From Candidatus Acidulodesulfobacterium ferriphilum (GTDB taxonomy: Bacteria; SZUA-79; Acidulodesulfobacterales; Acidulodesulfobacteraceae): DNA of 64,000 nt. Below, piece after piece: positions 1 to 64,000 of the stretch (its first letter is position 1; every line of letters starts with the position of its first letter). Both the position numbers and the translations under genes were made by a program. The notes beneath the pieces were generated by a model. That model was not told the DNA's origin. It ran no database searches and worked only from the letters and a program-made list of their open reading frames with translations. The stretch covers positions 813,656 to 877,655 of the forward strand of contig SGBD01000001.1 of the NCBI GenBank assembly GCA_004195035.1, read 5' to 3'.

Positions 1-300
1 AGGATGATTGTCGAACCTTCTAAATGGAGCGATAAAGCCGGTAGAATAGCTTTGTGGTGCTTTAATGCAGGTATGATTCTATGGGTGATTTTAAATTTTC
101 TGCCGGAAGGATTTATGCAGTTTGCGGCATCCGTAAAACACGGTTACTGGTATTCGAGAAGCATTTACTTTTATGATAAGACCGACATGTGGCTGTGGTT
201 AAGATCGCCCGGAGACCTTGTATTTACGATAGGCGTTCTGGTTCTTTTTATAGATATAACAATAAAACTTCTACAGGTTAAAAAATCGGTAAAAGAATAA
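1..300 (+). CDS. C-terminal end of nitric oxide reductase-type heme-copper oxidase subunit I (5' truncated by window edge)
   Basis: The frame is open to base 1, so the gene begins upstream of the window; the visible ATG at 4 need not be the start. The 99 residues hold two membrane segments (about 15-40 and 72-92). The FLPEGFMQ stretch, the GYWYSRS motif and the W-L-R-S-P-G-D-x-V-F-x-x-G signature match the last helices of NorB/qNor (NorZ) proteins, which reduce NO to N2O in the membrane. The catalytic His and Glu residues lie outside the window, so NOR cannot be separated strictly from other oxidase subunits I. The gene appears unrelated to the downstream complex, being separated by 300 bases with a repeat and a candidate promoter. 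Confidence 0.7.
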   Translation, partial: RMIVEPSKWSDKAGRIALWCFNAGMILWVILNFLPEGFMQFAASVKHGYWYSRSIYFYDKTDMWLWLRSPGDLVFTIGVLVLFIDITIKLLQVKKSVKE

Positions 301-316
301 AAGGGTTCCCAAATCA

Positions 317-380
317 CGATTTAGAAAATATTTATTTTCATCATGCCCCCCCAACCCTCCCGCAGGGGGAGGGTTGGGGG
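317..380. repeat. Repeat-derived segment with 14-bp C/G-rich inverted repeat
   Basis: Bases 348-361 (CCCCCAACCCTCCC) pair perfectly with 367-380 across a 5-base loop. No T run follows on the plus strand, so it is not a convincing terminator for the NOR gene. The 19 bases at 317-335 (starting CGATTTAGAAA) recur exactly at 23982-24000, at the end of a MITE-like element, suggesting this gap carries a relic or relative of that element. The rest of the 301-600 gap holds a candidate promoter and an inverted repeat, listed separately. Confidence 0.6.
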
Positions 381-402
381 AAGGGGGGAGTGTTGTTTCT
401 TC

Positions 403-432
403 TTGACAATTTATCTATTATATGGCAATATT
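403..432 (+). promoter_or_regulatory. Candidate sigma-70 promoter for the Hyf/Ehr-like operon
   Basis: A perfect TTGACA at 403-408 is followed after 18 bases by AATATT (427-432), a 4/6 match to TATAAT. It is the best promoter-like pair upstream of the gene at 601, about 170 bases from the start codon. In such AT-rich DNA the weak -10 makes this tentative. Confidence 0.35.
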
Positions 433-510
433 AATAAAAATCGCTTAGGCAATGGGGTCTGCTTGAGTTGTTTAAAAAATAAATCGACACCTGCCGCCTG
501 AAGAAATAAA

Positions 511-597
511 AGGCTAATGACTCCTACATTACATTATTTATTAAAATAATTTTGCCGCTCTGCTTTTAAGTGTAATGTTAGAGAGGGATATTAGCCT
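511..597 (+). promoter_or_regulatory. Nested inverted repeat in the leader of the Hyf/Ehr-like operon
   Basis: AGGCTAAT (511-518) pairs with ATTAGCCT (590-597), and inside it CTACATTACA (524-533) pairs with TGTAATGTTAG (571-581) apart from one bulged base. The folded leader would enclose the only Shine-Dalgarno-like GAGAGGG (581-587) before the ATG at 601. It has no T run. It could control translation or mRNA stability, or be a repeat remnant; no known riboswitch class was recognised. Confidence 0.45.
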
Positions 598-600
598 ATA

Positions 601-1560
601 ATGAACATCTTTTTAAATTCAACCGTCTTTCAAATCTTTCAGGTTATAACCGTCCTTGGTTTTTCCCCGTTTATTGCGGGCTTTATCGGCAAGATAGAGG
701 AGATTTTTGAGGGGAAGAAGGGACCTTCGGTTTTTCAGCCTTATTACGATATTCATAAACTATTCCAAAAAGAGATATTGATACCGCCTTCCGCCTCGTT
801 TATTTTTAAGTCAGCCCCGTTCGTTTCTTTTATTTCGATGGTGCTTATTACCCTTCTTATTCCTGTTTTAACCGCATATCCGCTTCCCCTTGGATTTATG
901 GGCGATATGCTCGGAGGGGCATTTCTTTTTTCCCTTTCATCATTTTTTATAAACATTGCTTCCCTTGATTTGGGTACAAGCTATGGGGGGCTGGGTTCGT
1001 CCCGCGCCACCCTTCTCGCGATTCTTTCCGAGCCTACCCTTATTCTCGTTTTTGTGGGCGTAGCTTTAATAGCACAATCCACACTGCCTTATGTGATGCT
1101 GCGTACTATAACCGCATCATTGCCTTTTTATTTTAGTCCGCCCCATTTCTTAATTATAGCCGCATTTTTTCTCTTATTTCTGGCGGATACGGATAGAAGG
1201 CCTATTAACGCCTCAACTCATGCCGAGATGAGCATGATTGAAGAGGCAAGAATTTTGGATTATTCAGGTCCATATTTAGCTCTTTTAAAATGGTCAGGGT
1301 ATATGAAACAATTTTTACTTTTGGTGATTTTTTTGAATGTACTGGTTTTTCCATGGGGGCTATCCATTAATCATAGTCTCGCAGGTCTTATTATTGCTGT
1401 AATCAGTCTTATTTTAAAAATGTTAATTGTGGGATTCATAGCCGGAATTATAGATACCGCTATTTCAAGATTGAGATTCTTCAGGTATCAGGAGTATTTT
1501 GCCGCCGCATTCGTTTTAAGCGTTCTTGCGATAATGACATTTCAATATAAGGGTTTTTAA
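601..1560 (+). CDS. hyfC: Hyf/HycD-type membrane subunit (NuoH/ND1 family) of an energy-converting hydrogenase-related complex
   Basis: The 319-residue hydrophobic protein has about eight predicted membrane helices and belongs to the NuoH/HyfC/HycD family, the membrane anchor coupling the soluble redox arm to ion-pumping subunits. Diagnostic stretches are the FQPYYDIHKLFQKE loop (about 46-59), YGGLGSSRA (about 125-133) with SEPTLI, and the acidic loop MSMIEEARILDYSG (about 210-223). Family length is about 310, so it is full length. It opens a six-gene run in one direction. It is the only HyfC-like gene in the window, and the HyfD-type antiporter is represented by the gene at 5833. Confidence 0.88.
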   Translation: MNIFLNSTVFQIFQVITVLGFSPFIAGFIGKIEEIFEGKKGPSVFQPYYDIHKLFQKEILIPPSASFIFKSAPFVSFISMVLITLLIPVLTAYPLPLGFMGDMLGGAFLFSLSSFFINIASLDLGTSYGGLGSSRATLLAILSEPTLILVFVGVALIAQSTLPYVMLRTITASLPFYFSPPHFLIIAAFFLLFLADTDRRPINASTHAEMSMIEEARILDYSGPYLALLKWSGYMKQFLLLVIFLNVLVFPWGLSINHSLAGLIIAVISLILKMLIVGFIAGIIDTAISRLRFFRYQEYFAAAFVLSVLAIMTFQYKGF

Positions 1561-1595
1561 ATTATTTAAATATTAAAATTCTGGAGCAATCAAAT

Positions 1596-2270
1596 ATGCT
1601 GGGATATGTAATGCCGCTTTATGTTTATGTCATAGAAGACCTTTTGGCTGCATTGATTCTTTTATCGTCTTTTGTGATGCTTAGCTCAAGATGGATATCT
1701 TTTTATATCCATGCCTACGGATTTCAATCGTTTTTAATATTTATTTTAACGCTCGTTTTAGGAATCGAATCGCAAAATATAGATTTATACTTTGTTGCAT
1801 TTTTAACCTTATTTGTCAGGACAATCATAGTGCCTTACATACTTTTAAAAATGATTAAAAAATTCAATATTAAAGAAGAAGTAAAACTTATTATAAAGAT
1901 ACCGCTTTCAATTATCTCTGGACTATTACTGACGGTTTTTGCCTATTTTTTGATATACAGGTTGATTTCTCCTTTTTCGCCTAAAATAGTTATTAATGCC
2001 TCGTCTATTGCTTTAAGTCTTATATTTATAGGTTTTTTTATGATTATATCGAGGTTTACGACGATAACCCATATATTAGGATTACTTGTTATAGAAAACG
2101 GAATATTTCTTTTATCCGTCGTCGTAGTTCCGACTCTTCCGATAATCGTAGAATTGGTGGTTTTGTTCGATATTTTGGTTACCGTTGTGGCAATGCTGAT
2201 TCTATCGATGTTTATGAAGATGCAGACAGGTTCTTTTTCCACAACCATGCTAAATAGATTAGTCGGGTAA
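1596..2270 (+). CDS. hyfE: Hydrogenase-4 component E-like membrane subunit
   Basis: This 224-residue protein is almost wholly hydrophobic, with about seven predicted membrane helices, and resembles HyfE, a subunit seen only in hydrogenase-4 and related complexes; its N-terminal part is NuoK-like. The stretch HILGLLVIENGIFLL with a buried glutamate (about 160-174) is the typical K-like motif, and VELVVLFDILV follows. A GGAG Shine-Dalgarno lies about 10 bases before the ATG. It sits 35 bases after hyfC and 5 bases before hyfF, so the three are surely cotranscribed. Confidence 0.85.
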   Translation: MLGYVMPLYVYVIEDLLAALILLSSFVMLSSRWISFYIHAYGFQSFLIFILTLVLGIESQNIDLYFVAFLTLFVRTIIVPYILLKMIKKFNIKEEVKLIIKIPLSIISGLLLTVFAYFLIYRLISPFSPKIVINASSIALSLIFIGFFMIISRFTTITHILGLLVIENGIFLLSVVVVPTLPIIVELVVLFDILVTVVAMLILSMFMKMQTGSFSTTMLNRLVG

Positions 2271-2275
2271 AATAT

Positions 2276-3751
2276 ATGAATATTTTCATTATTACATTTT
2301 TGATAATCCCCTTATTTGCATCCTTAAGTTCTTTTATTATAAAAAATAATAGATTTGCCGAATATATAAGCCTTTTGTCCTCATCCTTATGCCTGATTGG
2401 CGCATTTATTATTCTTTATTTTTTAATAAGCCTTAAAGCTATTTCTATTTTTAACAGTGCAATAGTAATAGATAAGTTTGGCGCTTATATAATCCTGTTG
2501 GTTAGTATCGTATATTTTTTATCGTCGATGTATTCTATTTCATATATGAGGCTTGCAATGGAAGACGAGCAGATGACGGATAGGGAGTTTAACAGGTATT
2601 ATCTTTTTTTGAATCTTTTTGCTTTGACGATGCTTATCGCTCCAATGATTAACAATATGGCGGTTTACCTGATAGACATAGAACTTACCACGGTAGCAAG
2701 CGCTTTTTTGGTTATTGCGGAGGTTACGGAAAAATCGATAGAAGCGGCATGGAAGTACATCCTGATAGTTTCTTCGGGAATCTCGCTTGCCCTTTTAGGC
2801 ACGATACTATTTTATCTTTCGGGAAATATTCCCGGAAGCGCAAATGCCGTTTCATCTTTAGACTGGACAACTTTACGCTTGAATGCCGTTTATCTTAATA
2901 AAGATATAGTAAGGTTTGCATTTGTTTTAATCGTGATAGGTTTAGGTACCAAAGTCGGTCTTGCTCCAATGCATACATGGCTTCCCGATGCCCATTCGGA
3001 AGCGCCTTCCCCTATTTCAAGCATGCTTTCGGCATCTCTTTTAAATACGGCAATATACGGCATAATGAGGTATTTTAGTATTACGGGGAAAAATCTTGGA
3101 TTTAATTATCCGAACACAATAATGGTTATTATAGGTCTTTTTACAATATTTACAGGGGTAATGGGAATTATTAATCAAAAATCGACAAAAAGGCTTTTTG
3201 CATATTCGAGTATCGAACATATGGGAATAATTAGTTTAGGGTTTGGTCTGGGGGGCGTATTTGGAACTTTTGGCGCCCTTTTGCAGATGTTCGGTCACAG
3301 CCTTGCAAAACCTGTCATGTTTTTTGGTTCCGGAAATTTGCTGCACAAGTATAAAACGAAGGATATTAAAAAAATTAAAGGCGTTTTTTATGTTATGCCT
3401 AAAACCGCTTTTTTATTTTCCATTGGCGTGCTTGCATTAACCGGGTCTCCGCCTTCGGTAACCTTTATAAGCGAATTTTTAATTATACTTCAAAGTTTAA
3501 AAAACGGCTATTATGTAGTAACGATAATGCTTATAAGTCTTTTAATTGCGGCATTTGTTAGTTTATTGGCAAAAGTCGGCTCTATTGTTTTCGGAAAAAA
3601 AGATAATGATTTAAATATTAAAAAGGGCGATTTTGGGCTCTCATCTTATTTGCCCATGGCTCTGCCGCTTGCGGCATTGATAATTTTAGGGTTTTATATA
3701 CCGGGAAACCTGCATAGTTTATTGCTGGATATAGTTCAGATAATTAGATAA
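2276..3751 (+). CDS. hyfF: Hydrogenase-4 component F-like antiporter subunit (NuoM/N/L family)
   Basis: The 491-residue polytopic protein, with about 14 predicted helices, belongs to the Mrp-antiporter/NuoL-M-N family that moves protons or sodium. Family motifs seen are GLAPMHTWLPDAHSEAPSPISSMLSA (start about 226), with the helix-breaking Pro and conserved His residues, STKRLFAYSSIEHMG (about 302-316) and GHSLAKPVMFFGSG (about 341-354). The channel lysine lies in the IGLGTKVGLAP segment. It is followed 28 bases later by the hydrogenase-like large subunit. Length matches HyfF (about 500-526). Confidence 0.88.
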   Translation: MNIFIITFLIIPLFASLSSFIIKNNRFAEYISLLSSSLCLIGAFIILYFLISLKAISIFNSAIVIDKFGAYIILLVSIVYFLSSMYSISYMRLAMEDEQMTDREFNRYYLFLNLFALTMLIAPMINNMAVYLIDIELTTVASAFLVIAEVTEKSIEAAWKYILIVSSGISLALLGTILFYLSGNIPGSANAVSSLDWTTLRLNAVYLNKDIVRFAFVLIVIGLGTKVGLAPMHTWLPDAHSEAPSPISSMLSASLLNTAIYGIMRYFSITGKNLGFNYPNTIMVIIGLFTIFTGVMGIINQKSTKRLFAYSSIEHMGIISLGFGLGGVFGTFGALLQMFGHSLAKPVMFFGSGNLLHKYKTKDIKKIKGVFYVMPKTAFLFSIGVLALTGSPPSVTFISEFLIILQSLKNGYYVVTIMLISLLIAAFVSLLAKVGSIVFGKKDNDLNIKKGDFGLSSYLPMALPLAALIILGFYIPGNLHSLLLDIVQIIR

Positions 3752-3779
3752 ATAAAAATAATAATATTTAAAGACCATT

Positions 3780-4943
3780 ATGCCGCATAGTAAATATAAA
3801 TTTCTGGGAGATTACGAATTTATCTGGGGTCCGGTGAGAAAAGGCGTCTCCGAATCTATTTTATATGAATTTTTGTCATCGGGGGAAGAGCTTCATAATT
3901 TGGATATAACATCCGGATATAAACAAAGGGATGCAGGGAATGTCCTTGCTGAAAAGGGTAATTTATACGAACAGGTTTTAGCCATAGAAAGAATATCGGG
4001 ACTCCATGCCTTTAGCTCGTCGCTTAGTTATTGCCTTAGCGTTGAAAACTTTTTTGGGCTTGCGGATAAAATTCATAAAAACCTGCAAATCTTACGGATG
4101 TTTTTTGCGGAAGTGGAAAGAATTAGGAATCACATAGAAAACTTATCCGAAATAGCGGAATCAACCTATATTCAGGTACCCTCAGCCATGTATTCTTATT
4201 ATGCCGAGATGTTAAAGCAACTATCTTTGAAATTTTTAAGTTCCCGTTATTTAATGGGCATCAATACAATAGGAGGAATTAGAAAAAATTTATCGTTGAA
4301 TGATATAGAATTTATTTTCAATTCGGTTAAGCCTGTTGTGAGCCGCGTTCAGGAAATCATTAAAAAAAATATGGAGACCAAGTCCCATATAGATAGGCTA
4401 AAAACCACGGGGAAAATAGATATGAAAACGGCGAAGCGGTTTTGCGCAAAGGGTGTTGCCGCAAAAAGCGCAGGAATAAATTCGGATTTAAGAATTAAAA
4501 GACCTTATCTTTTGTACGGCGATATAAAACTAAATAGTATTATATTTAATGACGGCGATGCATTTTCAAGGTATATGGTCAGGATAGGAGAGATCACTCA
4601 ATCATTAAGGATACTTGATTATTGTTTAGAAATGCTTAAAAAAAATAGATTTAATAACACTTCGGATTATTTCATAAACAGGGATGAAATAGACAGGCTA
4701 AAAGATTCTGGACCTGAAAATAATAAAAAAAGGCATGGATTCGGTTATGCGGAATCTTCCGAGGGGTCAATTTTCTGTTATATAAAAGATTTTGACGGAT
4801 GCGTTTTTAAGAAAATAAATTTAAAATACCCGTTTGAAAATAATTATAAATTATTTGCCTGCGGAGTTAAAAATACTATGATGATGGATTTTAACATTAA
4901 CGAAACGAGTTATAACTTTTCGGTTGCGGCGCTGGATAAATAA
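3780..4943 (+). CDS. [NiFe]-hydrogenase large-subunit-like protein lacking the Ni-Fe cysteines (Ehr-type)
   Basis: The 387-residue protein aligns by eye with the large-subunit (HycE/HyfG, NuoD) fold: DYEFIWGPVRKGV near the N-terminus, ERxxG at 70-74, and VERIRNHIENLSEIA with IGGIRKNL in the middle. In active enzymes ERxCGxC and a C-terminal DPCxxC hold the Ni-Fe centre. Here the first motif reads ERISGLH and no DPCxxC exists; the protein has no CxxC at all. The fused NuoC-like N-terminal domain of HycE is also absent. This matches energy-converting hydrogenase-related (Ehr) complexes known from Geobacter and relatives, which keep the fold but not the nickel site. A canonical hydrogenase call is therefore rejected. 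The true electron partner is unknown. Confidence 0.82.
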   Translation: MPHSKYKFLGDYEFIWGPVRKGVSESILYEFLSSGEELHNLDITSGYKQRDAGNVLAEKGNLYEQVLAIERISGLHAFSSSLSYCLSVENFFGLADKIHKNLQILRMFFAEVERIRNHIENLSEIAESTYIQVPSAMYSYYAEMLKQLSLKFLSSRYLMGINTIGGIRKNLSLNDIEFIFNSVKPVVSRVQEIIKKNMETKSHIDRLKTTGKIDMKTAKRFCAKGVAAKSAGINSDLRIKRPYLLYGDIKLNSIIFNDGDAFSRYMVRIGEITQSLRILDYCLEMLKKNRFNNTSDYFINRDEIDRLKDSGPENNKKRHGFGYAESSEGSIFCYIKDFDGCVFKKINLKYPFENNYKLFACGVKNTMMMDFNINETSYNFSVAALDK

Positions 4944-4984
4944 TTGAAAAATCAAAATATTTTTTAATAAAGGATTGAAGTATA

Positions 4985-5836
4985 ATGGCTTTCTGGACAT
5001 ATAGCGGATTGAAATTTGGAATAAAATCTGTAAAATTTCCGAAGGAAAACGATTTTTACGATGGTTTTATCTCATCCATAAAAATCAACGGGCAAAAGTG
5101 TCTAAATCAAGACAAAACGGCCGGTTTATCAGGGAAAAGCGACGGGTTGCAGTGCAGAAAATGCGAGCTTGTCTGTCCGACTAAAGCGGTTAACCTGAAT
5201 AATTTAGCAGACGGCGAAAACGGGAAGGGCGGGCAGGCATTAAAAGCGATTGATGCGAACAGATGTATCTTCTGCGGATTATGCATTGACGCTTGCAGCG
5301 ATATTGCGGGCGCAATTTATTATAGCAATGATTTTGATTTCGATATAGCCCCTTCACCCTGTGCAGGCAAGATAAAAGCCTTTAAAAAATCTCTATTTGT
5401 AAAGCATATAGATACAGGGTCTTGCGGGGCATGCGAGTCGGAAATTAATGCGTTGAACAATCCGTATTACAATATGCACAGGCTTGGTATTTTTATAACG
5501 CCGAGTCCCCGGTTTGCCGATGTGTTATTGGTTACAGGAACTTTCACTAAAAAGATGTCCGATATATTTTTTAATGTTTTGGACAATATTCCAAAACCGA
5601 GATATGTTGTTCTAATCGGCTCCTGTTCCCTGACCGGCGGCGTATTCGAGAGGTCGGAAGCCGATGAAGACGGTTTTAATACAGGGTTATTAAACAGTAC
5701 GGAAACTAAAGAGGGGACGGATTTAAATCCGTCCCCTCTGCTGAACGAAAATGTTATTGCTTTGCCTCACTGTCCGCCTAATCCATTCGAAATATTAAAT
5801 GTTTTATTGCTAATCAAAAAGGGTGATTTCAAATGA
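4985..5836 (+). CDS. Ferredoxin (HyfH-like) fused to hydrogenase small subunit (HyfI/NuoB-like)
   Basis: The 283-residue protein joins two functions that are separate in E. coli Hyf. Residues about 35-105 carry two [4Fe-4S] ferredoxin motifs (CRKCELVCP and CIFCGLCIDAC, the first cluster completed by an upstream KCLNQ cysteine). Residues about 135-283 are a NuoB/HyfI-type small subunit with GSCGACESE, GSCSLTGG and HCPPNP, the ligands of the cluster nearest the large subunit. All small-subunit cysteines are kept although the partner large subunit lost its nickel site. A 30-base perfect palindrome (5710-5739) lies in frame between the last two Cys motifs. The 3' end overlaps the next gene by 4 bases. 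Confidence 0.85.
   Translation: MAFWTYSGLKFGIKSVKFPKENDFYDGFISSIKINGQKCLNQDKTAGLSGKSDGLQCRKCELVCPTKAVNLNNLADGENGKGGQALKAIDANRCIFCGLCIDACSDIAGAIYYSNDFDFDIAPSPCAGKIKAFKKSLFVKHIDTGSCGACESEINALNNPYYNMHRLGIFITPSPRFADVLLVTGTFTKKMSDIFFNVLDNIPKPRYVVLIGSCSLTGGVFERSEADEDGFNTGLLNSTETKEGTDLNPSPLLNENVIALPHCPPNPFEILNVLLLIKKGDFK
5710..5739. repeat. Perfect 30-bp palindrome inside the ferredoxin/small-subunit gene
   Basis: The half-site AGAGGGGACGGATTT is followed directly by its exact reverse complement. It lies in frame in an otherwise normal small-subunit gene and encodes a low-conservation stretch (TKEGTDLNPSP). Its core GGGGACRGATTT recurs at 5929-5952 and, degraded, at 34939-34962, so it looks like a short dispersed REP-like element tolerated within coding sequence. 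Confidence 0.8.
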
Positions 5837-7992
5837 ATTTAAGCCTCTTAAATCCTTTAAATTATTATTACTTATTCTTAATTTTTTCTGCGGCAGGGAT
5901 ATTAGTTTCGTTTTTAGGTTTGATATTCGGGGACAGATTTAAATCTGCCCCCTTTAAAATGTTTTTCGCTTTTTCAAACATTCTTTACATGGCGGCTTCT
6001 TTAACGGCAGTTTCATTTTCTGTAATTGCATTTTTTAAAGGCGGAAATATATTAAACCGGATGCTCTATATCGGCAGGTTTTTTCCCGCCGGCAGAGTAA
6101 TGTTGAAATTCGATACGCTAAGCGATTTTTTTATATTATTTATTTTTGCCGTATTTTTTTACATTTCTTTATATCAGATAAGATATGTTAAAGGGTTAGA
6201 TTCTGAAATAAACCGGTCGTTATTTTCTTTTTTATACGGGATAATGCTTATAAGTGTTTATTTTGTCATCATTGCCTTTAACGGTTTTGTATTTATGATT
6301 TTTTGGGAAATAATGGCCATATCGTCATTTTTCTTAGTAATGACCAAACATTATATAAAAGGGACAAAAAGGGCGGCATTTTTAATGGCGGTAATTACCG
6401 AAATCGGCGCAATGTTAATAATAGTTGGATTAATGATTCTGTATTTATACTCAAACAATTTTAATCTATATGCGTTAAAAGATGCAGTAATACCCGGTTA
6501 TACAAAAGAAATAGTCTTTACCCTGTTTTTATTTGGGTTTGGGGCAAAGATGGGGATTGTTCCTTTGCATATCTGGCTTCCTGAAGCCCATCCGGCATCC
6601 CCTTCGGGAGTGTCGGGAGTTTTAAGCGGCGTGCTTACATCCTGCGGCGTTTATGGCATTATGCGGTTTGGGCTTTATGTTCTTCACCCTGCGGACAGCG
6701 CGCTGCCGATAGGGACTATGATATTAATCGTAGCCGCTTTCACGATGTTTTTTGGGGTGCTGTATATGTCTCAAACCCATGATATAAAGGTTTTGTTGTC
6801 TTATTCCACCGTAGATAACATGGGTCTTATATTAACGGGGATAGGGGCGTCCCTGTATTATAAATATTACGGATTATACGGGCTTTCCGCTTTAGCGCTG
6901 GTTGCATCTTTATATGCGCTCATAAATCACGCATTCTTTAAAAGCCTTTTGTTTATGGGTGCAGGTAATATCGAGCATGAAACCGGAAGTCACAATATGG
7001 ACGATTTTGGGGGAATTTTAAAGAGGATGCCCGTAACCGGAGCGCTTATATTTGCAGGGGTTCTTGCAGCCGCGGGGATTCCGCCGCTTAACGGGTTTGT
7101 CTCGGAATGGCTTAACCTTGAGGTGGTTTTTTTGGGTTTCCATATAAGCGGCGTTTTACCAAGAATACTTCTTTTTGGCGCAGGTTCTATTTTAGCCTTA
7201 AGCTCAGCCGTTGCAATTTCCAGTTATGTAAAATTATACGGTTTAACCTTTCTTGGTTTGCCAAGGTCTGAGAAGGCAAAAAAGGTGAAAGAGGTTCCGT
7301 TATCCATGAATATAGCATTGATAATCCCGGTACTTTTAAGCATTTCCCTTGCCGGTTTTATGTTTCTATATACGCCTGTTTTTTCTAAGGTGGCGGAATC
7401 GATATACCGCATAAATATCGGCAAAAACATTTTACACAATTATATTTTTATACCGTATTACAGCTCTTTTTCCGCATCAAGCCCCATATATCTGTTTTTT
7501 GTATCTATACTGCTTTTGTCAGCCCTTTATATCTTATATAAGGTTATAATAAAACCCAAAAAACGGTTTGTGGATTATGCATGGACGGGCGGTAAAAATA
7601 TAATTAACCCGCACGCTCAGGTTTCTACGCTTGGTTTTTCCAATGCTCTAAGGATAATGTTTAATCTTGTTTACGGGCAGAGAAAGAGGCTTTCGGATAG
7701 AAAAGCCTATCCGCTTTCTTATTATCACGGGGATGATTATTTAAAACAGGATAAAAAAGGCATATCCAACCCGTTCCCTTATTCATCTTATTATCACAAT
7801 TCAAGCGGCTACGGTTCCTACATATTTCCGCTTATCGAATATTATTTGTATCTGCCCTTGATAAAATTCTTCGAAAAGATAAGCTCCGTAATGACCGAAT
7901 TAATGCAAAACGGGTCTTTAAATCTTTATATTTTTTATATATTTTTTGTTTTTGCGGCGGCGTTTTTTATAATTGTTCTAATTCCCGTTTAA
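5833..7992 (+). CDS. hyfB: Hydrogenase-4 component B-like antiporter subunit (NuoL family)
   Basis: At 719 residues this is a large NuoL/HyfB-type polytopic subunit with about 15 or more predicted helices, overlapping the preceding gene by ATGA. Family hallmarks are FGAKMGIVPLHIWLPEAHPASPSGVSG (start about 237), YGIMRF, LLSYSTVDNMG (about 325-335) and NHAFFKSLLFMGAGNIEHETG (about 364-384). The roughly 130-residue soluble loop after position 570 and final helix exceed the usual HyfB length of about 670. Together with hyfF it gives the complex two pump-like modules. A second GGGGACAGATTT palindrome is embedded at 5929-5952 without breaking the frame. Confidence 0.87.
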   Translation: MNLSLLNPLNYYYLFLIFSAAGILVSFLGLIFGDRFKSAPFKMFFAFSNILYMAASLTAVSFSVIAFFKGGNILNRMLYIGRFFPAGRVMLKFDTLSDFFILFIFAVFFYISLYQIRYVKGLDSEINRSLFSFLYGIMLISVYFVIIAFNGFVFMIFWEIMAISSFFLVMTKHYIKGTKRAAFLMAVITEIGAMLIIVGLMILYLYSNNFNLYALKDAVIPGYTKEIVFTLFLFGFGAKMGIVPLHIWLPEAHPASPSGVSGVLSGVLTSCGVYGIMRFGLYVLHPADSALPIGTMILIVAAFTMFFGVLYMSQTHDIKVLLSYSTVDNMGLILTGIGASLYYKYYGLYGLSALALVASLYALINHAFFKSLLFMGAGNIEHETGSHNMDDFGGILKRMPVTGALIFAGVLAAAGIPPLNGFVSEWLNLEVVFLGFHISGVLPRILLFGAGSILALSSAVAISSYVKLYGLTFLGLPRSEKAKKVKEVPLSMNIALIIPVLLSISLAGFMFLYTPVFSKVAESIYRINIGKNILHNYIFIPYYSSFSASSPIYLFFVSILLLSALYILYKVIIKPKKRFVDYAWTGGKNIINPHAQVSTLGFSNALRIMFNLVYGQRKRLSDRKAYPLSYYHGDDYLKQDKKGISNPFPYSSYYHNSSGYGSYIFPLIEYYLYLPLIKFFEKISSVMTELMQNGSLNLYIFYIFFVFAAAFFIIVLIPV
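5929..5952. repeat. GGGGACAGATTT palindrome copy inside the hyfB-like gene
   Basis: The half-site GGGGACAGATTT is followed by AAATCTGCCCCC, a palindrome with a single mismatch. It lies 190 bases after the related perfect palindrome at 5710-5739 and encodes FGDRFKSAPFK in the N-terminal region of the membrane protein. Two copies of a short palindrome in adjacent intact genes suggests spread of a small repeat rather than chance. Confidence 0.75.
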
Positions 7993-8274
7993 ATTAAAAA
8001 TTTTTATTATATGAAAGTAATTGAGCGAAATGAACAGTACGTTTTTATCAAGCCGTTCGGATGCTATCCCTAAATTTTTCATTTATTAACCCTCAATATA
8101 TATTTTCTATTTTTATGAAATATCGTAATTCAATATTTATCATAAATTTCATCAAATTGTAATAATTTTGTCATAATATTGTAACAGTAATTAAGTTAAA
8201 ATAATAACTCTTCCAATTTTTTCGTAATTGGATATTTAAAAAATTGATGTTATAATTGAAAGGAGAGTTATTAA
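7993..8274. other. AT-rich gap without a gene
   Basis: This 282-base gap separates the Hyf/Ehr-like operon from the coiled-coil gene. It holds only AT-rich sequence and one small hairpin near 8213-8232 (CCAATT paired with AATTGG). No RNA gene was seen. The SD for the next gene is GAAAGGAGAG just before the ATG at 8275. Confidence 0.6.
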
Positions 8275-8772
8275 ATGGAAGCTAAGGAACATGTTATGGA
8301 TTTTTCTATATCCCCCGAAAAATATTTCGATGCCCGCTTTGACGGTCAGGAAAAACTGTTTAATTCACGGTTTGACAATCTTACCGGCTATGTGAATACC
8401 AAGTTTGACGAATTTGAGATAAGATTTTCCGAGCTTGACAGGAAAATAGATATCTTAGACAAAAAAATCGATTCAAAAGCTTCAGAGTTTAGGTTTGAGG
8501 CAAGAGCCGACGAGTTAAACAAGAAAATCGATGATAGATTCTCGGAACTTGATAAAAAAATCGATGAAAAGTTTACCTTCCTTGATAAAAAAATCGATGA
8601 AAAGTTTACCTTCCTTGACAGAAAAATAGATGTCAAGTTTACCGAGCTTGACGGGAAAATCGATGAAAAATTTACTGTACTCGATAGGAAATTTACCTGG
8701 GGCATGGGTTTAATGATGGGTTTTTTTACAATAATGTTTGCGGTAATAATCGGCATCCATTTTATAAAATAA
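8275..8772 (+). CDS. Tail-anchored 11-residue-repeat coiled-coil protein
   Basis: The 165-residue protein has no enzyme motif. Residues about 20-143 are nearly continuous 11-residue repeats of the form (L)DKKIDEKFTFL, an abcdefghijk (hendecad) pattern that predicts a long coiled coil. Residues about 145-164 form one hydrophobic helix at the very C-terminus, so the protein is probably anchored in the inner membrane with its coil in the cytoplasm. Two units, at 8548-8580 and 8581-8613, are identical 33-base tandem copies, showing recent repeat gain. Its partner and role are unknown. It stands alone between the Hyf/Ehr and nif regions with its own AAGGAG ribosome site. Confidence 0.75.
   Translation: MEAKEHVMDFSISPEKYFDARFDGQEKLFNSRFDNLTGYVNTKFDEFEIRFSELDRKIDILDKKIDSKASEFRFEARADELNKKIDDRFSELDKKIDEKFTFLDKKIDEKFTFLDRKIDVKFTELDGKIDEKFTVLDRKFTWGMGLMMGFFTIMFAVIIGIHFIK
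8548..8613 (+). repeat. Perfect 33-bp tandem repeat within the coiled-coil gene
   Basis: Two abutting 33-base units beginning CTTGATAAAAAAATCGATG are identical at every base, while neighbouring 33-base units have diverged. Each unit encodes one 11-residue hendecad, so unit gain or loss keeps the frame and changes coil length in steps. Confidence 0.9.
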
Positions 8773-8800
8773 GAAATAGTTCCGTATAAGCCGTTTTTAA

Positions 8801-9934
8801 TTAGAAACCGGCATTCATTTTATAATCGTTATAAATAGATTCAACCTCTTTATCGGTTAAGCATCTTTTTAATTTAACCGATTCTGCCTTTACGATATCG
8901 AGAATATTTTTAGCATCCTCATTATTTATTTGAAGCCCCATTTTATTTAACTTGTGCTTGATTGCCGCAGAACCGCTATGTTTTCCTGCTAAGAGTTTTC
9001 TTTCGGCCCCGACATATTCAGGCGGATAGGCCTCGTAATTTATAGGGTTTTTTAATATTCCGTCGGTGTGTATGCCCGCCTCGTGATAAAATATGTTTTT
9101 GCCGAAAATCGGCTTTGATACGGGCATCGGTCTTTTTGTTATCTTTGCTATAAGCTTTGCCAAAATTTTTGCTTTTATTAAATCGAATTTAATTTTTTTA
9201 TTTTCTATAAAATTAAAATATGCGATAACCTCTTCCAGTGCGCAATTTCCGGCTCTTTCGCCGATGCCGGAGATACTGCCGGATAAAGAACCTGCGCCGG
9301 CTTTTAAAGCCGAAACCGAATTTGCCGAAGCCATGCCGAAGTCGTTATGCGTGTGAATTTCTATTATTATGTCTTTGAATAGGGATGTTAATTTTTTTAT
9401 ATTTTCGAAGGTTTTTAACGGATTAAGCATCCCCACGGTGTCTGAATACCTGTATTTATATGCCCCCTCCTCTTTAGCAATTTTGATGATCTCGATAATC
9501 GTGTTTTCCTCGGCTCTCGAGGAGTCTTCACCGCCCACGGAATATTGCACCCCTTCTTTATTCAATATTTTTAGAATGTCTATCAGGCTAGTTTTAATAT
9601 ATTGAAAATCTTTTTTTAACTTATATTCCATATGAATTTGGGAAACCGGAATCGATATGTGAATAACTTTAAGACCGATGTCAAGCGATGAATAAATATC
9701 TTCCATCTTTGCTCTATTCCAGCCGACTATTTTTGCCTTAAGTCCTAATTCGTTTATCTCTTTAATTGCCTTTTTTTCATGGCCCCCCATTACCGGAATG
9801 CCCGCTTCTATCTCGTCCGCGCCTGTTTCATCCAGCATTTTGGCAATTAATATCTTTTCGGAAGCCGAAAACACGATTCCCGCGGTTTGCTCGCCGTCTC
9901 TTAATGTCGTATCGTTGATAATGATTTTTTCCAT
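8801..9934 (-). CDS. nifV: Homocitrate synthase
   Basis: NifV condenses acetyl-CoA with 2-oxoglutarate to homocitrate, the organic ligand of FeMo-cofactor. The 377-residue protein has the DRE-TIM family start INDTTLRDGEQTAG (about 6-19), the HTHNDFGMA metal motif (about 195-203) and the GIGERAGNC loop (about 222-230), with usual NifV length. 2-isopropylmalate synthase is less likely because the LeuA regulatory domain is missing and the gene borders nifH. It is divergent from the nif operon. No Shine-Dalgarno is visible before the ATG, and a sigma-54-like site lies immediately upstream, which would give a nearly leaderless mRNA. Confidence 0.9.
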   Translation of the reverse strand: MEKIIINDTTLRDGEQTAGIVFSASEKILIAKMLDETGADEIEAGIPVMGGHEKKAIKEINELGLKAKIVGWNRAKMEDIYSSLDIGLKVIHISIPVSQIHMEYKLKKDFQYIKTSLIDILKILNKEGVQYSVGGEDSSRAEENTIIEIIKIAKEEGAYKYRYSDTVGMLNPLKTFENIKKLTSLFKDIIIEIHTHNDFGMASANSVSALKAGAGSLSGSISGIGERAGNCALEEVIAYFNFIENKKIKFDLIKAKILAKLIAKITKRPMPVSKPIFGKNIFYHEAGIHTDGILKNPINYEAYPPEYVGAERKLLAGKHSGSAAIKHKLNKMGLQINNEDAKNILDIVKAESVKLKRCLTDKEVESIYNDYKMNAGF

Positions 9935-9945
9935 ATTGAATTAAA

Positions 9946-9961
9946 AGCATATTTTATGCCA
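9946..9961 (-). promoter_or_regulatory. Candidate sigma-54 promoter for nifV
   Basis: On the minus strand the sequence reads TGGCAT, five bases, then ATGCT, one mismatch from TGGCAY-N5-TTGCW, with the -24 GG and -12 GC correctly spaced. The predicted start (+1 near 9935) would touch the nifV ATG at 9934, so either the mRNA is leaderless or the match is fortuitous. Confidence 0.4.
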
Positions 9962-10166
9962 GAAAACCTGTTAAAACTTACTAAAGTTATAAAGCGCGCT
10001 TTTACTTATATTCCATATTAAGATTGTTATAGATAATATTAAAAGTTTACATAGTTGCCATATATTTAATCAAATATGACTAAAAAATAAGCAAATTAAA
10101 TACAATAAGGAATTAAAGAGGGCGGATAAACCATTGCGATTATAAATAATCCTTAAACAAAAGTTA

Positions 10167-10182
10167 TGGCATGAAAATTGCT
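10167..10182 (+). promoter_or_regulatory. Sigma-54 (-24/-12) promoter of the nifH operon
   Basis: TGGCAT, five bases (GAAAA), TTGCT matches the sigma-54 consensus at all conserved positions. The predicted transcript start is near 10193, giving a leader of about 198 bases before nifH. No clear TGT-N10-ACA NifA site was found between here and nifV, so the enhancer-binding protein may be of another type. Confidence 0.85.
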
Positions 10183-10254
10183 CCTATTTAAATTAAATTA
10201 ATCAAAGGAGTCCATGAATTAACTTATTTTAAAATTTTAAAATTAAATAAATAA

Positions 10255-10290
10255 AAGCGCAATTGGGCGCTTGTGGCGATGACGCCATAA
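10255..10290 (+). promoter_or_regulatory. Twin hairpins in the nifH leader; likely antiterminator / ANTAR target
   Basis: Hairpin 1 pairs AAGCGC (10255-10260) with GCGCTT (10267-10272) around the hexaloop AATTGG. Hairpin 2 pairs TGGCG (10274-10278) with CGCCA (10283-10287), extendable to 10271-10290 with one GU pair. The 3' arm of hairpin 2 is also the 5' arm of the terminator that follows, so the two folds exclude each other. Twin hairpins with the second overlapping a terminator is the layout recognised by ANTAR proteins, and such a protein is encoded at 19696. The loops do not exactly fit the ANTAR loop rule (A at 1, G at 4). Confidence 0.6.
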
Positions 10291-10340
10291 TTAAAGGGAT
10301 TTGTATGCTTTATCCCTTTGGTTATGGCGTTTTTTGTTTT
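10282..10340 (+). terminator. Strong intrinsic terminator (attenuator) in the nifH leader
   Basis: ACGCCATAA (10282-10290) pairs with TTATGGCGT (10322-10330), and AAAGGGAT (10293-10300) with ATCCCTTT (10312-10319), joined by two GU pairs into a 19-pair stem with an 11-base loop. TTTTTT-G-TTTT follows. It lies between the sigma-54 promoter and the nifH ribosome site, so full-length nif mRNA requires readthrough. Confidence 0.85.
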
Positions 10341-10363
10341 TAATTTTATTACTAATTCAATAA

Positions 10364-11254
<891 letters not shown>

Positions 11255-11284
11255 TTTTAAAGAAGAGAAACAGGGTAATTATAT

Positions 11285-12220
11285 ATGAATATAACCGATT
11301 TTAAATTAAATAAGAATAAGAACCGCTCACAGCTTTCTTTTGCAGCCGGCATTGAAAAACACCCCTGCTTTAGCAAAGAAGCGTCTAAACACTTTGGCAG
11401 GGTTCATTTGCCGGTTGCAAAATCATGCAACATCTCCTGCAACTATTGCCACAGGGATTATGACTGCCCGAATGAATCAAGGCCTGGAGTAACATCGGGT
11501 TTGCTTGCGCCGGAGGATGCGGTTAAAAGAATATACGAGGTTAAAAGCCTTTTTAACGATATAAGCGTCGCCGCCGTCGCAGGTCCGGGCGACAGCTTAG
11601 CCGAGCCGGCAGGTACGATGAAAACATTTAAGCTTATTGCAGGAGAGTTTCCGGAAATTATCCTGTGCATGAGCACAAACGGTTTAAATTTGGCCGACAA
11701 CTTAGAGGAACTTAAAGATAACGGCGTTAATTTTATAACCGTAACGCTTAACGCAATAGATGTGTCTATCGCCGCAAAGATTTACAGGTATGTTAATTAT
11801 AACGGCGTATCCTATACGGAAAAGGATGCCGCAGGACTCTTATTGGAACGGCAGATAAAAGGCATAGACAGGGCGGTAAAAATGGGATTTACGATAAAAA
11901 TAAATTCGGTTCTCATACCCGGCATTAACGACTTTCATATGAAAGCGCTATCGGAAGCGGTTAAAAAATTAGGCGTGTATCTGTTTAATGTTATGCCTAT
12001 GATACCTGCCGAAAAATCTTATTTTTATAAAATTGGCGTAAAAGGCGCAAGCAGGAAAGATGTCGCCTGCATCACGGACGGGCTTGAAGGTATAAATATA
12101 ATGAGCCATTGCAGACAATGCCGGTCCGACGCCGCAGGGCTTTTAAACGAAGATTTAAGCAAAAAACTAAAGGGACAGGAGGGGGGATTAGGATGCAAAC
12201 TCAAGAAGATGCCGTGTTAG
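11285..12220 (+). CDS. nifB: FeMo-cofactor biosynthesis radical SAM protein NifB (short form)
   Basis: NifB fuses [4Fe-4S] clusters with a SAM-derived carbide to make NifB-co, the FeMo-co precursor. The radical-SAM core is seen in KSCNISCNYCHRDYDCPNESRPGV (about 45-68) with CxxxCxxC, then AGPGDSLAEP (about 99-108), STNG, and HCRQCRSDAAG (about 275-285) binding a second cluster. At 311 residues it lacks the C-terminal NifX/NafY-like domain found in many proteobacterial NifB proteins, like the compact NifB of methanogens and Clostridia. Its 3' end overlaps the methyltransferase gene by 28 bases. Confidence 0.95.
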   Translation: MNITDFKLNKNKNRSQLSFAAGIEKHPCFSKEASKHFGRVHLPVAKSCNISCNYCHRDYDCPNESRPGVTSGLLAPEDAVKRIYEVKSLFNDISVAAVAGPGDSLAEPAGTMKTFKLIAGEFPEIILCMSTNGLNLADNLEELKDNGVNFITVTLNAIDVSIAAKIYRYVNYNGVSYTEKDAAGLLLERQIKGIDRAVKMGFTIKINSVLIPGINDFHMKALSEAVKKLGVYLFNVMPMIPAEKSYFYKIGVKGASRKDVACITDGLEGINIMSHCRQCRSDAAGLLNEDLSKKLKGQEGGLGCKLKKMPC

Positions 12221-13074
12221 GATGCAAGCTCTCAAAAAGCCTTAGTTTTTCTCAGGATGAAGAGCTTTATATTGCGACAAGCGATACCAAAATAAAAATG
12301 GAAGAGGACTATGCGCCGTTCGTCGATAAAATTTTAAACAATATTCCATATATTCCATACAGCGTTCTAGATCTCGGCTGCGGTCCGGGCTATATAGCAA
12401 GGAGAATCAGCGAGGTCTTGCCGAATGCCTTTGTTTTTGGGTTGGATAAATCTATCACAATGATAAATCATGCAAATAAGGTTTTTAAAAAAATGTTGCT
12501 TGCATCTCCGTTTGCTGAAAAGGCATGCTTTTCAAAACGCGCAAGCGGAGATATGCTGCGCGGAGAAACGTTACCCTCCCCTATGAGCGTAAAAATGTTG
12601 AAAATGGATTACGCCATTCATTCTGCGTATGAAATTAACGACACGGCGCTTAAAATGCTTGGGAATGAAGCGGGTTATTCAGATTGCTATAATTATAATC
12701 GCGGGCTTAAATATATGATTGCGGACAGCGCGAATCTCCCTTTCGGAAAGAATAGCTTTAATTTAATTATACTTAAAGGGACATTTAAATGCTTGGACGA
12801 TAAGCTGAATTCCCTGAAGGAAATGTTCAGGGTTCTGGCGGATAACGGCGATATTTTAATATACGAATTTAGAAAAGAAATTCCGGATGACGAATTTAGT
12901 ATGCTTACGGAGCATATGAATCCTCAAAAGGTAAAGTCTTTAAAACGCAAGTTAAATTGCTCCTTAGACATAGAAGATTATGAGAAATATTTATCAAAAG
13001 CAGGCTTAACAGGGTTTGCCGATATAAAAACAGAAGGACTAGATTTAAGAATAAGAATATCTAAGAATTGTTGA
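12193..13074 (+). CDS. Class I SAM-dependent methyltransferase embedded in the nif operon
   Basis: The chosen start, ATG 12193, lies inside the nifB 3' end and follows a GGAGGGGGG ribosome site; an upstream in-frame ATG at 12109 has none. The 293-residue protein has the SAM-binding motif VLDLGCGPGYIARRISE (about 56-72), an acidic residue after strand 2 (GLDKS), and a later MIADSANLPFGKNSFNLIILKG motif, typical of UbiE/class I enzymes. A roughly 70-residue insertion separates the second and third motifs. It is translationally coupled to nifB and precedes nif-specific ferredoxin, so a role tied to nitrogenase maturation is possible, but no substrate can be named. Confidence 0.75.
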   Translation: MQTQEDAVLGCKLSKSLSFSQDEELYIATSDTKIKMEEDYAPFVDKILNNIPYIPYSVLDLGCGPGYIARRISEVLPNAFVFGLDKSITMINHANKVFKKMLLASPFAEKACFSKRASGDMLRGETLPSPMSVKMLKMDYAIHSAYEINDTALKMLGNEAGYSDCYNYNRGLKYMIADSANLPFGKNSFNLIILKGTFKCLDDKLNSLKEMFRVLADNGDILIYEFRKEIPDDEFSMLTEHMNPQKVKSLKRKLNCSLDIEDYEKYLSKAGLTGFADIKTEGLDLRIRISKNC

Positions 13075-13093
13075 CAAAGGAGGAAAAATAGCA

Positions 13094-13390
13094 ATGAGTA
13101 TCATGGATGGATTTACCGGCAATATCGATAATTATGTCAATGCGCCGCGCCGGTCGGGCGGAAAATGGGTTCCACATTTTCTGGTAGAATTCGATAAGGA
13201 AAACTGCATATCATGCGGCAGATGTATCAAGGTTTGTCCGGGCGGGGTTTACACGTTTGAGGACGACGGGGATAAGATGATTGTTAGAATAGAAAGCATG
13301 GATGATTGTATCGGCGATATGTCATGCGAAAAGGTCTGCCCTAAAAACAAGACGATGCATCTGCATAAATTTTCGCCGCTTACAAAATGA
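13094..13390 (+). CDS. fdxB: Nif-specific ferredoxin III (2[4Fe-4S])
   Basis: This 98-residue ferredoxin carries the cluster motif CISCGRCIKVCPGG (about 36-49) and the unusual second site DDCIGDMSCEKVCPK (about 75-89), with an inserted loop between the first two cysteines. Together with the GFTGNIDNYVNA opening this is characteristic of FdxB proteins found next to nif genes. It probably supplies electrons to NifB or to cofactor assembly rather than directly to NifH. A GGAGG site lies 11 bases before the ATG. It is 19 bases after the methyltransferase and 137 bases before nifD. Confidence 0.9.
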   Translation: MSIMDGFTGNIDNYVNAPRRSGGKWVPHFLVEFDKENCISCGRCIKVCPGGVYTFEDDGDKMIVRIESMDDCIGDMSCEKVCPKNKTMHLHKFSPLTK

Positions 13391-13437
13391 CAAATAAATA
13401 ATTAAAATAAAGATCGACATATATTTTTCTGCGGGCA

Positions 13438-13497
13438 TTAAAAAGCAGTGCTTTTTAGCGGAAGAATATGTTTACCCTAAAAGTTGCGAAGCAACTT
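13438..13497 (+). other. Two small hairpins between fdxB and nifD
   Basis: AAAAAGC (13440-13446) pairs with GCTTTTT (13450-13456), and AAGTTGC (13481-13487) with GCAACTT (13491-13497), each with a three-base loop. They lie in the 137-base gap before nifD, the largest gap within the nif operon. They may act as processing or stability elements, setting nifDK levels relative to nifH. No sigma-54 site is present in this gap. Confidence 0.5.
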
Positions 13498-13527
13498 AAT
13501 TACATTATATAAATATGCGGAGGTAAA

Positions 13528-14964
13528 ATGGCTGTTAACTTTAAAGAAACCGAAGGAATAGTTGAAGATATTCTCAATGTTTATTCCGAAAAGGCAAAGA
13601 AAAACAGAAAAGAACATATCGGCATTAATAGCAAAGAGGCATGCGGGAGCTGTGTTGCAAAATCTAATGTCAAATCCCTTCCCGGCGTTATGACGCCGAG
13701 AGGCTGCGCCTACGCAGGTTCCAAGGGCGTTGTCTGGGGGCCGGTTAAAGACGTAATTAATATAAGCCACGGTCCGATAGGATGCGGCCATTACAGCTGG
13801 GGTACAAGAAGAAATTTGGCTAACGGCGAGCCCGGAGTCGAAAATTTTGTGTCTTTTCAATTTACTACGGATTTTAAGGAAAGGGATATAGTTTTTGGCG
13901 GCGATAAAAAATTGGAGCAGGCGATTAAAGAGTTGCATGAACTTTTTCCTACCGCAAAAGGCATAATTATAGATTCGGAATGCCCGATAGGTTTAATAGG
14001 CGACGATATCGAGGCTGTGGCGAAAAAAATGGAAGGTGAAATAAAGATTCCGGTAATTCCCGTAAGGTGCGAGGGTTTCAGGGGAGTAAGCCAGTCTTTG
14101 GGGCATCACATAGCAAACGATACTATAAGGGATTTTGTCGTAGGAACAGGAGAAATAGACGAAAGCAAAAAGACCCCTTATGATGTAGCGATACTCGGCG
14201 ATTATAATATAGGCGGGGATGTCTGGTCGTCGATGAAAATATTTAAAGAAATGGGTTTGAATGTAGTAGCCCACTGGTCTGGAGACGGTTCTATAGAGGA
14301 AATGAAGATAACTCACGGGGTAAATTATAATCTTCTGCATTGTTACAGGTCGATGAATTATATAGCGAGGCATTTCGAGGAAAAGTTCGGTATCCCGTGG
14401 ATTGAATATAATTTCTTCGGTCCCACTAAAATAAAAGAAAGCATCAGGAGCATAGCAAAATTATTCGATGAAAATATTCAGGAAAAATCCGAAGAGGTTA
14501 TCAAGGCATACGAACCTAAAATGCAGGAGGTTATAGATAAATACAGGCCGAGATTGGAAGGCAAAAAAGTAATGATATTAGTCGGCGGCTTGAGGCCCCG
14601 TCATATAGTCGGAGCTTATGAAGATTTAGGAATGAAGGTTGTATCCGCGGCATATGAATTTGCTCATACCGATGATTATGAAAGAACGACAAAAGAGCTG
14701 GAAGACGGGGCTATTGTTGCCGACGATATGAATGAATACGAATTTGTCGAGCTTGCAAACAGGCTTAAGCCGGATTTAGTCGCCTCCGGGATAAAAGAAA
14801 AATATGTTTTTCAGAAAATGGGAATACCTTTCAGGCAGATGCACTCATGGGATTATTCCGGACCCTATCACGGTTACGACGGCTTTGAAATATTTGCAAG
14901 AGATATGGATCTGGCGATAAACAGCCCGTCGTGGAAATTGGTTAAGCCGCGTTGGAAAAAATAA
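13528..14964 (+). CDS. nifD: Nitrogenase molybdenum-iron protein alpha chain
   Basis: NifD carries the FeMo-cofactor where N2 is reduced. The 478-residue protein retains P-cluster cysteines in [14 protein letters not shown] and [12 protein letters not shown], and later [12 protein letters not shown]. The cofactor pocket is present: [17 protein letters not shown] with the Gln and His equivalent to Gln191/His195, the FeMo-co cysteine in [11 protein letters not shown], and the homocitrate-side histidine in [16 protein letters not shown]. Length and these residues fit a molybdenum enzyme and not a VnfD/AnfD type. A GGAGG site precedes the ATG. nifK follows after 73 bases. Confidence 0.97.
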
Positions 14965-15037
14965 AAGAAATAAATACTTGAGAGGAGCAGGTAAAAGTAT
15001 TTAGTTAAATTAATAAAATTATACGGGAGGTTTGATT

Positions 15038-16459
15038 GTGGAAAAAGAAGAGGTTAAAAAGATAAAAGATTGGATGAATACCGAAGAGTATAAAGAAAAA
15101 AACTTTAATAGAAAGGCTATAGTAATAAATCCGGAAAGAGCCTGTCAGCCGCTCGGCGCAGTGTTATGCGCGGCAGGTTTTGAAAATACGATGCCGTTTG
15201 TCCACGGTTCCCATGGATGCGTTGCATATTATAGAAATAACTTATCCCGTCATTTCAGGGAGCCGATTGCAGGGGTTTGCACATCTTTAACGGAGGACGG
15301 GGCGGTTTTCGGAGGACAGGCGAACGGGTTCGAGGGGTTTAGAAACGCCTCGGCTTTATATAAGCCGGAGATGTTTGCGATATCTACCACCTGTATGTCC
15401 GAGATTATCGGCGACGATCTTGGTTCGATAGTGGGCGGCGCCAGAGAAAAGGGGTATCTGGCTGAAGATATAGCGGCGCCGTACGCAAATACGCCGAGTT
15501 TTGTAGGCTCCCATCTCGAAGGTTACGATAGTATGCTTAATGCAATAATAGAAACGCTCGGTAAAAAATCGGATGCAAATAAACAGGACACGATAAACAT
15601 AATTCCGGGTTTTGACACGACTATCGGCAATATTAACGAGATTAAGAGGATTTTAAAAATTTTCGGAATAAACTATCTTGTTCTTGCAGACTATTCGAAT
15701 ACTTTAGACAGCCCTTTAAACGGGGAGTATAAACTATACCCTGACGGCGCTACAAAGCTTGAGGATGTTAAAAATTGCGTAAACAATAAAGCTGCTATTG
15801 CCCTGCAGAAATTTTCTACAAAAAAAACGGCGGCGGCATTATCCGAAAAATTCGGACAGGATGTCAGGGTCGTCAAAAGTCCTATCGGAATAAGTTATAC
15901 CGATGAATTTTTAATGACGCTTTCCGAACTTTCCGGCAAAGAAGTTCCGAAAGAGCTTGAAGACGAAAGAGGTAAGGCAATAGACTCTATGACGGATGCA
16001 CAGCAGTATATTCACGGAAAAAAATTTGCGATATTCGGCGACCCGGATATGCTCATGGGATTAACGGGTTATCTCCTTGAAATGGGCGGAATTCCAAAAT
16101 ATGTGTTATGCTCAAACGGTACGGAGGAATTTAAAAAAGAAATCGAGGATTTGTTTGCCTCTTATTCGGAAAATCAAGGCGAGGTTTATATAGACAAGGA
16201 TTTATGGCATTTGAGGTCATTACTCATGACGGGACCCGTCGATATGCTTTTGGGACCGTCCCACGGTAAATTTGCGGCAAGGGAAGCTAATATTCCTCAT
16301 ATCAGGGTAGGCTATCCCATTTTTGACAGGGTAAATATTCACCGTTATCCGCTTTACGGGTATAGCGGGGTTATTAATCTGACCACATGGATAGTTAATA
16401 AATTTTTGGATATTTTGGATGATACCAGCGACGATGCCCATTTCGAGCTTATGAGGTAA
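15038..16459 (+). CDS. nifK: Nitrogenase molybdenum-iron protein beta chain
   Basis: NifK pairs with NifD and shares the P-cluster. Its three P-cluster cysteines are in ERACQPLGAV, GSHGCVAYYRN and STTCMSEIIGDD, followed by the serine-containing segment typical of the beta chain. The start is taken as GTG 15038, seven bases after GGGAGG (15025-15030); the in-frame TTG at 15032 is too close to that site. The resulting 473 residues lack the long N-terminal extension of Azotobacter NifK, as in many anaerobes. The closing region SHGKFAAREANIPHIRVGYPIFDR is typical. Confidence 0.96.
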   Translation: MEKEEVKKIKDWMNTEEYKEKNFNRKAIVINPERACQPLGAVLCAAGFENTMPFVHGSHGCVAYYRNNLSRHFREPIAGVCTSLTEDGAVFGGQANGFEGFRNASALYKPEMFAISTTCMSEIIGDDLGSIVGGAREKGYLAEDIAAPYANTPSFVGSHLEGYDSMLNAIIETLGKKSDANKQDTINIIPGFDTTIGNINEIKRILKIFGINYLVLADYSNTLDSPLNGEYKLYPDGATKLEDVKNCVNNKAAIALQKFSTKKTAAALSEKFGQDVRVVKSPIGISYTDEFLMTLSELSGKEVPKELEDERGKAIDSMTDAQQYIHGKKFAIFGDPDMLMGLTGYLLEMGGIPKYVLCSNGTEEFKKEIEDLFASYSENQGEVYIDKDLWHLRSLLMTGPVDMLLGPSHGKFAAREANIPHIRVGYPIFDRVNIHRYPLYGYSGVINLTTWIVNKFLDILDDTSDDAHFELMR

Positions 16460-16509
16460 ATTTGGCAATATTAACCTAACAAGATTTAAATTAAAGGAAG
16501 TGATACAAA

Positions 16510-17871
16510 ATGCACATTACAGCCAAAGAAGAATATTTTGACGAACCTGCCTGCGAGCATAACGGCGTTGCTAAGGATAAAAAAGCCTGTAAAACGGCAA
16601 CACCGGGTTCTTCAACCGGCGGATGCGCGCTTGACGGGGCATATATTGTTTTAAGCCCGATAAAAGATGCCCTGAACATAGTACATGCTCCGATAAATTG
16701 TCTTGGAAACAGTTACAATCAAAGAACATCCGAAACTACTCAAAGAGAAAACTATTATATGTACGGTTTTACGACGGCGATAAATGAAAACGACCTCATT
16801 TTCGGCTCGGAAGACAAATTAAGGCAGGGCGTAATTTATGTTTTTAACAGATTTAAACCGAAAGCGGTGTTTATTTATAACACATGCGTGCCGGCGCTAA
16901 CGGGGGAAGATATAGAAGGGGTTTCCAAGGAACTTGCGGCTAAACTTAAAATTCCCGTTGTTCCGGTTTTTTCACAGGGGTTTTCGGGAAATAAGAATCT
17001 TGGCAATAAAATTGCGGGAGATGCCCTTTTTACCCACATTATAGGGAGAAAGGAGCCTGAAATAGATTTATTATCGGATTATAACATAAATTTAATAGGC
17101 GAATATAATATCAGAGGAGAGCTTTTTTTAATAAAAAAGGCTCTAAAACAGGCCGGCATAAATGTTCTTTCAACCATAACGGGGGACTCTACGATAGAAG
17201 AAATAATGTATTCCCACAAAGCGGGGCTTAATGTCGTGGTGTGCTCCAAGGCCTTGATATATCTGGCAAGAAAAATGAAAGAAAAATACGGGCTTCCTTA
17301 TATAGAAGGGTCGTTTTTCGGCTTAACATCCACCAATAAGGCGATAATGGATATAGTAAACTCGATCGGGGATTATGAACTTACCTGCAGCGCGAAAAAA
17401 TACATCAAAATAAGGACAAGGAATACCGAAGAAAATATTTATGAGTATAAAAGATTTTTAACTGGTAAAAAGGCTCTTTTATATACCGGCGGGGTTAAAA
17501 GCTGGTCCCTGGTATCTGCCTTAAACGACTTAGGCATGAAGGTCATTGCCACGGGGGTAAAAAAATCCACCGAGGAAGACAAACTAAGAATAAAAGAAAT
17601 CGATGGAAACGGGAATATAATAATGCTCGATAACGGCAACCCCGTCAATCTTATTAAAATAGCGCGGGAAGAGCAGGTTGACATTATACTTGCAGGCGGA
17701 AGGAATCAATATACCGCAATAAAATCCCTTATACCCTTTTTAGATGTCAATCAAGAAAGGTTTAATCCTTATACATCCTATGAGGGCATGGAATTTTTGG
17801 CTAAACAGATTTATTTCGAGATCAAAAATCCTTTATTTAAATTGCTAAAGGAATCAAATATAAATTTATAA
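16510..17871 (+). CDS. nifE: FeMo-cofactor scaffold protein NifE
   Basis: NifE and NifN form the tetramer on which NifB-co matures into FeMo-co. The 453-residue protein is a NifD paralogue with CALDGAYIVLSPIKDALNIVHAPINC (start about 39), YNTCVPALTGEDIEGV and PVVPVFSQGFSGNKNLGNKIAGD. The signature VHAPINCLGNSYNQRTS, lacking the second P-cluster context of NifD, separates it from a structural alpha chain. An AAAGGAAG site lies 7 bases before ATG. nifN begins 4 bases after its stop, so the two are coupled. Confidence 0.94.
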   Translation: MHITAKEEYFDEPACEHNGVAKDKKACKTATPGSSTGGCALDGAYIVLSPIKDALNIVHAPINCLGNSYNQRTSETTQRENYYMYGFTTAINENDLIFGSEDKLRQGVIYVFNRFKPKAVFIYNTCVPALTGEDIEGVSKELAAKLKIPVVPVFSQGFSGNKNLGNKIAGDALFTHIIGRKEPEIDLLSDYNINLIGEYNIRGELFLIKKALKQAGINVLSTITGDSTIEEIMYSHKAGLNVVVCSKALIYLARKMKEKYGLPYIEGSFFGLTSTNKAIMDIVNSIGDYELTCSAKKYIKIRTRNTEENIYEYKRFLTGKKALLYTGGVKSWSLVSALNDLGMKVIATGVKKSTEEDKLRIKEIDGNGNIIMLDNGNPVNLIKIAREEQVDIILAGGRNQYTAIKSLIPFLDVNQERFNPYTSYEGMEFLAKQIYFEIKNPLFKLLKESNINL

Positions 17872-17875
17872 TTCT

Positions 17876-19168
17876 ATGATGAATCCAATAAAAAATATGG
17901 AAATTAATCCTTTACAGGCAAGCTCTTCGCTGGGAGCGGCGATGTTTTTTCTAGGGATTAACAATGCCGTGGTTCTTATGCACGGGGCCGTCGGTTGCGC
18001 AAGCTTTGACAAAGTTACGCTGACAAAGCATTTTCGCGAAAACATTCCGATAGTTACCACGGCTTTAAATGAATATGGGGCAATTCTGGGGGGAACCGAC
18101 TTTTTAACATCGGGAATTAAAAACATTTATGAAAAAATGAAGCCGGATTTTATAGGTATTGCGTCATCAGGCCTCACGGAAACGAGCGGCGAAGATATTG
18201 CCTGCATTATCAGGGATTTTAAAGAAAAACAGGATTTACCGTTTTCAAAAATAATTTATGCAGGCACTCCGGATTATAAGGGCAGCCTTGAAGACGGCTA
18301 TATGAAAGCAATGTTGGCGCTGTTAGAGGACTTTTCGGGTAAAGAAACATATAAAACATTTAAAAAATCAAAGAAATTAACAAAGAGCATAAATGTTTTC
18401 TGCCCGGTATCTTTCACCCCCCAGGATTTTTTGGAACTCCGGGAGGCCGTAGGTTATTTTGATTTAAAGCCGGTTATGATACCCGATTTGGGCTTGTCCT
18501 TAGACGGACATCTTGACGAAAGGGGATATTTACAGACAACCGCAGATGGGCTTGGGATTAAAGATATGGAAAATATTCATAATAGCGAATTTAACATAGT
18601 TATAGGTTTAAGTTTGGGGAACGCGGTTAAATCCATTAGTGAATTAACCGGTTTAGCGACATATTACTTTCCGAATGTGTGCGGGCTTAAAAATAGCGAT
18701 AAACTCTTCAATCTTTTATCCGAACTTTCGGGTAAAGAAATTCCCGAAAAATATAAAAGGCAGAGAAGACAGCTTATGGATGCTTATTTAGATACGCATT
18801 TTTATTTTTTAGGAAAAGATATTGCGTTGGCTCTCGGCATAGATCTTTTAGATTCTTTTTCTATGATTTATTCGGAAATGGGCGCAAATTTAAAAATCGG
18901 AATATCGACAAAATTTAGCGATGATATTAAATATAGATTTTTAAATTTCTGCGAAGGCGATTTAGATTTGCTCGATAATTACAGGAATGTCGATTTAATT
19001 GTTTCCAATTCCAATGCAGGATTTTATGCTAAAGATTTTAGAATACCCCTGCTAAGGGCGGGCTTTCCGCTAATCGACGAAATAGGACACGGCTATAAGC
19101 ATTATATACTCTACAGAGGGGCGGTTAATCTTGCCGTTGAAAGCGCAAACTTGCTTAATAAAGGATAA
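17876..19168 (+). CDS. nifN: FeMo-cofactor scaffold protein NifN
   Basis: This 430-residue NifK paralogue completes the NifEN scaffold. It shows NPLQASSSLGAAMFFLGINNAVVLMHGAVGCASFDKVTLTKHFRE (start about 11), then ALNEYGAILGG and SSGLTETSGEDI, where NifK would have the P-cluster cysteine motif STTCMSE; that cysteine is missing, as expected for NifN. Two consecutive ATG codons begin it, with only a weak ribosome site, so translation probably depends on coupling to nifE. A Mo-binding NifB or NifX fusion is not present. Confidence 0.92.
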   Translation: MMNPIKNMEINPLQASSSLGAAMFFLGINNAVVLMHGAVGCASFDKVTLTKHFRENIPIVTTALNEYGAILGGTDFLTSGIKNIYEKMKPDFIGIASSGLTETSGEDIACIIRDFKEKQDLPFSKIIYAGTPDYKGSLEDGYMKAMLALLEDFSGKETYKTFKKSKKLTKSINVFCPVSFTPQDFLELREAVGYFDLKPVMIPDLGLSLDGHLDERGYLQTTADGLGIKDMENIHNSEFNIVIGLSLGNAVKSISELTGLATYYFPNVCGLKNSDKLFNLLSELSGKEIPEKYKRQRRQLMDAYLDTHFYFLGKDIALALGIDLLDSFSMIYSEMGANLKIGISTKFSDDIKYRFLNFCEGDLDLLDNYRNVDLIVSNSNAGFYAKDFRIPLLRAGFPLIDEIGHGYKHYILYRGAVNLAVESANLLNKG

Positions 19169-19208
19169 AATTCAATTTAATCTAAAAATTTTTAAGGAGG
19201 GGGTCTAA

Positions 19209-19595
19209 ATGAAGGTAGGTTTTGCCACAACTGATAATATTTTAATCAACGACCACTTTGGATGGGCTAAAAATTTTGCAATATACGAAATAAATCAGGA
19301 AGGCTTCAGATTTTTGGAAAATAGGCATTTTGAAGAAGACGAGATTGAGGAACTCAATAAGATAGATAAGAAGATTGATAGGCTAAAAGATTTGAAGATT
19401 ATTTTTGTAGAAAGCATCGGCGGGACGGCGGCCGCCCGCGTCGTAAAATCAGGTATTCATCCGGTTAAATCCAAACCGAACGATAAAATAGAATATGTTA
19501 TGAAAGACCTTAAAACGGTTTTATCAGGCAATCCCCCTCCATGGCTAAAAAAAATTATTCTTAAAGAATCCGGAAATATTGCAGGTCTGGCTTGA
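19209..19595 (+). CDS. nifX: NifX-type FeMo-cofactor carrier
   Basis: The 128-residue protein belongs to the dinitrogenase iron-molybdenum cofactor-binding (NifX/NifB C-terminal/NafY) family. It begins KVGFATTDNILINDHFGWAKNFAIYEI, with the Asp-His-Phe-Gly stretch that contacts cofactor precursors, and ends with the PPWLKKII tail. It stores or passes NifB-co or VK-cluster between NifB and NifEN. It is the last structural gene of the nif operon behind a strong AAGGAGGGGG site. Because NifB here lacks its own NifX-like domain, this gene supplies that function separately. Confidence 0.88.
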   Translation: MKVGFATTDNILINDHFGWAKNFAIYEINQEGFRFLENRHFEEDEIEELNKIDKKIDRLKDLKIIFVESIGGTAAARVVKSGIHPVKSKPNDKIEYVMKDLKTVLSGNPPPWLKKIILKESGNIAGLA

Positions 19596-19608
19596 ACTTT
19601 TAGATAAA

Positions 19609-19624
19609 TGGCATTAAATTTGCA
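19609..19624 (+). promoter_or_regulatory. Sigma-54 (-24/-12) promoter upstream of the ANTAR regulator
   Basis: TGGCAT, five bases (TAAAT), TTGCA is a full match to the sigma-54 consensus with correct spacing. It starts 13 bases after the nifX stop. The predicted start near 19635 gives a 61-base leader for the ANTAR gene and could also drive nifI1-nifI2, allowing the regulators to be made apart from the structural nif operon. Confidence 0.8.
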
Positions 19625-19695
19625 ACTAAATTTAATAAATAAAAAATTGTGTCTTTTATTTTATTGAAAATAACACCCCGTCCGGTTATTAAATT

Positions 19696-20304
19696 ATGGT
19701 AAATGAAAAAGGCTTGAATTTAAATATAAAAGTCTTAGTTGTCGATGATATAAAAGAAAGAAGGGAAGAACTTAAGGTTATTTTAAATTCTATTACAACT
19801 AATATATATGAGGCTGATAACGGAGCGTTAGCTATCGTAGCGGCAGAAGAATTTAAACCGGATATTATCTTTATGGACATAAAGATGCCGTCAATGGACG
19901 GAATTACCGCCTGCAAAAAGATTATGGAGACAAACCCCCTTCCAATTATTTTTTTAACGGCGGGTGCGGGCGATATAAAAGATTACGATAAATATATGGA
20001 AGAGCTTAAAGGATCCGGGGCATTTTCTTACATAATGAAACCTGCCAGAAAGAGCGAGGTTTTGGCCCAAACAATTATCGCAATCGAAAATTTTAAAAGA
20101 TTGCAGGATATAAAAAAAGAGAACGAAACTTTAAAGCAATATATCGAGGATAGAAAGTTAATTAACAAGGCGAAAAGTATCCTTATGGATAAAGAAAGCA
20201 TCCCCGAAAAAGAAGCGCATAAAAGACTTCAAAGATTAAGCATGAGCAGCGGGCGTCCGTTAGCGGATATTGCAAAAGCTATTATTTTGACAAGTTCAAG
20301 TTGA
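19696..20304 (+). CDS. Response regulator with RNA-binding ANTAR output domain (GnfR-like)
   Basis: The 202-residue protein has a receiver domain (about 10-125) with acidic residues DD17-18, phosphoacceptor Asp61 (FMDIKMPSMDG) and Lys115 (IMKPA), a coiled linker (about 130-150), and an ANTAR domain (about 152-198: INKAKSILMDKESIPEKEAHKRLQRLSM). ANTAR proteins such as NasR, AmiR and EutV bind twin hairpins in nascent RNA and stop terminator formation. In Geobacter the two-component GnfK/GnfR pair controls nif genes this way. The nifH leader at 10255-10340 is the obvious candidate target. No sensor kinase gene is in the window. It has its own sigma-54 promoter. Confidence 0.88.
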   Translation: MVNEKGLNLNIKVLVVDDIKERREELKVILNSITTNIYEADNGALAIVAAEEFKPDIIFMDIKMPSMDGITACKKIMETNPLPIIFLTAGAGDIKDYDKYMEELKGSGAFSYIMKPARKSEVLAQTIIAIENFKRLQDIKKENETLKQYIEDRKLINKAKSILMDKESIPEKEAHKRLQRLSMSSGRPLADIAKAIILTSSS

Positions 20305-20367
20305 AGATATTTACTCGAAAAAGATTATAAGATAATTTAAATATAACATAATAATAAGGAGTAATTT

Positions 20368-20685
20368 ATGGAAATGGTAAGAGCGATTATCAGGCCGGAG
20401 AAAGAAAAAGATGTGCTTAAGGCGCTTGAAGAAAACGGATTTGTTTCGGTTACGAAAATGCATGTTTTTGGAAGAGGGAAACAAAAGGGAATTAAAGTCG
20501 GGGATGTGGTTTACGATGAATTGCCAAAACTGGAACTTATGATTGTCGTGAAAAAAGAGGACGCGAACAGGGTTTGCGATATTATTCAGGAAAATGCCGT
20601 TACGGGGCATATCGGCGACGGCAAGATATTTGTTGTGCCTGTTTCAAGGACATATACGGTAAGAACCGGCGCCGAAGGCTTATAA
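20368..20685 (+). CDS. nifI1: GlnB-family nitrogenase regulator NifI1
   Basis: The 105-residue PII-like protein has the VFGRGKQKGIKVGD T-loop segment (about 33-46), GHIGDGKIFVVPV (about 88-100) and the RTGAEG end motif. The T-loop lacks the uridylylated Tyr context of GlnB/GlnK, which is typical of NifI1. NifI1 and NifI2 form a complex that inhibits dinitrogenase when 2-oxoglutarate is low and ADP is high, giving post-translational ammonia switch-off. The pair normally sits between nifH and nifD; here it follows nifX and the ANTAR gene. Confidence 0.85.
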   Translation: MEMVRAIIRPEKEKDVLKALEENGFVSVTKMHVFGRGKQKGIKVGDVVYDELPKLELMIVVKKEDANRVCDIIQENAVTGHIGDGKIFVVPVSRTYTVRTGAEGL

Positions 20686-20740
20686 TATTATTTATTATAC
20701 ATTAATTTATTTATGTTAAATTCATATTAACGAGGTTTTT

Positions 20741-21148
20741 ATGGAATCTAAATTCGAAGAAAATATTGTTGAGATTATTGCTATAATAAGAAGACATAAA
20801 ATTCAGGAAACAAAAGATGCGTTAGATAAAGAAGGTTTCAGCCAGATGACCTTTTATTCCGTTCACGGCAGGGGGAGGCAAAAGGGGCGTGGAGGACTTG
20901 CAAATGAACTAGACCCGGGGTTAAATCTAATTAATAATAAAACCGATATAGCCGATAACGATTACAGCTTTTTGCCTAAAAGGATGATATCATTAGTGGC
21001 GCCGGCACAGGAGACGGATAAAATCGTAAAGATAATAACGGATGTAAATAGTACAGGACATTACGGCGACGGCAAGATATTTGTTGTGCCGGTGAGGCTT
21101 GTCGAAAGGATAAGGACGGCGGAAGAAGGACTGTACGCGGTGAGTTAA
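20741..21148 (+). CDS. nifI2: GlnB-family nitrogenase regulator NifI2
   Basis: This 135-residue PII-like protein has VHGRGRQKGRGGLANELDPG (about 41-60) and an expanded T-loop of about 20 extra residues before LPKRMISLV, then GHYGDGKIFVVPV and RTAEEG. The long T-loop is the mark of NifI2, which contacts the MoFe protein. It follows nifI1 by 55 bases and probably shares its transcript. The convergent ogt gene ends 2 bases after its stop. With nifI1 it suggests direct protein-level control of nitrogenase in addition to transcription and attenuation control. Confidence 0.84.
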   Translation: MESKFEENIVEIIAIIRRHKIQETKDALDKEGFSQMTFYSVHGRGRQKGRGGLANELDPGLNLINNKTDIADNDYSFLPKRMISLVAPAQETDKIVKIITDVNSTGHYGDGKIFVVPVRLVERIRTAEEGLYAVS

Positions 21149-21149
21149 G

Positions 21150-21698
21150 TCAAAAAGAAAAGGAGCGCCGCTCCAACGAAAGCAGTTTGGCTTTAAAATG
21201 TGCGCCTCCGCCCCCGGAATATCCGCCCAATTTTCCGCCGGAGGTTATTATCCTGTGGCACGGTATAACGATGGGCGTTTTGTTTATAGATAAAGCGCCG
21301 GCGCAAGCCCTCGAGTAAGTTCCTTCAAAGCCTGCTTTCAGCGCAAGTTCCTTGTATGACATCGTTTCGCCGTACTTAATAGAGCGTGAGGCAAAAAGTA
21401 TCTTTTTTGTAAAATCGCCGTAGTAAGAAAAGTTTACGGGGGTTTTTGCGAAGTCGGCAATTTTGCCCGAAAAATAGTTATCCAATAGATTTATCAGGCT
21501 GCATAAATAGTCCAGGCGGTTATAATCATTCTGCCCCAGCAATATTAAAGATTGCCCGTTTTGATTTAACCGCCTGCCGTTAAATTCCTTAAAAGTTTTG
21601 ATATCGGGATTTTTTATTTTTATTTCTTCGATACAATTTTCCGATAACTTTATTTCCAAATCGGCTATTTTTGTCTTAAATTCAAAAATATATAACAA
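21150..21698 (-). CDS. ogt: Methylated-DNA--protein-cysteine methyltransferase
   Basis: The enzyme transfers O6-alkyl groups from guanine to its own cysteine in a suicide repair reaction. The 182-residue protein has the active-site motif IPCHRII (about 143-149), the helix-turn-helix stretch SYKELALKAGFEGTYSRACAGAL (about 114-136) containing the arginine finger, and the C-terminal GGYSGGGGAHFKAKLLSLE. The N-terminal domain is poorly conserved, as usual. It is convergent with nifI2 and lies 24 bases downstream of the zinc-ribbon gene on the same strand, so the two may be cotranscribed. Confidence 0.92.
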   Translation of the reverse strand: MLYIFEFKTKIADLEIKLSENCIEEIKIKNPDIKTFKEFNGRRLNQNGQSLILLGQNDYNRLDYLCSLINLLDNYFSGKIADFAKTPVNFSYYGDFTKKILFASRSIKYGETMSYKELALKAGFEGTYSRACAGALSINKTPIVIPCHRIITSGGKLGGYSGGGGAHFKAKLLSLERRSFSF

Positions 21699-21722
21699 TG
21701 ACTTGTGATTTAGCTTTTTATT

Positions 21723-21998
21723 TTAATTATGCCCGCAAGTTTTATTGGCGCAGGAACAAGCAGGAGCAGGGGTTGCCGCGTTTTCCGTTTTTGTTTTTTG
21801 GGATGCGTTTTCCGAACTAGAACTGCTGTAATCGGTCTTATACCAGCCCGAACCTTTTAACACAAAACTTGAATTCGATATGAGCTTTTCTAATTTTCCT
21901 CCGCATTCAGGACAGGTTCCCAAAGGTTTTTCATTAATACCCTGAATCACTTCCATATAATTGCCGCAGTCTTTGCATTTGTATTCCCTGATAGGCAT
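21723..21998 (-). CDS. FmdB-family zinc-ribbon protein
   Basis: The 91-residue protein opens with [12 protein letters not shown] and has a second pair in TCPECGG, giving the CxxC...CxxC zinc ribbon of the FmdB/regulatory-protein family. A conserved [14 protein letters not shown] segment follows (about 46-59) and then a Ser/Thr/Ala-rich tail ending in [11 protein letters not shown], whose three cysteines and histidine could bind another metal ion. The molecular role of the family is not settled; the first member was named from a formamidase operon. It precedes ogt on the minus strand. Confidence 0.85.
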
Positions 21999-22202
21999 TT
22001 TTGACCTCCGTAAAAATATTTATTTATAAATTTTATTAACATTCGATTATTTAGTTAATTATATCATAAATTTACAAATCATGAAATATGATTATACATC
22101 TTTGCGCAGTTTTATTATATAATACATATAAGATTATTTATTATGAGATTTTTTGTTTATTTTATAATTAAAATAGGTTAATTTAAATTATGGGAAATTA
22201 CA

Positions 22203-23312
22203 ATGGACAGAAAAACTGTAATAGAAAACATATTTAAAAAAAATTTCTGCGTGAAACCCGGAGAAACTGTTTTAATTTATACCGATACAATATCTAAAGA
22301 TGAAAATATCACAAAAAAGGACAGGTCAAGAAGAGAAAAACTTATAAAAATTGCTTCCGATTTTGTAGATATAGGAAAAAGTTTTGGGAATGTTAAATAT
22401 ATCGAATACGAATCCTTAAAAGAACACGGAAACGAACCTCCGATAGAAGTCTGGAAGTCTGCCTTCGGCAAATCATTTTTTGAATTTATAAAAGAAAATA
22501 AACTTTTGGTTAATATTACTCAAAAAATAATAAGCGGCGGGCAAAAAAAATTATTATCCGATTTTATCGAAAATCATAACGGCGAATATGTGAATGCCGT
22601 TATTGCCCTTTCTAATTTTTCCACAAGCCATACCCTGTTCAGAGACCTCATAACCAATTACGGCGGCGCGCGGTTCGCTAGTATGCCTTTATTCGAAGAC
22701 TCTATGTTCGAAACCGCTCTAAATATCGATCCAACCGAATTAGCCGATTTTACCTTAAATGTTTATAAAAAGTTGATAGATGCTTCCAAAGTGAACATAA
22801 GCGCAAAAAATGGAACGGATATAACATTTTATATCCGCGAAAACGGTTTTATGCCCGATACGGGCTTGCTTACCGGCAGAGGCTCTTTCAGTAATCTTCC
22901 TGCTGGAGAGGTTTATACCGCGCCTTTAGAAAATATGACGCATGGAAAATTTGTTATGGAATATGCGCCGACTTCTAAACTTAAAAAGCCTCTTACGCTT
23001 TATATAGACAAAGGCAAGTTAAGCTATATCGAAGGGAACGACGATTTCAAACGGCACTTGACCGAGGCGATAGAAAAGAACAATCTTGTATCCAATATTG
23101 CCGAGCTCGGCATAGGGACAAACAGAGCGGCGAAAAACTTTCAAAATATACTGGAGGCCGAAAAAATTTACGGCACTATCCATATGGCGCTTGGAGATAA
23201 CTCATCATTCGGCGGAATTGTAAGGGTCAATTTTCATGAGGATTTTATTTTATTTAATCCCGAAATAACGGTTACGACAAAAGACGGAAATAGTTTTAAG
23301 TTATCGCATTAA
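22203..23312 (+). CDS. M29-type aminopeptidase
   Basis: The 369-residue protein resembles M29 (thermophilic AmpS/AmpT) metallo-aminopeptidases. Diagnostic parts are TGRGSFSNLPAGEVYTAPLE (about 223-242) with the metal-binding Glu, AELGIGTN (about 301-308), EAEKIYGTIHMALGDNSSFGG (about 318-338) with a metal His, and a final HEDFIL. It likely removes N-terminal residues from cytoplasmic peptides. A 200-base AT-rich gap precedes it, and the Crp-type regulator follows by 30 bases, so they may be one transcript. Some family members are slightly longer (about 400). Confidence 0.82.
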   Translation: MDRKTVIENIFKKNFCVKPGETVLIYTDTISKDENITKKDRSRREKLIKIASDFVDIGKSFGNVKYIEYESLKEHGNEPPIEVWKSAFGKSFFEFIKENKLLVNITQKIISGGQKKLLSDFIENHNGEYVNAVIALSNFSTSHTLFRDLITNYGGARFASMPLFEDSMFETALNIDPTELADFTLNVYKKLIDASKVNISAKNGTDITFYIRENGFMPDTGLLTGRGSFSNLPAGEVYTAPLENMTHGKFVMEYAPTSKLKKPLTLYIDKGKLSYIEGNDDFKRHLTEAIEKNNLVSNIAELGIGTNRAAKNFQNILEAEKIYGTIHMALGDNSSFGGIVRVNFHEDFILFNPEITVTTKDGNSFKLSH

Positions 23313-23342
23313 ATATCGCATTTGCTTTAAATTATTTAAATT

Positions 23343-23978
23343 ATGGAAGACATAAAATCGATAGATTATTTTAAATCTTTAAATGAGGGCATTTTAAACG
23401 ATGTTGTGCCCCTCTTCAAGGAAGAAAACTATGAAGCGGGCGAGAATATTTTTATAGAAGGGGATAAATCTAAAGGAATATACTTTGTTATGCGGGGAGC
23501 GGTCAAAGTATATAAATCGTCTAAAGACGGCAGGGAGCAGATACTTAAGCTTATTTACGCGGGGGATTCCTTTAACGATGTTACGGCATTTACAAGCGAT
23601 ATAAACCCTGCTTCGGCGGATGCCGTTACAAATGTAAAATTATATTTATTGTCCCGCGAAAATATAATCGGTTTAATTTACAAACATCCCGAAATATCTT
23701 TGAATATCATAAAGAGTATGACCGAGAAACTAAGATATTTAACTGGCAGGATAGAGGACCTTTCGTTAAAACATACGCAGGAAAGAATTGCAAAGATACT
23801 CCTTTTATTCGAGGGCAAAAAATTAAGCCAGAAAATAATTGCCGATATCGCGGGAACGGCAAGAGAGGTTGTTTCGAGGGCGCTAAAGGATTTTTCGTCC
23901 CGGGGCATCGTAAAGATAGATAAAAGAGATATAATAATATTAGATAAGAAAAAATTGAAGGATTTGGGGGAATCCTAA
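23343..23978 (+). CDS. Crp/Fnr-family transcriptional regulator
   Basis: The 211-residue protein has an N-terminal cyclic-nucleotide-binding-type beta roll (about 15-125; VMRGAVKVYKSSKDGREQILKLIYAGDSF) and a C-terminal winged helix (about 145-205; IIADIAGTAREVVSRALKDF). It contains no cysteine, so it is not an Fe-S oxygen sensor of the FNR type. The effector pocket lacks the Crp cAMP signature, so it may belong to the DNR/NarR-like or other branches; the effector is unknown. Its stop codon lies within the left end of the MITE-like repeat at 23974. Confidence 0.85.
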   Translation: MEDIKSIDYFKSLNEGILNDVVPLFKEENYEAGENIFIEGDKSKGIYFVMRGAVKVYKSSKDGREQILKLIYAGDSFNDVTAFTSDINPASADAVTNVKLYLLSRENIIGLIYKHPEISLNIIKSMTEKLRYLTGRIEDLSLKHTQERIAKILLLFEGKKLSQKIIADIAGTAREVVSRALKDFSSRGIVKIDKRDIIILDKKKLKDLGES

Positions 23979-24132
23979 TCCCGATTTAGAAAATATTTAT
24001 ATATTCCAATGCTAAGTAAATCTGGATTCCCGCTTTCGCGGGAATGACAATGCAGTGATTTATCATTTCACCCGTTAGGTGTCATTCCCGCGGAAGCGGG
24101 AATCCAGAATAAATTTCTAAATCGTGATTAGG
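23974..24132. repeat. MITE/REP-like palindromic element (copy 1)
   Basis: The 159-base element has terminal inverted repeats of 19 bases with one mismatch (left CCTAATCC-CGATTTAGAAA, 23974-23992; right 24114-24132). Inside are two inverted 27-base arms, 24022-24048 and 24081-24107, each starting CTGGATTCCCGC or its complement and each able to form its own CCCGC/GCGGG hairpin. The arms differ at one base. The same arm occurs at 36352 and 36421. No reading frame is present, as expected for a non-autonomous element. The left end supplies the stop region of the Crp-type gene. Confidence 0.85.
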
Positions 24133-24158
24133 GGGAATAACCGAAATAACAACCGGAA

Positions 24159-24734
24159 ATGCGTATTATAAGCGGGTCATTAAGGGGAAGGAAAATTCCC
24201 AATGTATATAAAATCAAAAATGTTTCGCCGTCATCGGACTTTTTAAAAGGGGTATTGTTTAATGTAATCGGACGCGACATAAGGGGCAAGGTTTTTTGCG
24301 ATTTATACGCAGGTTCAGGCAATATAGGTTTTGAAGCCCTTTCAAGGGGGGCGGCTTTCTGTGTTTTTGTTGAAACCTCACCCGCTTTAATATCGATAAT
24401 AATCGATCTTTCAAAAAAATTCAGCATCGAAGAAAAAGTTAAGATTATAAAAAAGGATGCGTTTAAGGCTTTAGAAAAGGGGCTTTTAAAAGAGTATAAG
24501 CCTGATTATATATTTCTTGACCCGCCTTATAATTCAGGGCTTTGCGGGAAAACAATTGACGGGATAACGGCAAACTTATATTCCCATAATTTTAACGCGG
24601 GTAATAATAGGGGCAATAATATTATAGTCCAGCACGATAAACGGGAGATTTTATCCGGGGAATATCCCCCTTATAAACTCGTAAGTGAGAAAAAACACGG
24701 CAAATCGGTTTTATCGTTTTACCGCGTGTTATAA
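24159..24734 (+). CDS. rsmD: 16S rRNA (guanine(966)-N(2))-methyltransferase
   Basis: RsmD methylates G966 in the 30S head. The 191-residue protein has [13 protein letters not shown] (1-13), the SAM motif [20 protein letters not shown] (about 46-65) and the catalytic FLDPPYNSG (about 119-127), the NPPY-type motif of N2-guanine methyltransferases. coaD, often its partner, is about 5.5 kb away here at 30285. The gene is convergent with phosphoketolase and overlaps its 3' end by 16 bases. Confidence 0.92.
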
Positions 24735-27112
24735 ACCCACTTCCAGTTTTTAATCTCGGGCATATCGTCATCGTATTTTGAAATATATTCTTTGTGATTT
24801 ATAATTTTATTAGTCATTTCCTCTTTAATATATGCGGCTTTATATTTAAGATACGGAACCCTGTCTGCGGCATCCATGACAAGATGGAATCTGTCTAAGT
24901 CGTTTCTAACCGTCATATCAAAAGGCGTGGTTGTTGTTCCTTCCTCTTTGTAGCCCCTTACATGAATATTTTTGTGGTTCGTTCTTCTGTAGCTAAGCCT
25001 GTGTATCAGCCACGGATACCCGTGGAAGGCAAAAACAACCGGTTTGTCTTCCGTAAACAGGGTATCGAATTCCTTATCGGATAAGCCGTTAGGGTGTTCT
25101 TCCTTCGGCGTTAGCGTCATTAAATCAACCACATTAATAACCCTTATTTTAAGTTCTGGAGCAAGATTGTTTAAAATAGACGCGGCCGCAAGGGTTTCCA
25201 ATGTCGGGACATCCCCGGCGCATGCCATAACGATGTCAGGTTCATAACCCCTGTCATTGCTTGCGAAATCCATTATTCCCAGCCCCTTTTTGCAAATCTT
25301 AATAGCGGAGTCCATATCGTACCACTGAAGCTCTTCTTGCTTGCCGGCTATTATGACATTTATCCTGTTTTTACTTCTAAAACATTTGTCGGCAATTGCA
25401 AGGAGCGTATTTGTATCCGGCGGCAAATATATTCTTATATATTTAGGTTTTTTTGTTATTACATGGTCGATAAATCCCGGATCCTGATGTGAAAAACCGT
25501 TATGGTCCTGCCGCCATACATGAGATGTCAGAAGATAATTTAAAGAAGGTATCGGTCTTCTCCATTCTACTTCACCTGCTTCTTTCAGCCACTTTGCATG
25601 CTGATTAAACATAGAGTCTATTATATGAATAAAGGCTTCGTAGCATGAAAAAAAGCCGTGCCTTCCTGTTAATAAATATCCTTCCAGAAGGCCTTCGCAA
25701 GTATGTTCGCTAAGTATTTCGATAACCCTTCCTTTATGGGACAGATGGTCGTCATAATTAAAAATATCACCCCACCACTGCCTATCGGTTACATCAAAAA
25801 CAGCGTTAAGCCTGTTTGAATTATGCTCGTCGGGACTGAAAATTCTAAAGTTATCGGGGTTTAATTTAACTACATCGCGCAGGTAATATCCAAGCGTGGT
25901 TGTGGCTTTTCCGTAAACCGTAGCGGGTTTTTCCACCTTTTCGGCATATTTTGTAAAATCGGGGAGAACTAAATCTTTTAACAATAAGCCGCCGTTAGCA
26001 TGGATATTGGCGCTCATCCTCTTTTCTTTTTTAGGAGTAAATTCCTTTATTTTGTTTATTAAAGAACCTTTTTCATCGAATAATTTTTCGGGTTTATAAG
26101 ATTTCATCCAGTTTTCCAATATTTTTATATGTTCAGGCTTTTCTTTAAAATCCGTGATAGGAACCTGATGAGCGCGCCAGTACCCCTCAAGCTTAAGCCC
26201 GTCGATCTCTTTCGGGCATGTCCAGCCTTTAGGGGTTTTTAAAATTATCATGGGATAGACGGGTCTTGTAAAATTTTTATCATTTTTTTTATTTACGGTA
26301 TTTCTAATAGTATTAATTTCTTCAGAAATTTTATCAAGCGTCAACGCCATTTTATTATGGGCTATATTTACATCTTCCGCTTCGACAAGATAAGGCGTAT
26401 ATCCATAGCCTTTAAACAGATTTACCAACTCTTCTTCGCTTATGCGGGCTAATATTGTCGGATTATTAATTTTATAGCCGTTTAAATGTAAAATCGGAAC
26501 GACGATACCGTCTATCAGGGGGTTTAAAAACTTGTTAATATGCCATGAGGCTGCCATCGGTCCGGTTTCGGCTTCGCCGTCTCCGACTACGCAAAAAACG
26601 GTTAAATCAGGGTTATCTAACGCCGCCCCATAGGCATGGCTTAAGGCATAACCAAGCTCGCCGCCTTCGTGGATAGAGCCCGGAGTTTTAGGGGAAACAT
26701 GGCTTGGGACGCCGTCCGGCGTAGAAAATTGCCTGAAAAGCGCTTTAAGTCCGCCTCCGTTTTCGGAAATATTCGGATAATATTCACTGCAGGTTCCTTC
26801 GATGTAAGTATTTGCGATGATTGCAGGGCCGCCGTGCCCGGGACCGGTAATAAACAGCGAATTTAAATCATATTTTTTTATGATTCTATTTAAATGCGCA
26901 TAAATAAAATTAAGTCCGGGCGAGGTACCCCAGTGTCCTAATAACCTGGGTTTTATATGTTCGAGTTTTAAGGGGGTTAGCAGTAATGGGTTGTCCATTA
27001 AATAAATCTGCCCTATCGTTAAATAGTTTGCCGCGTCGAAATACAGATTTAATGTTTGAAGTTCGCTTTCGGAAAGATAATTCTGGAATTTATCGGATTG
27101 TTTGATATTCAT
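24719..27112 (-). CDS. xfp: Xylulose-5-phosphate/fructose-6-phosphate phosphoketolase
   Basis: This 797-residue thiamine diphosphate enzyme splits xylulose-5-phosphate (and often fructose-6-phosphate) with phosphate to acetyl phosphate plus glyceraldehyde-3-phosphate. Seen are [14 protein letters not shown] (about 35-48), [36 protein letters not shown] (about 138-165), the ThDP motif GDGEAETGP (about 176-184) and SHQDPGF near the C-terminal half. Length is exactly that of the family. It stands alone on the minus strand and gives a carbon-saving route to acetyl phosphate, plausible in a fermentative or autotrophic anaerobe. Confidence 0.95.
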
Positions 27113-27173
27113 TCATACCCCCTTATATATAATAAAATTAATATTTAAGGTTGTTTTTATATCGCAGGCCGTT

Positions 27174-30038
27174 TCATAACCTATCTATTTTCTTTGAATA
27201 GCCCCTTAACATAATGGAGTTAAGCGACACGGTTATACTGGAAACCGCCATTGCCGCCCCCGCTGCTGCCGGCGGCAGCAGCCAGCCGGTGAAGTGGTAA
27301 AAAACCCCCGCCGCGAACGGAATACCTAGCCCGTTAAAGAAAAATGCCCAAAAAAGGTTTTGTTTCACTTTGTTTAAAGTTTTTCTGCCGAGCGCCACGC
27401 TTTTATAAGCATCTTTAATATCGCTTTTTACTAATATAATGTCGCCGGTTTCCCTTGCGACATCGGTTCCGCTGCCTATTGCTATTCCTACATCGGCATA
27501 AGCCAGCGCCGGCGCATCGTTTATGCCGTCGCCGACCATTGCGACTTTTAAGCCTAAATTTTTTAGTTTTTTTACTTCATTAAGTTTGTCCTGCGGTAAA
27601 ACATTTGCGATGACATTTTTTTCGTCTATCCCCACTTGAACGGCAACGTTTGCAGCTGAATTTAGATTATCCCCCGTTAAAAGATATACCGCTATACCCA
27701 TGGATTTTAATTTAGTTATCGCTTCTTTTGCCCCTTTCTTAACTTTGTCTGCTAAAGTAATAATGCCGGCCATATCTGAGCCGGCAGAAATTCCGATAAC
27801 GGTTTTGCTTTCCTTTGCATATTTTTCCTCAAGTTCGCTAAATTTAGACAAATCGATATTTTCGGTCTCGAACAGCCCTTTCTTCCCGATAAAAATCTTT
27901 TTACCGCCGTAATTCAATGTTATGCCAAGGCCGCCTATTTCTTTATAATCGGCAGGCTGAATCTCGGCTCTGTCTATACCGACGGCAGTTTTTTCGTTAG
28001 ATTCGTTATATTTCTTAACTATTGCCGCTGCAATAGGGTGGGAGGAGAAACCCTCTCCGTAAGCAGCGATTTTTAAAATTTCGTTTGCGGGTAAACTGCC
28101 TAAGGGTATTATATCCGTTACCTCAGGTTTGCCGTAAGTAATTGTACCAGTTTTATCAAAAACAACGGCGTTTATTCTTGCGATTTCTTCGAGGCCGGAT
28201 GATTTTTTTATTAATATCCCCTTTTCGAGGCCGATTGAACTTCCAACCATAAGAGCCATAGGCGTAGCAAGCCCCATTGCGCAGGGGCAGGCTATAACCA
28301 GTACTGCGATAGCGGCGGATAGAGCAAATAAAAAATTAGAATGAAAAATATATCTCCATGAGAAGAATACTGCTAAAGATATTGCAACGACGATTGGAAC
28401 AAAATAGTTAGTTACTTCATCGGCTATTCGCTGAATGGGGGCTTTATCCGCCTGGGCATCTTCGACTAAGCGGACAATCTGGGAGAGTATGGTATCCTTG
28501 CCAACCCTCAAAGCCTTTATTTTTATAACCTGCCCTATGTTTATCGTTGCGCCGCTTACCTCGCCGTTAACCTTTTTTTCAACGGGGATAGGCTCGCCCG
28601 TCAGCATAGACTCGTCTATCTGGGTTTGCCCCTCCATGATTACACCGTCAACGGGAATTTTATCGCCCTTTTTTACTAAAAGAACATCCCCCGCTTTCAC
28701 GCTCGAAGTGTCCACCACCTTCACTGCCCCGTTGTTTTCGATAAGGTTCGCTTTGTTAGCCTGAAGTTTAAACAAGGCTTTTAATGATGATGCCGCTCTC
28801 TGTTTTGAAATCTTTTCCAGCAGTTTTCCCGTTCTGATAAAGAGTATAAGCAAAACGGATGTATCGAAATAAAGTTCGCCTTTAAATAAAAATACCCCCG
28901 CGACGGAATAAAAATAAGCGGCGGATATTCCCAATGCGACGAGAACATCCATATTGGCGGAAAAGCTTTTTAAAGAATAATAGGCGCCTTTATAAAATGT
29001 AAGTCCGGCGGTAAATTGAACTATCGTGGCTAATATAAATAAAATAAATATCTTAAATTCATTCGGGGTTTCCGCCATTTTTGCCATGCCGAACATATTT
29101 TTATAGGTCAGTATAACGACGGGAATCGTAAGAATAAATGTGAATATAAGCCAATAAATATCTTTTTTCCAATCGGGTATTTTACGAAACCATTTGTCCA
29201 TAAACGGGATATGTGCGTTTATGCTTAAGGATTTTTCCGCCTCTTCGCCGGTTTCAGTTTCGTCCACAGGCGTGTATCCGCTTTCCGTTACGGCTTTAAA
29301 TATAGCCTCTTTAGATGTTAGGGACGGGTCGAACGATACAAATCCGCTTTCCCCGGCAAAATTAACGGTTACTTTATTTATTCCATCGATCTTCCCGACC
29401 CCTTTTTCGATAGTTCTGGCACAGTTGGTACAGTGCATTCCTTCTATCTTAAATCTGAGGTTTTCTGCTTCCGGTTTTTCCTGTTTATTTTTACTCTCTG
29501 CCGGTTGAATTGTCCAACCTTGCGGTATGGCTTGCCGTGCTTCGTCTATAAGCTCGGCGCCGAACCCTGCAAATTTAACCATTTTAATTATTTCATCGGG
29601 CGAAAGATTATTTGCACCCGAATCGACATAGAGGGTTTCGTTTACGAAATTAAGCCGCGCGTTTTTGACGCCGTCTATTCTTTTTACGGTGTCCACTATG
29701 GTTTCCGCGCATGAAGCGCAGTCCATTTTGCTTATTTTAAATTTATATTGTTTTTGTTGCGCGGGGGCGGCATTTCCTTTATCAGTCAAGGTGGGAGAAC
29801 GGTCTTTTGTTTCATGTCCAGGGTCGCCTTCTTCTTCGGTTTCATAACCCGCTTCTTTTATGGCTTTTTTAATATCCGAAGCCGAGGTAGTTCCTTCGTC
29901 GAATGTCACATCAGCGCATTTATCTTTAAGGCTTACATTGACGGATTTTACTCCTTTAAGGGAAGATACGGCTTTTGTAACAGTTTTTACGCAATGTTCG
30001 CATGTCATTCCGTGGACGGCTATTTTTTCATTTTTCAT
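27174..30038 (-). CDS. copA: Copper-translocating P1B-type ATPase
   Basis: CopA exports Cu+ across the inner membrane using ATP. The start is set at ATG 30038, seven bases after AGAGGTG; an upstream in-frame ATG at 30095 has no ribosome site. The 954-residue protein has three N-terminal metal-binding domains (GMTCEHC about 10, KMDCASC about 105, GMHCTNC about 200), the membrane CPC motif ([11 protein letters not shown]), the phosphorylation site DKTGTI and hinge GDGINDAPA. Two such domains are the commonest number, so three is on the high side. Membrane residues after CPC fit a P1B-1 Cu+ pump. No CopZ or CueR/CsoR gene is adjacent. Confidence 0.93.
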
Positions 30039-30211
30039 AATATGCACCTCTTTTTTATTATTAACCGGCTTTATTAATAACCCGCGGTTAACCAAATGAT
30101 TAACTAAAATATATACCGTGCTTTTTTACTTTTAGACCAAATTATATATTTATCAATATATCATATCATCGAAAGGAGCTTTTTTCAAACGGGGTAAGCG
30201 GATTTATTCTA

Positions 30212-30240
30212 TTGAAAAAATAATCGTTAAGTTTTATAAT
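30212..30240 (+). promoter_or_regulatory. Sigma-70 promoter of coaD
   Basis: TTGAAA (30212-30217), a 17-base spacer and a perfect TATAAT (30235-30240) precede coaD by 45 bases. This is one of the best housekeeping-type promoters seen in the window. The remaining gap between divergent copA and coaD (30039-30211) shows no recognised copper operator. Confidence 0.7.
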
Positions 30241-30284
30241 ATATCACTTATATACAAAATAAAAGCGTTTAACGAGGCTGATGA

Positions 30285-30821
30285 ATGGCAAATATATCTA
30301 AATATAAAACCGCCGTTTACCCTGGTTCATTCGACCCTGTTACTTACGGTCATTTAGATGTTTTAAAAAGAAGTCTCAGCGTATTTGACAAGGTGGTTGT
30401 AGCGGTTGCCTGCAATAAAAAGAAGCCTTATCTTTTTAAGCAGTCTATGAGGATTGACCTTATAGACAGGATTTTAAAAGAAGACGAAGAAATCGACAAC
30501 GGCAGGGTTGAAGTAATAGCTTTAAAGGGGCTCCTTGTTAAGTATGTGGAAAGTATTAACGCAAAGGTAATTATAAGGGGCCTTAGGGCAGTTTCCGATT
30601 TTGAATACGAACTTCAGCTTGCGATAACTAACAGGACGCTTAATTCCGACATAGAGACGATATTTATGATGACCGCCGAAAAGTACTCATTTTTAAGTTC
30701 CACGATAGTCAAGGAGATTTCCCGTCTCGGAGGAGATGTTTCCAGCATGGTTCCGAAGGTAATAGCCTCCGAGCTTGCGAAAATTTATTCCAAAGGAGAA
30801 AATGATGAAACTCTCATGTAG
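30285..30821 (+). CDS. coaD: Phosphopantetheine adenylyltransferase
   Basis: CoaD makes dephospho-CoA from 4'-phosphopantetheine and ATP. The 178-residue protein has the nucleotidyl-transferase signature YPGSFDPVTYGHLDVLKRS (about 11-29, with the T/HxGH motif), RGLRAVSDFEYELQLA (about 105-120) and YSFLSSTIVKEIS (about 138-150). It is about 15 residues longer at the C-terminus than E. coli CoaD. Its end overlaps the aminotransferase start by 17 bases. The earlier pathway steps (coaBC) are encoded at 51136. Confidence 0.95.
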   Translation: MANISKYKTAVYPGSFDPVTYGHLDVLKRSLSVFDKVVVAVACNKKKPYLFKQSMRIDLIDRILKEDEEIDNGRVEVIALKGLLVKYVESINAKVIIRGLRAVSDFEYELQLAITNRTLNSDIETIFMMTAEKYSFLSSTIVKEISRLGGDVSSMVPKVIASELAKIYSKGENDETLM

Positions 30822-31986
30822 AGCGTCTTCAATAAAACCGTCGGCCACTCTTGCCATAACCGCAAAGGCTAAGAAACTTAAAGCCGAAGGGAAAAATATT
30901 ATCGGTTTTGGGGCGGGCGAGCCGGATTTCGACACGCCGGGCTATATCAAAGACGCCGTAAAAGATGCCCTTGACAAAGGTTATACCAAATATACCCCCG
31001 TGTCGGGAATCGAGGAGCTTAAATCGGCGATTGCGGATAAGTTTTTATCCGATTATAATGTCGGATACGAACAGAGCGAGATAATCGTTTCTTGCGGAGG
31101 AAAGCACAGCCTTTACAATCTCTTTTCGGCTCTCTTAAACGAAGGCGACGAGATTATTATTCCATCGCCCTATTGGGTGTCTTATACCGAAATCATAAAG
31201 CTTTCCGGCGGCGTTCCGGTTATAGTCGATACATCCCGAAACGGGTTTAAATTTAACCTGAGAATGCTCGAAAGCAATTTGACGAAAAAGACAAAGGGAT
31301 TAATCATAAACAGTCCTTCTAATCCTACAGGGGTTTTAATGGACGAGAAAGATATTATCGAAATTGCAAACTTTGTCAAAAAGAAAGGTTTATACATAAT
31401 AACCGACGATATTTACGAAAAAATAATCTTTGACGATAAAAAATTTTTTAATGCGCTGATGGCCGGCAAATCGATGAAAGAAAATACCGTTGCCGTCAAT
31501 GCAGTTTCCAAGACATACTCTATGACAGGATTCAGAATAGGCTATACGGCCGGCCCCAAAGATTTAATATCGGCAATGAATAATATCCAGTCCCAAAGCA
31601 CATCCAACCCCACGACATTTGCCCAATACGGGGCTTTGGCGGCATTAAAGGGCGGCTATGATTTTACCGTTATGATGCGGAACGAATTTCAAAAAAGAAG
31701 GGATTATATGATGGATTTTTTTGACAAAAACATAAAAAGCATCACTCCCGTTAAGCCGGATGGGGCATTTTATATATTTGCCGATATTTCAAAGGTCTTT
31801 GGCGAAAGCGAGAATAAAATAAATTCCTCGACCGAATTTTGCGATTATCTTTTAGATAAATATCTTGTCGCAGCCGTTCCCGGCGTTGAGTTTGGCAATG
31901 ACAATTTTATAAGGCTGTCTTTTGCGACAAGCCTCGATGTCATAAAAGAAGGTTTAAATAGAATAAAAGAAGCGGTATCCTTTTGA
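30805..31986 (+). CDS. Class I/II pyridoxal-phosphate aminotransferase (aspartate aminotransferase type)
   Basis: The chosen ATG 30805 lies six bases after GGAG (30795-30798) and directly follows another ATG at 30802. The 393-residue protein has the AspC/AspB type I-beta features: GAGEPDFDTP (about 32-41), KYTPVSGIEELK (about 62-73), NSPSNPTGV (about 167-175), the PLP lysine in AVSKTYSMTGFRIGY (about 232-246) and a final arginine in FIRLSFA binding the substrate carboxylate. It transaminates aspartate and 2-oxoglutarate, or a related amino acid. It is translationally coupled to coaD. Confidence 0.9.
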   Translation: MKLSCRASSIKPSATLAITAKAKKLKAEGKNIIGFGAGEPDFDTPGYIKDAVKDALDKGYTKYTPVSGIEELKSAIADKFLSDYNVGYEQSEIIVSCGGKHSLYNLFSALLNEGDEIIIPSPYWVSYTEIIKLSGGVPVIVDTSRNGFKFNLRMLESNLTKKTKGLIINSPSNPTGVLMDEKDIIEIANFVKKKGLYIITDDIYEKIIFDDKKFFNALMAGKSMKENTVAVNAVSKTYSMTGFRIGYTAGPKDLISAMNNIQSQSTSNPTTFAQYGALAALKGGYDFTVMMRNEFQKRRDYMMDFFDKNIKSITPVKPDGAFYIFADISKVFGESENKINSSTEFCDYLLDKYLVAAVPGVEFGNDNFIRLSFATSLDVIKEGLNRIKEAVSF

Positions 31987-31999
31987 GGCAAATAATTTT

Positions 32000-33372
32000 A
32001 TGAAAAGGGCTCATAAATACATCCTTAACTTTCTTAATAATAACAGGGGCGATTTTAACTTATTTAAGTTTATCCTTAAGCTCCCCTTATTTTTAATATC
32101 GTATGCGGTTATTCTTTCTACAAAAATAAAAAGAACATTGTATAACCGTTCTTTTATTTTTAAATCTAAAGAACCTGGCATGTTTACGGTTAGCATAGGG
32201 AATATAAATTTGGGCGGAGCAGGGAAAACCCCGTTTTCCTATACTATTGCCGAATACTTGTACGGACGGGGTTTAAAGCCCTGCATTATAAGCAGGGGCT
32301 ACAAAGGCCGTTTAAAAAAAAAATCTATATTGCCGGTTGGGAGTACGAGCTTGAGGATGTCCGGCAAAAGCTTCCCGACGAAGTAATTCTTTTAGTTGAA
32401 AGGTTTAAATCAAAAAATATTCGGATACCCGTTATAGTTTCCAGAAACCGATTATCGGCCGCAAAAGTTTGTTCGGGGGAAGATAGCATATATTATAATC
32501 TTGCCGAAGATCTTAATGTATTTTCAAACTTAGATTCGACAAAACCCCCGGGCGAAAAGGTAGATTTAAGCGCAAACCCGTCCGATGATGCCGTGCATAA
32601 TTTTTCCGATCATTGCTTATATAAAGATGTTTGCGATAAATATGAAGAATATAAAAAGATTGCCGTCTTAGATGACGGATTTACCGCTTTAAATATCAAA
32701 AAGGATTTAAATATAGTTCTGATAGACAGGACTAAGAACATTTTCGATCAAAATGTTATTCCCGCAGGGGTTTTAAGGGAGGACTTAACTGTTCTTAAAT
32801 ATGCCGATATTATAATTATAACCAAAAATACTGAACAAGCCTGCGATATTACAAAAATAACCGATAAAAATTTAGAGAAAGACATTAAAAGATTTAATAA
32901 ATCCTGCCCAGTATTCTATTCTCATTATAAGCCCGTTAATCTTTTAGGAGGGGACGCTGGGCAAAAATCGTTAAATTTTGATAGCCTCCATGACAAACGG
33001 ATGAGGATATTGACCGTCTGTGCAATCGGAAACCCGGATTACTTTTACGATAATTTGAGTAGCCGCGGGATTAAAATAGACGGCAAGTTCGAGTTTGAAG
33101 ACCACCATATATATACGGCGCAGGATTTAACCTTATTAAAGAATGACCTGAATCTTAATAATCCCTGTATTATTATAACTACTTTAAAAGATTATGTTAA
33201 ATTAAAAAAGTTTGGCGAACGGAAAGAATATAAGGATATTATAGAAAAGGTTTATTATTTGGATTTTGAGCTGGTTATAGATAAATTATTTTTTGAGTTT
33301 ATTTATGATAATTATAAAAAATATATAGAAAGGATCAATCCAGAATTACTTCCATATATAATTAAAAATTAA
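32000..33372 (+). CDS. lpxK: Tetraacyldisaccharide 4'-kinase, broken by a frameshift at a 10-A run
   Basis: LpxK phosphorylates the lipid A disaccharide. The 5' frame (32000-32386) has FTVSIGNINLGGAGKTPFSYTIAEYLYGRGLKPCIISRGYKG, the P-loop region. The 3' frame holds VLDDGFTALNIKKDLNIVLID and VIPAGVLREDL, the standard second half, and stays open upstream to the run of ten A at 32314-32323. One extra A joins both frames into about 457 codons, longer than the usual 330-350. Sequencing error, slippage-dependent expression and true inactivation are all possible. An essential lipid A gene with lpxL and gmhB close by argues against simple loss. Confidence 0.85.
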
Positions 33373-33379
33373 ACAAAAG

Positions 33380-34288
33380 ATGAAGAAAAATAGGATACTG
33401 TTATATGCTGAATTTATCGCAGTTTATGGGTTTTATCTTTTTATAAACATTATCCCTCTTGGTTTAGCGTTAAAATTGGGCAGGATTTTAGGGATAATAT
33501 TTTATAAAATCGACAAAAGACATGCAAAAAATACGATTAATAATTTAACCATCGCTTTTCCGAATAAAAAAAAAGAGGAGCTAAACGATATTTGCATTAA
33601 TTTTTACAAAAATATCGGCATGATTTTCGTTGAGATTTTTAGATTAAACAGGTATAATAAAAAGAATATAGACAGCTTTGTCGACTCGGATTTCGACGCG
33701 TTTAAGGGCATTTACAAAAAGCAGGGAATACTTCTCTTGACCGCTCATTTCGGCAATTGGGAGCTTTTGGCAAAAACTTTCAGCCTGAAAGGTTATTCGG
33801 GCAATGTTTTAGCAAGGCCGTTAGACAACCCTTATATAGAAAAAATTCTTTATGGATTAAGGACAAATTCCGGGAATAAGGTAATATATAACAGGGAAAA
33901 TGCTATTAAAAGCATAATGTCGGCATTAAATAAAAATGAAATGGTTGGATTTTTGCCGGACGAGAATGCTTCGAAACGGATAGGCGTATTTGTAGATTTT
34001 TTTGGCGTTAAAGCCTGCACTATGCCGGGTATGGCGAATATTGCCGCAAAGACAAAAGCGCCGGTCATTCCGGCTTTTATTGTCAGGATTAAAGACGGCA
34101 ATTTTAAAAAACATAAACTGATAATCGGAGAACCCCTTGAGATAACCTATACCGGAGACAGAAAGACCGATATGATAAACATCTTGAAAATGTTCAATGA
34201 AACAATAGAAAACATAATAGAAAATTATCCGGAGCAGTGGTTTTGGATTCACAACAGGTGGAAAACAAGACCGGATCCAGAGAAATAA
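33380..34288 (+). CDS. Lipid A biosynthesis acyltransferase (LpxL/HtrB family)
   Basis: The 302-residue protein adds a secondary acyl chain to Kdo-lipid A. It has an N-terminal membrane anchor (about 8-30), the catalytic HxxxxE motif in LLTAHFGNWELLAK (about 112-125), and GFLPDENASKRIGVFVDFFG and PVIPAFIVR further on, ending EQWFWIHNRWKTRP. It starts 7 bases after lpxK and is followed 4 bases later by gmhB. LpxL and LpxM subtypes cannot be told apart from sequence features alone. Confidence 0.88.
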   Translation: MKKNRILLYAEFIAVYGFYLFINIIPLGLALKLGRILGIIFYKIDKRHAKNTINNLTIAFPNKKKEELNDICINFYKNIGMIFVEIFRLNRYNKKNIDSFVDSDFDAFKGIYKKQGILLLTAHFGNWELLAKTFSLKGYSGNVLARPLDNPYIEKILYGLRTNSGNKVIYNRENAIKSIMSALNKNEMVGFLPDENASKRIGVFVDFFGVKACTMPGMANIAAKTKAPVIPAFIVRIKDGNFKKHKLIIGEPLEITYTGDRKTDMINILKMFNETIENIIENYPEQWFWIHNRWKTRPDPEK

Positions 34289-34292
34289 ATAT

Positions 34293-34847
34293 ATGGAAAA
34301 ATGCGTATTTTTAGACAGGGACGGCGTTCTGATTAAAGATGTAGGCTATTTAAAAAATCCGGACGATATAATTTTAATGCCGCAAACGATCGAGGCATTA
34401 AAGAATTTAAAGAAAATCGGGTTTTTGCTCATAATAGTTACAAATCAGGCGGGTGTCGCAAAAGGTTTTTTCACCGTAGATGATTTGGAAAGAGTTAATA
34501 AAAGATTGATAAAGGTTTATGAAACTAACGATATTGCGATAGACGATTTATATTTTTGCCCCCACCACGAAAATGGAATTGTAGAGCCTTATAATATCAA
34601 ATGCTCTTGCAGAAAGCCCGATTTAGGAATGGTGGTTAAGGGCGTAGAAAAGTTCGGCATCGATATTAATAAATCATTTATGATTGGAGATAAGGACAGC
34701 GATATTCTTCTCGCAAAAAATTCCGGTTTAAGGTCGTTTTATATAAAAAATTCGATGTACGAACATGATGAAAATATAACCCCGGATTTTTATGTTTCAG
34801 ATTTGAAAGAAGCTTCGGATATTATAATAGAATTACAGGGCGGCTGA
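34293..34847 (+). CDS. gmhB: D-glycero-beta-D-manno-heptose 1,7-bisphosphate 7-phosphatase-like HAD protein
   Basis: The 184-residue HAD phosphatase begins FLDRDGVLIKD (6-16; the nucleophile and acid-base aspartates), has IIVTNQAGVAKGFF (about 47-60), a zinc site made of CPHH and CSCRKPDLGM (about 89-112), and MIGDKDSDILLAKNSG (about 129-144). This zinc-loop architecture is shared by GmhB and the HisB N-terminal domain. Location beside lpxK and an lpxL-type gene favours LPS inner-core heptose synthesis. Confidence 0.85.
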   Translation: MEKCVFLDRDGVLIKDVGYLKNPDDIILMPQTIEALKNLKKIGFLLIIVTNQAGVAKGFFTVDDLERVNKRLIKVYETNDIAIDDLYFCPHHENGIVEPYNIKCSCRKPDLGMVVKGVEKFGIDINKSFMIGDKDSDILLAKNSGLRSFYIKNSMYEHDENITPDFYVSDLKEASDIIIELQGG

Positions 34848-34938
34848 GAAAGAGTTATCGCATCTTTATTTTTTTGTTTGATTTTAAATAAAAAGTTTGT
34901 TAAAATTTAATGCTTAAATTTAAATATACCAATAAAAA

Positions 34939-34962
34939 GAGGACAGACTTAAGTTTGTCCTC
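34939..34962. repeat. GGGGACRGATTT-family palindrome in the rpsT leader
   Basis: GAGGACAGACTT is followed by AAGTTTGTCCTC, a palindrome with one GU-compatible mismatch and the same design as the copies at 5710 and 5929. It ends 18 bases before rpsT and has no T run, so it is not a terminator. It would form a hairpin just upstream of the AAGGAG site in the S20 mRNA. Confidence 0.65.
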
Positions 34963-34980
34963 ATAAACAAGGAGTAAACT

Positions 34981-35250
34981 ATGGCAAATCATAAATCGGC
35001 TGAGAAAAGGGCAAGGCAAACGAAAAAAAGAACTTTGCGCAACACAGGCAGTATTTCGAAAATGAAAACGAATATTAAAAAATTTAAAGCGGCTGTTTCT
35101 CAAAACGATAAAGAAAAGGCTCTGGAACTTTTTAAATTAAATGCGTCTTATATTATGCATTTGGCATCCAAAAGTATAATTCATAAAAATAATGCCTCAA
35201 GGAAAATCTCGGCGCTGGCGAGGCTTCATAACTCAATCAAACAGGATTAG
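34981..35250 (+). CDS. rpsT: 30S ribosomal protein S20
   Basis: The 89-residue basic helical protein begins ANHKSAEKRARQTKKRTLRN and ends with NNASRKISALARLHNSI, the standard S20 layout that binds the 5' domain of 16S rRNA. It has a clear AAGGAG ribosome site. The hairpin-forming palindrome at 34939-34962 lies directly upstream. The gene is convergent with holA, whose stop is 2 bases away. Confidence 0.96.
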   Translation: MANHKSAEKRARQTKKRTLRNTGSISKMKTNIKKFKAAVSQNDKEKALELFKLNASYIMHLASKSIIHKNNASRKISALARLHNSIKQD

Positions 35251-35252
35251 CG

Positions 35253-36245
35253 TTATCTTAAGTTTCTGGAAATATCTAAAAACCCAAGTTTAAAGATAAA
35301 TTCTTCGAATATCAGGTTTTGAGGGTGGGATGTTGTTTTAAGCCTGAAATCCGTTTCTCCCAGCAGTTCCATAATTCTTTTAAGTTCATGAACAGAAAAT
35401 AAAGATAGATTTTTTAGAAATTTCTTTTTGAGAAAAGGCAGAACCCCGTTTATCCGTAAAATGGTTTCGAAATCCATACCCGAGGATTCCTGCACCTTTG
35501 CTTTATGGAGCTTTCTCGCTTCGTTATACAATACCGATATAATTTTTACAGGCTCTTCCCCGTCATTATAAATAACGCCGAATATTGAAAATGCCCCCCT
35601 TATATCCCTGTCTAATATTTTATCGATAAAATCAAAAATAGTGAATGTTTTTGAAAAAGCAAGAAGCGGCTTTAATTCGTTAACGGAAAGTTCTTTTGAT
35701 TTGTTTTCGGGTTTAATTCCCGATACTATTTTGTTAAGTTCGTTATCGATATTTACCGTGTTATTACCCGTATATCTAATGAGGTAATATACTGCTTCAT
35801 CGGAAATTTTTATACCTTTTTCTTTAGATAAATTTCTAATATAAGAGAAAAGTTCATTTTCATATAGAAGCCTGATTTTATGAAGTTTAAAATAATTTTT
35901 GGTTTTTAATTCCTTGAAAAATTTAATATTTTCGTTAATTTTCGGGCTGTTATCATAAAAAATGATTACTGTTGACGGAGATGGAGAGTTTAAGTAATCA
36001 AGCAGTTCCGTATCATTAAGAAACGAGCCGTCAAAATCTTCTACCTGTATAACCCTTTTTTCCGAAAGCACAGGATAACTGTTGGCTATGGTTAAAAAAT
36101 CGACGGGCAAGGGGGATATAAGCCTGTCAAAATTAAAATCCGTCTGTTCTTTTTTTAATATTCCGGATTTTATTTTTTCTATTTCCTTAGCAATTCTAAA
36201 ATCATCTTCCCCGTAAAAAAAATAGACGAGAGTATCTTTTTCCAT
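35253..36245 (-). CDS. holA: DNA polymerase III subunit delta
   Basis: HolA is the clamp-loader subunit that opens the beta clamp. The 330-residue protein shows the family's YFFYGEDDFRIAKEIEKI start (about 8-25), VIQVEDFDG, the middle domain around TIFDFIDKILDRDIRGAF (about 206-223) and a helical C-terminal domain containing ELKRIMELLGETDFRLKT (about 292-309), all typical of HolA. It lacks a P-loop, as expected. The neighbouring leuS-lptE-holA order common in proteobacteria is broken here: holA faces rpsT, while leuS-lptE lie at 42462-45558. Confidence 0.88.
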   Translation of the reverse strand: MEKDTLVYFFYGEDDFRIAKEIEKIKSGILKKEQTDFNFDRLISPLPVDFLTIANSYPVLSEKRVIQVEDFDGSFLNDTELLDYLNSPSPSTVIIFYDNSPKINENIKFFKELKTKNYFKLHKIRLLYENELFSYIRNLSKEKGIKISDEAVYYLIRYTGNNTVNIDNELNKIVSGIKPENKSKELSVNELKPLLAFSKTFTIFDFIDKILDRDIRGAFSIFGVIYNDGEEPVKIISVLYNEARKLHKAKVQESSGMDFETILRINGVLPFLKKKFLKNLSLFSVHELKRIMELLGETDFRLKTTSHPQNLIFEEFIFKLGFLDISRNLR

Positions 36246-36296
36246 ATTTAAATTTTATAATAAAAAATATCTTTTTTAAAGATATTAATCTTAAGT

Positions 36297-36473
36297 TTTA
36301 ATTCCGCAATAGAAACTGTTTAGATATTGCAATACTCAATATTAAGTAATACTGGATTCCCGCTTTCGCGGGAATGACACCTAAAAGGTGAAACTTCCAA
36401 CCCTTATTAAGTCATTTTAAGTCATTCCCGCGAAAGCGGGAATCCAGAAAATAAATTTCTATCGGGGGTTAAG
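36297..36473. repeat. MITE/REP-like palindromic element (copy 2)
   Basis: Two 27-base arms, 36352-36378 and 36421-36447, are perfect inverted copies (CTGGATTCCCGC... and complement), identical to the left arm of the element at 24022. The outer flanks are imperfect inverted repeats (AATAGAAAC near 36310 against TTTCTATCGG near 36457), so the borders are approximate. It fills most of the gap between holA and secG. The spacer between arms differs entirely from copy 1, and no coding frame is present. Confidence 0.8.
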
Positions 36474-36525
36474 GTTAAATTTTGCGGTTGACTTTTATAT
36501 CATATTTTATTAATATAATTTCATC

Positions 36526-36891
36526 ATGATAGAATTTTTGACGATTATATTAATAGTTTCCGCCGTTTTCTTGGTTATCGTTATTCTTATGCAGCAGGGC
36601 AAAGGACAAGAAATGGGCGCCGTGTTCGGGGGGAGTTCCCAAACCATATTTGGAGCTTCCGGCGCGGGCAATTTTTTAACTAAAGCTACCGCTATTTTAG
36701 CCTTAATTTTTATGGCTTCGGCATTTCTAATATCTTATATTTCGGCCAGGCAGATAAGCCCTATCGCAATTAAAAGTTACATTAAAAAGACGGAAAAACC
36801 GCCTTTAGTTAAAAAGGCTGCCAAGCCTGCTCCAAAAGACCAAGCCTTAACTAAGCCATTTAAGCCGTTAAAAACGGTTAATAATAAATAA
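36526..36891 (+). CDS. secG: Preprotein translocase subunit SecG
   Basis: SecG assists SecYEG protein export. The 121-residue protein has two membrane helices (about 3-22 and 55-77) separated by the conserved loop MQQGKGQEMGAVFGGSSQTIFGASGAGNFLTKATAILA (start about 22). The C-terminal tail (about 85-121) is Lys/Pro/Ala-rich and variable, as in many SecG proteins. tRNA-Leu follows after 31 bases, an arrangement often seen (secG then tRNA-Leu). Confidence 0.94.
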   Translation: MIEFLTIILIVSAVFLVIVILMQQGKGQEMGAVFGGSSQTIFGASGAGNFLTKATAILALIFMASAFLISYISARQISPIAIKSYIKKTEKPPLVKKAAKPAPKDQALTKPFKPLKTVNNK

Positions 36892-36922
36892 TTTACTTTA
36901 ATAGGTAAGTTTTAATAAAAAT

Positions 36923-37008
36923 GCCGAAGTGGTGGAATTGGTAGACACGCCATCTTGAGGGGGTGGTGGATAATATCCGTGCCGGTTCGATTCCGGCCTT
37001 CGGCACCA
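36923..37008 (+). tRNA. tRNA-Leu (anticodon GAG)
   Basis: The acceptor stem pairs GCCGAAG (36923-36929) with CTTCGGC (36998-37004), followed by A and an encoded CCA (37006-37008). The D region reads TGGTGGAATTGGTAGACACG, the T arm GGTTCGATTCC, and the anticodon loop is CTTGAGG with anticodon GAG, reading CUC/CUU. The long variable arm makes it a class II tRNA of 86 bases. Confidence 0.96.
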
Positions 37009-37044
37009 TTCATTATTTTAACCTTTCTGCAAAATAATTATTCT

Positions 37045-37995
37045 TTAGCTAATATTCTTTGACATAAGCAGGGTAAATTCCCTTAAGAATGCGTTATTAT
37101 AAAGATGGCTGTTTAAGTTCATCTGGTTTAACGCGTCCGGCATGTTTAATTTTATTCTATACGGCCTATTCCTTGTAAGAGAATCGAATTTGTTGGCGAT
37201 TATTAAAATCTTTCCGTAAGTGGAAATATCTTCTTCTGTCTTGCCGAACGGGTAACCCGAGCCGTTTGAAGCTTCGTGATGGTCTAAAATACCGTTAATA
37301 ATGTCATTATTCTCCATATCGTTTTGCAGCGCAATATCTTTTGAATATATAGGGTGTTTTTGGATTTCGTTAAGTTCGATTTCCCCCAAACCCCTTTTTG
37401 ACAGAAGCGCTTTGGGAATTTTTAATTTTCCGATATCGTGTATAAGCCCCGCTAAACCGATTTCAAAAAGCGAAATTTTATTGGCAAAGCCAAGCCTGTT
37501 TGCCAAAGACATGGCATAAATACTAACATTAATCCCGTGGCTTACTTCATTATAATCGTAATCCGAAAGATTTAAAAGATTAGTAAAAGCAAATTCGCTG
37601 ATTAAAAGATAATCGATTGTGGCTTCGATGGTTTTTTTGACATTTTCCTTATTATCCTTAAGATTTCCCGTTGTTATAAGATATTCCGCGTAAACTTTAG
37701 AATAAATATAAATTTTTACGGCCTTTTCTTCGAGAGCTAAATCTTTTGAGTTTACGATACTTTCCATATGTCCCATTATATCGCCGTCATATTTTTCTTT
37801 ATCCTCTCCTTTAATGTAAAGATGGTCTACGCCGTTGTTTTTTAATCTTAAAGCATCGCTTTGAGAAAATATGAGGGCTTTTGCCCTGTATAAAATATAG
37901 TTTTCTCCCGATTTTATATAAAGGGGGTAGTCGGAATTTTTGCCAAAAATCAGGCTTTCGATTAATATCGGAAGATAATTTTCTTTTTTTTCCAT
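37045..37995 (-). CDS. HD-GYP domain cyclic-di-GMP phosphodiesterase
   Basis: Residues about 145-300 form an HD-GYP domain: GLIHDIGKLKIPKALLSK with the HD metal pair, HP in EIQKHPIYSK, DHHEASNGSGYPFG with the diagnostic GYP, and IANKFDSLTRNRPYR. All catalytic signatures are intact, so it should hydrolyse c-di-GMP. The N-terminal 140 residues have no recognised sensor motif. The start is taken at ATG 37995, behind AAGGAG with a long spacer; an ATG at 38028 would add 11 residues. Signalling output is unknown. Confidence 0.85.
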   Translation of the reverse strand: MEKKENYLPILIESLIFGKNSDYPLYIKSGENYILYRAKALIFSQSDALRLKNNGVDHLYIKGEDKEKYDGDIMGHMESIVNSKDLALEEKAVKIYIYSKVYAEYLITTGNLKDNKENVKKTIEATIDYLLISEFAFTNLLNLSDYDYNEVSHGINVSIYAMSLANRLGFANKISLFEIGLAGLIHDIGKLKIPKALLSKRGLGEIELNEIQKHPIYSKDIALQNDMENNDIINGILDHHEASNGSGYPFGKTEEDISTYGKILIIANKFDSLTRNRPYRIKLNMPDALNQMNLNSHLYNNAFLREFTLLMSKNIS

Positions 37996-38040
37996 GCAGG
38001 GAAGTTCTCCTTTTCTAAGGTCGCGCATGTTAGTTTAAAA

Positions 38041-38706
38041 TTATATTATCACAGAGTTCAACCCTTTTTTTTGACAACCTTCCTTAAAATCTTCAGCCTG
38101 TTTTCTGTCCCCCACTATAGTTCCGTAATGCATAGGAATAGATACTGCCGCCCTGATTTTTTCGGCAGCGCCTATCGCTTCGGCAGGAGTCATCACATAT
38201 GTGCCGCTAACCGGAATAAATAACAAATCGATATTTTTTGAGGCCAGATTGTCCATTTCGGGTACATGGTCAGTGTCGCCCGTATGATAAATTTTAACCC
38301 CGTTAAAAGTAACGATAAACCCGAGTTTTTTATCCTCTTTCGGATGATAAACCTTGCCCGGTTCCCGAAATTTGTTTATGTTATAAGCAGAGACGCCTTC
38401 TATATGCAAGTCTTTAAAATCGATTGAATCGCCCGGGGCAATAATTACGACTTTATTATCAAGCGATGCACCCATTTCTTTATGCGTCATTTTATTCATG
38501 AATAAAACGGTAGAATCTTTTATTATTTTGCGAATATCATCCATGGAAAAATGATCGAAGTGTTCATGCGATACGAAAATATAATCCGCTTTAGGTTCGC
38601 CGTCGTGCAATTTAAATGGATCAAAGTATAAATTTACCTTGCCGTTCGTTACCAGAAAACTGTCGTGGCAAAACCTTTTTATTTCAAGTCCTTTATAGTT
38701 AAACAT
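38041..38706 (-). CDS. UlaG-like metallo-beta-lactamase-fold hydrolase
   Basis: The 221-residue protein has the metal-binding motif FVSHEHFDHFSMDDI (about 44-58), the later YHTGDTDHVPEM (about 140-151) and HYGTIVG (about 194-200), the HxHxDH-Asp-His set of the UlaG/YtnP-type lactamase fold. It probably hydrolyses a lactone or phosphodiester, but substrate cannot be inferred. It ends 13 bases before the HD-GYP ATG at 38028 on the same strand, so the two may be cotranscribed. Confidence 0.85.
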   Translation of the reverse strand: MFNYKGLEIKRFCHDSFLVTNGKVNLYFDPFKLHDGEPKADYIFVSHEHFDHFSMDDIRKIIKDSTVLFMNKMTHKEMGASLDNKVVIIAPGDSIDFKDLHIEGVSAYNINKFREPGKVYHPKEDKKLGFIVTFNGVKIYHTGDTDHVPEMDNLASKNIDLLFIPVSGTYVMTPAEAIGAAEKIRAAVSIPMHYGTIVGDRKQAEDFKEGCQKKGLNSVII

Positions 38707-38976
38707 AAAAAAACCTCCCGCAAATTTAATTTATTTGTTATCTTAATTATCAATGCAAAAGATATTAAAAGATTGTATTATATTTTATCATAATTATCGT
38801 GGAATTGTTAAGAATTAGAACATATAAATATATATTGTAATTATATATAGTTGTAATATATAATAATATCGCATACCCGCACTGAAGACGCTGCGGGGAT
38901 GATATGTTTTGTTTTGCGGCGAACAAAATATCTAAAATTAATTTTAATAGTTTTAAAGTTATTCGAGGTTAAAACC
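38707..38976. other. AT-rich intergenic gap without a recognised gene
   Basis: This 270-base gap between divergent genes contains long runs of A and T and a small CCGC...GCGG pair near 38878-38897. No structured RNA family or repeat copy was recognised. Promoters for both flanking genes must lie here, but no pair stands out from the AT background. Confidence 0.6.
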
Positions 38977-39624
38977 ATGAATGCTAAAAGAATCAAAAAG
39001 TTTTTCTTATTTACCGCATCCTTAGGTATGTTTGTCTTATTTTTAAGCGGCTGTGCGGCATATTACGGTCCGCTGGCCTCACCGGCATATTCGCAGGGAT
39101 ACATAAGCGTTGCTACGCCCAATTTTGCCTTTTCGTTCGGCGAAGGCGTAAACGCATATTATGCTCCCGAGTTTGGCGCCTATATTTACGGATATAACGG
39201 TTATTATTACAGGTGGCTTAACGGCGGCTGGGTTTACGCAAGCGTATATCAGGGTCCCTGGTATCCGGTAACCGCGGGGATTTTTCTTCCGGGTATATTG
39301 GCTTTTGGTCCGCCGCCCCCGGTAATTGCTTACAGGCCGTATTTTGTATGGTGGAGGATGCATGTAGGTCCATGGTATAGGGCTTATCATCCGGGCTGGT
39401 GGGCAAGGCATCAAATGTTTTTAAGGAATTACGGCGAATGGCGGTTGCATGTAAATCGTTTTTACCGCAATCATCCGTACCAAAACTGGAGAATGAGGAG
39501 ACATTTCGGACCCAGAGGTCCTGAACACGGGGGTCCAAGACGCGAGGGTCCCGGACGCAGAGGCCCTGAACACGGGGGCCCGGGATTTATGCACGGGCAT
39601 CACGGTCCATTTTTTGGGCATTAA
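38977..39624 (+). CDS. Tyr/Trp-rich lipoprotein with Gly/Pro/His-rich tail
   Basis: The start ATG 38977 follows GAGGTTAAAACC; an upstream in-frame ATG at 38899 would bury the signal peptide. The 215-residue protein has a lipoprotein signal with lipobox FLSGC at about 20-25. The body is rich in Tyr, Trp and Gly (YIYGYNGYYYRWLNGGWVYA), with no enzyme motif. The last 45 residues repeat RRGPEHGGPG-type units and end in HGHHGPFFGH, a possible metal-binding tail. Two imperfect DNA repeats with the core GAGGYCCTGAACACGGGGG encode the tail. It is probably a cell-envelope protein. Confidence 0.75.
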   Translation: MNAKRIKKFFLFTASLGMFVLFLSGCAAYYGPLASPAYSQGYISVATPNFAFSFGEGVNAYYAPEFGAYIYGYNGYYYRWLNGGWVYASVYQGPWYPVTAGIFLPGILAFGPPPPVIAYRPYFVWWRMHVGPWYRAYHPGWWARHQMFLRNYGEWRLHVNRFYRNHPYQNWRMRRHFGPRGPEHGGPRREGPGRRGPEHGGPGFMHGHHGPFFGH

Positions 39625-39698
39625 GGATAAATTAGTTTCATTAGAAAATAAACACGGTTTAAAATTTTTGGCATTCAATAAACGGCAGGGAGGGCTTT

Positions 39699-40712
39699 AT
39701 GGCAAATTTAAGAATTGCGATAAACGGGTTCGGCAGAATCGGAAGGAATGTTTTCAGGGTGTTTCAAGGTATGATAGAAAAGGGCAAAGAGATTGAAATA
39801 GTCGCGATTAACGATATTACCAACCCGCAGGTGCTTGCCCATCTTCTTAAATACGATTCCGTTCACGGTAAAGCTAATTTTTATGTCGGATATGATGTTG
39901 ACCATATTATTGCGGATAGCAGGGAAACTTTGATTACGGCAATAAAAGACCCTTCCGAGCTTCTCTGGAAACATCTGAATGTCGATATTGTTATCGAATC
40001 GACCGGCCTTTTTACAAAAAGAGACGATGCGGCAAAACATCTTAAGGCAGGAGCAAAAAGGGTTTTAATTTCGGCGCCTGCCCATGATCCCGATGTTACT
40101 ATCGTTCTTGGAGTAAACGATAAGATATATAACAAAGACAGGCATTTCATCGTTTCCATGGCATCATGTACCACAAACTGCCTTGCTCCGGTGGCCAAAA
40201 TAATACATGAAAATTTTGCGATAGAAAAGGGCAACATGACCACGGTTCATTCTTATACCAATGACCAGAGAATCTTAGATTTGCCGCATAAAGATTTAAG
40301 AAGGTCAAGGGCCGCCGCCGTTTCGATTATTCCTACGACAACCGGCGCCGCAAAGGCGCTTTGCGAGGTGTTGCCAGAACTCAAAGATAAACTTGACGGG
40401 ATGTCTTTAAGGGTGCCTACGCCCGATGTCTCTATTAACGATTTAGTATGCAAGGTTTCTAAAAAAACATCCGTTTTGGAGGTAAATTCAAAATTGGAAG
40501 AGGCTTCGGAAGGTTATTTAAAAGGAATTCTTGCTTTTAGCAAAGAGCCTTTGGTTTCGATAGATTATCTCGGAAATCCTTACTCCTCCACCGTCGATTC
40601 TTTAAGCACGAAGGTGATAGGAGACGATCTCGTTAAGGTTCTGGCGTGGTATGACAATGAATGGGGTTATTCCACAAGGCTTGCCGAAATGGCGGTTATG
40701 ATGATGCAATAA
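39699..40712 (+). CDS. gap: Glyceraldehyde-3-phosphate dehydrogenase
   Basis: The 337-residue enzyme has the Rossmann start AINGFGRIGRNVFR (about 6-19), the catalytic cysteine in SMASCTTNCLAP (about 150-161), SYTNDQRILDLPHKDLRRSRAAA and the WYDNEWGYSTR motif (about 318-328). It converts glyceraldehyde-3-phosphate with phosphate and NAD+ to 1,3-bisphosphoglycerate. Its stop codon TAA overlaps the ATG of pgk by one base, so the next glycolytic step is coupled to it. Confidence 0.97.
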   Translation: MANLRIAINGFGRIGRNVFRVFQGMIEKGKEIEIVAINDITNPQVLAHLLKYDSVHGKANFYVGYDVDHIIADSRETLITAIKDPSELLWKHLNVDIVIESTGLFTKRDDAAKHLKAGAKRVLISAPAHDPDVTIVLGVNDKIYNKDRHFIVSMASCTTNCLAPVAKIIHENFAIEKGNMTTVHSYTNDQRILDLPHKDLRRSRAAAVSIIPTTTGAAKALCEVLPELKDKLDGMSLRVPTPDVSINDLVCKVSKKTSVLEVNSKLEEASEGYLKGILAFSKEPLVSIDYLGNPYSSTVDSLSTKVIGDDLVKVLAWYDNEWGYSTRLAEMAVMMMQ

Positions 40713-41932
40713 TGGAAAATATAGTTTACATCGACGAGATCGAAATAAAGAATAAAACACTGCTTATAAGAGTGGATTTTAATGTTCCGCTCGATCAAAA
40801 CGGAAACATTACCGATGATACCCGAATTAGAGCGGTTCTTCCCACGATTAATTACTGTTTGGACGAGAATGCAAAGATAGTTTTAATATCCCATATGGGA
40901 AGGCCTAAAGGAAATAAGGTTCCCGAACTTTCGCTCATAGTGGTTGCGAAAAGATTAAGCAGGCTTTTAGATAAAGATGTTAAATTTGTAAACGACTGCA
41001 TCGGAGAGTTAGCGGAAAATACCGTTAAGTCTGCATCTTATGGAGATATTATACTTCTGGAAAACTTAAGATTTTATTCGGAAGAAACAAATAATGATGA
41101 AGAATTCGGGAAAAAATTGGCATCGTTATGCGATATTTATGTTAACGATGCATTTGCAACGGCGCACAGGTCTCACGCCTCTAATGTTTCGGTTGCTAAA
41201 TTCGTAAAAACATGTGCCGCCGGGTTTCTTATCAGAAAAGAGTTAAATTATTTTACAAGGGCGATAGAAAGCCCTATGAAGCCGTTTGTCGCCATTGTCG
41301 GAGGGGCAAAGGTTTCAGGGAAAATAGAGGTATTATCGAATTTTGCGGACAAGGTGGACAAACTTATAATAGGCGGCGCCATGTCTAATACCTTCCTTAA
41401 GGCTATGGGGTATGATGTCGGCAGTTCATTAGTTGAAGACGACATGATTGAATACGCAAAAAAAACCCTTGAAAAAATAAAAGAAAAAAATATAAAACTT
41501 TACCTTCCGGTAGATGTCGTTGTTGCCGACAGATTTACTCCAGATGCGGAAACTAAGGTTACCACCGTTCAGGAAATTCCAAAAGGCTGGATGGCGTTAG
41601 ATATAGGTCCTGCAACGGTTACCCTTTTTACGGAGGCTATTCAAAATGCCAAAACAATTGTATGGAACGGCCCGATGGGCGTCTTTGAATTCGATGCCTT
41701 TAGCAGAGGAACATTTGCTTTGGTTTCCAGCGTGGCAAATGCTTATGCTCTCACGATTGTAGGTGGCGGAGATACGGATGTTGCCCTGCACAGAGCGGGA
41801 GAGTTTGCCAAAATGTCCTATGTCTCAACCGGCGGAGGGGCATTCCTGGAGCTTTTGGAAGGGAAGAAATTGCCGGGAATCGAGGCATTGATAAACTGCT
41901 CCAAAAAGAATAATTTAAAAAAATTGCTGTGA
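40712..41932 (+). CDS. pgk: Phosphoglycerate kinase
   Basis: The start ATG 40712 shares one base with the gap stop. The 406-residue protein contains LLIRVDFNVPLDQNG (about 16-30), SHMGRPKG (about 60-67), the YVNDAFATAHRSHAS motif (about 152-166), VAIVGGAKVSGKIEVL and the C-terminal GGGDTDVAL with STGGGAFLELLEG. It transfers phosphate from 1,3-bisphosphoglycerate to ADP. The gap-pgk pair is the usual order; no tpiA follows, and lspA comes next after 36 bases. Confidence 0.97.
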   Translation: MENIVYIDEIEIKNKTLLIRVDFNVPLDQNGNITDDTRIRAVLPTINYCLDENAKIVLISHMGRPKGNKVPELSLIVVAKRLSRLLDKDVKFVNDCIGELAENTVKSASYGDIILLENLRFYSEETNNDEEFGKKLASLCDIYVNDAFATAHRSHASNVSVAKFVKTCAAGFLIRKELNYFTRAIESPMKPFVAIVGGAKVSGKIEVLSNFADKVDKLIIGGAMSNTFLKAMGYDVGSSLVEDDMIEYAKKTLEKIKEKNIKLYLPVDVVVADRFTPDAETKVTTVQEIPKGWMALDIGPATVTLFTEAIQNAKTIVWNGPMGVFEFDAFSRGTFALVSSVANAYALTIVGGGDTDVALHRAGEFAKMSYVSTGGGAFLELLEGKKLPGIEALINCSKKNNLKKLL

Positions 41933-41968
41933 ATCCTCATTATTAATTTAACCTATTAAATGAACTAA

Positions 41969-42430
41969 ATGAAGAAAAAGTTAATCATATTAATTTCGAT
42001 TTTCCTTCCAGTTTTAATTTTTGATCAATATTTAAAATATTTAGTTAATAAACGCATCTCGTTATTTCGGAAGATAACCGTTATAAAGCACTATTTCAAT
42101 ATAGTGCATGTCGATAATACCGGCGTTGCTTTCGGCCTTATGAATAATTACTCGTCTTTGTTTATTATAATATTTACGGCTTTAATTATTGTTCTTATAA
42201 CCTATATTTTGTTTAAATTAAAAATTAGTTCGCCTTTATTTATAATTAGTTCGTCTTTAATAATTTCGGGCGCATTTTCGAATCTTCTAAACAGAATTTT
42301 TCAGGGATATGTCGTTGACTTTCTTGATTTTCATATTTACGGCTATCACTGGCCAAGCTTTAATCTTGCGGACAGCTCCGTTGTGACGGGAACAATACTG
42401 TTTTTTATTTCTATAATTAAGTACATATAG
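41969..42430 (+). CDS. lspA: Lipoprotein signal peptidase (signal peptidase II)
   Basis: LspA cleaves the signal peptides of prolipoproteins. The 153-residue protein has four predicted helices and the family blocks FDQYLKYLVNK (about 18-28), VDNTGVAFGL (about 49-58), VVDFLDF (about 112-118) and FNLADSSV (about 128-135), the last two holding the catalytic aspartates. The usual GNxxDR motif reads SNLLNR here (about 101-106), an Asp to Asn change in a non-catalytic position. Client lipoproteins in the window include those at 38977 and 44986. Confidence 0.92.
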   Translation: MKKKLIILISIFLPVLIFDQYLKYLVNKRISLFRKITVIKHYFNIVHVDNTGVAFGLMNNYSSLFIIIFTALIIVLITYILFKLKISSPLFIISSSLIISGAFSNLLNRIFQGYVVDFLDFHIYGYHWPSFNLADSSVVTGTILFFISIIKYI

Positions 42431-42461
42431 AATATTGTTGTAAGCATTATACATCATAAAA

Positions 42462-44984
42462 ATGGAAATAGACAAAAGTTACGATTTTAATAAAATAGAA
42501 AGCAAGTGGCAATTCCTCTGGGAACAGGAAAAGACATTCGGCGTACAGAATAATATTTCCGCAAGCAAGCCAAAATTCTATTGCTTAGAAATGTTCCCGT
42601 ATCCTTCGGGCAAAATTCATATGGGGCATGTCAGAAACTACGCAATCGGAGATGCAATTGCGAGATTCAAAAGATTAAAGGGTTGCTCTGTGCTTCATCC
42701 TATCGGTTTTGACAGCTTTGGGCTTCCTGCCGAAAATGCCGCAATAAAAAATAAAACAAATCCATCCGGGTGGACTAAAAGCAATATAGGTTCAATGACC
42801 CTGCAGTTAAAAAGACTCGGTTTCTCTTATGATTGGGACAGGATAGTAATAACATCCGACCCGTCATACTATAAATGGGAGCAGTTATTCTTTTTGCAGA
42901 TGCTAAAGAATGGATTGGCTTATAAGAAGGCTTCAAATGTCAACTGGTGCGAGTCCTGCCATACCACGCTTGCCAATGAACAGGTTGAAGACGGCAAGTG
43001 CTGGAGATGCGGAAATAATGTAACGATTAAAAATATGGAGCAGTGGTTTTTCAAGATAACGGCTTACGCCGAAGAGCTGCTCGAAGATTTGGACGATTTG
43101 AAAGGCTGGCCGGATAAGGTTAGAACAATGCAAAAAAATTGGATTGGCAAGAGTTCCGGCTTAAGCATATTTTTTAAGATAGAAGGTTCCGAAGATAGCG
43201 AAGACGGAATAGAAATATTTACCACGCGGCCGGATACTATTTTCGGAGCGACTTTTGTTGCAATGTCCCCGTTTCACCCGCTTGCAAAAAAATTAGTTAA
43301 AGAGCCTGAAAAAAGAATCGAGTTAGAAAGAATTATTCACAATTCGTTAGTTTCAAAAGATATTGCGGAAAAAGAGGGTTTTTTTACCGGCTCTTATGCT
43401 ATTAATCCGTTTACGGATAAAAAGATTCCGGTATATGTGGCTAATTTTGTCCTGATGGATTACGGAACAGGCGCGATAATGTCGGTTCCGGCCCATGACG
43501 AAAGGGATTATGAATTTGCAAAAAAATATAACCTTGAAATAATCAGGGTAATAAGGCATAAAAGCGGGTTTGAAAAAGAACAGGACGATAGTCTTCCATA
43601 TATGCTGCAGGGGACAATTGTCAACTCAGGAGAGTTTAACGGGCTTTCTTCCGAAGAGGCAAAAGAAAAGATTTCGGCTTATGCGGAAAAATTGGGGATA
43701 GGTAAAAAAGTTATTAATTACAGACTCAGGGATTGGGGAATATCCAGACAAAGATACTGGGGGTGCCCTATTCCCGTGGTTTACTGCGAAAAATGCGGAA
43801 CGGTTCCTTTAAATGAAATCGATTTGCCGTTAATTCTTCCTGACGGCATTACTTTTACGGGGGAAGGCGCTTCGCCTTTAGAAAAGCTGGAATCCTTTAT
43901 AAATACAAAATGCCCTAAGTGCGGCGGCTATGCAAGGCGTGAGACCGATACAATGGATACATTCGTTGAATCTTCATGGTATTTTTTAAGATATACTCTT
44001 TTAAACAGGATAGAACAGGTTCCGTTTAAAAAAGACGATATATCCTACTGGCTTCCGGTTGATCAGTATGTAGGCGGGGTCGAGCATGCCGTTATGCACC
44101 TTTTATATTCAAGATTTTTTGTAAAAGTCTTGAGGGATTTAAATTACTTTGATTTAGACGAGCCGTTTGAAAATCTTTTAACACAGGGAATGGTTGTAAA
44201 AAACGGCGCCAAAATGTCCAAATCTAAAGGCAATGTCGTAGATCCCGATGAGCTTATTAAAAAATTCGGAGCTGATACGGTAAGGTTATTCATTCTTTTT
44301 GCCGCTCCGCCCGAAAAGGATTTAGAGTGGAACGATTCCGGGGTCGAAGGGGCATTCAGGTTTATCAATAAGTTTTACAAAACGATTATTACGGCTTATG
44401 CGGATATTTTTAAAAATATGGATAACGATTTTACAATGGAAGACGGAAGCGCGGACAACATAAATCAGGGCGTTAAAAAAATTGTTTATCAGCTTTCTCT
44501 GGTGATAGAAAAAACGGAAGCGGAGATGAACGGGCGTTATCATTTCAATACGATAATAAGTTCTTCAATGGAATTACTTAACAATTTTAACGATTATATG
44601 GCGGATGAGATTCAAAAAGAGGGGGTTTTAAATCCGGCGGATAGATATTTACTAAAGTATTTTCTAAACTCCGTGATTATAATGTTATATCCGTTTATTC
44701 CACATGCCTGTTCGGAAGCCTATGAAATTTTGAACGGTTCGGCAATAGAAAAGGCACCGTGGCCGGAGATTAAAGACACGGGATATATTCAGGAAAAATG
44801 CAATATAGCCGTGCAGATAAACGGGAAAATGAGAGACCTTGTTGTTGCAGATTTAAATGCAAGCGAAGATTCGGTAATAGAAGCCGCGTTGGACAGCAAT
44901 AAGATAAGAAAATATGTCGCGCATAAAAGCAGTATTAAAAAAACTATATATATTAAAAATAAGCTTTTAAGCATAATAGTGTGA
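42462..44984 (+). CDS. leuS: Leucyl-tRNA synthetase
   Basis: The 840-residue class I enzyme has the HIGH-type motif PSGKIHMGHVRNY (about 48-60), a CP1 editing domain (about 220-420) with TTRPDTIFGATF and the GTGAIMSVPAHDERD motif, zinc-type CxxC pairs (CESC/CWRC about 160-180, and CEKC), and the KMSKSKGN loop (about 580-587). The length is close to the usual 810-860. It is followed one base later by the lptE-like lipoprotein gene, a common pairing in Gram-negative bacteria. Confidence 0.97.
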   Translation: MEIDKSYDFNKIESKWQFLWEQEKTFGVQNNISASKPKFYCLEMFPYPSGKIHMGHVRNYAIGDAIARFKRLKGCSVLHPIGFDSFGLPAENAAIKNKTNPSGWTKSNIGSMTLQLKRLGFSYDWDRIVITSDPSYYKWEQLFFLQMLKNGLAYKKASNVNWCESCHTTLANEQVEDGKCWRCGNNVTIKNMEQWFFKITAYAEELLEDLDDLKGWPDKVRTMQKNWIGKSSGLSIFFKIEGSEDSEDGIEIFTTRPDTIFGATFVAMSPFHPLAKKLVKEPEKRIELERIIHNSLVSKDIAEKEGFFTGSYAINPFTDKKIPVYVANFVLMDYGTGAIMSVPAHDERDYEFAKKYNLEIIRVIRHKSGFEKEQDDSLPYMLQGTIVNSGEFNGLSSEEAKEKISAYAEKLGIGKKVINYRLRDWGISRQRYWGCPIPVVYCEKCGTVPLNEIDLPLILPDGITFTGEGASPLEKLESFINTKCPKCGGYARRETDTMDTFVESSWYFLRYTLLNRIEQVPFKKDDISYWLPVDQYVGGVEHAVMHLLYSRFFVKVLRDLNYFDLDEPFENLLTQGMVVKNGAKMSKSKGNVVDPDELIKKFGADTVRLFILFAAPPEKDLEWNDSGVEGAFRFINKFYKTIITAYADIFKNMDNDFTMEDGSADNINQGVKKIVYQLSLVIEKTEAEMNGRYHFNTIISSSMELLNNFNDYMADEIQKEGVLNPADRYLLKYFLNSVIIMLYPFIPHACSEAYEILNGSAIEKAPWPEIKDTGYIQEKCNIAVQINGKMRDLVVADLNASEDSVIEAALDSNKIRKYVAHKSSIKKTIYIKNKLLSIIV

Positions 44985-44985
44985 T

Positions 44986-45558
44986 ATGAAAAATAAATTT
45001 GCCTTAGTTGTTATTATTGCTTTTGCCTCTCTTTTTACTTCCGCTTGCGGCTTTAGCATGTTAAGTCAAAAAAATAGCTCCGTTAATATTTACGGCAGAT
45101 ATAAAAAATATAATAATATTTCTCAAATATTTATAAAGCCTTTTAAAAATTTAACCTATAAATCCGGTGTGGGAGTTTACTTTTCAAATAATCTCGCTTA
45201 TTATTTAAATACCTCGACGGATATGTTTACCGCAAACCAGGGAGACGCAAGATATTATTTAACCGGAAAGATTGTTTCTATCCAAAATAGCGTTATGTCA
45301 TACACCGGCGTTGCCGCGGCGGTTGAATATATGATAACGGCAACCGTACAGGTAAGCTTGTACAAGACAAGCGGAAAAATAATTTTTCAAAATGTTAATA
45401 TCTCGTCCAGCGCTTTTTATTATAATTATATTAATCCCCTTATTGCGCATAAACAAGAAAAGGCGGCGTTGAAAACCGTGTCAAAAAGGGTTGCCAGAAA
45501 AATTGCGATATTTATCGAGTCAAAAAGATTAATAAGAAATAATAATATTAAGAAATAA
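44986..45558 (+). CDS. lptE: LptE-like LPS-assembly lipoprotein
   Basis: The 190-residue protein has a signal peptide with lipobox FTSAC (Cys at about 21) and then the family opening CGFSM. The central segment NISQIFIKPFKNLTYKSGVGVYFSNNLAYYL is typical of LptE/RlpB-like proteins, which plug the LptD barrel and help insert LPS. The low sequence conservation of the family limits certainty, but placement right after leuS is strong support. The C-terminal end is basic and low in complexity. Confidence 0.78.
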   Translation: MKNKFALVVIIAFASLFTSACGFSMLSQKNSSVNIYGRYKKYNNISQIFIKPFKNLTYKSGVGVYFSNNLAYYLNTSTDMFTANQGDARYYLTGKIVSIQNSVMSYTGVAAAVEYMITATVQVSLYKTSGKIIFQNVNISSSAFYYNYINPLIAHKQEKAALKTVSKRVARKIAIFIESKRLIRNNNIKK

Positions 45559-45569
45559 TCTATCCGATA

Positions 45570-46157
45570 TTAAACCGTTCTTTCAAAGTTATAGCCGTTT
45601 ATTTTCTTTATTTTTTTATACGCTATAAGGGTAATTTTTGCAAACAGGTAACCTAAAATTCCTCCCGCTATAACATCCAATGGATAGTGTTCGCCGTCGT
45701 AAACACGGGAAAAGGCAACTATGAATGCCAGAGTATAAAACAATTTATAGCGCTTCGGAAAAAGGTATGAAAGAGCAACGGCTAAAGAAAAAGCGGTAGT
45801 AGCGTGGCCTGATGGGAATGAGTATTCGGTGAGGTGCCTTCCAAGTAAATTAATGTGCACTGCGCCGTCTTTTATAAGGTTATGAAGCGCGACTATCGGC
45901 CTCGGCCTATTCACGAACCTTTTTATAATAATATCGAATATCCCGGGAACAAGCTGCGTCAAAACAAGCACAAAGAACGATTGTTTCAATTTTGAACGGT
46001 TATATATATAAACATAAACAAGAACAAGCCAGTATGCCACCCACCCGTTGCCCAGAAATGTAAATGCCCGCATATTTTCATTGAGAAAGGAAAAATGAAA
46101 ATTATTGTTTATGAATAAAAAAATGGCAGTATCTAAATGAAGAATATAGGAAAGCAT
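45570..46157 (-). CDS. PAP2-family membrane phosphatase
   Basis: The 195-residue membrane protein carries the three phosphatase motifs: KRFVNRPRP (about 73-81), YSFPSGHATTAFS (about 112-124) and SRVYDGEHYPLDVIAGGILG (about 150-169), including the catalytic histidines. Five to six helices are predicted. Candidates for its substrate are undecaprenyl pyrophosphate, phosphatidylglycerophosphate or lipid A 1-phosphate. It is convergent with lptE, which weakly suggests an envelope role. Confidence 0.85.
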   Translation of the reverse strand: MLSYILHLDTAIFLFINNNFHFSFLNENMRAFTFLGNGWVAYWLVLVYVYIYNRSKLKQSFFVLVLTQLVPGIFDIIIKRFVNRPRPIVALHNLIKDGAVHINLLGRHLTEYSFPSGHATTAFSLAVALSYLFPKRYKLFYTLAFIVAFSRVYDGEHYPLDVIAGGILGYLFAKITLIAYKKIKKINGYNFERTV

Positions 46158-46288
46158 AAATAAATTTTTATTTTTGATTTTATAAATTATTAAGATATAA
46201 TTTTAATAGAATTAATCCTGTAATGCAACCCGGGATTTTGTAATATTTCTTAAAATACTATTCTTATCGTCTAAAAAGGAGTATTTAT

Positions 46289-48817
46289 ATGCAGGCAGTT
46301 ATAATGGCAGGCGGCTTCGGGACAAGGCTTAAACCCTTGACGAATAATGCTCCAAAACCCATGATACATGTGGCAAACAAACCTATGATGGAGCATGTCG
46401 TCAATCTGTTAAAAATACACGGGATAGTCGATTTAATTGTTTTGCTTTATGTGCAGCCTGAGGTAATAAAGAATTATTTTAAGGACGGGGCCGGTTTCGG
46501 GGTGAATATCGAATATGTGCTGGCGGAAGAAGACTACGGAACCGCTGGAGCGGTTAAAAATGTCGAAAAAATAATTAAGGACGGAAATGATGACGACTTT
46601 CTTGTAATCAGCGCCGATATAATTACCGATGTCAACTTAAAAAAGCCTATAGATTTTCACATCGGCAAAAAAAGCGATGCCACAATCGTTCTCACGCGGG
46701 TCGAAAATCCATTGCCTTACGGAATTGTCATTACCGACAGCGAAGGTAGGGTAACTAAATTTCTTGAAAAACCTACATGGTCCGAGGTTTTCAGCGACAC
46801 GGTAAACACCGGAATTTATATCTTGCGTAAAAATGTATTAAAGCTTATCCCCGAAAAAAGCGAGTTTGATTTCTCGAAAGACCTGTTCCCCCTGCTTTTA
46901 AAAGAAAATAAGAACCTTTTCGGCCACATATGTTCCTGCTATTGGAGGGATGTAGGCACGCTTTCGGAATACAGGCAAAGCCATCTGGATATCATAGCGG
47001 GTAAAATAGATTTGAATGTAGAGGGGGAAACGCTTGCAAAGAACAATATAAAAATCGGCGAAAAAAGCATTATTGATATAAGCTGCGATGTCGAAAACTC
47101 GATATTCGGAAAAGATGTTCATGTACTTCAAAACTGCAAAATTAAAAATTGCGTTGTAGGAGATAACTGCATCATCGGTGAAAATACGGCGTTAAGCGGT
47201 TCCGTGGTCGGAAAAAATTCAAAAATAGGCGCAAATTGCGAGATTCAGGAAGCCATAATAGGATACAAATCAAATATCGGCAGAAATGTTTTTATCGGTT
47301 CAGGCGCCGTGATATCCGATGTTTGCAATATCGGCAACGAAGCGGTAATAAATCCCAATGTTAAAATTTGGCCATTTAAAAATGTGGAAGACGGGGCAAT
47401 ATTATCGGAAAGCCTGATTTGGTCGGATAAATGGAGCGCTAAGATATTCGGCCAATACGGTATAACCGCTCTCGCAAATCTGGAAATAACCCCTGAATTC
47501 GCGTCGAAACTGGGGGCCGCCTTTGGCGCAACGATAGGTAAAAACAGAACTATTTCAGTTTCGAGGGACAGCCATAAAACATCAAGATTATTTTCAAGGG
47601 CTATGATGTCGGGAGTTCTTTCCGTGGGGGTCAATGTAAACGACTTTAGCGATACTCCAATATCCATCGTTCGGTATCAGGCAAAGCAGTTTAAGAGCTA
47701 TGGAGGCATTCATGTCAGAAAACACCCCTTTGATAAAAAACTGTTGAATATAAAGTTTTTTGACCACAACGGCTTAGATTTATCTCCCTTAGGCGAACAG
47801 AAAATCGAAAGATTGTTTTTTAGGGAAGATTATGCAAGGGTCGGTTCGGAAGAGACGGGAGAAATATTTTATCCCACGCATGGAACCGAATATTATACGG
47901 ACGGATTTTTGAGTAAAATCGATACCGATAAAATTATAAAGAAAAAATTTAAGATTGTAATCGATTATTCGTATGGAAGTTCGAGCAAGATTTTTCCGGC
48001 GATAATTGGAAGGCTGGGGATAGATTCCGTTCATTTGAATGCAAATTTAGACCAGACGAAGATTACAAAAACGGAAAGGGAATTTAAAAAATCGCTTAAG
48101 GACTTGTCGAGTATTGTAAAATCTATCAGCGCGGATATAGGTATTTTTATCGACAACGGCGGAGAAAAGATATATATCTGCGATGAAAACGGGGATAATA
48201 TAGACGGAAATACGGCATTGTCATTAATGTGCCTTCTCGTTATGAAGACGGAAAAAATGGATAAGATAATTTCCGTTCCGGTAAATTCATCGTGTAATAT
48301 ATTAAAAATGGCCAAGGATTATAACTTTGAAGTTATTTTAGCTAAAAACTCTTCCAACGCCCTTATGGAAAAATCTGCCGATTCCAATGTTTATTTTGCC
48401 GGCGATAACGAAGGGGGCTACATTTACTCTAAATTTATGCCCGCATTTGACGGAATGTATTCCGCGGTAAAACTTCTCGAGATGCTTGCCAGACTTAACA
48501 CTACAATTAAAAATGAGATGCGTTATATCGAGCCGACCTATTTTGAATATAAAATAATTCCTTGCCCAACCGAGTTAAAGGGGTTTATAATGAGAAAACT
48601 CATAGAAAAATACAGGGATGAAAATGCGTTATTCATCGATGGGATAAAGTTGATAAAGCCAAACGGTTGGGTTCTGGCATATCCGGCTTCCGAAGGCGCC
48701 CATTTTGAGATATTTTCCGAAAGCAGGGAAAAAGACGAAGCATTAGCTTTAATAAATCAATTTAGCGGCGATATAGATAGGTGGAAAAATGAAAGAAATT
48801 TCAGCGCTCTGTCATAG
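46289..48817 (+). CDS. Sugar-1-phosphate nucleotidyltransferase fused to degenerate phosphohexomutase domain
   Basis: Residues 1-235 are a nucleotidyltransferase (QAVIMAGGFGTRLKPLTNNAPKPM; SADIITD). Residues about 250-370 are left-handed beta-helix repeats (IGENTALSGSVVGKNSKIGANCEI). Residues about 380-842 resemble a phosphomannomutase, but the active serine motif TASHNP reads IHVRKHP and the DGDADR metal loop reads DNGGEKIY, so mutase activity is unlikely. Such fusions are known as mannose-1-phosphate guanylyltransferase-like proteins. The 3' end overlaps the next gene, an intact mutase, by 29 bases, suggesting that gene provides the missing activity. Confidence 0.82.
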   Translation: MQAVIMAGGFGTRLKPLTNNAPKPMIHVANKPMMEHVVNLLKIHGIVDLIVLLYVQPEVIKNYFKDGAGFGVNIEYVLAEEDYGTAGAVKNVEKIIKDGNDDDFLVISADIITDVNLKKPIDFHIGKKSDATIVLTRVENPLPYGIVITDSEGRVTKFLEKPTWSEVFSDTVNTGIYILRKNVLKLIPEKSEFDFSKDLFPLLLKENKNLFGHICSCYWRDVGTLSEYRQSHLDIIAGKIDLNVEGETLAKNNIKIGEKSIIDISCDVENSIFGKDVHVLQNCKIKNCVVGDNCIIGENTALSGSVVGKNSKIGANCEIQEAIIGYKSNIGRNVFIGSGAVISDVCNIGNEAVINPNVKIWPFKNVEDGAILSESLIWSDKWSAKIFGQYGITALANLEITPEFASKLGAAFGATIGKNRTISVSRDSHKTSRLFSRAMMSGVLSVGVNVNDFSDTPISIVRYQAKQFKSYGGIHVRKHPFDKKLLNIKFFDHNGLDLSPLGEQKIERLFFREDYARVGSEETGEIFYPTHGTEYYTDGFLSKIDTDKIIKKKFKIVIDYSYGSSSKIFPAIIGRLGIDSVHLNANLDQTKITKTEREFKKSLKDLSSIVKSISADIGIFIDNGGEKIYICDENGDNIDGNTALSLMCLLVMKTEKMDKIISVPVNSSCNILKMAKDYNFEVILAKNSSNALMEKSADSNVYFAGDNEGGYIYSKFMPAFDGMYSAVKLLEMLARLNTTIKNEMRYIEPTYFEYKIIPCPTELKGFIMRKLIEKYRDENALFIDGIKLIKPNGWVLAYPASEGAHFEIFSESREKDEALALINQFSGDIDRWKNERNFSALS

Positions 48818-50291
48818 CAAGGAAAGCCCTTGGATCGAGTTCGGAACATCCGGTTACAGAGGCAGGATTGCGGACGATTTTACTTTTGATGCCGTCAAAA
48901 TCGTATCGCAGGCTATATGCGATTTTTTAACGGAAAAATACGGCGGTTCGTTTCCTTCAAAAAAGATAATCATAGGCTATGATACAAGATTTTTATCGGA
49001 AGAATTTGCAAAATTAAGCTCCTGTGTTTTTTGCGCCAACGGGTTTTCCGTGATTTTTGCAAACACCTTTACCCCGACGCCGGTTATAGCTATAAAAATC
49101 CTGAAAGAAAAAGCCTTAGGGGCAATAAACATAACGGCAAGCCATAACCCTTATAATTACAACGGGATTAAGTTTTCCCCCGATTGGGGAGGACCCGCTC
49201 TTCCCGAAGATACGGAAATTATAACAAGAAAATCCAATGAACTTTTAAAATTACCCGAATATAAATTTATGGACATAGATGATGCGAAAAACCGAGGGTT
49301 ATTGGTAGAGGCGGATTTTATAAGTGATTATGCGGATTTAATAAAAACTAAATTAGATTTAAAACTTATATCGAAAAATAATAAAAATATATTTCCTTTC
49401 ATAACCTCTTTGCATGGAACGGGGCAGGGTATTATAGGAAATGTATTGAAAGAAGCCGGTTTTGAATTTGAAGAAATCGATAAGGAAAGAGATGCATTTT
49501 TTTTGCCGGGCATGGCGCCAGACCCTTCCGCTAAAAATTTGAGAGGTTTGGGGAAATTAATTAAAGATTATAATAAAAATGCGGCAGGAAATAAACCTGG
49601 GAAGCTGGCATTAGGGCTTGCGACAGACGGGGATGCCGATAGATACGGTATATTGGATGAAGACGGGGAGCTTGTCGAACCCAATATCATTTTTCCGCTT
49701 CTTTATAATTATTATATAGAGGGAAAGGGCATAAAGGGTGATGTTGCAAGAAGTGTGGCTACTACCGCCTTAGTCGATAGGGTTGCGAAATATTACGGTT
49801 TTAAAGTCATCGAAACCCCCGTCGGCTTTAAATATCTCGGTAAACTTATATCGGAGGGCAAAGCCGTAATGGCAGGGGAGGAATCCTCCGGGTTAACGGT
49901 AATGGGGCATACCCCGGATAAAGACGGAATTTATACATGTCTTTTAGTTCTTGAAATGTTATCCTATTATATGAAGCCTTTAAAATTGCTTGTGAAAGCC
50001 CTTCTTGAAAAATTTGGGCCTATTTATAGCAAGCGAATAAATGTTCCGGTGGATAAAGAAAAATTTAAAGCGGAAATCGACGAGAAGATGGAAAATTTTC
50101 CGTCCGTTTACGAAGGCAAGAAAGTTACCGGCAAAAATACGGCCGACGGCTATAAGATATTTTTTGACGACGATTCGTGGCTTTTGGCAAGGCTTTCTGG
50201 AACCGAGGATTTAATGAGAATCTACGGCGAATCCGATACGGCAGAAAATCTTAATACCTTAATAAATTCATTTCAAGAATATTTAATTTAA
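48789..50291 (+). CDS. Phosphoglucomutase/phosphomannomutase
   Basis: The 500-residue enzyme interconverts hexose-1- and hexose-6-phosphates. Active motifs are all present: FGTSGYRGR (about 18-26), ITASHNPYNYNGIKFS (about 114-129) with the phosphoserine, ATDGDADRYGILDEDG (about 273-288) and MAGEESSGL (about 358-366). The C-terminal phosphate-binding loop is RLSGTEDLMRIY (about 471-482). It overlaps the inactive-mutase fusion gene upstream and should supply the sugar 1-phosphate used by that protein's nucleotidyltransferase domain. Glucose versus mannose preference is not evident. Confidence 0.92.
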   Translation: MKEISALCHSKESPWIEFGTSGYRGRIADDFTFDAVKIVSQAICDFLTEKYGGSFPSKKIIIGYDTRFLSEEFAKLSSCVFCANGFSVIFANTFTPTPVIAIKILKEKALGAINITASHNPYNYNGIKFSPDWGGPALPEDTEIITRKSNELLKLPEYKFMDIDDAKNRGLLVEADFISDYADLIKTKLDLKLISKNNKNIFPFITSLHGTGQGIIGNVLKEAGFEFEEIDKERDAFFLPGMAPDPSAKNLRGLGKLIKDYNKNAAGNKPGKLALGLATDGDADRYGILDEDGELVEPNIIFPLLYNYYIEGKGIKGDVARSVATTALVDRVAKYYGFKVIETPVGFKYLGKLISEGKAVMAGEESSGLTVMGHTPDKDGIYTCLLVLEMLSYYMKPLKLLVKALLEKFGPIYSKRINVPVDKEKFKAEIDEKMENFPSVYEGKKVTGKNTADGYKIFFDDDSWLLARLSGTEDLMRIYGESDTAENLNTLINSFQEYLI

Positions 50292-50306
50292 CTCAAAAAA
50301 TAAATT

Positions 50307-50936
50307 ATGAAATTTTACACTATTCCGGCAGGGCCTTTCGAGGTAAACACATACCTTGTATTTAATGATAAGAATGGCAAAAAAGAGGGCTTTATAATCG
50401 ACCCTGGAGGCCAGGAAAAAAGAATAGACAAGATAATAAAGGATGAAAATATAGATTTAAAATTTATACTTAATACGCATTGCCATATAGACCATGTAAG
50501 TATGGATAATTATTTTAAGAGAAAATACGGCATTAAAATTATTGCCAACAAAAAAGATGAACTTATATTAAAAAACTTGAAAAATCAGGCTGAATACTTA
50601 GGATTTGATTTTAATGAAAATGTTGTAATAGATGAATATTTAACCGAAAATAATGTTATCAATATAGGGGATATTAGTATTCTGCCGATTTTTACGCCGG
50701 GGCATTCCCCTGGCAGCACATCATTTTTAGTAAATGAAAAATATCTTTTTAGCGGAGATACCCTTTTTAAAAGCACTATCGGAAGAACTGACATTTTAGG
50801 CGGCTCGTTTGACGAGATTATAAGTTCTATTAAGAACAAATTATTAATAATAGGTGACGACATAATAGTTTTGCCGGGTCACGGCGAAACCACCACCATA
50901 GGGGAAGAAAGAAAATATAACGCGTATTTAATCTAA
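50307..50936 (+). CDS. Metallo-beta-lactamase-fold hydrolase (glyoxalase II-like)
   Basis: The 209-residue protein has the THCHIDHVS motif (about 57-65; HxHxDH), a metal His in TPGHSPGST (about 132-140), the bridging Asp in YLFSGDTLF (about 148-156) and the final PGHGETT (about 191-197). This matches the glyoxalase II-like/YcbL group that hydrolyses thioesters such as S-lactoylglutathione. The short C-terminus lacks the full glutathione-binding domain of GloB. It is followed at once by a repeat element. Confidence 0.85.
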   Translation: MKFYTIPAGPFEVNTYLVFNDKNGKKEGFIIDPGGQEKRIDKIIKDENIDLKFILNTHCHIDHVSMDNYFKRKYGIKIIANKKDELILKNLKNQAEYLGFDFNENVVIDEYLTENNVINIGDISILPIFTPGHSPGSTSFLVNEKYLFSGDTLFKSTIGRTDILGGSFDEIISSIKNKLLIIGDDIIVLPGHGETTTIGEERKYNAYLI

Positions 50937-50938
50937 CC

Positions 50939-51069
50939 CGTCATTCCTGCGCACTCATGAAGTTCCTAAGGAACTTCATGAGTGCCTCGAAGAGGCGCAT
51001 ATCTTCGCTTGCACGGTCGTTTTCGCATGTCGAAAACGCAGGTGAAGATGGCGCGAAGCGTTAATCCAG
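50939..51069. repeat. Hairpin-rich repeat element with REP-like ends
   Basis: The element starts CGTCATTCCTGCGC and ends GCGTTAATCCAG, resembling the GTCATTCCCGC...GGGAATCCAG ends of the elements at 24022 and 36352. Inside are a perfect 16-bp stem (50951-50966 with 50970-50985), a GCCTC/GAGGC hairpin (50984-50996) and CGTTTTCG/CGAAAACG (51018-51038). It is probably a diverged family member with extra palindromes and occupies the gap before coaBC. Confidence 0.7.
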
Positions 51070-51135
51070 TAATGTATGAATATGCAAAATGCGTAACGAT
51101 ATTTAATATAGCTTAATTTCAATGCTTTTAAAATT

Positions 51136-52317
51136 ATGACATTAAAAGGCAAAAATATTCTTTTATGTATAACCGGTTCCATTGCCTGCTATAAAAGCGT
51201 TGATTTATATAGAGAGCTTAAAAGGGAGGGCGCAGATGTTAAAATAATAGTCAGCTCGTCCGCCGCCAAATTTATCTCTCCTTATATTTTTGAATCTTTC
51301 GGGGAAGAGGTTTTTAGCGATGATGCTTTCAAGAGCCCTCTTGCCCATGTCTCGCTTTCCAAATATGCCGACCTGATATTAATTGCTCCCGCCACATTCA
51401 ACACAATAAATAAACTTGCCGCAGGTATAGCGGATACATTAATAACTCTGGTTGTTTCAGCCTCGCAGGATAAACTAAAGGTTCTGGTTCCGGCAATGAA
51501 TCCAAATATGTTTTCGAACAAAATATTAAAAGAAAATTTGAACAGGCTAACTGAACATAATTTTTATCTTATTTCACCGGGAATGGGAAATATGGCCTGT
51601 GGCGATTTTGGAGAAGGAAGGTTTCCCGACACTTCCGACATTATGTTTGAACTTGAATCGGTTTTTAAAGAAAAGACGCTTAAAGGCAGAAGAGTTTTAA
51701 TAACGGCAGGAGCTACAAGGGAATATCTCGACCCTGTGAGGTTTCTTTCAAACGCCTCCAGCGGAAAAATGGGTATCAGCCTTGCCAACGAAGCGGTGAA
51801 ACTCGGTGCGGATGTGTCCTTAATAGCCTTAAATATCGATGCCTCCTGTCAATATATCAATAAAAACATAAGAATAATAAGATGTAAAAGTTTTGCCGAT
51901 TTGAAAGATGCATTATTGAGTGAATTTAAACGGTGCGGCATACTTTTGATGGCGGCCGCCGTTTCGGATTATAGCTTTAAAGAAAAAAGCTCAAATAAGA
52001 TAAAAAAGGGGGACTTAAATCTTAATATAGAGCTTGTTCAGAATGAGGATTTGTTGAAGGCTCTGTCCGAAATGAAAAAAGAGGAACAGATAATTTTCGG
52101 TTTTGCCGCCGAAACCGATTCCGTGATAGAAAACGGAAGGAAAAAACTTATGGAAAAATCATTGGACTATATCTTTATCAACGATGTTTCAAAAAATGTT
52201 ATAGGCGAAGACGAAAATGAAGGTTTTTTAATAAACAAAGAAGGCGAAATAAAAAGGTTCGTAAGACAGCTAAAAACCGAACTTGCAGGGAAACTTCTTG
52301 CAGAAATACTAAGGTAA
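51136..52317 (+). CDS. coaBC: Bifunctional phosphopantothenoylcysteine decarboxylase/phosphopantothenate--cysteine ligase
   Basis: The 393-residue protein carries out two CoA steps. Residues 1-185 are the FMN-dependent CoaC: GSIACYKSVDLYRELKREG (about 13-31), the His of HVSLSKYADLILIAPATFNTINKLAAGIADTL and the substrate clamp PAMNPNMFSN. Residues about 190-393 are CoaB: VLITAGATREYLDPVRFLSNASSGKMG, MAAAVSDY and FAAETDS, ending in the FINDVS...G motif. The gene needs cysteine, a product possibly related to the sulfur-transfer operon at 53419-58050. coaD is at 30285. Confidence 0.94.
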   Translation: MTLKGKNILLCITGSIACYKSVDLYRELKREGADVKIIVSSSAAKFISPYIFESFGEEVFSDDAFKSPLAHVSLSKYADLILIAPATFNTINKLAAGIADTLITLVVSASQDKLKVLVPAMNPNMFSNKILKENLNRLTEHNFYLISPGMGNMACGDFGEGRFPDTSDIMFELESVFKEKTLKGRRVLITAGATREYLDPVRFLSNASSGKMGISLANEAVKLGADVSLIALNIDASCQYINKNIRIIRCKSFADLKDALLSEFKRCGILLMAAAVSDYSFKEKSSNKIKKGDLNLNIELVQNEDLLKALSEMKKEEQIIFGFAAETDSVIENGRKKLMEKSLDYIFINDVSKNVIGEDENEGFLINKEGEIKRFVRQLKTELAGKLLAEILR

Positions 52318-52371
52318 TAAATTAAGGACAAGTCCCTCATTTTATATTTCTTTTATCCACTTAAAACCGTT

Positions 52372-53292
52372 ATGAATAAATCAGGCAGATTTCAATATAT
52401 ATGGATTGGTTTTTTGACATTTTTTACGATTTTTGGATTTGCCGTAAATAGCCTGCTTGCGCGGGTAGCGTTAGATAAAAATGCGATAACCCCCGTATTT
52501 TATAGCTTACTCCGCCTTGGAAGCGGAGCGCTTATTCTTTTTTTATTGGTATTCCATAAAAAAAATCAGCTTCCAAAGCCGAAATACTTATCCGCATTTG
52601 CCTTATTTGCTTATGCGTTCTGTTTTTCCGTCGGTTATGTTTTTGTCGGCGTGGCGGTCGGAGCGCTTCTGTTGTTTTCCGCAGTCCAATTTACGATAAT
52701 AGGAAATGCGGTGTTTATCTATAAAGAAAGACTTAATATATTGCAAATATCAGGGGTGATAATTGCGATGGCCGGCTTTGTCTTGTTTGTATATAAAGGC
52801 TTAAATGTTCCCCAAAATATTATCGGATATTTTGGAGCCGTTATGATGATTATTTCAGGAATAGCATGGGGAATTTATACGCTAAAAGGCAAATTTGAAA
52901 AACAGTATGTATTAAGAACTGCGTCAAACTTCGTTTATTCATTAATTTATTTTATACCCTTTATCGTCATATTTGCTTTCCTAAAAAATGGTTTTATTAA
53001 CGAAAAATTTATTAATACGCCGTATGTATATTTGCATCCCATAATTTACGGTATTTTATCGGGGGCTATATTTTCGGCACTTTTCTATGTAATATGGTAT
53101 AAGGTGGTAATAAAATTATCCCGCGTTTTAGCGTCATCGGTTCAATTATTAGCGCCAGTTATGGCCGCATTTTTAGGAATAATATTTTTAAACGAAAAAA
53201 TATCATATACCTTTATAATTTCTTCTATTTTAATCTTAGGAGGCATTATACTTGTAATAATAAAGGAAAAAACTGCGGAAGCGCAAGAATAA
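52372..53292 (+). CDS. EamA-family (DMT superfamily) transporter
   Basis: The 306-residue protein has about ten predicted membrane helices in two EamA repeats (about 15-145 and 155-297). Typical pieces are SLLARVALDKNAITPVFYSLLRLGSGALIL (start about 27) and the second repeat ending LGIIFLNEKISYTFIISSILILGGIILVI. EamA proteins export or import amino acids, nucleotide sugars or other metabolites; the substrate cannot be read from the sequence. It is convergent with the JAMM gene of the sulfur operon. Confidence 0.85.
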   Translation: MNKSGRFQYIWIGFLTFFTIFGFAVNSLLARVALDKNAITPVFYSLLRLGSGALILFLLVFHKKNQLPKPKYLSAFALFAYAFCFSVGYVFVGVAVGALLLFSAVQFTIIGNAVFIYKERLNILQISGVIIAMAGFVLFVYKGLNVPQNIIGYFGAVMMIISGIAWGIYTLKGKFEKQYVLRTASNFVYSLIYFIPFIVIFAFLKNGFINEKFINTPYVYLHPIIYGILSGAIFSALFYVIWYKVVIKLSRVLASSVQLLAPVMAAFLGIIFLNEKISYTFIISSILILGGIILVIIKEKTAEAQE

Positions 53293-53325
53293 ATTTGACA
53301 AAAACCCTATAGTAACCCCTCTGAC

Positions 53326-53396
53326 GGCGGCTGCGGTCAAGAGCCGCAAGCCGCAAGACTAATCTAACCAATTGCCTGCCGATTTCGGCTTGCAGG
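53326..53396. other. Two hairpins between convergent genes
   Basis: GCGGCT (53327-53332) pairs with AGCCGC (53342-53347), and CCTGCCGA (53375-53382) pairs with TCGG plus GCAGG (53385-53396) with a three-base bulge. They separate the EamA gene from the convergent JAMM gene. Neither has a strong T run, so a transcription barrier role is only suggested by position. Confidence 0.45.
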
Positions 53397-53418
53397 TAAA
53401 ATTAATTTTAGAAACCGG

Positions 53419-53850
53419 TCAGCCAATCACTACATCTTCCGAAACCGGGGCCGAATTTTTATCCGGCATCAGGTAGCTTTTAACATCTACGACATTTTCG
53501 GGGCTGTTGCCCTTTACCGAAAGGATTACATAAGAATAATATGGCCAGGAGGCGTTTATATCGAAACTTGAGGGTATTGCGGGGTGGTTGGGATGTGAAT
53601 GATAAAAGCCTATGATTTCCAGATTTTCCTTTCTTGCAATTTTATCCATTTCAAGCATATCTTTCGGTTCGATTTCAAAGCTGTCCCATGCTATTTTTCC
53701 AAAGCGGTTTTCGGCGGGATAAACCTTTACGATTACTCTATCGTCTCCCTCGAGCCTTCCTAAAAGCCCCCCGCATGCTTCGTACGGAAAAATTTCCGTC
53801 GCATGCTTTTTGATAATTTCAAGTTCGGTTTCCGGAATTATTATAGCCAT
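53419..53850 (-). CDS. JAMM/Mov34 metallopeptidase (Mec/HcyD-like sulfur-carrier protease)
   Basis: The 143-residue protein is a bacterial JAB1/MPN+ domain: metal-activating Glu in IFPYEACGGLLG (about 20-31) and the HSHPNHPAIPSSFD motif (HxHP...SxxD, about 83-96). Homologues (Mec+ of Mycobacterium, HcyD of Wolinella) cut near the C-terminal Gly-Gly of ThiS-like sulfur carriers to release the amino-acid product or expose the glycine for activation. The ThiS-NIL fusion in this operon has an internal Gly-Gly and is the natural substrate. It is the last gene of the minus-strand operon. Confidence 0.88.
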   Translation of the reverse strand: MAIIIPETELEIIKKHATEIFPYEACGGLLGRLEGDDRVIVKVYPAENRFGKIAWDSFEIEPKDMLEMDKIARKENLEIIGFYHSHPNHPAIPSSFDINASWPYYSYVILSVKGNSPENVVDVKSYLMPDKNSAPVSEDVVIG

Positions 53851-53934
53851 AATAAAATTATAACTTAAAAGTTAAAACATATAACTAAAATTTGTTAAAT
53901 TTTATAAGCCGCAGGGGCTTACAAAATCCTTAAA

Positions 53935-54855
53935 TTATAACTCGGTAAAAACCCTTGTAGAAAGGTATCTTGAGCCTGTGTCGGGCAATACCGTCGCAAA
54001 ATTCCCCCTGTATTTGCCCGCAAGTTTATAAATGCCGTACACATTGGCTCCGGAAGAAAATCCGCATAAAAGTCCTTCTTCTTTAATAATTCTTTTAAGC
54101 ATTGCATAGCTTCCTTCAGTGTCGACCTTTATAAAATCGTCTATAATTTTATTATGGTCGAAACCTTCGAAATTCAGGGAATAGTTGTATTTCCAACCCT
54201 CTATTCCGTGCATTTCGCTATCCGGAACTATTGCTATGACCTTTATTTTATCGTTATATTCCTTAAGCCTTTTTCCTACGCCGAGTATTGTTCCGCCAGT
54301 GCCGATGCCGGTCGCAAAACAGTCTATATTTCCGCCCGTCTGATTGAGAAGCTCCGCCGCGGTTGTTTCGTAATGCGCCAGCGGATTACACGGGTTATTA
54401 TACTGGTCCGGCATATAATATAAATCTTTGCCTCCCCTTGCGTATTCCTCCATCGACCTTTTTATTGCGCCGTCATGGCTTTCTTCCGCGGGGGTAAGTA
54501 TCAATTCCGTTCCAAAAAGCCGCATTATCTTTTTTCTTTCCTCGCTCATATTGGAAGGGGCGTAAATTTTAACCTTAATCCCCAAAAAAGCCCCTATCAT
54601 AGCAAATGAAATACCGGTATTGCCCGAAGAAGAATCGATTATGGTCATATTGTCTTTTAAAAGTCCCTTTTCAAGAGCATTTTTTATCATATACAATGCA
54701 GGTCTGTCTTTGACGGAACCGCCGGGATTAAGGCTTTCTAATTTTGCGTATAATTTTGAACCAGCCCCCGGGTTAATTATTTTGTTAAGCAAAACCGCGC
54801 CAGTGCCGCCTATATTCGACAGGGAACTAAACAGATAAGGATTATTTTTTTCCAT
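53935..54855 (-). CDS. Cysteine synthase-family PLP enzyme
   Basis: Start ATG 54855 lies within the TusA-like gene's 3' end (14-base overlap); the longer in-frame reading to 54945 would run through tusA. The 306-residue protein is fold-type II: PLP lysine in LESLNPGGSVKDRPA (about 39-53), SSGNTGIS (about 74-81), GTGGT (about 184-188) and SGANV. It belongs to the CysK/CysM group. Being next to a JAMM protease and ThiS-like carrier, it resembles mycobacterial CysM, which takes sulfur from CysO thiocarboxylate. The acceptor could be O-phosphoserine, O-acetylserine or a homoserine ester. Confidence 0.82.
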   Translation of the reverse strand: MEKNNPYLFSSLSNIGGTGAVLLNKIINPGAGSKLYAKLESLNPGGSVKDRPALYMIKNALEKGLLKDNMTIIDSSSGNTGISFAMIGAFLGIKVKIYAPSNMSEERKKIMRLFGTELILTPAEESHDGAIKRSMEEYARGGKDLYYMPDQYNNPCNPLAHYETTAAELLNQTGGNIDCFATGIGTGGTILGVGKRLKEYNDKIKVIAIVPDSEMHGIEGWKYNYSLNFEGFDHNKIIDDFIKVDTEGSYAMLKRIIKEEGLLCGFSSGANVYGIYKLAGKYRGNFATVLPDTGSRYLSTRVFTEL

Positions 54856-55090
54856 CTTTTTCGACGATAATTTCATAATCGGTATCGTTAATTTTATTAA
54901 TAGACAGGACTTTATGGCCCTGTTCCTCCATAGAGCGTGGGACATTTCTTATGGCGGGTTCATAATCGACGATAACCCTTAAAATTTCCCCTTTTTTCAT
55001 CTTTTCTAAAGCAAGTTTGGATTTTACGAATGTAAAGGGGCAAATTTCCCCTTTTATATTTAATTCGCTATTACTGTTATATTCCGGCAT
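54842..55090 (-). CDS. TusA/SirA-family sulfur-transfer protein with altered CPxP motif
   Basis: The 82-residue protein has the TusA fold opening LNIKGEICPFTFVKSKLALEKMKKGE (about 10-35), with the active-site cysteine kept but the usual CPxP reading CPFT. TusA proteins pass persulfide sulfur between donors and acceptors. Here it probably donates sulfur to the thiocarboxylate of the ThiS-NIL protein or forms persulfide for the E1 enzyme. It starts 4 bases after the E1-like gene and overlaps the cysteine synthase-like gene. Confidence 0.8.
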   Translation of the reverse strand: MPEYNSNSELNIKGEICPFTFVKSKLALEKMKKGEILRVIVDYEPAIRNVPRSMEEQGHKVLSINKINDTDYEIIVEKDGKK

Positions 55091-55094
55091 TTAA

Positions 55095-55904
55095 TTAATT
55101 CTCCTTTCTAAATTCACAAAAATCTTCATAATCTATCAAATCAAAAACGCTGGGGGACTCCCCGCATAACGGGCAGGTTTTGTCCTGCCTTAGTTTCATC
55201 TCGGTAAATTTCATATCTAATGCGTCATAGATTAAAAGTCTGCCGTTCAAGGTAAGGCCTACGCCAAGAATAATTTTTATAGCCTCGTTTGCCTGAATTG
55301 CTCCTATTACCCCGGGAAGAACTCCCAAGACCCCTGCCTCCTGACAGCTCGGAACCAAACCGGGGGGAGGGGGCGACGGAAACAAGCATCTGTAGCAAGG
55401 CCCTTCCTCCGGCAAAAATACCGTTGCCTGTCCGTCAAACCGAAAAATAGAACCGTAAACAAGGGGTTTTCTCATAAAATGGCAGGCATCGTTTATTAAA
55501 TATCTTGTCGGAAAGTTATCGGTGGCATCTATTATTACATCATAATCTTTTATTAAACCCTTTATGTTTTCCGAACTAATCTTTTCCTTATAAGTTACGA
55601 CATTAACATCGGGGTTAATCCTTGCGATAGAATCTTTTGCAGAGTCCACTTTGTACCTTCCCACGTCACGAGTGCCGTGCCATATTTGCCTTTGAAGATT
55701 AGACAGATCAACCGTATCGAAATCTACGATGCCGAGTGTTCCGATTCCTGCAGCGCCCAGATAATATCCGCAAGGAGCGCCGAGCCCTCCCGCTCCGATC
55801 AATAACACCTTTGAGGATAGTAATTTTATCTGCCCCTCGCCGCCCACCTCAGGCAATATTATATGTCTTGCATATCTTTTAATCTGTTCTTCGGTAAATT
55901 CCAA
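55095..55904 (-). CDS. ThiF/MoeB/HesA-family E1-like adenylyltransferase
   Basis: The 269-residue enzyme activates the C-terminal glycine of a ubiquitin-like sulfur carrier with ATP. Features: VLLIGAGGLGAPCGYYLGAAG (about 30-50), DLSNLQRQIWHGTRDVGRYK (about 66-85) with the catalytic Arg, DATDNFPTRYLINDAC (about 127-142), the catalytic cysteine loop GLVPSCQEAGVLGVLPG, and zinc cysteines CYRC and CPLC. No rhodanese domain is fused, so sulfur must come from another protein such as the TusA-like neighbour. Partner: the ThiS-NIL protein 32 bases upstream. Confidence 0.9.
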   Translation of the reverse strand: MEFTEEQIKRYARHIILPEVGGEGQIKLLSSKVLLIGAGGLGAPCGYYLGAAGIGTLGIVDFDTVDLSNLQRQIWHGTRDVGRYKVDSAKDSIARINPDVNVVTYKEKISSENIKGLIKDYDVIIDATDNFPTRYLINDACHFMRKPLVYGSIFRFDGQATVFLPEEGPCYRCLFPSPPPPGLVPSCQEAGVLGVLPGVIGAIQANEAIKIILGVGLTLNGRLLIYDALDMKFTEMKLRQDKTCPLCGESPSVFDLIDYEDFCEFRKEN

Positions 55905-55936
55905 AATATTATATCCTCCGTTAAATTTTGCATTAG

Positions 55937-56452
55937 TTATTCTACCACATCGAGAACAATTGGTTCCACCGTTACGCCTTTTGATTCCAAAAATTTGATG
56001 GCTTTTTCTATCTCCCTAGGTTCGCCTTCTATCTCTATAGCAATTATTCCTATATCGTTCGAGATACTTGCACTTCTTATATTTGTAATAACATTGTAAT
56101 TTTTACCTGCAAGATAGATTAGCGGTTCTTTAATAGCTTCCTGTGGATAGTTAAGATAAAATTTTTTCTTTTCGGCCGCGCCTCCCGCAATTGCGGGAAT
56201 TATGGAAATCGTGTCCCCGTCTTGAACTTTTGAATTTATGCTGTCTATAAATCTGATATCCTCATCGTTAAGATAAACATTAACAAATCTCCTAACTTGG
56301 TCATTCTGTTCACATATTCTTTCTTTAATACCCGCAAAATTTTTTTCAAGGTCGTTTATTATTTCGATAATGGTTGAACCGTTAGAATCGACCTCCGCTT
56401 TTCCGTTAGTTAAAGACCTTAAAGGTGTTGGTATTCTGACTTTTACTGACAT
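55937..56452 (-). CDS. ThiS/MoaD-like sulfur carrier fused to a NIL domain
   Basis: Residues 1-91 are a ubiquitin-like sulfur carrier (VRIPTPLRSLTNGKAEV at 5-21; NVYLNDEDIRF; GDTISIIPAIAGG, with Gly-Gly at 90-91). Residues about 96-171 are a NIL domain (FYLNYPQEAIKEPLIYLAGKNYNVITNIRSASI), the fold that binds methionine in MetN transporters and occurs in homocysteine-forming proteins. A carrier must end in Gly-Gly to be adenylated, so this fusion needs cutting after Gly91, as for Wolinella HcyS, where a JAMM protease trims the tail. The operon's JAMM gene fits that role. Confidence 0.85.
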   Translation of the reverse strand: MSVKVRIPTPLRSLTNGKAEVDSNGSTIIEIINDLEKNFAGIKERICEQNDQVRRFVNVYLNDEDIRFIDSINSKVQDGDTISIIPAIAGGAAEKKKFYLNYPQEAIKEPLIYLAGKNYNVITNIRSASISNDIGIIAIEIEGEPREIEKAIKFLESKGVTVEPIVLDVVE

Positions 56453-56548
56453 TTAATCCTCCTGCTATGATAATTATAAATTATTATTATTTATGATAAG
56501 AATTTTTTATTTTATACTTTTTTTAAAATTTAAATAATTTAAGTTCTT

Positions 56549-57793
56549 TTAGCTTTTACCCCTGATTTTAGCAAGCACCTTTTCGAATTCTTCCAAATTT
56601 GCATCGATAGTTGCCGGTTCTTTCAGCTTTCCGTTAATTGCCTCCAGCGTTTTTAAGCCGTTGCCCGTTATGGCAAGAACCGTAGTTTCATTTTTATTGA
56701 TATAACCCTTGTCTATCAGCTTTTTTGCCACGGCAACGGTGACGCCGCCGGCGGTTTCGGTAAATATTCCTTCCGTTTTGGCTAAAAGTTTCATCCCTTC
56801 GACGATTTCATCATCCGTTGCATCCTCGCCGTATCCCCCTGTTTTACTCATAAGGTCAGAGGCATAATATCCATCGGCAGGGTTGCCTATTGCAAGAGAT
56901 TTTGCTATCGTGTCCGGGGTTTTAACCGGCTTGATGAATTCCCTTTTTTCTTTGACGGCGGCGGTTATCGGGTTGCATCCCGCAGCCTGAGCGCCAAAAA
57001 TTTTGGTATGCGGCTTTTCTTTTAGCAGGCCGCAATATTCGAATTCGTCTATCGCCTTTCCAACCTTTGTAATTAAAGAACCTCCAGCCATAGGAACAAC
57101 CACATTATCCGGCGCTTTAAAGCCGAGCTGTTCAAGCATTTCGAAGGTAAGCGATTTTGAACCTTCGGCATAATACGGCCTTAAATTGATATTGACAAAA
57201 CCCCAGTTATGTTTTCCCGCAATTTCCGTGCAAAGCCTGTTGACCTTGTCATAACTCCCGTCAATTTTAACCAAATTGGTGTCGTAAATCAAAGTCCCCA
57301 AAACCTTTCCGATTTCAAGGTTTGAAGGAATAAATACAAAACTTTCGTAACTTGCCGACGCCGCCAAAGCCGCAACCGCGTTGGCAAGATTTCCAGTCGA
57401 AGCGCATGCCACAACCTTAAAGCCAAATTCTTTAGCTTTGGCTATCGCAACAGACACAACCCTGTCTTTAAAGGATAATGTAGGGAAATTTACGGCATCG
57501 TTTTTGACATATAATTCTTTAACGCCTAATTCCTTTGCAAGATTATCCGCTTTCACAAGAGGGGTATAGCCCACATTTTTACCTATTTTAATTTCCCCTT
57601 TTATTGGAAGCAGTTCGCGATAACGCCACATATTAGGCTCTCTGGATTTAATTTTATCGATACTTATGTGTTTTTTAATTTCGTCATAATCGTAATCTAC
57701 CTCAAGAGGTCCGAAGCAGTAATCGCAAACATAAAGGGGGCTGTCAGGGTATTCTTTGCCGCATTCACGGCATTTTAAACCTTTAACGAACAT
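56549..57793 (-). CDS. thrC: Threonine synthase-like PLP enzyme
   Basis: The 414-residue protein is a class I-type threonine synthase: N-terminal rubredoxin-like CxxC pairs (CRECGKEYPDSPLYVCDYC, about 7-25), the PLP lysine in FPTLSFKDRVVSVA (about 104-117), STGNLANAVAA (about 133-143) and AAGCNPI with a GGVTVAV segment later. It normally makes threonine from O-phosphohomoserine. Here it leads an operon of sulfur-transfer genes behind a SAM-I riboswitch, which is unusual for threonine synthesis and leaves open that it makes homocysteine by adding sulfur to a homoserine ester. It is the first gene, 97 bases beyond the attenuator. Confidence 0.85.
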   Translation of the reverse strand: MFVKGLKCRECGKEYPDSPLYVCDYCFGPLEVDYDYDEIKKHISIDKIKSREPNMWRYRELLPIKGEIKIGKNVGYTPLVKADNLAKELGVKELYVKNDAVNFPTLSFKDRVVSVAIAKAKEFGFKVVACASTGNLANAVAALAASASYESFVFIPSNLEIGKVLGTLIYDTNLVKIDGSYDKVNRLCTEIAGKHNWGFVNINLRPYYAEGSKSLTFEMLEQLGFKAPDNVVVPMAGGSLITKVGKAIDEFEYCGLLKEKPHTKIFGAQAAGCNPITAAVKEKREFIKPVKTPDTIAKSLAIGNPADGYYASDLMSKTGGYGEDATDDEIVEGMKLLAKTEGIFTETAGGVTVAVAKKLIDKGYINKNETTVLAITGNGLKTLEAINGKLKEPATIDANLEEFEKVLAKIRGKS

Positions 57794-57888
57794 TTTTTCT
57801 CCTTCTTTTAAGTTGTTTTATTTAAGCTGTCTATTTTTTTATTTAAGCTGTATATTTTAAGATAATGACAAAATGCCGGATTGAAACT

Positions 57889-57930
57889 AAAAAACCCCTT
57901 CTTCCTGATAAATATAGAAGAAGGGGTTTT
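57889..57930 (-). terminator. Intrinsic terminator of the SAM-I riboswitch
   Basis: On the minus strand AAAACCCCTTCTTC pairs over 14 bases with GAAGAAGGGGTTTT around a 12-base loop, followed by a run of six T. It sits directly after the SAM aptamer and before thrC, forming the riboswitch expression platform. Binding of SAM should favour this hairpin and stop transcription of the operon. Confidence 0.9.
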
Positions 57931-57943
57931 AAAAACTCAATTC

Positions 57944-58050
57944 TTCTTATCTTCCAGGGATTAACCTGCGGGAATTAGCACCGATTTCTATATTGCTATC
58001 GGTTGCTGCGGTATCTAACGGGCCCGTCCCTCCACCGCTCTTGATAAGAA
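57944..58050 (-). promoter_or_regulatory. SAM-I riboswitch (S-box leader)
   Basis: Read on the minus strand, stem P1 pairs TTCTTATC with GATAAGAA. The core has the S-box signatures GAGCGGTGGAGGGACGGGCCC, then CCGCAGCAACC, GGTGCTAATTCC-type joining sequence, CGCAGG and TCCCTGGAAGATAAG, closing P1. These are the conserved helices and the kink-turn of SAM-I aptamers. A strong terminator follows at once. The riboswitch heads the operon that contains thrC, ThiS-NIL, E1, TusA-like, cysteine synthase-like and JAMM genes. Confidence 0.94.
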
Positions 58051-58340
58051 ACAAATTTGTATATAAATATAAAAAGATCTATTGTTTATTAATATTAAAT
58101 ATTGGGCTAATAAACATATTTTATTATGTATAACATTATTTATAAAGAATGTCAATATAAAACCTTAATCCAGTATTTACGTAAAATAGGAACATTTAAA
58201 TATTTTCTATTGCAGGATTAAGGTAAAATTGCCAAAAAAAGGCAAATATAATTTGCATGGAGGTAAAAAACAAATTATAATGAAATTTAATAGGCAAAAT
58301 TGCTTATAAATTATTTAAGAGATTTTTAAAAGGGAATAAA
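58051..58340. other. Divergent intergenic region, no further gene
   Basis: With the riboswitch and attenuator at 57889-58050 this completes the 547-base gap between thrC and the DUF5714-type gene. It contains a 9-bp inverted repeat (CCTTAATCC at 58163-58171, GGATTAAGG at 58215-58223) of unknown role and the promoters of both divergent units. No other RNA motif was recognised. Confidence 0.55.
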
Positions 58341-59246
58341 ATGTCTAATAAGTCCGGCAGTTATTGTTCTGAACAGGAACATAATCTAATTGCTAATTGC
58401 TTAATATGCGGGCATTCTCTTGAATATCTGCCTTTCGCCGTCGAGCTGACCTGTTTTTACTGCGGCAAAAAAGAAAAGGGGAGTATCGTTTGTTCGTCGG
58501 ATAGGTCTCATTACGTTTGCGACGACTGCCATAACCTATCTTCTTTCAATTATATAAAAGATTTTATATTATCTACGGAAGGCAAAAACCCTTTCGAAAT
58601 TACATTCGATATTTTAAATAATCCAAGCGTAACGGTGCCTATGTTAGGATGCCACCATGCTTATATTTTAACGGGAGCGGTTTTAGCTTCGCTAAAAAAC
58701 AGGGGATACGTGCATATTTCAGAAGCCGATATCGAAGAAGCGTTTTACAGGCTCTCAAAGCAGGCTGTAGGAGGCTACTGCGGCTTAAGCGGCGTTTGCG
58801 GCATAGTTCCTGCGGGCGGTATCGTATATTCAATTTTAACCGGTTCGGTCTGCGGCAAGGATATTGAACAAAAAATAACCATGAAGATTACGGCTCTTCT
58901 TTCCAAAGCCGTATTCGATTTAACGGGACCTTCATGCTGTAAAGCTTATCTCTTTAAGGCTCTTGAGATAATCTCCGCAAGTCTTTACGAAGATTTTAAC
59001 TTTCTTTTAATAGATAACGATGTAGATATATCATGCAATTTCAAGGAACTGCATCCCCATGGGTGCATGCAGGAAAAATGCCCTTATTTTGCCCCTTCTT
59101 ATACCGTTAGCGTCGAATGGTTAAAAGAAAATTTGAAAGATACGGCTATATCCCGGTTCCTCAAGGTTGCTCCCGTTGAAATAAGTTTGAAGCTCGATAA
59201 ATCCAGCCTTGAAAGCAATAACAATATACCTCCTGCTCCCTGCTGA
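58341..59246 (+). CDS. DUF5714-type Cys-rich protein
   Basis: The 301-residue protein has an N-terminal Cys-rich part with CxxC pairs (CLICGH, CFYCGK, HYVCDDCHN, about 20-65), a signature PMLGCHHAYILTGAVLASLKNRG (about 99-121), then GGYCGLSGVCGIVPAGG (about 143-159) and GPSCCKAYLFKALE (about 204-217), ending with CMQEKCPYF. This matches my memory of the DUF5714 family of anaerobes, often near radical SAM or methyltransferase genes, whose function is unknown. The many cysteines suggest metal or Fe-S binding. It is divergent from the SAM-riboswitch operon and adjacent to the RND efflux genes. Confidence 0.6.
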   Translation: MSNKSGSYCSEQEHNLIANCLICGHSLEYLPFAVELTCFYCGKKEKGSIVCSSDRSHYVCDDCHNLSSFNYIKDFILSTEGKNPFEITFDILNNPSVTVPMLGCHHAYILTGAVLASLKNRGYVHISEADIEEAFYRLSKQAVGGYCGLSGVCGIVPAGGIVYSILTGSVCGKDIEQKITMKITALLSKAVFDLTGPSCCKAYLFKALEIISASLYEDFNFLLIDNDVDISCNFKELHPHGCMQEKCPYFAPSYTVSVEWLKENLKDTAISRFLKVAPVEISLKLDKSSLESNNNIPPAPC

Positions 59247-59264
59247 AAGTAATATGCCTTAGGT

Positions 59265-62200
59265 TTAAGGTAACGTATTTTTATTTTTCTTCATAAAAAG
59301 TCCGCCGTATATAACGGGGGCAAGCCACAGGGACATAAAAACGGATATTAATAAGCCTCCCATAACCGCAACGGAAAGGGGTTTCAGGAGGTCGGTTCCT
59401 CTTCCTATGCCTATAGCCAGCGGCAGAAAACCGAAAACGTCGGCAAGCATAGTCATAAGTATCGGGCGGAGGCGTTCTCTGGCGGCAAGAAAAACGGACG
59501 AAGGGCTTGGGGACGAGTTAACCGCGCCGCTTATCTGCCTTGACCTTGCGAATATAAGGATCGCGTTATTGGTGGAAATAGCAAAAACTAAAAGAATACC
59601 GAGAAATGCCGTGCTATCGAGTTCTATGCCCGTTATTAAAAGGGCGGCAAGCGCCCCTGCTCCAGACAGCGCAATAGCTGTCATAGATGCGACTGCCGCC
59701 CGCTGGCTTGCAAACTGGAAACCAAAAAAGACAAAAATCAAAATCAGTGCAAAGATAAGCATAACCGCCATCTGCTCGAAGCTCTTTACCTGAGAGCGGT
59801 AGTATCCTCCGATAGAGGCTGTAACAGACGGCGGAAGATGCATTGAACCTATAACGAAGCGCGCTTTAGCCGCTCCTGCCGAAAGACCTTCGCCTTTTAC
59901 GGGCTGAATGAAGATATAGGCATACGGAGCCATATTCTGGTGGGTTATAAAAGGGACGGCTTTTTTGACGCGTATTTTAGAAAGATAATCTAATCTGGTA
60001 TGCGTGCCGTTTTTAAGGGTAAAAGGCCAGTTTTTTAGCTCCGGCAGGGTGACGGATTTGTTTTTAAGAAAAACGCGTACCGGCAGTACCTGTTCGCCGT
60101 ACAGCAAAAAGCCCGCTTTTTGTCCCCACAGGAGTCTTTTGACTTTATCCGCTATAACGGGCGGCGGTACGCCGTAAGCCGCCGCGTAATCGGACGGCGT
60201 CAGCGTTATTTCCGGTCCTGCCGAAGGAGATTTAAAATTGACGTACTGGAAATCGCCGGTTTTTCTTAGTTTACCTGCTAAAGTTTTACCGTATTTTCTG
60301 AGCGTGCCGGAGCTTTTGCCGAAAAGCATAACTTCTAAAGGCGCATGGGAGCCGGATAAAAACCCGAGACGGTTTACCATGAGCTGTTGAAAATTAAGGT
60401 CGATAAGGTCGGGAGCCGCGTTATGAAACTTATTATAAAGCCCTCTCATTATTTTTTCGGTTGTTTCGGTGCGGTTTCTTCTTAATACGATTGTCAAATC
60501 GCCTTTGTTAGGCGTAGAATAAGGGTTGTCCAAGCTCCTGCCGACTACTAAGGAAACCCTTTTTACGTTAGAGTTTTCTTTAGCGATATGCATAAGATAT
60601 TTTCCGGTTCTTTCGGTGCCGGCAACACTGCTTCCCACGGGAGTCCTGAACGGAACGACAAAAATTCCCTCGTCCCATTTCGGCAAAAAAGCCGTCCGCA
60701 GATAAAACATAGAAAACGCTATAGTTATTATCAGCGCAAAAATTACCGGCAATGCAAACCAAGGCGACCTCATGCCCTTAATCAGTATATAGCCATAAAT
60801 TTTTCTAAGCCTGTTTTTTTTATAAATTTTACTTTTTTTTCCGCCGTTTTTTCTTTTTGCAAGCATTACGGTAAGTATCGGGGTAAGAGTTAAAGCCGTC
60901 AGCTGTGACGTTATCAGCGCGATAACTATCGAAAGCGCCATCTGTTTAAAAAGGATGCCGAGAGTTCCGTGGATAAAGATAAGGGGTATAAAAACTATGG
61001 AAGACGTAATTGTCGCCGCGGTCATAAGCGGAAGTATTTTGCCTACACGCTCTAATGCCGAGTCGCCGCCTGTTTCATTCGCCAGCCCTCCCTTCATCTT
61101 ATGAAAACCTCTTTCCACTATGACAATCGCATGGTCTATCATAGCCCCTATCGAAGCGGTTAATCCGCCGAGCGTCATAATATTAAGACCGAAGCCTAAG
61201 GCATTAAGAATAACGACCGTTAAAGATACCGAAACGGGTATCACGGCAAGGGCTATAAGAGCGCCGTCCATACGCTTTAAAAAGAGGAATACTACGAACA
61301 ATGCTATTAAACCGCCGAGAATAAGCGCAATCCAGACATCTTTAAGATTGGAATGGATAAGCCGGCTTGTATTATAGACTGAGATTATTTTTAAACCTTT
61401 CGGCAGGCGGCTGTTTAAAGATTTAATGCGGCGGCCGATATTTCCGGCGACTTTAACCGTATTTATATTTAAATCCGGCATAATATCAATTAGAAGTGTA
61501 TGCCGGTAACCGCTTACCGCCGCTTCGCGGATTAACGGCGGAGAGATTATATTTACCCTGCCTAAGGCTTTTAAAGGCAGAAGAGTATGCCTTACCGGAA
61601 TCATAAGGTTTGACAGGTCTTTTATATCTGCCGGACGCGGGGTGGTCGCGATTACGAACTGCTTATGATATGTATTCAGCACTCCCGAAAAAAAAGGTCC
61701 CTGATACGACCTCAGTATTTTTACGATGTTTTCCGGACCGATATGATACTGGGCAAGACGAAGCGGATTTAAGTTTATTCCGGCCTCCGGCCAGCCGCGC
61801 CCGGTTCCTTCTATTTGATAAATTCCTTTAATGGAAAGTAAAGCCGGCCTGATTTTAAAGGCAAAAACCGACATCATATCGGAGCTGTTATAATCTTTCC
61901 TATTCGAAACAAGGGCATACTCGGCAAAAGGATATACGTTAGGGGACATCAGCCGGACGGTCATCTTGCTTCCCGGCGGCAGCGCCACCTGGCTTAAGCG
62001 GGATTCAAGCATTAAATAAGCTATATGCGGTTTTATGTTCGATTGAAAATAAACGGTGATTTTAGATATGCCGTTGCCCGTTTGGGAGCGGACGAGACGG
62101 ACGCCGGGTTCTCCTTCCGCCGCGGCTTCGAGAGGCTTGGTCGCCTGAACAAGCATAAATTTTACGGGAAGTCTGCCGCTGTGGACTAAAACGGAAACCC

Positions 62201-62333
62201 TTGGAAAATTGACATCGGGGAAAATGCTTTCAGGCATATTGCGCGTATAGAACCAGCCGATGCCGATAACCATTAAAGAAAGAAGAATTATCGAAAACTT
62301 ATTTTTTAAAAGAAAATTAAGATATCTTTTCAA
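59265..62333 (-). CDS. RND-family efflux permease (AcrB/CzcA superfamily)
   Basis: The 1022-residue inner-membrane protein has the RND layout: helix 1 at about 12-30, a large periplasmic loop, a helix cluster at about 330-490, a second loop and a final helix cluster at about 850-1010. The proton-relay segment reads GGLTASIGAMIDHAIVIVERGFHK with the conserved Asp. The start IFPDVNFPRVSVLVHSGRLP replaces the usual family FP...PxVxVxTxxPGA motif. Whether it exports metals (CusA/CzcA-like) or drugs cannot be decided. It overlaps the adaptor gene by ATGA. Confidence 0.88.
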   Translation of the reverse strand: MKRYLNFLLKNKFSIILLSLMVIGIGWFYTRNMPESIFPDVNFPRVSVLVHSGRLPVKFMLVQATKPLEAAAEGEPGVRLVRSQTGNGISKITVYFQSNIKPHIAYLMLESRLSQVALPPGSKMTVRLMSPNVYPFAEYALVSNRKDYNSSDMMSVFAFKIRPALLSIKGIYQIEGTGRGWPEAGINLNPLRLAQYHIGPENIVKILRSYQGPFFSGVLNTYHKQFVIATTPRPADIKDLSNLMIPVRHTLLPLKALGRVNIISPPLIREAAVSGYRHTLLIDIMPDLNINTVKVAGNIGRRIKSLNSRLPKGLKIISVYNTSRLIHSNLKDVWIALILGGLIALFVVFLFLKRMDGALIALAVIPVSVSLTVVILNALGFGLNIMTLGGLTASIGAMIDHAIVIVERGFHKMKGGLANETGGDSALERVGKILPLMTAATITSSIVFIPLIFIHGTLGILFKQMALSIVIALITSQLTALTLTPILTVMLAKRKNGGKKSKIYKKNRLRKIYGYILIKGMRSPWFALPVIFALIITIAFSMFYLRTAFLPKWDEGIFVVPFRTPVGSSVAGTERTGKYLMHIAKENSNVKRVSLVVGRSLDNPYSTPNKGDLTIVLRRNRTETTEKIMRGLYNKFHNAAPDLIDLNFQQLMVNRLGFLSGSHAPLEVMLFGKSSGTLRKYGKTLAGKLRKTGDFQYVNFKSPSAGPEITLTPSDYAAAYGVPPPVIADKVKRLLWGQKAGFLLYGEQVLPVRVFLKNKSVTLPELKNWPFTLKNGTHTRLDYLSKIRVKKAVPFITHQNMAPYAYIFIQPVKGEGLSAGAAKARFVIGSMHLPPSVTASIGGYYRSQVKSFEQMAVMLIFALILIFVFFGFQFASQRAAVASMTAIALSGAGALAALLITGIELDSTAFLGILLVFAISTNNAILIFARSRQISGAVNSSPSPSSVFLAARERLRPILMTMLADVFGFLPLAIGIGRGTDLLKPLSVAVMGGLLISVFMSLWLAPVIYGGLFMKKNKNTLP

Positions 62334-63331
62334 TGTTTTATCTCCACGGCAATACCGGATACAAGCCGTGTAACGGGGTATATTATTACGGGTTCGCCGG
62401 CGTTGATATCTCCTTTAACATATACCTTGCCGTCTTTCCGTCCTATTACTTTTATTTTCACGGCTTGAGCTTTGTTATGTTTTACCGCAAATACGACCGT
62501 CCCGCCTTTAAGCATAACAACCGCTCTTTCTGGCAAAGAAAAGGCGGTGGCGGAAGGTTCGGCAAAACGAAGGTTAACCCATTCTCCCGGTAATAAAGGA
62601 GAATTTTTGGGCAGGCTTATATAAACAGGCACAAGACCGTTATGAGCGGCATTGCCGCCGATAGAAATTATCCTGCCGGTTTCCTTAATGCGCCTTCTTT
62701 TTATTTCGACCCGCATATTAATATAAAGATTAAAACTCTGGGAAGGAGTTAAATATGTCCTTGCCCACGGCAATCCTTTGCCGTTTAACACGGCAACGGG
62801 GCTTCCCGCCGCAACTATTGCGCCGTCGGCCGTGAGATAATGCACGGTTCCTTTAAAATGTGAAATAAGGATGCCTTCGCGGTCAAGGGACTCAAGGGCG
62901 TGAAGAGACGAATATGTGCTAGACAGATTTAAAGCCGCCCGCTCCAATGTTTTTTTTGCCGCAACTCCGTAATTAAATAAAAGTTTTTCTCTTTTAAACT
63001 TTATCTTCGCGTATTTTACCGAAGCCTGCGCCGAAATAATTTTTGCGTATAAGCCGGGACTTACGACCCTTGCGATAACCGTTCCGGCGGTTACGGATTT
63101 TGGGAAAGGAAAGGATTCTATCAGCCTTCCCGTAAAAGGAGCCGTAAAAACCTGTCTGCCGTTGCTGTGAACCTTTCCGGGCGAGGTAATATTTTTTACC
63201 GCAAGCGTTTTTTTTGCATAGGCGACTTTTACCGGCATTGCGGAACCGGCAAAAGCTAAGGGCATGCCGATGCTGTAAACGATACACAAGGTTAAAATTG
63301 AAATTGAAATAAACACGGTTGTTCTTTTCAT
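62330..63331 (-). CDS. RND efflux periplasmic adaptor (membrane-fusion protein)
   Basis: The 333-residue protein has a signal peptide (about 1-28), then the HlyD/CusB-like lipoyl half-motif GKVHSNGRQVFTAPFTGRLIESF (about 53-75), a short coiled hairpin (about 105-155), the second lipoyl half (GTVHYLTADGAIVAAGSPVAVL) and beta-barrel and proximal domains. It bridges the permease and an outer-membrane channel. The hairpin is shorter than in AcrA. It overlaps both neighbours by ATGA-type junctions, so the three genes form one operon. Confidence 0.85.
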   Translation of the reverse strand: MKRTTVFISISILTLCIVYSIGMPLAFAGSAMPVKVAYAKKTLAVKNITSPGKVHSNGRQVFTAPFTGRLIESFPFPKSVTAGTVIARVVSPGLYAKIISAQASVKYAKIKFKREKLLFNYGVAAKKTLERAALNLSSTYSSLHALESLDREGILISHFKGTVHYLTADGAIVAAGSPVAVLNGKGLPWARTYLTPSQSFNLYINMRVEIKRRRIKETGRIISIGGNAAHNGLVPVYISLPKNSPLLPGEWVNLRFAEPSATAFSLPERAVVMLKGGTVVFAVKHNKAQAVKIKVIGRKDGKVYVKGDINAGEPVIIYPVTRLVSGIAVEIKH

Positions 63332-63951
63332 AGTTTTCCGTCTCCAGAGGGGATTATTCCCATATCTATATCTAACTGAGAAATTGCCAGATAAAACTCG
63401 TTTACTGCTTTAGCAAGTTCTATGCGCGATTTTATCCAGTTATTCTGGACTTCCTGTAATTCAAGAGCGTTAAAGGCTCCTGCTAAGTAACCTTCTTTTG
63501 TCATTTTAAAAACTTCCCCAGATTTTTTGACTAAAATTTTTGCTCCATAAATTTTCTTTTTTGAGGCTGCCGCTCTGCCGTAATCAATTGCCAGCCTTTT
63601 TTTTACGGATAATTTAACAGCGGATTTTGCGGATTTTAGCGCCATAAGCCTTTCACTTGCCGCATCAATAGAACCTTTATGAAGTCCAAAATTATAAATA
63701 GGGATGTTCAGCATAACAAAAAACTGCCACCCCAGATTCGGGGCATCGAAGGAATTTACGGTGTCCTCTCCGTATGCGGCGCCGCCATGAATACTCGGAA
63801 GTCTTCCTGCTTTATTTATTGAAACGAATGCCTTTGCAGATTTAATTTCAGCGCGTACTATTTTAATCAGCGGCTGTTTTTTTATAGCTTTAGAAATCAG
63901 CCTGTTTAAAGGAGGAATCCGGTAATTGACAAATGCCTGACCGCAAATCAC
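63328..63951 (-). CDS. Half-length TolC-family outer-membrane efflux protein
   Basis: At 207 residues from GTG 63951 this holds just one OEP repeat (KIVRAEIKSAKAFVSINKAGRLPSIHGGAAYGE, then GWQFFVMLNIPIYNFGLHKGSIDAASERL and YLAGAFNALELQEVQNNWIKSRIELAKA), equal to the second half of TolC proteins that are normally 420-480. Upstream in frame there are stop codons and no signal peptide. Either the 5' half is lost or lies in another frame beyond the window edge, or this is a compact channel half. A frame beginning MMRKNS near 63970 does not continue. Confidence 0.72.
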   Translation of the reverse strand: MICGQAFVNYRIPPLNRLISKAIKKQPLIKIVRAEIKSAKAFVSINKAGRLPSIHGGAAYGEDTVNSFDAPNLGWQFFVMLNIPIYNFGLHKGSIDAASERLMALKSAKSAVKLSVKKRLAIDYGRAAASKKKIYGAKILVKKSGEVFKMTKEGYLAGAFNALELQEVQNNWIKSRIELAKAVNEFYLAISQLDIDMGIIPSGDGKL

Positions 63952-63983
63952 AACTGTTCTTTCTCATCATAAGTTTTACATTC

Positions 63984-63989
63984 ATTATA
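63984..63989 (-). promoter_or_regulatory. Possible -10 element for the efflux operon
   Basis: A perfect TATAAT is present on the minus strand 33 bases upstream of the GTG start of the half-length TolC gene. The matching -35 would fall beyond the window edge. If real, transcription would begin near 63977, so the shortened reading frame would be the actual gene start and not a relic of a longer one. Confidence 0.3.
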
Positions 63990-64000
63990 CCAAACAAATG

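Follow-up and report, generated by a model that had tools for sequence, protein, structure and literature searches.

An operon in the window, the 64,000-nucleotide stretch of DNA analysed here, very probably encodes a MetM/MetO-type homocysteine pathway under the control of a SAM-I riboswitch, as judged from its gene content, conservation and riboswitch anatomy, the lack of alternative routes, the clade of its leading enzyme and the folds of its domains. The host, a member of the SZUA-79 group, is an uncultured bacterium for which the operon appears to be the only route to homocysteine. The core pathway is already known from Streptomyces (2024), where a MetM/MetO homocysteine pathway was reportedly described by Hasebe et al. 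in AEM 90:e01247-24. The operon described here is a variant of that pathway, defined by an internal carrier Gly-Gly fused to a MetN-like NIL domain, a JAMM protease gene within the operon and the inclusion of the genome's only cysteine synthase. The original prediction of a thiocarboxylate route to homocysteine is thus supported, specifically by conservation with the S-box, the absence of alternatives, a separate threonine operon and the MetM clade.

The riboswitch and all six genes occupy positions 53419-58050 of the minus strand, where they had first been placed, with the SAM-I leader followed by genes for a ThrC-like protein, a ThiS-NIL protein, an E1, a TusA, a CysM-like protein and a JAMM protease. 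Profile matches, motifs and the fold of the leader bear out this list of parts, terminator included. Because the gene order recurs across the family genomes, the arrangement is not due to chance, and other phyla also have MetM-like genes together with ThiS or ThiS-NIL carriers and, in some cases, SAM-I. Chance association and mis-annotation of the operon were ruled out by this conservation within and beyond the family.

The SAM-I aptamer (57944..58050, minus strand) matches Rfam RF00162 over the full model (positions 1-108) at 82.2 bits (gathering score 44.4 bits; E 7e-18), and the 176-nt leader folds much better than shuffled versions of itself (z -6.1). An intrinsic terminator with a 15-pair stem and a U run (57889..57931, minus strand; -21.3 kcal/mol as a lone hairpin) forms the expression platform between the aptamer and the ThrC-like gene. 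RNA folding also predicts a competing antiterminator (57907..57957, minus strand, approximate limits), as the minimum free energy fold of a transcript ending before the 3' arm of the terminator pairs the 3' strand of P1 with the terminator 5' arm. A comparable terminator hairpin of altered sequence is found in all 14 family leaders with a SAM-I match (-17 to -27 kcal/mol). The genome holds one SAM-I riboswitch, that of the operon, and the same is true of the family, where the 14 genomes with a match each carry a single SAM-I upstream of the ThrC-like gene; the operon is conserved together with its S-box across these genomes, a co-occurrence that had been named as a check on the homocysteine reading. 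Among 50 genomes of the named-loci set, SAM-I was detected above cut-off in 12, in 11 of them upstream of the MetM gene set and in the twelfth, a related genome, upstream of a DUF39 homocysteine gene.

The leading gene (56549..57793, minus strand) encodes a threonine synthase-like PLP enzyme (TIGR00260, 275 bits) that retains the lysine of the SFKDR motif and is predicted to be a MetM. In a quick tree, which omits the experimentally tested Streptomyces MetM sequence, the protein falls in a clade apart from true ThrC with 100% SH-aLRT support, as does an actinomycete protein from Nonomuraea with which it shares 50.7% identity. Small errors are possible in the five PDB ThrC rows of this tree, which were transcribed manually from printed alignments, but the split between MetM and ThrC is independent of them, with the genome-derived ThrC rows on the same side. 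The Nonomuraea locus consists of SAM-I, MetM and then a ThiS that ends exactly in AGG, with no CysM nearby. An N-terminal zinc ribbon was considered as a marker of MetM and rejected, because a comparable length is also reached by long ThrC-like proteins that fall outside the MetM clade (L077 and L078; 415-432 aa), and the zinc-ribbon region is spanned by the PRK08197 threonine synthase model as well. A Microcystis MetM homologue has threonine synthase activity in vitro (PMC12172450), and MetM specificity is therefore not readable from sequence alone.

The genomic context points in the same direction as the tree. The original prediction held that shutting off a genuine threonine synthase with SAM would be odd, and a true ThrC is indeed found elsewhere, in a hom-thrC-homoserine kinase operon that accounts for threonine supply. 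The kinase step of that operon is filled by a phosphoglycerate mutase-like homoserine kinase adjoining thrC (TIGR02535, 518 bits; cut-off 446), while a search for the classical GHMP homoserine kinase gave nothing above cut-off in the genome. The suspicion that the leading gene had changed its function is consequently upheld by the separate ThrC and the distinct clade, but the function is a known one, since the chemistry of Streptomyces MetM/MetO was reported in 2024.

Profile searches of the genome for metX, metY or metB and DUF39 routes to homocysteine found none. Across the family, neither HcyBio/DUF39 nor a full PF01053 enzyme of the MetB/MetC/MetY type was detected, the best PF01053 match covering a third of the model at about 33 bits, compared with 290-530 bits for real PF01053 enzymes in outgroups; such partial matches, in open reading frames of about 384 aa, were not counted as enzymes. 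The canonical genes are thus absent within the set searched (PF01053, MetX and DUF39), and a hidden canonical pathway was rejected on these searches. Even if a MetA (PF04204) were to make acyl-homoserine, the compound would have no known user where a PF01053 enzyme is lacking. At 97.3% completeness a gene could be missing from the genome, yet the absences hold in relatives. Downstream of homocysteine, a methionine synthase-type enzyme is present as a PF02574 protein encoded by a frame of 826 aa, and a search for the B12 methionine synthase reactivation domain found none.

The sulfur carrier adjoins the ThrC-like gene in a single ThiS-NIL reading frame (56452-55937, minus strand). Its ThiS/MoaD-type domain (56180..56452; PF02597) ends in IPAIAGG and its model matches CysO structures with a Z of 17, while the NIL domain fused behind it (55940..56179; PF09383, 49 bits, above cut-off) resembles the C2/NIL domain of MetN with a Z of 12.4 in VIA-align. 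The conserved PAIAGG places the Gly-Gly (residues 90-91; 56180..56185) inside the protein instead of at its C-terminus. Residues 88-91 lie between the two folded domains and have a pLDDT below 50 in the model, and the Gly-Gly is the predicted cut site for maturation. As the Gly-Gly is internal, a cut is needed before adenylation. Of 80 named loci spanning many phyla, 74 have a carrier with PA(I/V)AGG close to MetM, and three of the six loci without one run off the contig. Maturation of MetM-associated carriers by proteolysis looks general from their sequences, because PAIAGG is usually followed by extra residues in carriers from many phyla.

The remaining genes, all on the minus strand, would supply the chemistry around this carrier. 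The E1-like adenylyltransferase of the MoeB/ThiF type (55095..55904; PF00899, 285 bits) has a GAGGLG motif and two CxxC motifs, and its 269 residues hold the ThiF domain alone, so that the rhodanese domain of MoeZ is lacking. A TusA-family sulfurtransferase (54842..55090; PF01206, 77 bits; CPFT motif) is the probable persulfide donor. The JAMM/Prok-JAB metalloprotease (53419..53850; PF14464, 75 bits), with an intact HxHx7SxxD motif, is the genome's sole PF14464 match, and family genomes with a JAMM have exactly one, near the operon, the single exception being a JAMM on a contig edge. The cysteine synthase-like PLP enzyme (53935..54855; TIGR01136, 290 bits, under the 344-bit cut-off) is the only cysteine synthase candidate in an inventory of the genome's PALP proteins, and its nearest solved structures are cysteine synthases/OASS. 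It is more likely to make cysteine, and the presence of a genuine serine acetyltransferase gene (cysE) suggests O-acetylserine as its substrate in place of O-phosphoserine. Since the genome's only cysteine synthase sits in the same operon, one carrier may serve both cysteine and homocysteine. Control of the sole cysteine synthase by SAM would be odd unless read-through or an internal promoter contributes. The longer listed frame of this gene overlaps tusA, an overlap that a start at MEKNNPYLF reduces to 14 bases.

We infer the enzymatic steps, the cut site, the flow of sulfur through TusA and cysteine as the CysM-like product. At low SAM, the leader would form the antiterminator and the operon would be transcribed; the ThiS-NIL proprotein would then be cut by JAMM after the Gly-Gly, the freed carboxylate adenylated by E1 and sulfur passed from a TusA persulfide to give the carrier thiocarboxylate. 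O-phosphohomoserine would come from the threonine operon, through its homoserine dehydrogenase and homoserine kinase, and would yield a PLP intermediate on MetM that takes the carrier sulfur to form homocysteine, to be methylated by the MetH-type enzyme, and the CysM-like enzyme probably takes the same carrier for cysteine. The original prediction left the acceptor enzyme as either of the two PLP proteins; of these, the ThrC-like protein, with O-phosphohomoserine as its substrate, is the most likely acceptor, and the CysM-like half of that proposal is disfavoured.

Other readings of the operon were weighed. A sole CysM-like gene and a JAMM in one operon, with a serine acetyltransferase in the genome, recall a Mec/CysO/CysM-type system that makes cysteine only, the leading gene being a second true threonine synthase linked by accident; this is very improbable given the operonic ThrC elsewhere, the placement of the leading gene in another clade, the carriers near MetM in the loci counted above, several without CysM nearby, the SAM-I riboswitch as a methionine-pathway signal, and the failure of the PF01053, DUF39 and MetX searches to find another homocysteine route. 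PLP fold-II sulfhydrylases are able to act on related substrates, so the CysM-like enzyme of the operon might itself make homocysteine from a homoserine ester and leave the ThrC-like protein another role. We consider this barely credible, as the genome would then have no cysteine synthase despite a cysE to feed the CysM-like enzyme, and MetM-carrier pairs such as that of Nonomuraea occur without a nearby CysM.

A sub-variant of the proposed pathway, whose probability overlaps with that of the MetM/MetO reading itself, deserves more weight and is tentatively possible: NIL would be a stabilising or docking tail and JAMM would mainly release product in the manner of Mec, leaving carrier maturation to another protease. 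The Mec+ protein of Mycobacterium hydrolyses CysO-cysteine (PMC3227635), and the link between JAMM and fusion is also compatible with this version, as JAMM occurs in 11 of 13 loci with a fused carrier and in 17 of 61 without fusion (Fisher p 2e-4), a difference that is not significant in tree-aware pairs (about four changes on the tree) and that we dropped as proof for that reason. Against it stand the chemical requirement for a cut before adenylation and the single JAMM near the operon, contig-edge case aside.

Within the MetM/MetO reading, we raise methionine sensing by the NIL domain as a hypothesis. The MetN domain that NIL resembles is regulatory and binds methionine. Residue N124, invariant in 14 fused carriers, is a candidate equivalent of MetN N295 (role in PMC12357092), in a pairwise alignment that is weak (E 0.1), and the surrounding NI.xA motif is present in 45 of 50 stand-alone NILs. 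It is conceivable, if doubtful, that ThiS-NIL is a methionine-gated proprotein in which methionine bound by NIL blocks maturation by JAMM or use of a carrier that feeds both cysteine and homocysteine; feedback would then act at two levels, on the protein by methionine and on the RNA by SAM. NIL domains are also known from the methionine importer and from a second route to homocysteine, and here lie beside or fused to the carrier, a recurrence suggesting that NIL and methionine supply are linked in general.

The operon shares parts with several known systems. In Wolinella succinogenes, HcyS/HcyD/HcyF are said (Krishnamoorthy and Begley, 2011) to use a thiocarboxylate carrier for homocysteine, reportedly with an E1, a JAMM and trimming to expose the Gly-Gly as here, but with the O-acetylhomoserine sulfhydrylase MetY as acceptor enzyme, whereas no PF01053 enzyme was found here. 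The Mec/CysO/CysM system of Mycobacterium tuberculosis likewise combines a carrier of the CysO fold, a CysM-type enzyme and a JAMM, but its MoeZ E1 has a rhodanese and its CysO lacks NIL, in contrast to the rhodanese-free E1 with TusA and the added ThrC-like enzyme and SAM-I of the present operon. In Streptomyces, the ThrC homologue MetM and the carrier MetO convert O-phosphohomoserine to homocysteine, with a SAM riboswitch upstream (Hasebe 2024, cited in PMC12172450). As far as that citing account goes, the systems agree in the ThrC homologue, ThiS-type carrier, upstream riboswitch and absent canonical homocysteine genes, and the Nonomuraea locus, the nearest actinomycete one found, has the reported layout; on the same account, the present operon differs in its phylum, its ThiS-NIL proprotein with internal Gly-Gly and its dedicated E1, TusA, JAMM and CysM-like genes. 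The DUF39 (HcyBio)/NIL-ferredoxin/COG2122 route of Desulfovibrio and methanogens (PMC5764234) similarly ties NIL to homocysteine synthesis, and SAM-I to DUF39 in the related genome noted above, although DUF39 itself was searched for and not found in the family. Sulfur operons of ThiS/MoaD, JAB, E1 and SirA/TusA were catalogued by Iyer, Burroughs and Aravind in 2006 (PMC1779556), whose rows 4c and 4e include carrier, JAB, E1, SirA/TusA and cysteine synthase neighbourhoods; unlike the operon here, no mention of threonine synthase, NIL or methionine was found in that text.

Current models label MetM-type genes as threonine synthase (TIGR00260), and no MetM-specific NCBIfam model was among the profile matches. 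Because of this label, lineages that include SZUA-79, Nitrospirota, Nitrospinota, Omnitrophota and many deltaproteobacterial MAGs may be mistaken for methionine auxotrophs that carry a surplus threonine synthase, an annotation that membership of the MetM clade, a PAIAGG carrier and an associated SAM-I together provide a simple rule to correct.

The observation behind the original prediction of a SAM-riboswitch-led thiocarboxylate operon proved correct in all its parts, as the aptamer, the terminator and the six co-directional genes were each re-identified within 58050-53419 on the - strand. There, a SAM-I aptamer and then a strong terminator lead genes, all on the - strand, for a threonine synthase-like protein of 414 aa (MetM-type, after the Streptomyces ThrC homologue) with an intact PLP lysine in SFKDR, a ThiS-NIL carrier (171 aa), a ThiF/E1 protein (269 aa; GAGGLG and two CxxC motifs intact), TusA (82 aa; CPFT intact), a cysteine synthase-like protein (CysM-like; 306 aa if its start overlaps tusA by 14 bases) and a JAMM protein (143 aa; HxHx7SxxD intact). 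Among named genomes, the nearest are MAGs of the SZUA-79 group, whose first genes are 98 and 90% identical to the window's. The order MetM, ThiS-NIL, E1, TusA, CysM is constant across the loci read in the family (16 genomes), with the JAMM gene directly after the CysM-like gene or, in one genus, a few kb off; where found, it is the sole JAMM of its genome. The divergent neighbour at 58341-59246 (+) encodes a DUF5714 protein that is rich in cysteine and related to MbdU, a metal-binding double selenoprotein (298 bits, under the 600-bit cut-off of that model); its ORF ends in TGA and, since further stops follow closely, no selenocysteine read-through is suggested. The EamA-type transporter at 52372-53292 (+), convergent with the JAMM gene, weakly matches an O-acetylserine/cysteine exporter model (27 bits, far under cut-off).

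The predicted homocysteine role of this operon is supported by several observations, beginning with the location of threonine synthesis. A separate operon in the same genome encodes a standard ThrC together with homoserine dehydrogenase and a homoserine kinase of the phosphoglycerate mutase type (TIGR02535, 518 bits against a cut-off of 446), and threonine and O-phosphohomoserine are therefore made outside the MetM operon. A maximum-likelihood tree built from 72 proteins (quick search, no bootstrap) contains a branch, supported at 100% by SH-aLRT, that separates all 42 MetM-type rows from the genome's own ThrC, those of its relatives and ThrC proteins of solved structure. The two groups differ at many positions; where MetM has RPYY, for instance, ThrC has NPYR. 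Neither a full PF01053 enzyme (MetB, MetC, MetY) nor DUF39 nor MetX was found in the family, and by elimination among these enzymes the MetM-type operon is apparently the sole homocysteine route of this group. The only methionine synthase-type protein (PF02574) of the genome lies beyond the window at G000:C5:27183-27995 (826-aa frame); the PF02965 reactivation domain was not found in this genome, so B12 reactivation must differ from that of E. coli MetH.

The SAM-I switch points the same way. The fold of the leader is 6 standard deviations more stable than those of shuffled sequences, the isolated terminator reaches -21 kcal/mol, and in a transcript cut before the terminator 3' arm the P1 3' strand pairs with the terminator 5' arm instead. 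This is an ordinary S-box layout in which transcription stops when SAM is present, and a terminator of similar strength but altered sequence lies between aptamer and first gene in all 14 family members with SAM-I. It is the only SAM-I in the genome (1.87 Mb, 97.3% complete), and wherever SAM-I was found in the family it precedes a MetM-type gene; of the two family genomes out of 16 without a match, one has its operon cut by a contig end and the other has no detected MetM-type gene. Beyond the family, 12 of 50 MetM-bearing genomes have SAM-I above cut-off, 11 upstream of the MetM gene set and the twelfth upstream of DUF39, an alternative homocysteine enzyme, an independent association that strengthens the methionine reading. 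That twelfth case (locus L174, DUF39/HcyBio) is in genome G047, which also bears a MetM/ThiS-NIL/JAMM locus (L103), and two homocysteine routes may coexist there.

The genome has four fold-II PLP enzymes: ThrC, the MetM-like protein, the CysM-like protein and a fourth with the size of TrpB. Given this inventory and the presence of a real cysE, the CysM-like protein would most simply be the genome's cysteine synthase. With the only cysteine synthase placed behind the SAM switch, a single carrier and a single signal would control both sulfur amino acids, barring an internal promoter. In Bacillus, S-boxes also control sulfate assimilation, so SAM control of a cysteine synthase is unusual but not unprecedented. 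Nor is it unique to this family, as in the MetM loci L098 and L136 SAM-I lies upstream of a cysteine synthase-like gene preceding MetM, with a second such gene behind.

The core finding is not new. Hasebe et al. (2024) reportedly showed that in Streptomyces the ThrC homologue MetM makes homocysteine from O-phosphohomoserine and the thiocarboxylate of the carrier MetO. A further report places a SAM riboswitch upstream of metM and a gene similar to metO beside it (PMC12172450). The closest named actinomycete locus, that of Nonomuraea gerenzanensis, has the matching layout of SAM-I, MetM (sharing 50.7% identity with the protein in the window) and a ThiS ending exactly in AGG. A 2006 survey of ThiS/JAB/E1 operons by Iyer, Burroughs and Aravind lists neighbourhoods of carrier, JAB, E1, SirA and cysteine synthase, and no mention of threonine synthase, NIL or methionine was found in its text (PMC1779556). 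The operon very probably encodes a variant of the MetM/MetO pathway in which the carrier is a NIL-fused proprotein and JAMM and CysM-like genes are linked to it, differing from the known form in the carrier, the NIL domain and the implied combined cysteine/homocysteine control.

Among loci with unfused carriers, 45 of 61 have a separate NIL ORF of ~78 aa near MetM. Many Nitrospirota loci (including L099, L100, L104 and L108) conserve the order MetM, ThiS, stand-alone NIL (78 aa), true ThrC, an arrangement that would put the two branches leading from O-phosphohomoserine, to methionine and to threonine, side by side. In MetN, mutating Asn295 abolishes the binding of methionine, and the inhibition constant rises 28-fold (PMC12357092); the matching asparagine is invariant in 14 of 14 aligned fused carriers, and the surrounding motif occurs in 45 of 50 stand-alone NILs. 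Because the pairwise match to MetN is weak (E 0.1), methionine binding by the carrier NIL domain is proposed here as a hypothesis.

JAMM accompanies 11 of 13 fused loci versus 17 of 61 unfused (p 2e-4, kinship ignored), an association that is not significant once relatedness is counted, fusion having changed only about 4 times on the tree. Of 80 named loci drawn from many phyla, 74 have a carrier with a PA(I/V)AGG motif near MetM, and the GG of this carrier is followed by nothing in 5 loci, by 1-22 residues in 56 and by the NIL domain in 13. A variable tail behind an invariable motif fits removal of the tail. In its AlphaFold model, the window's carrier has two folded domains, of which the first matches CysO (Z 17.4) and the other the MetN regulatory domain (Z 12.4), and residues 88-91 (IAGG) are exactly where confidence drops under 50.
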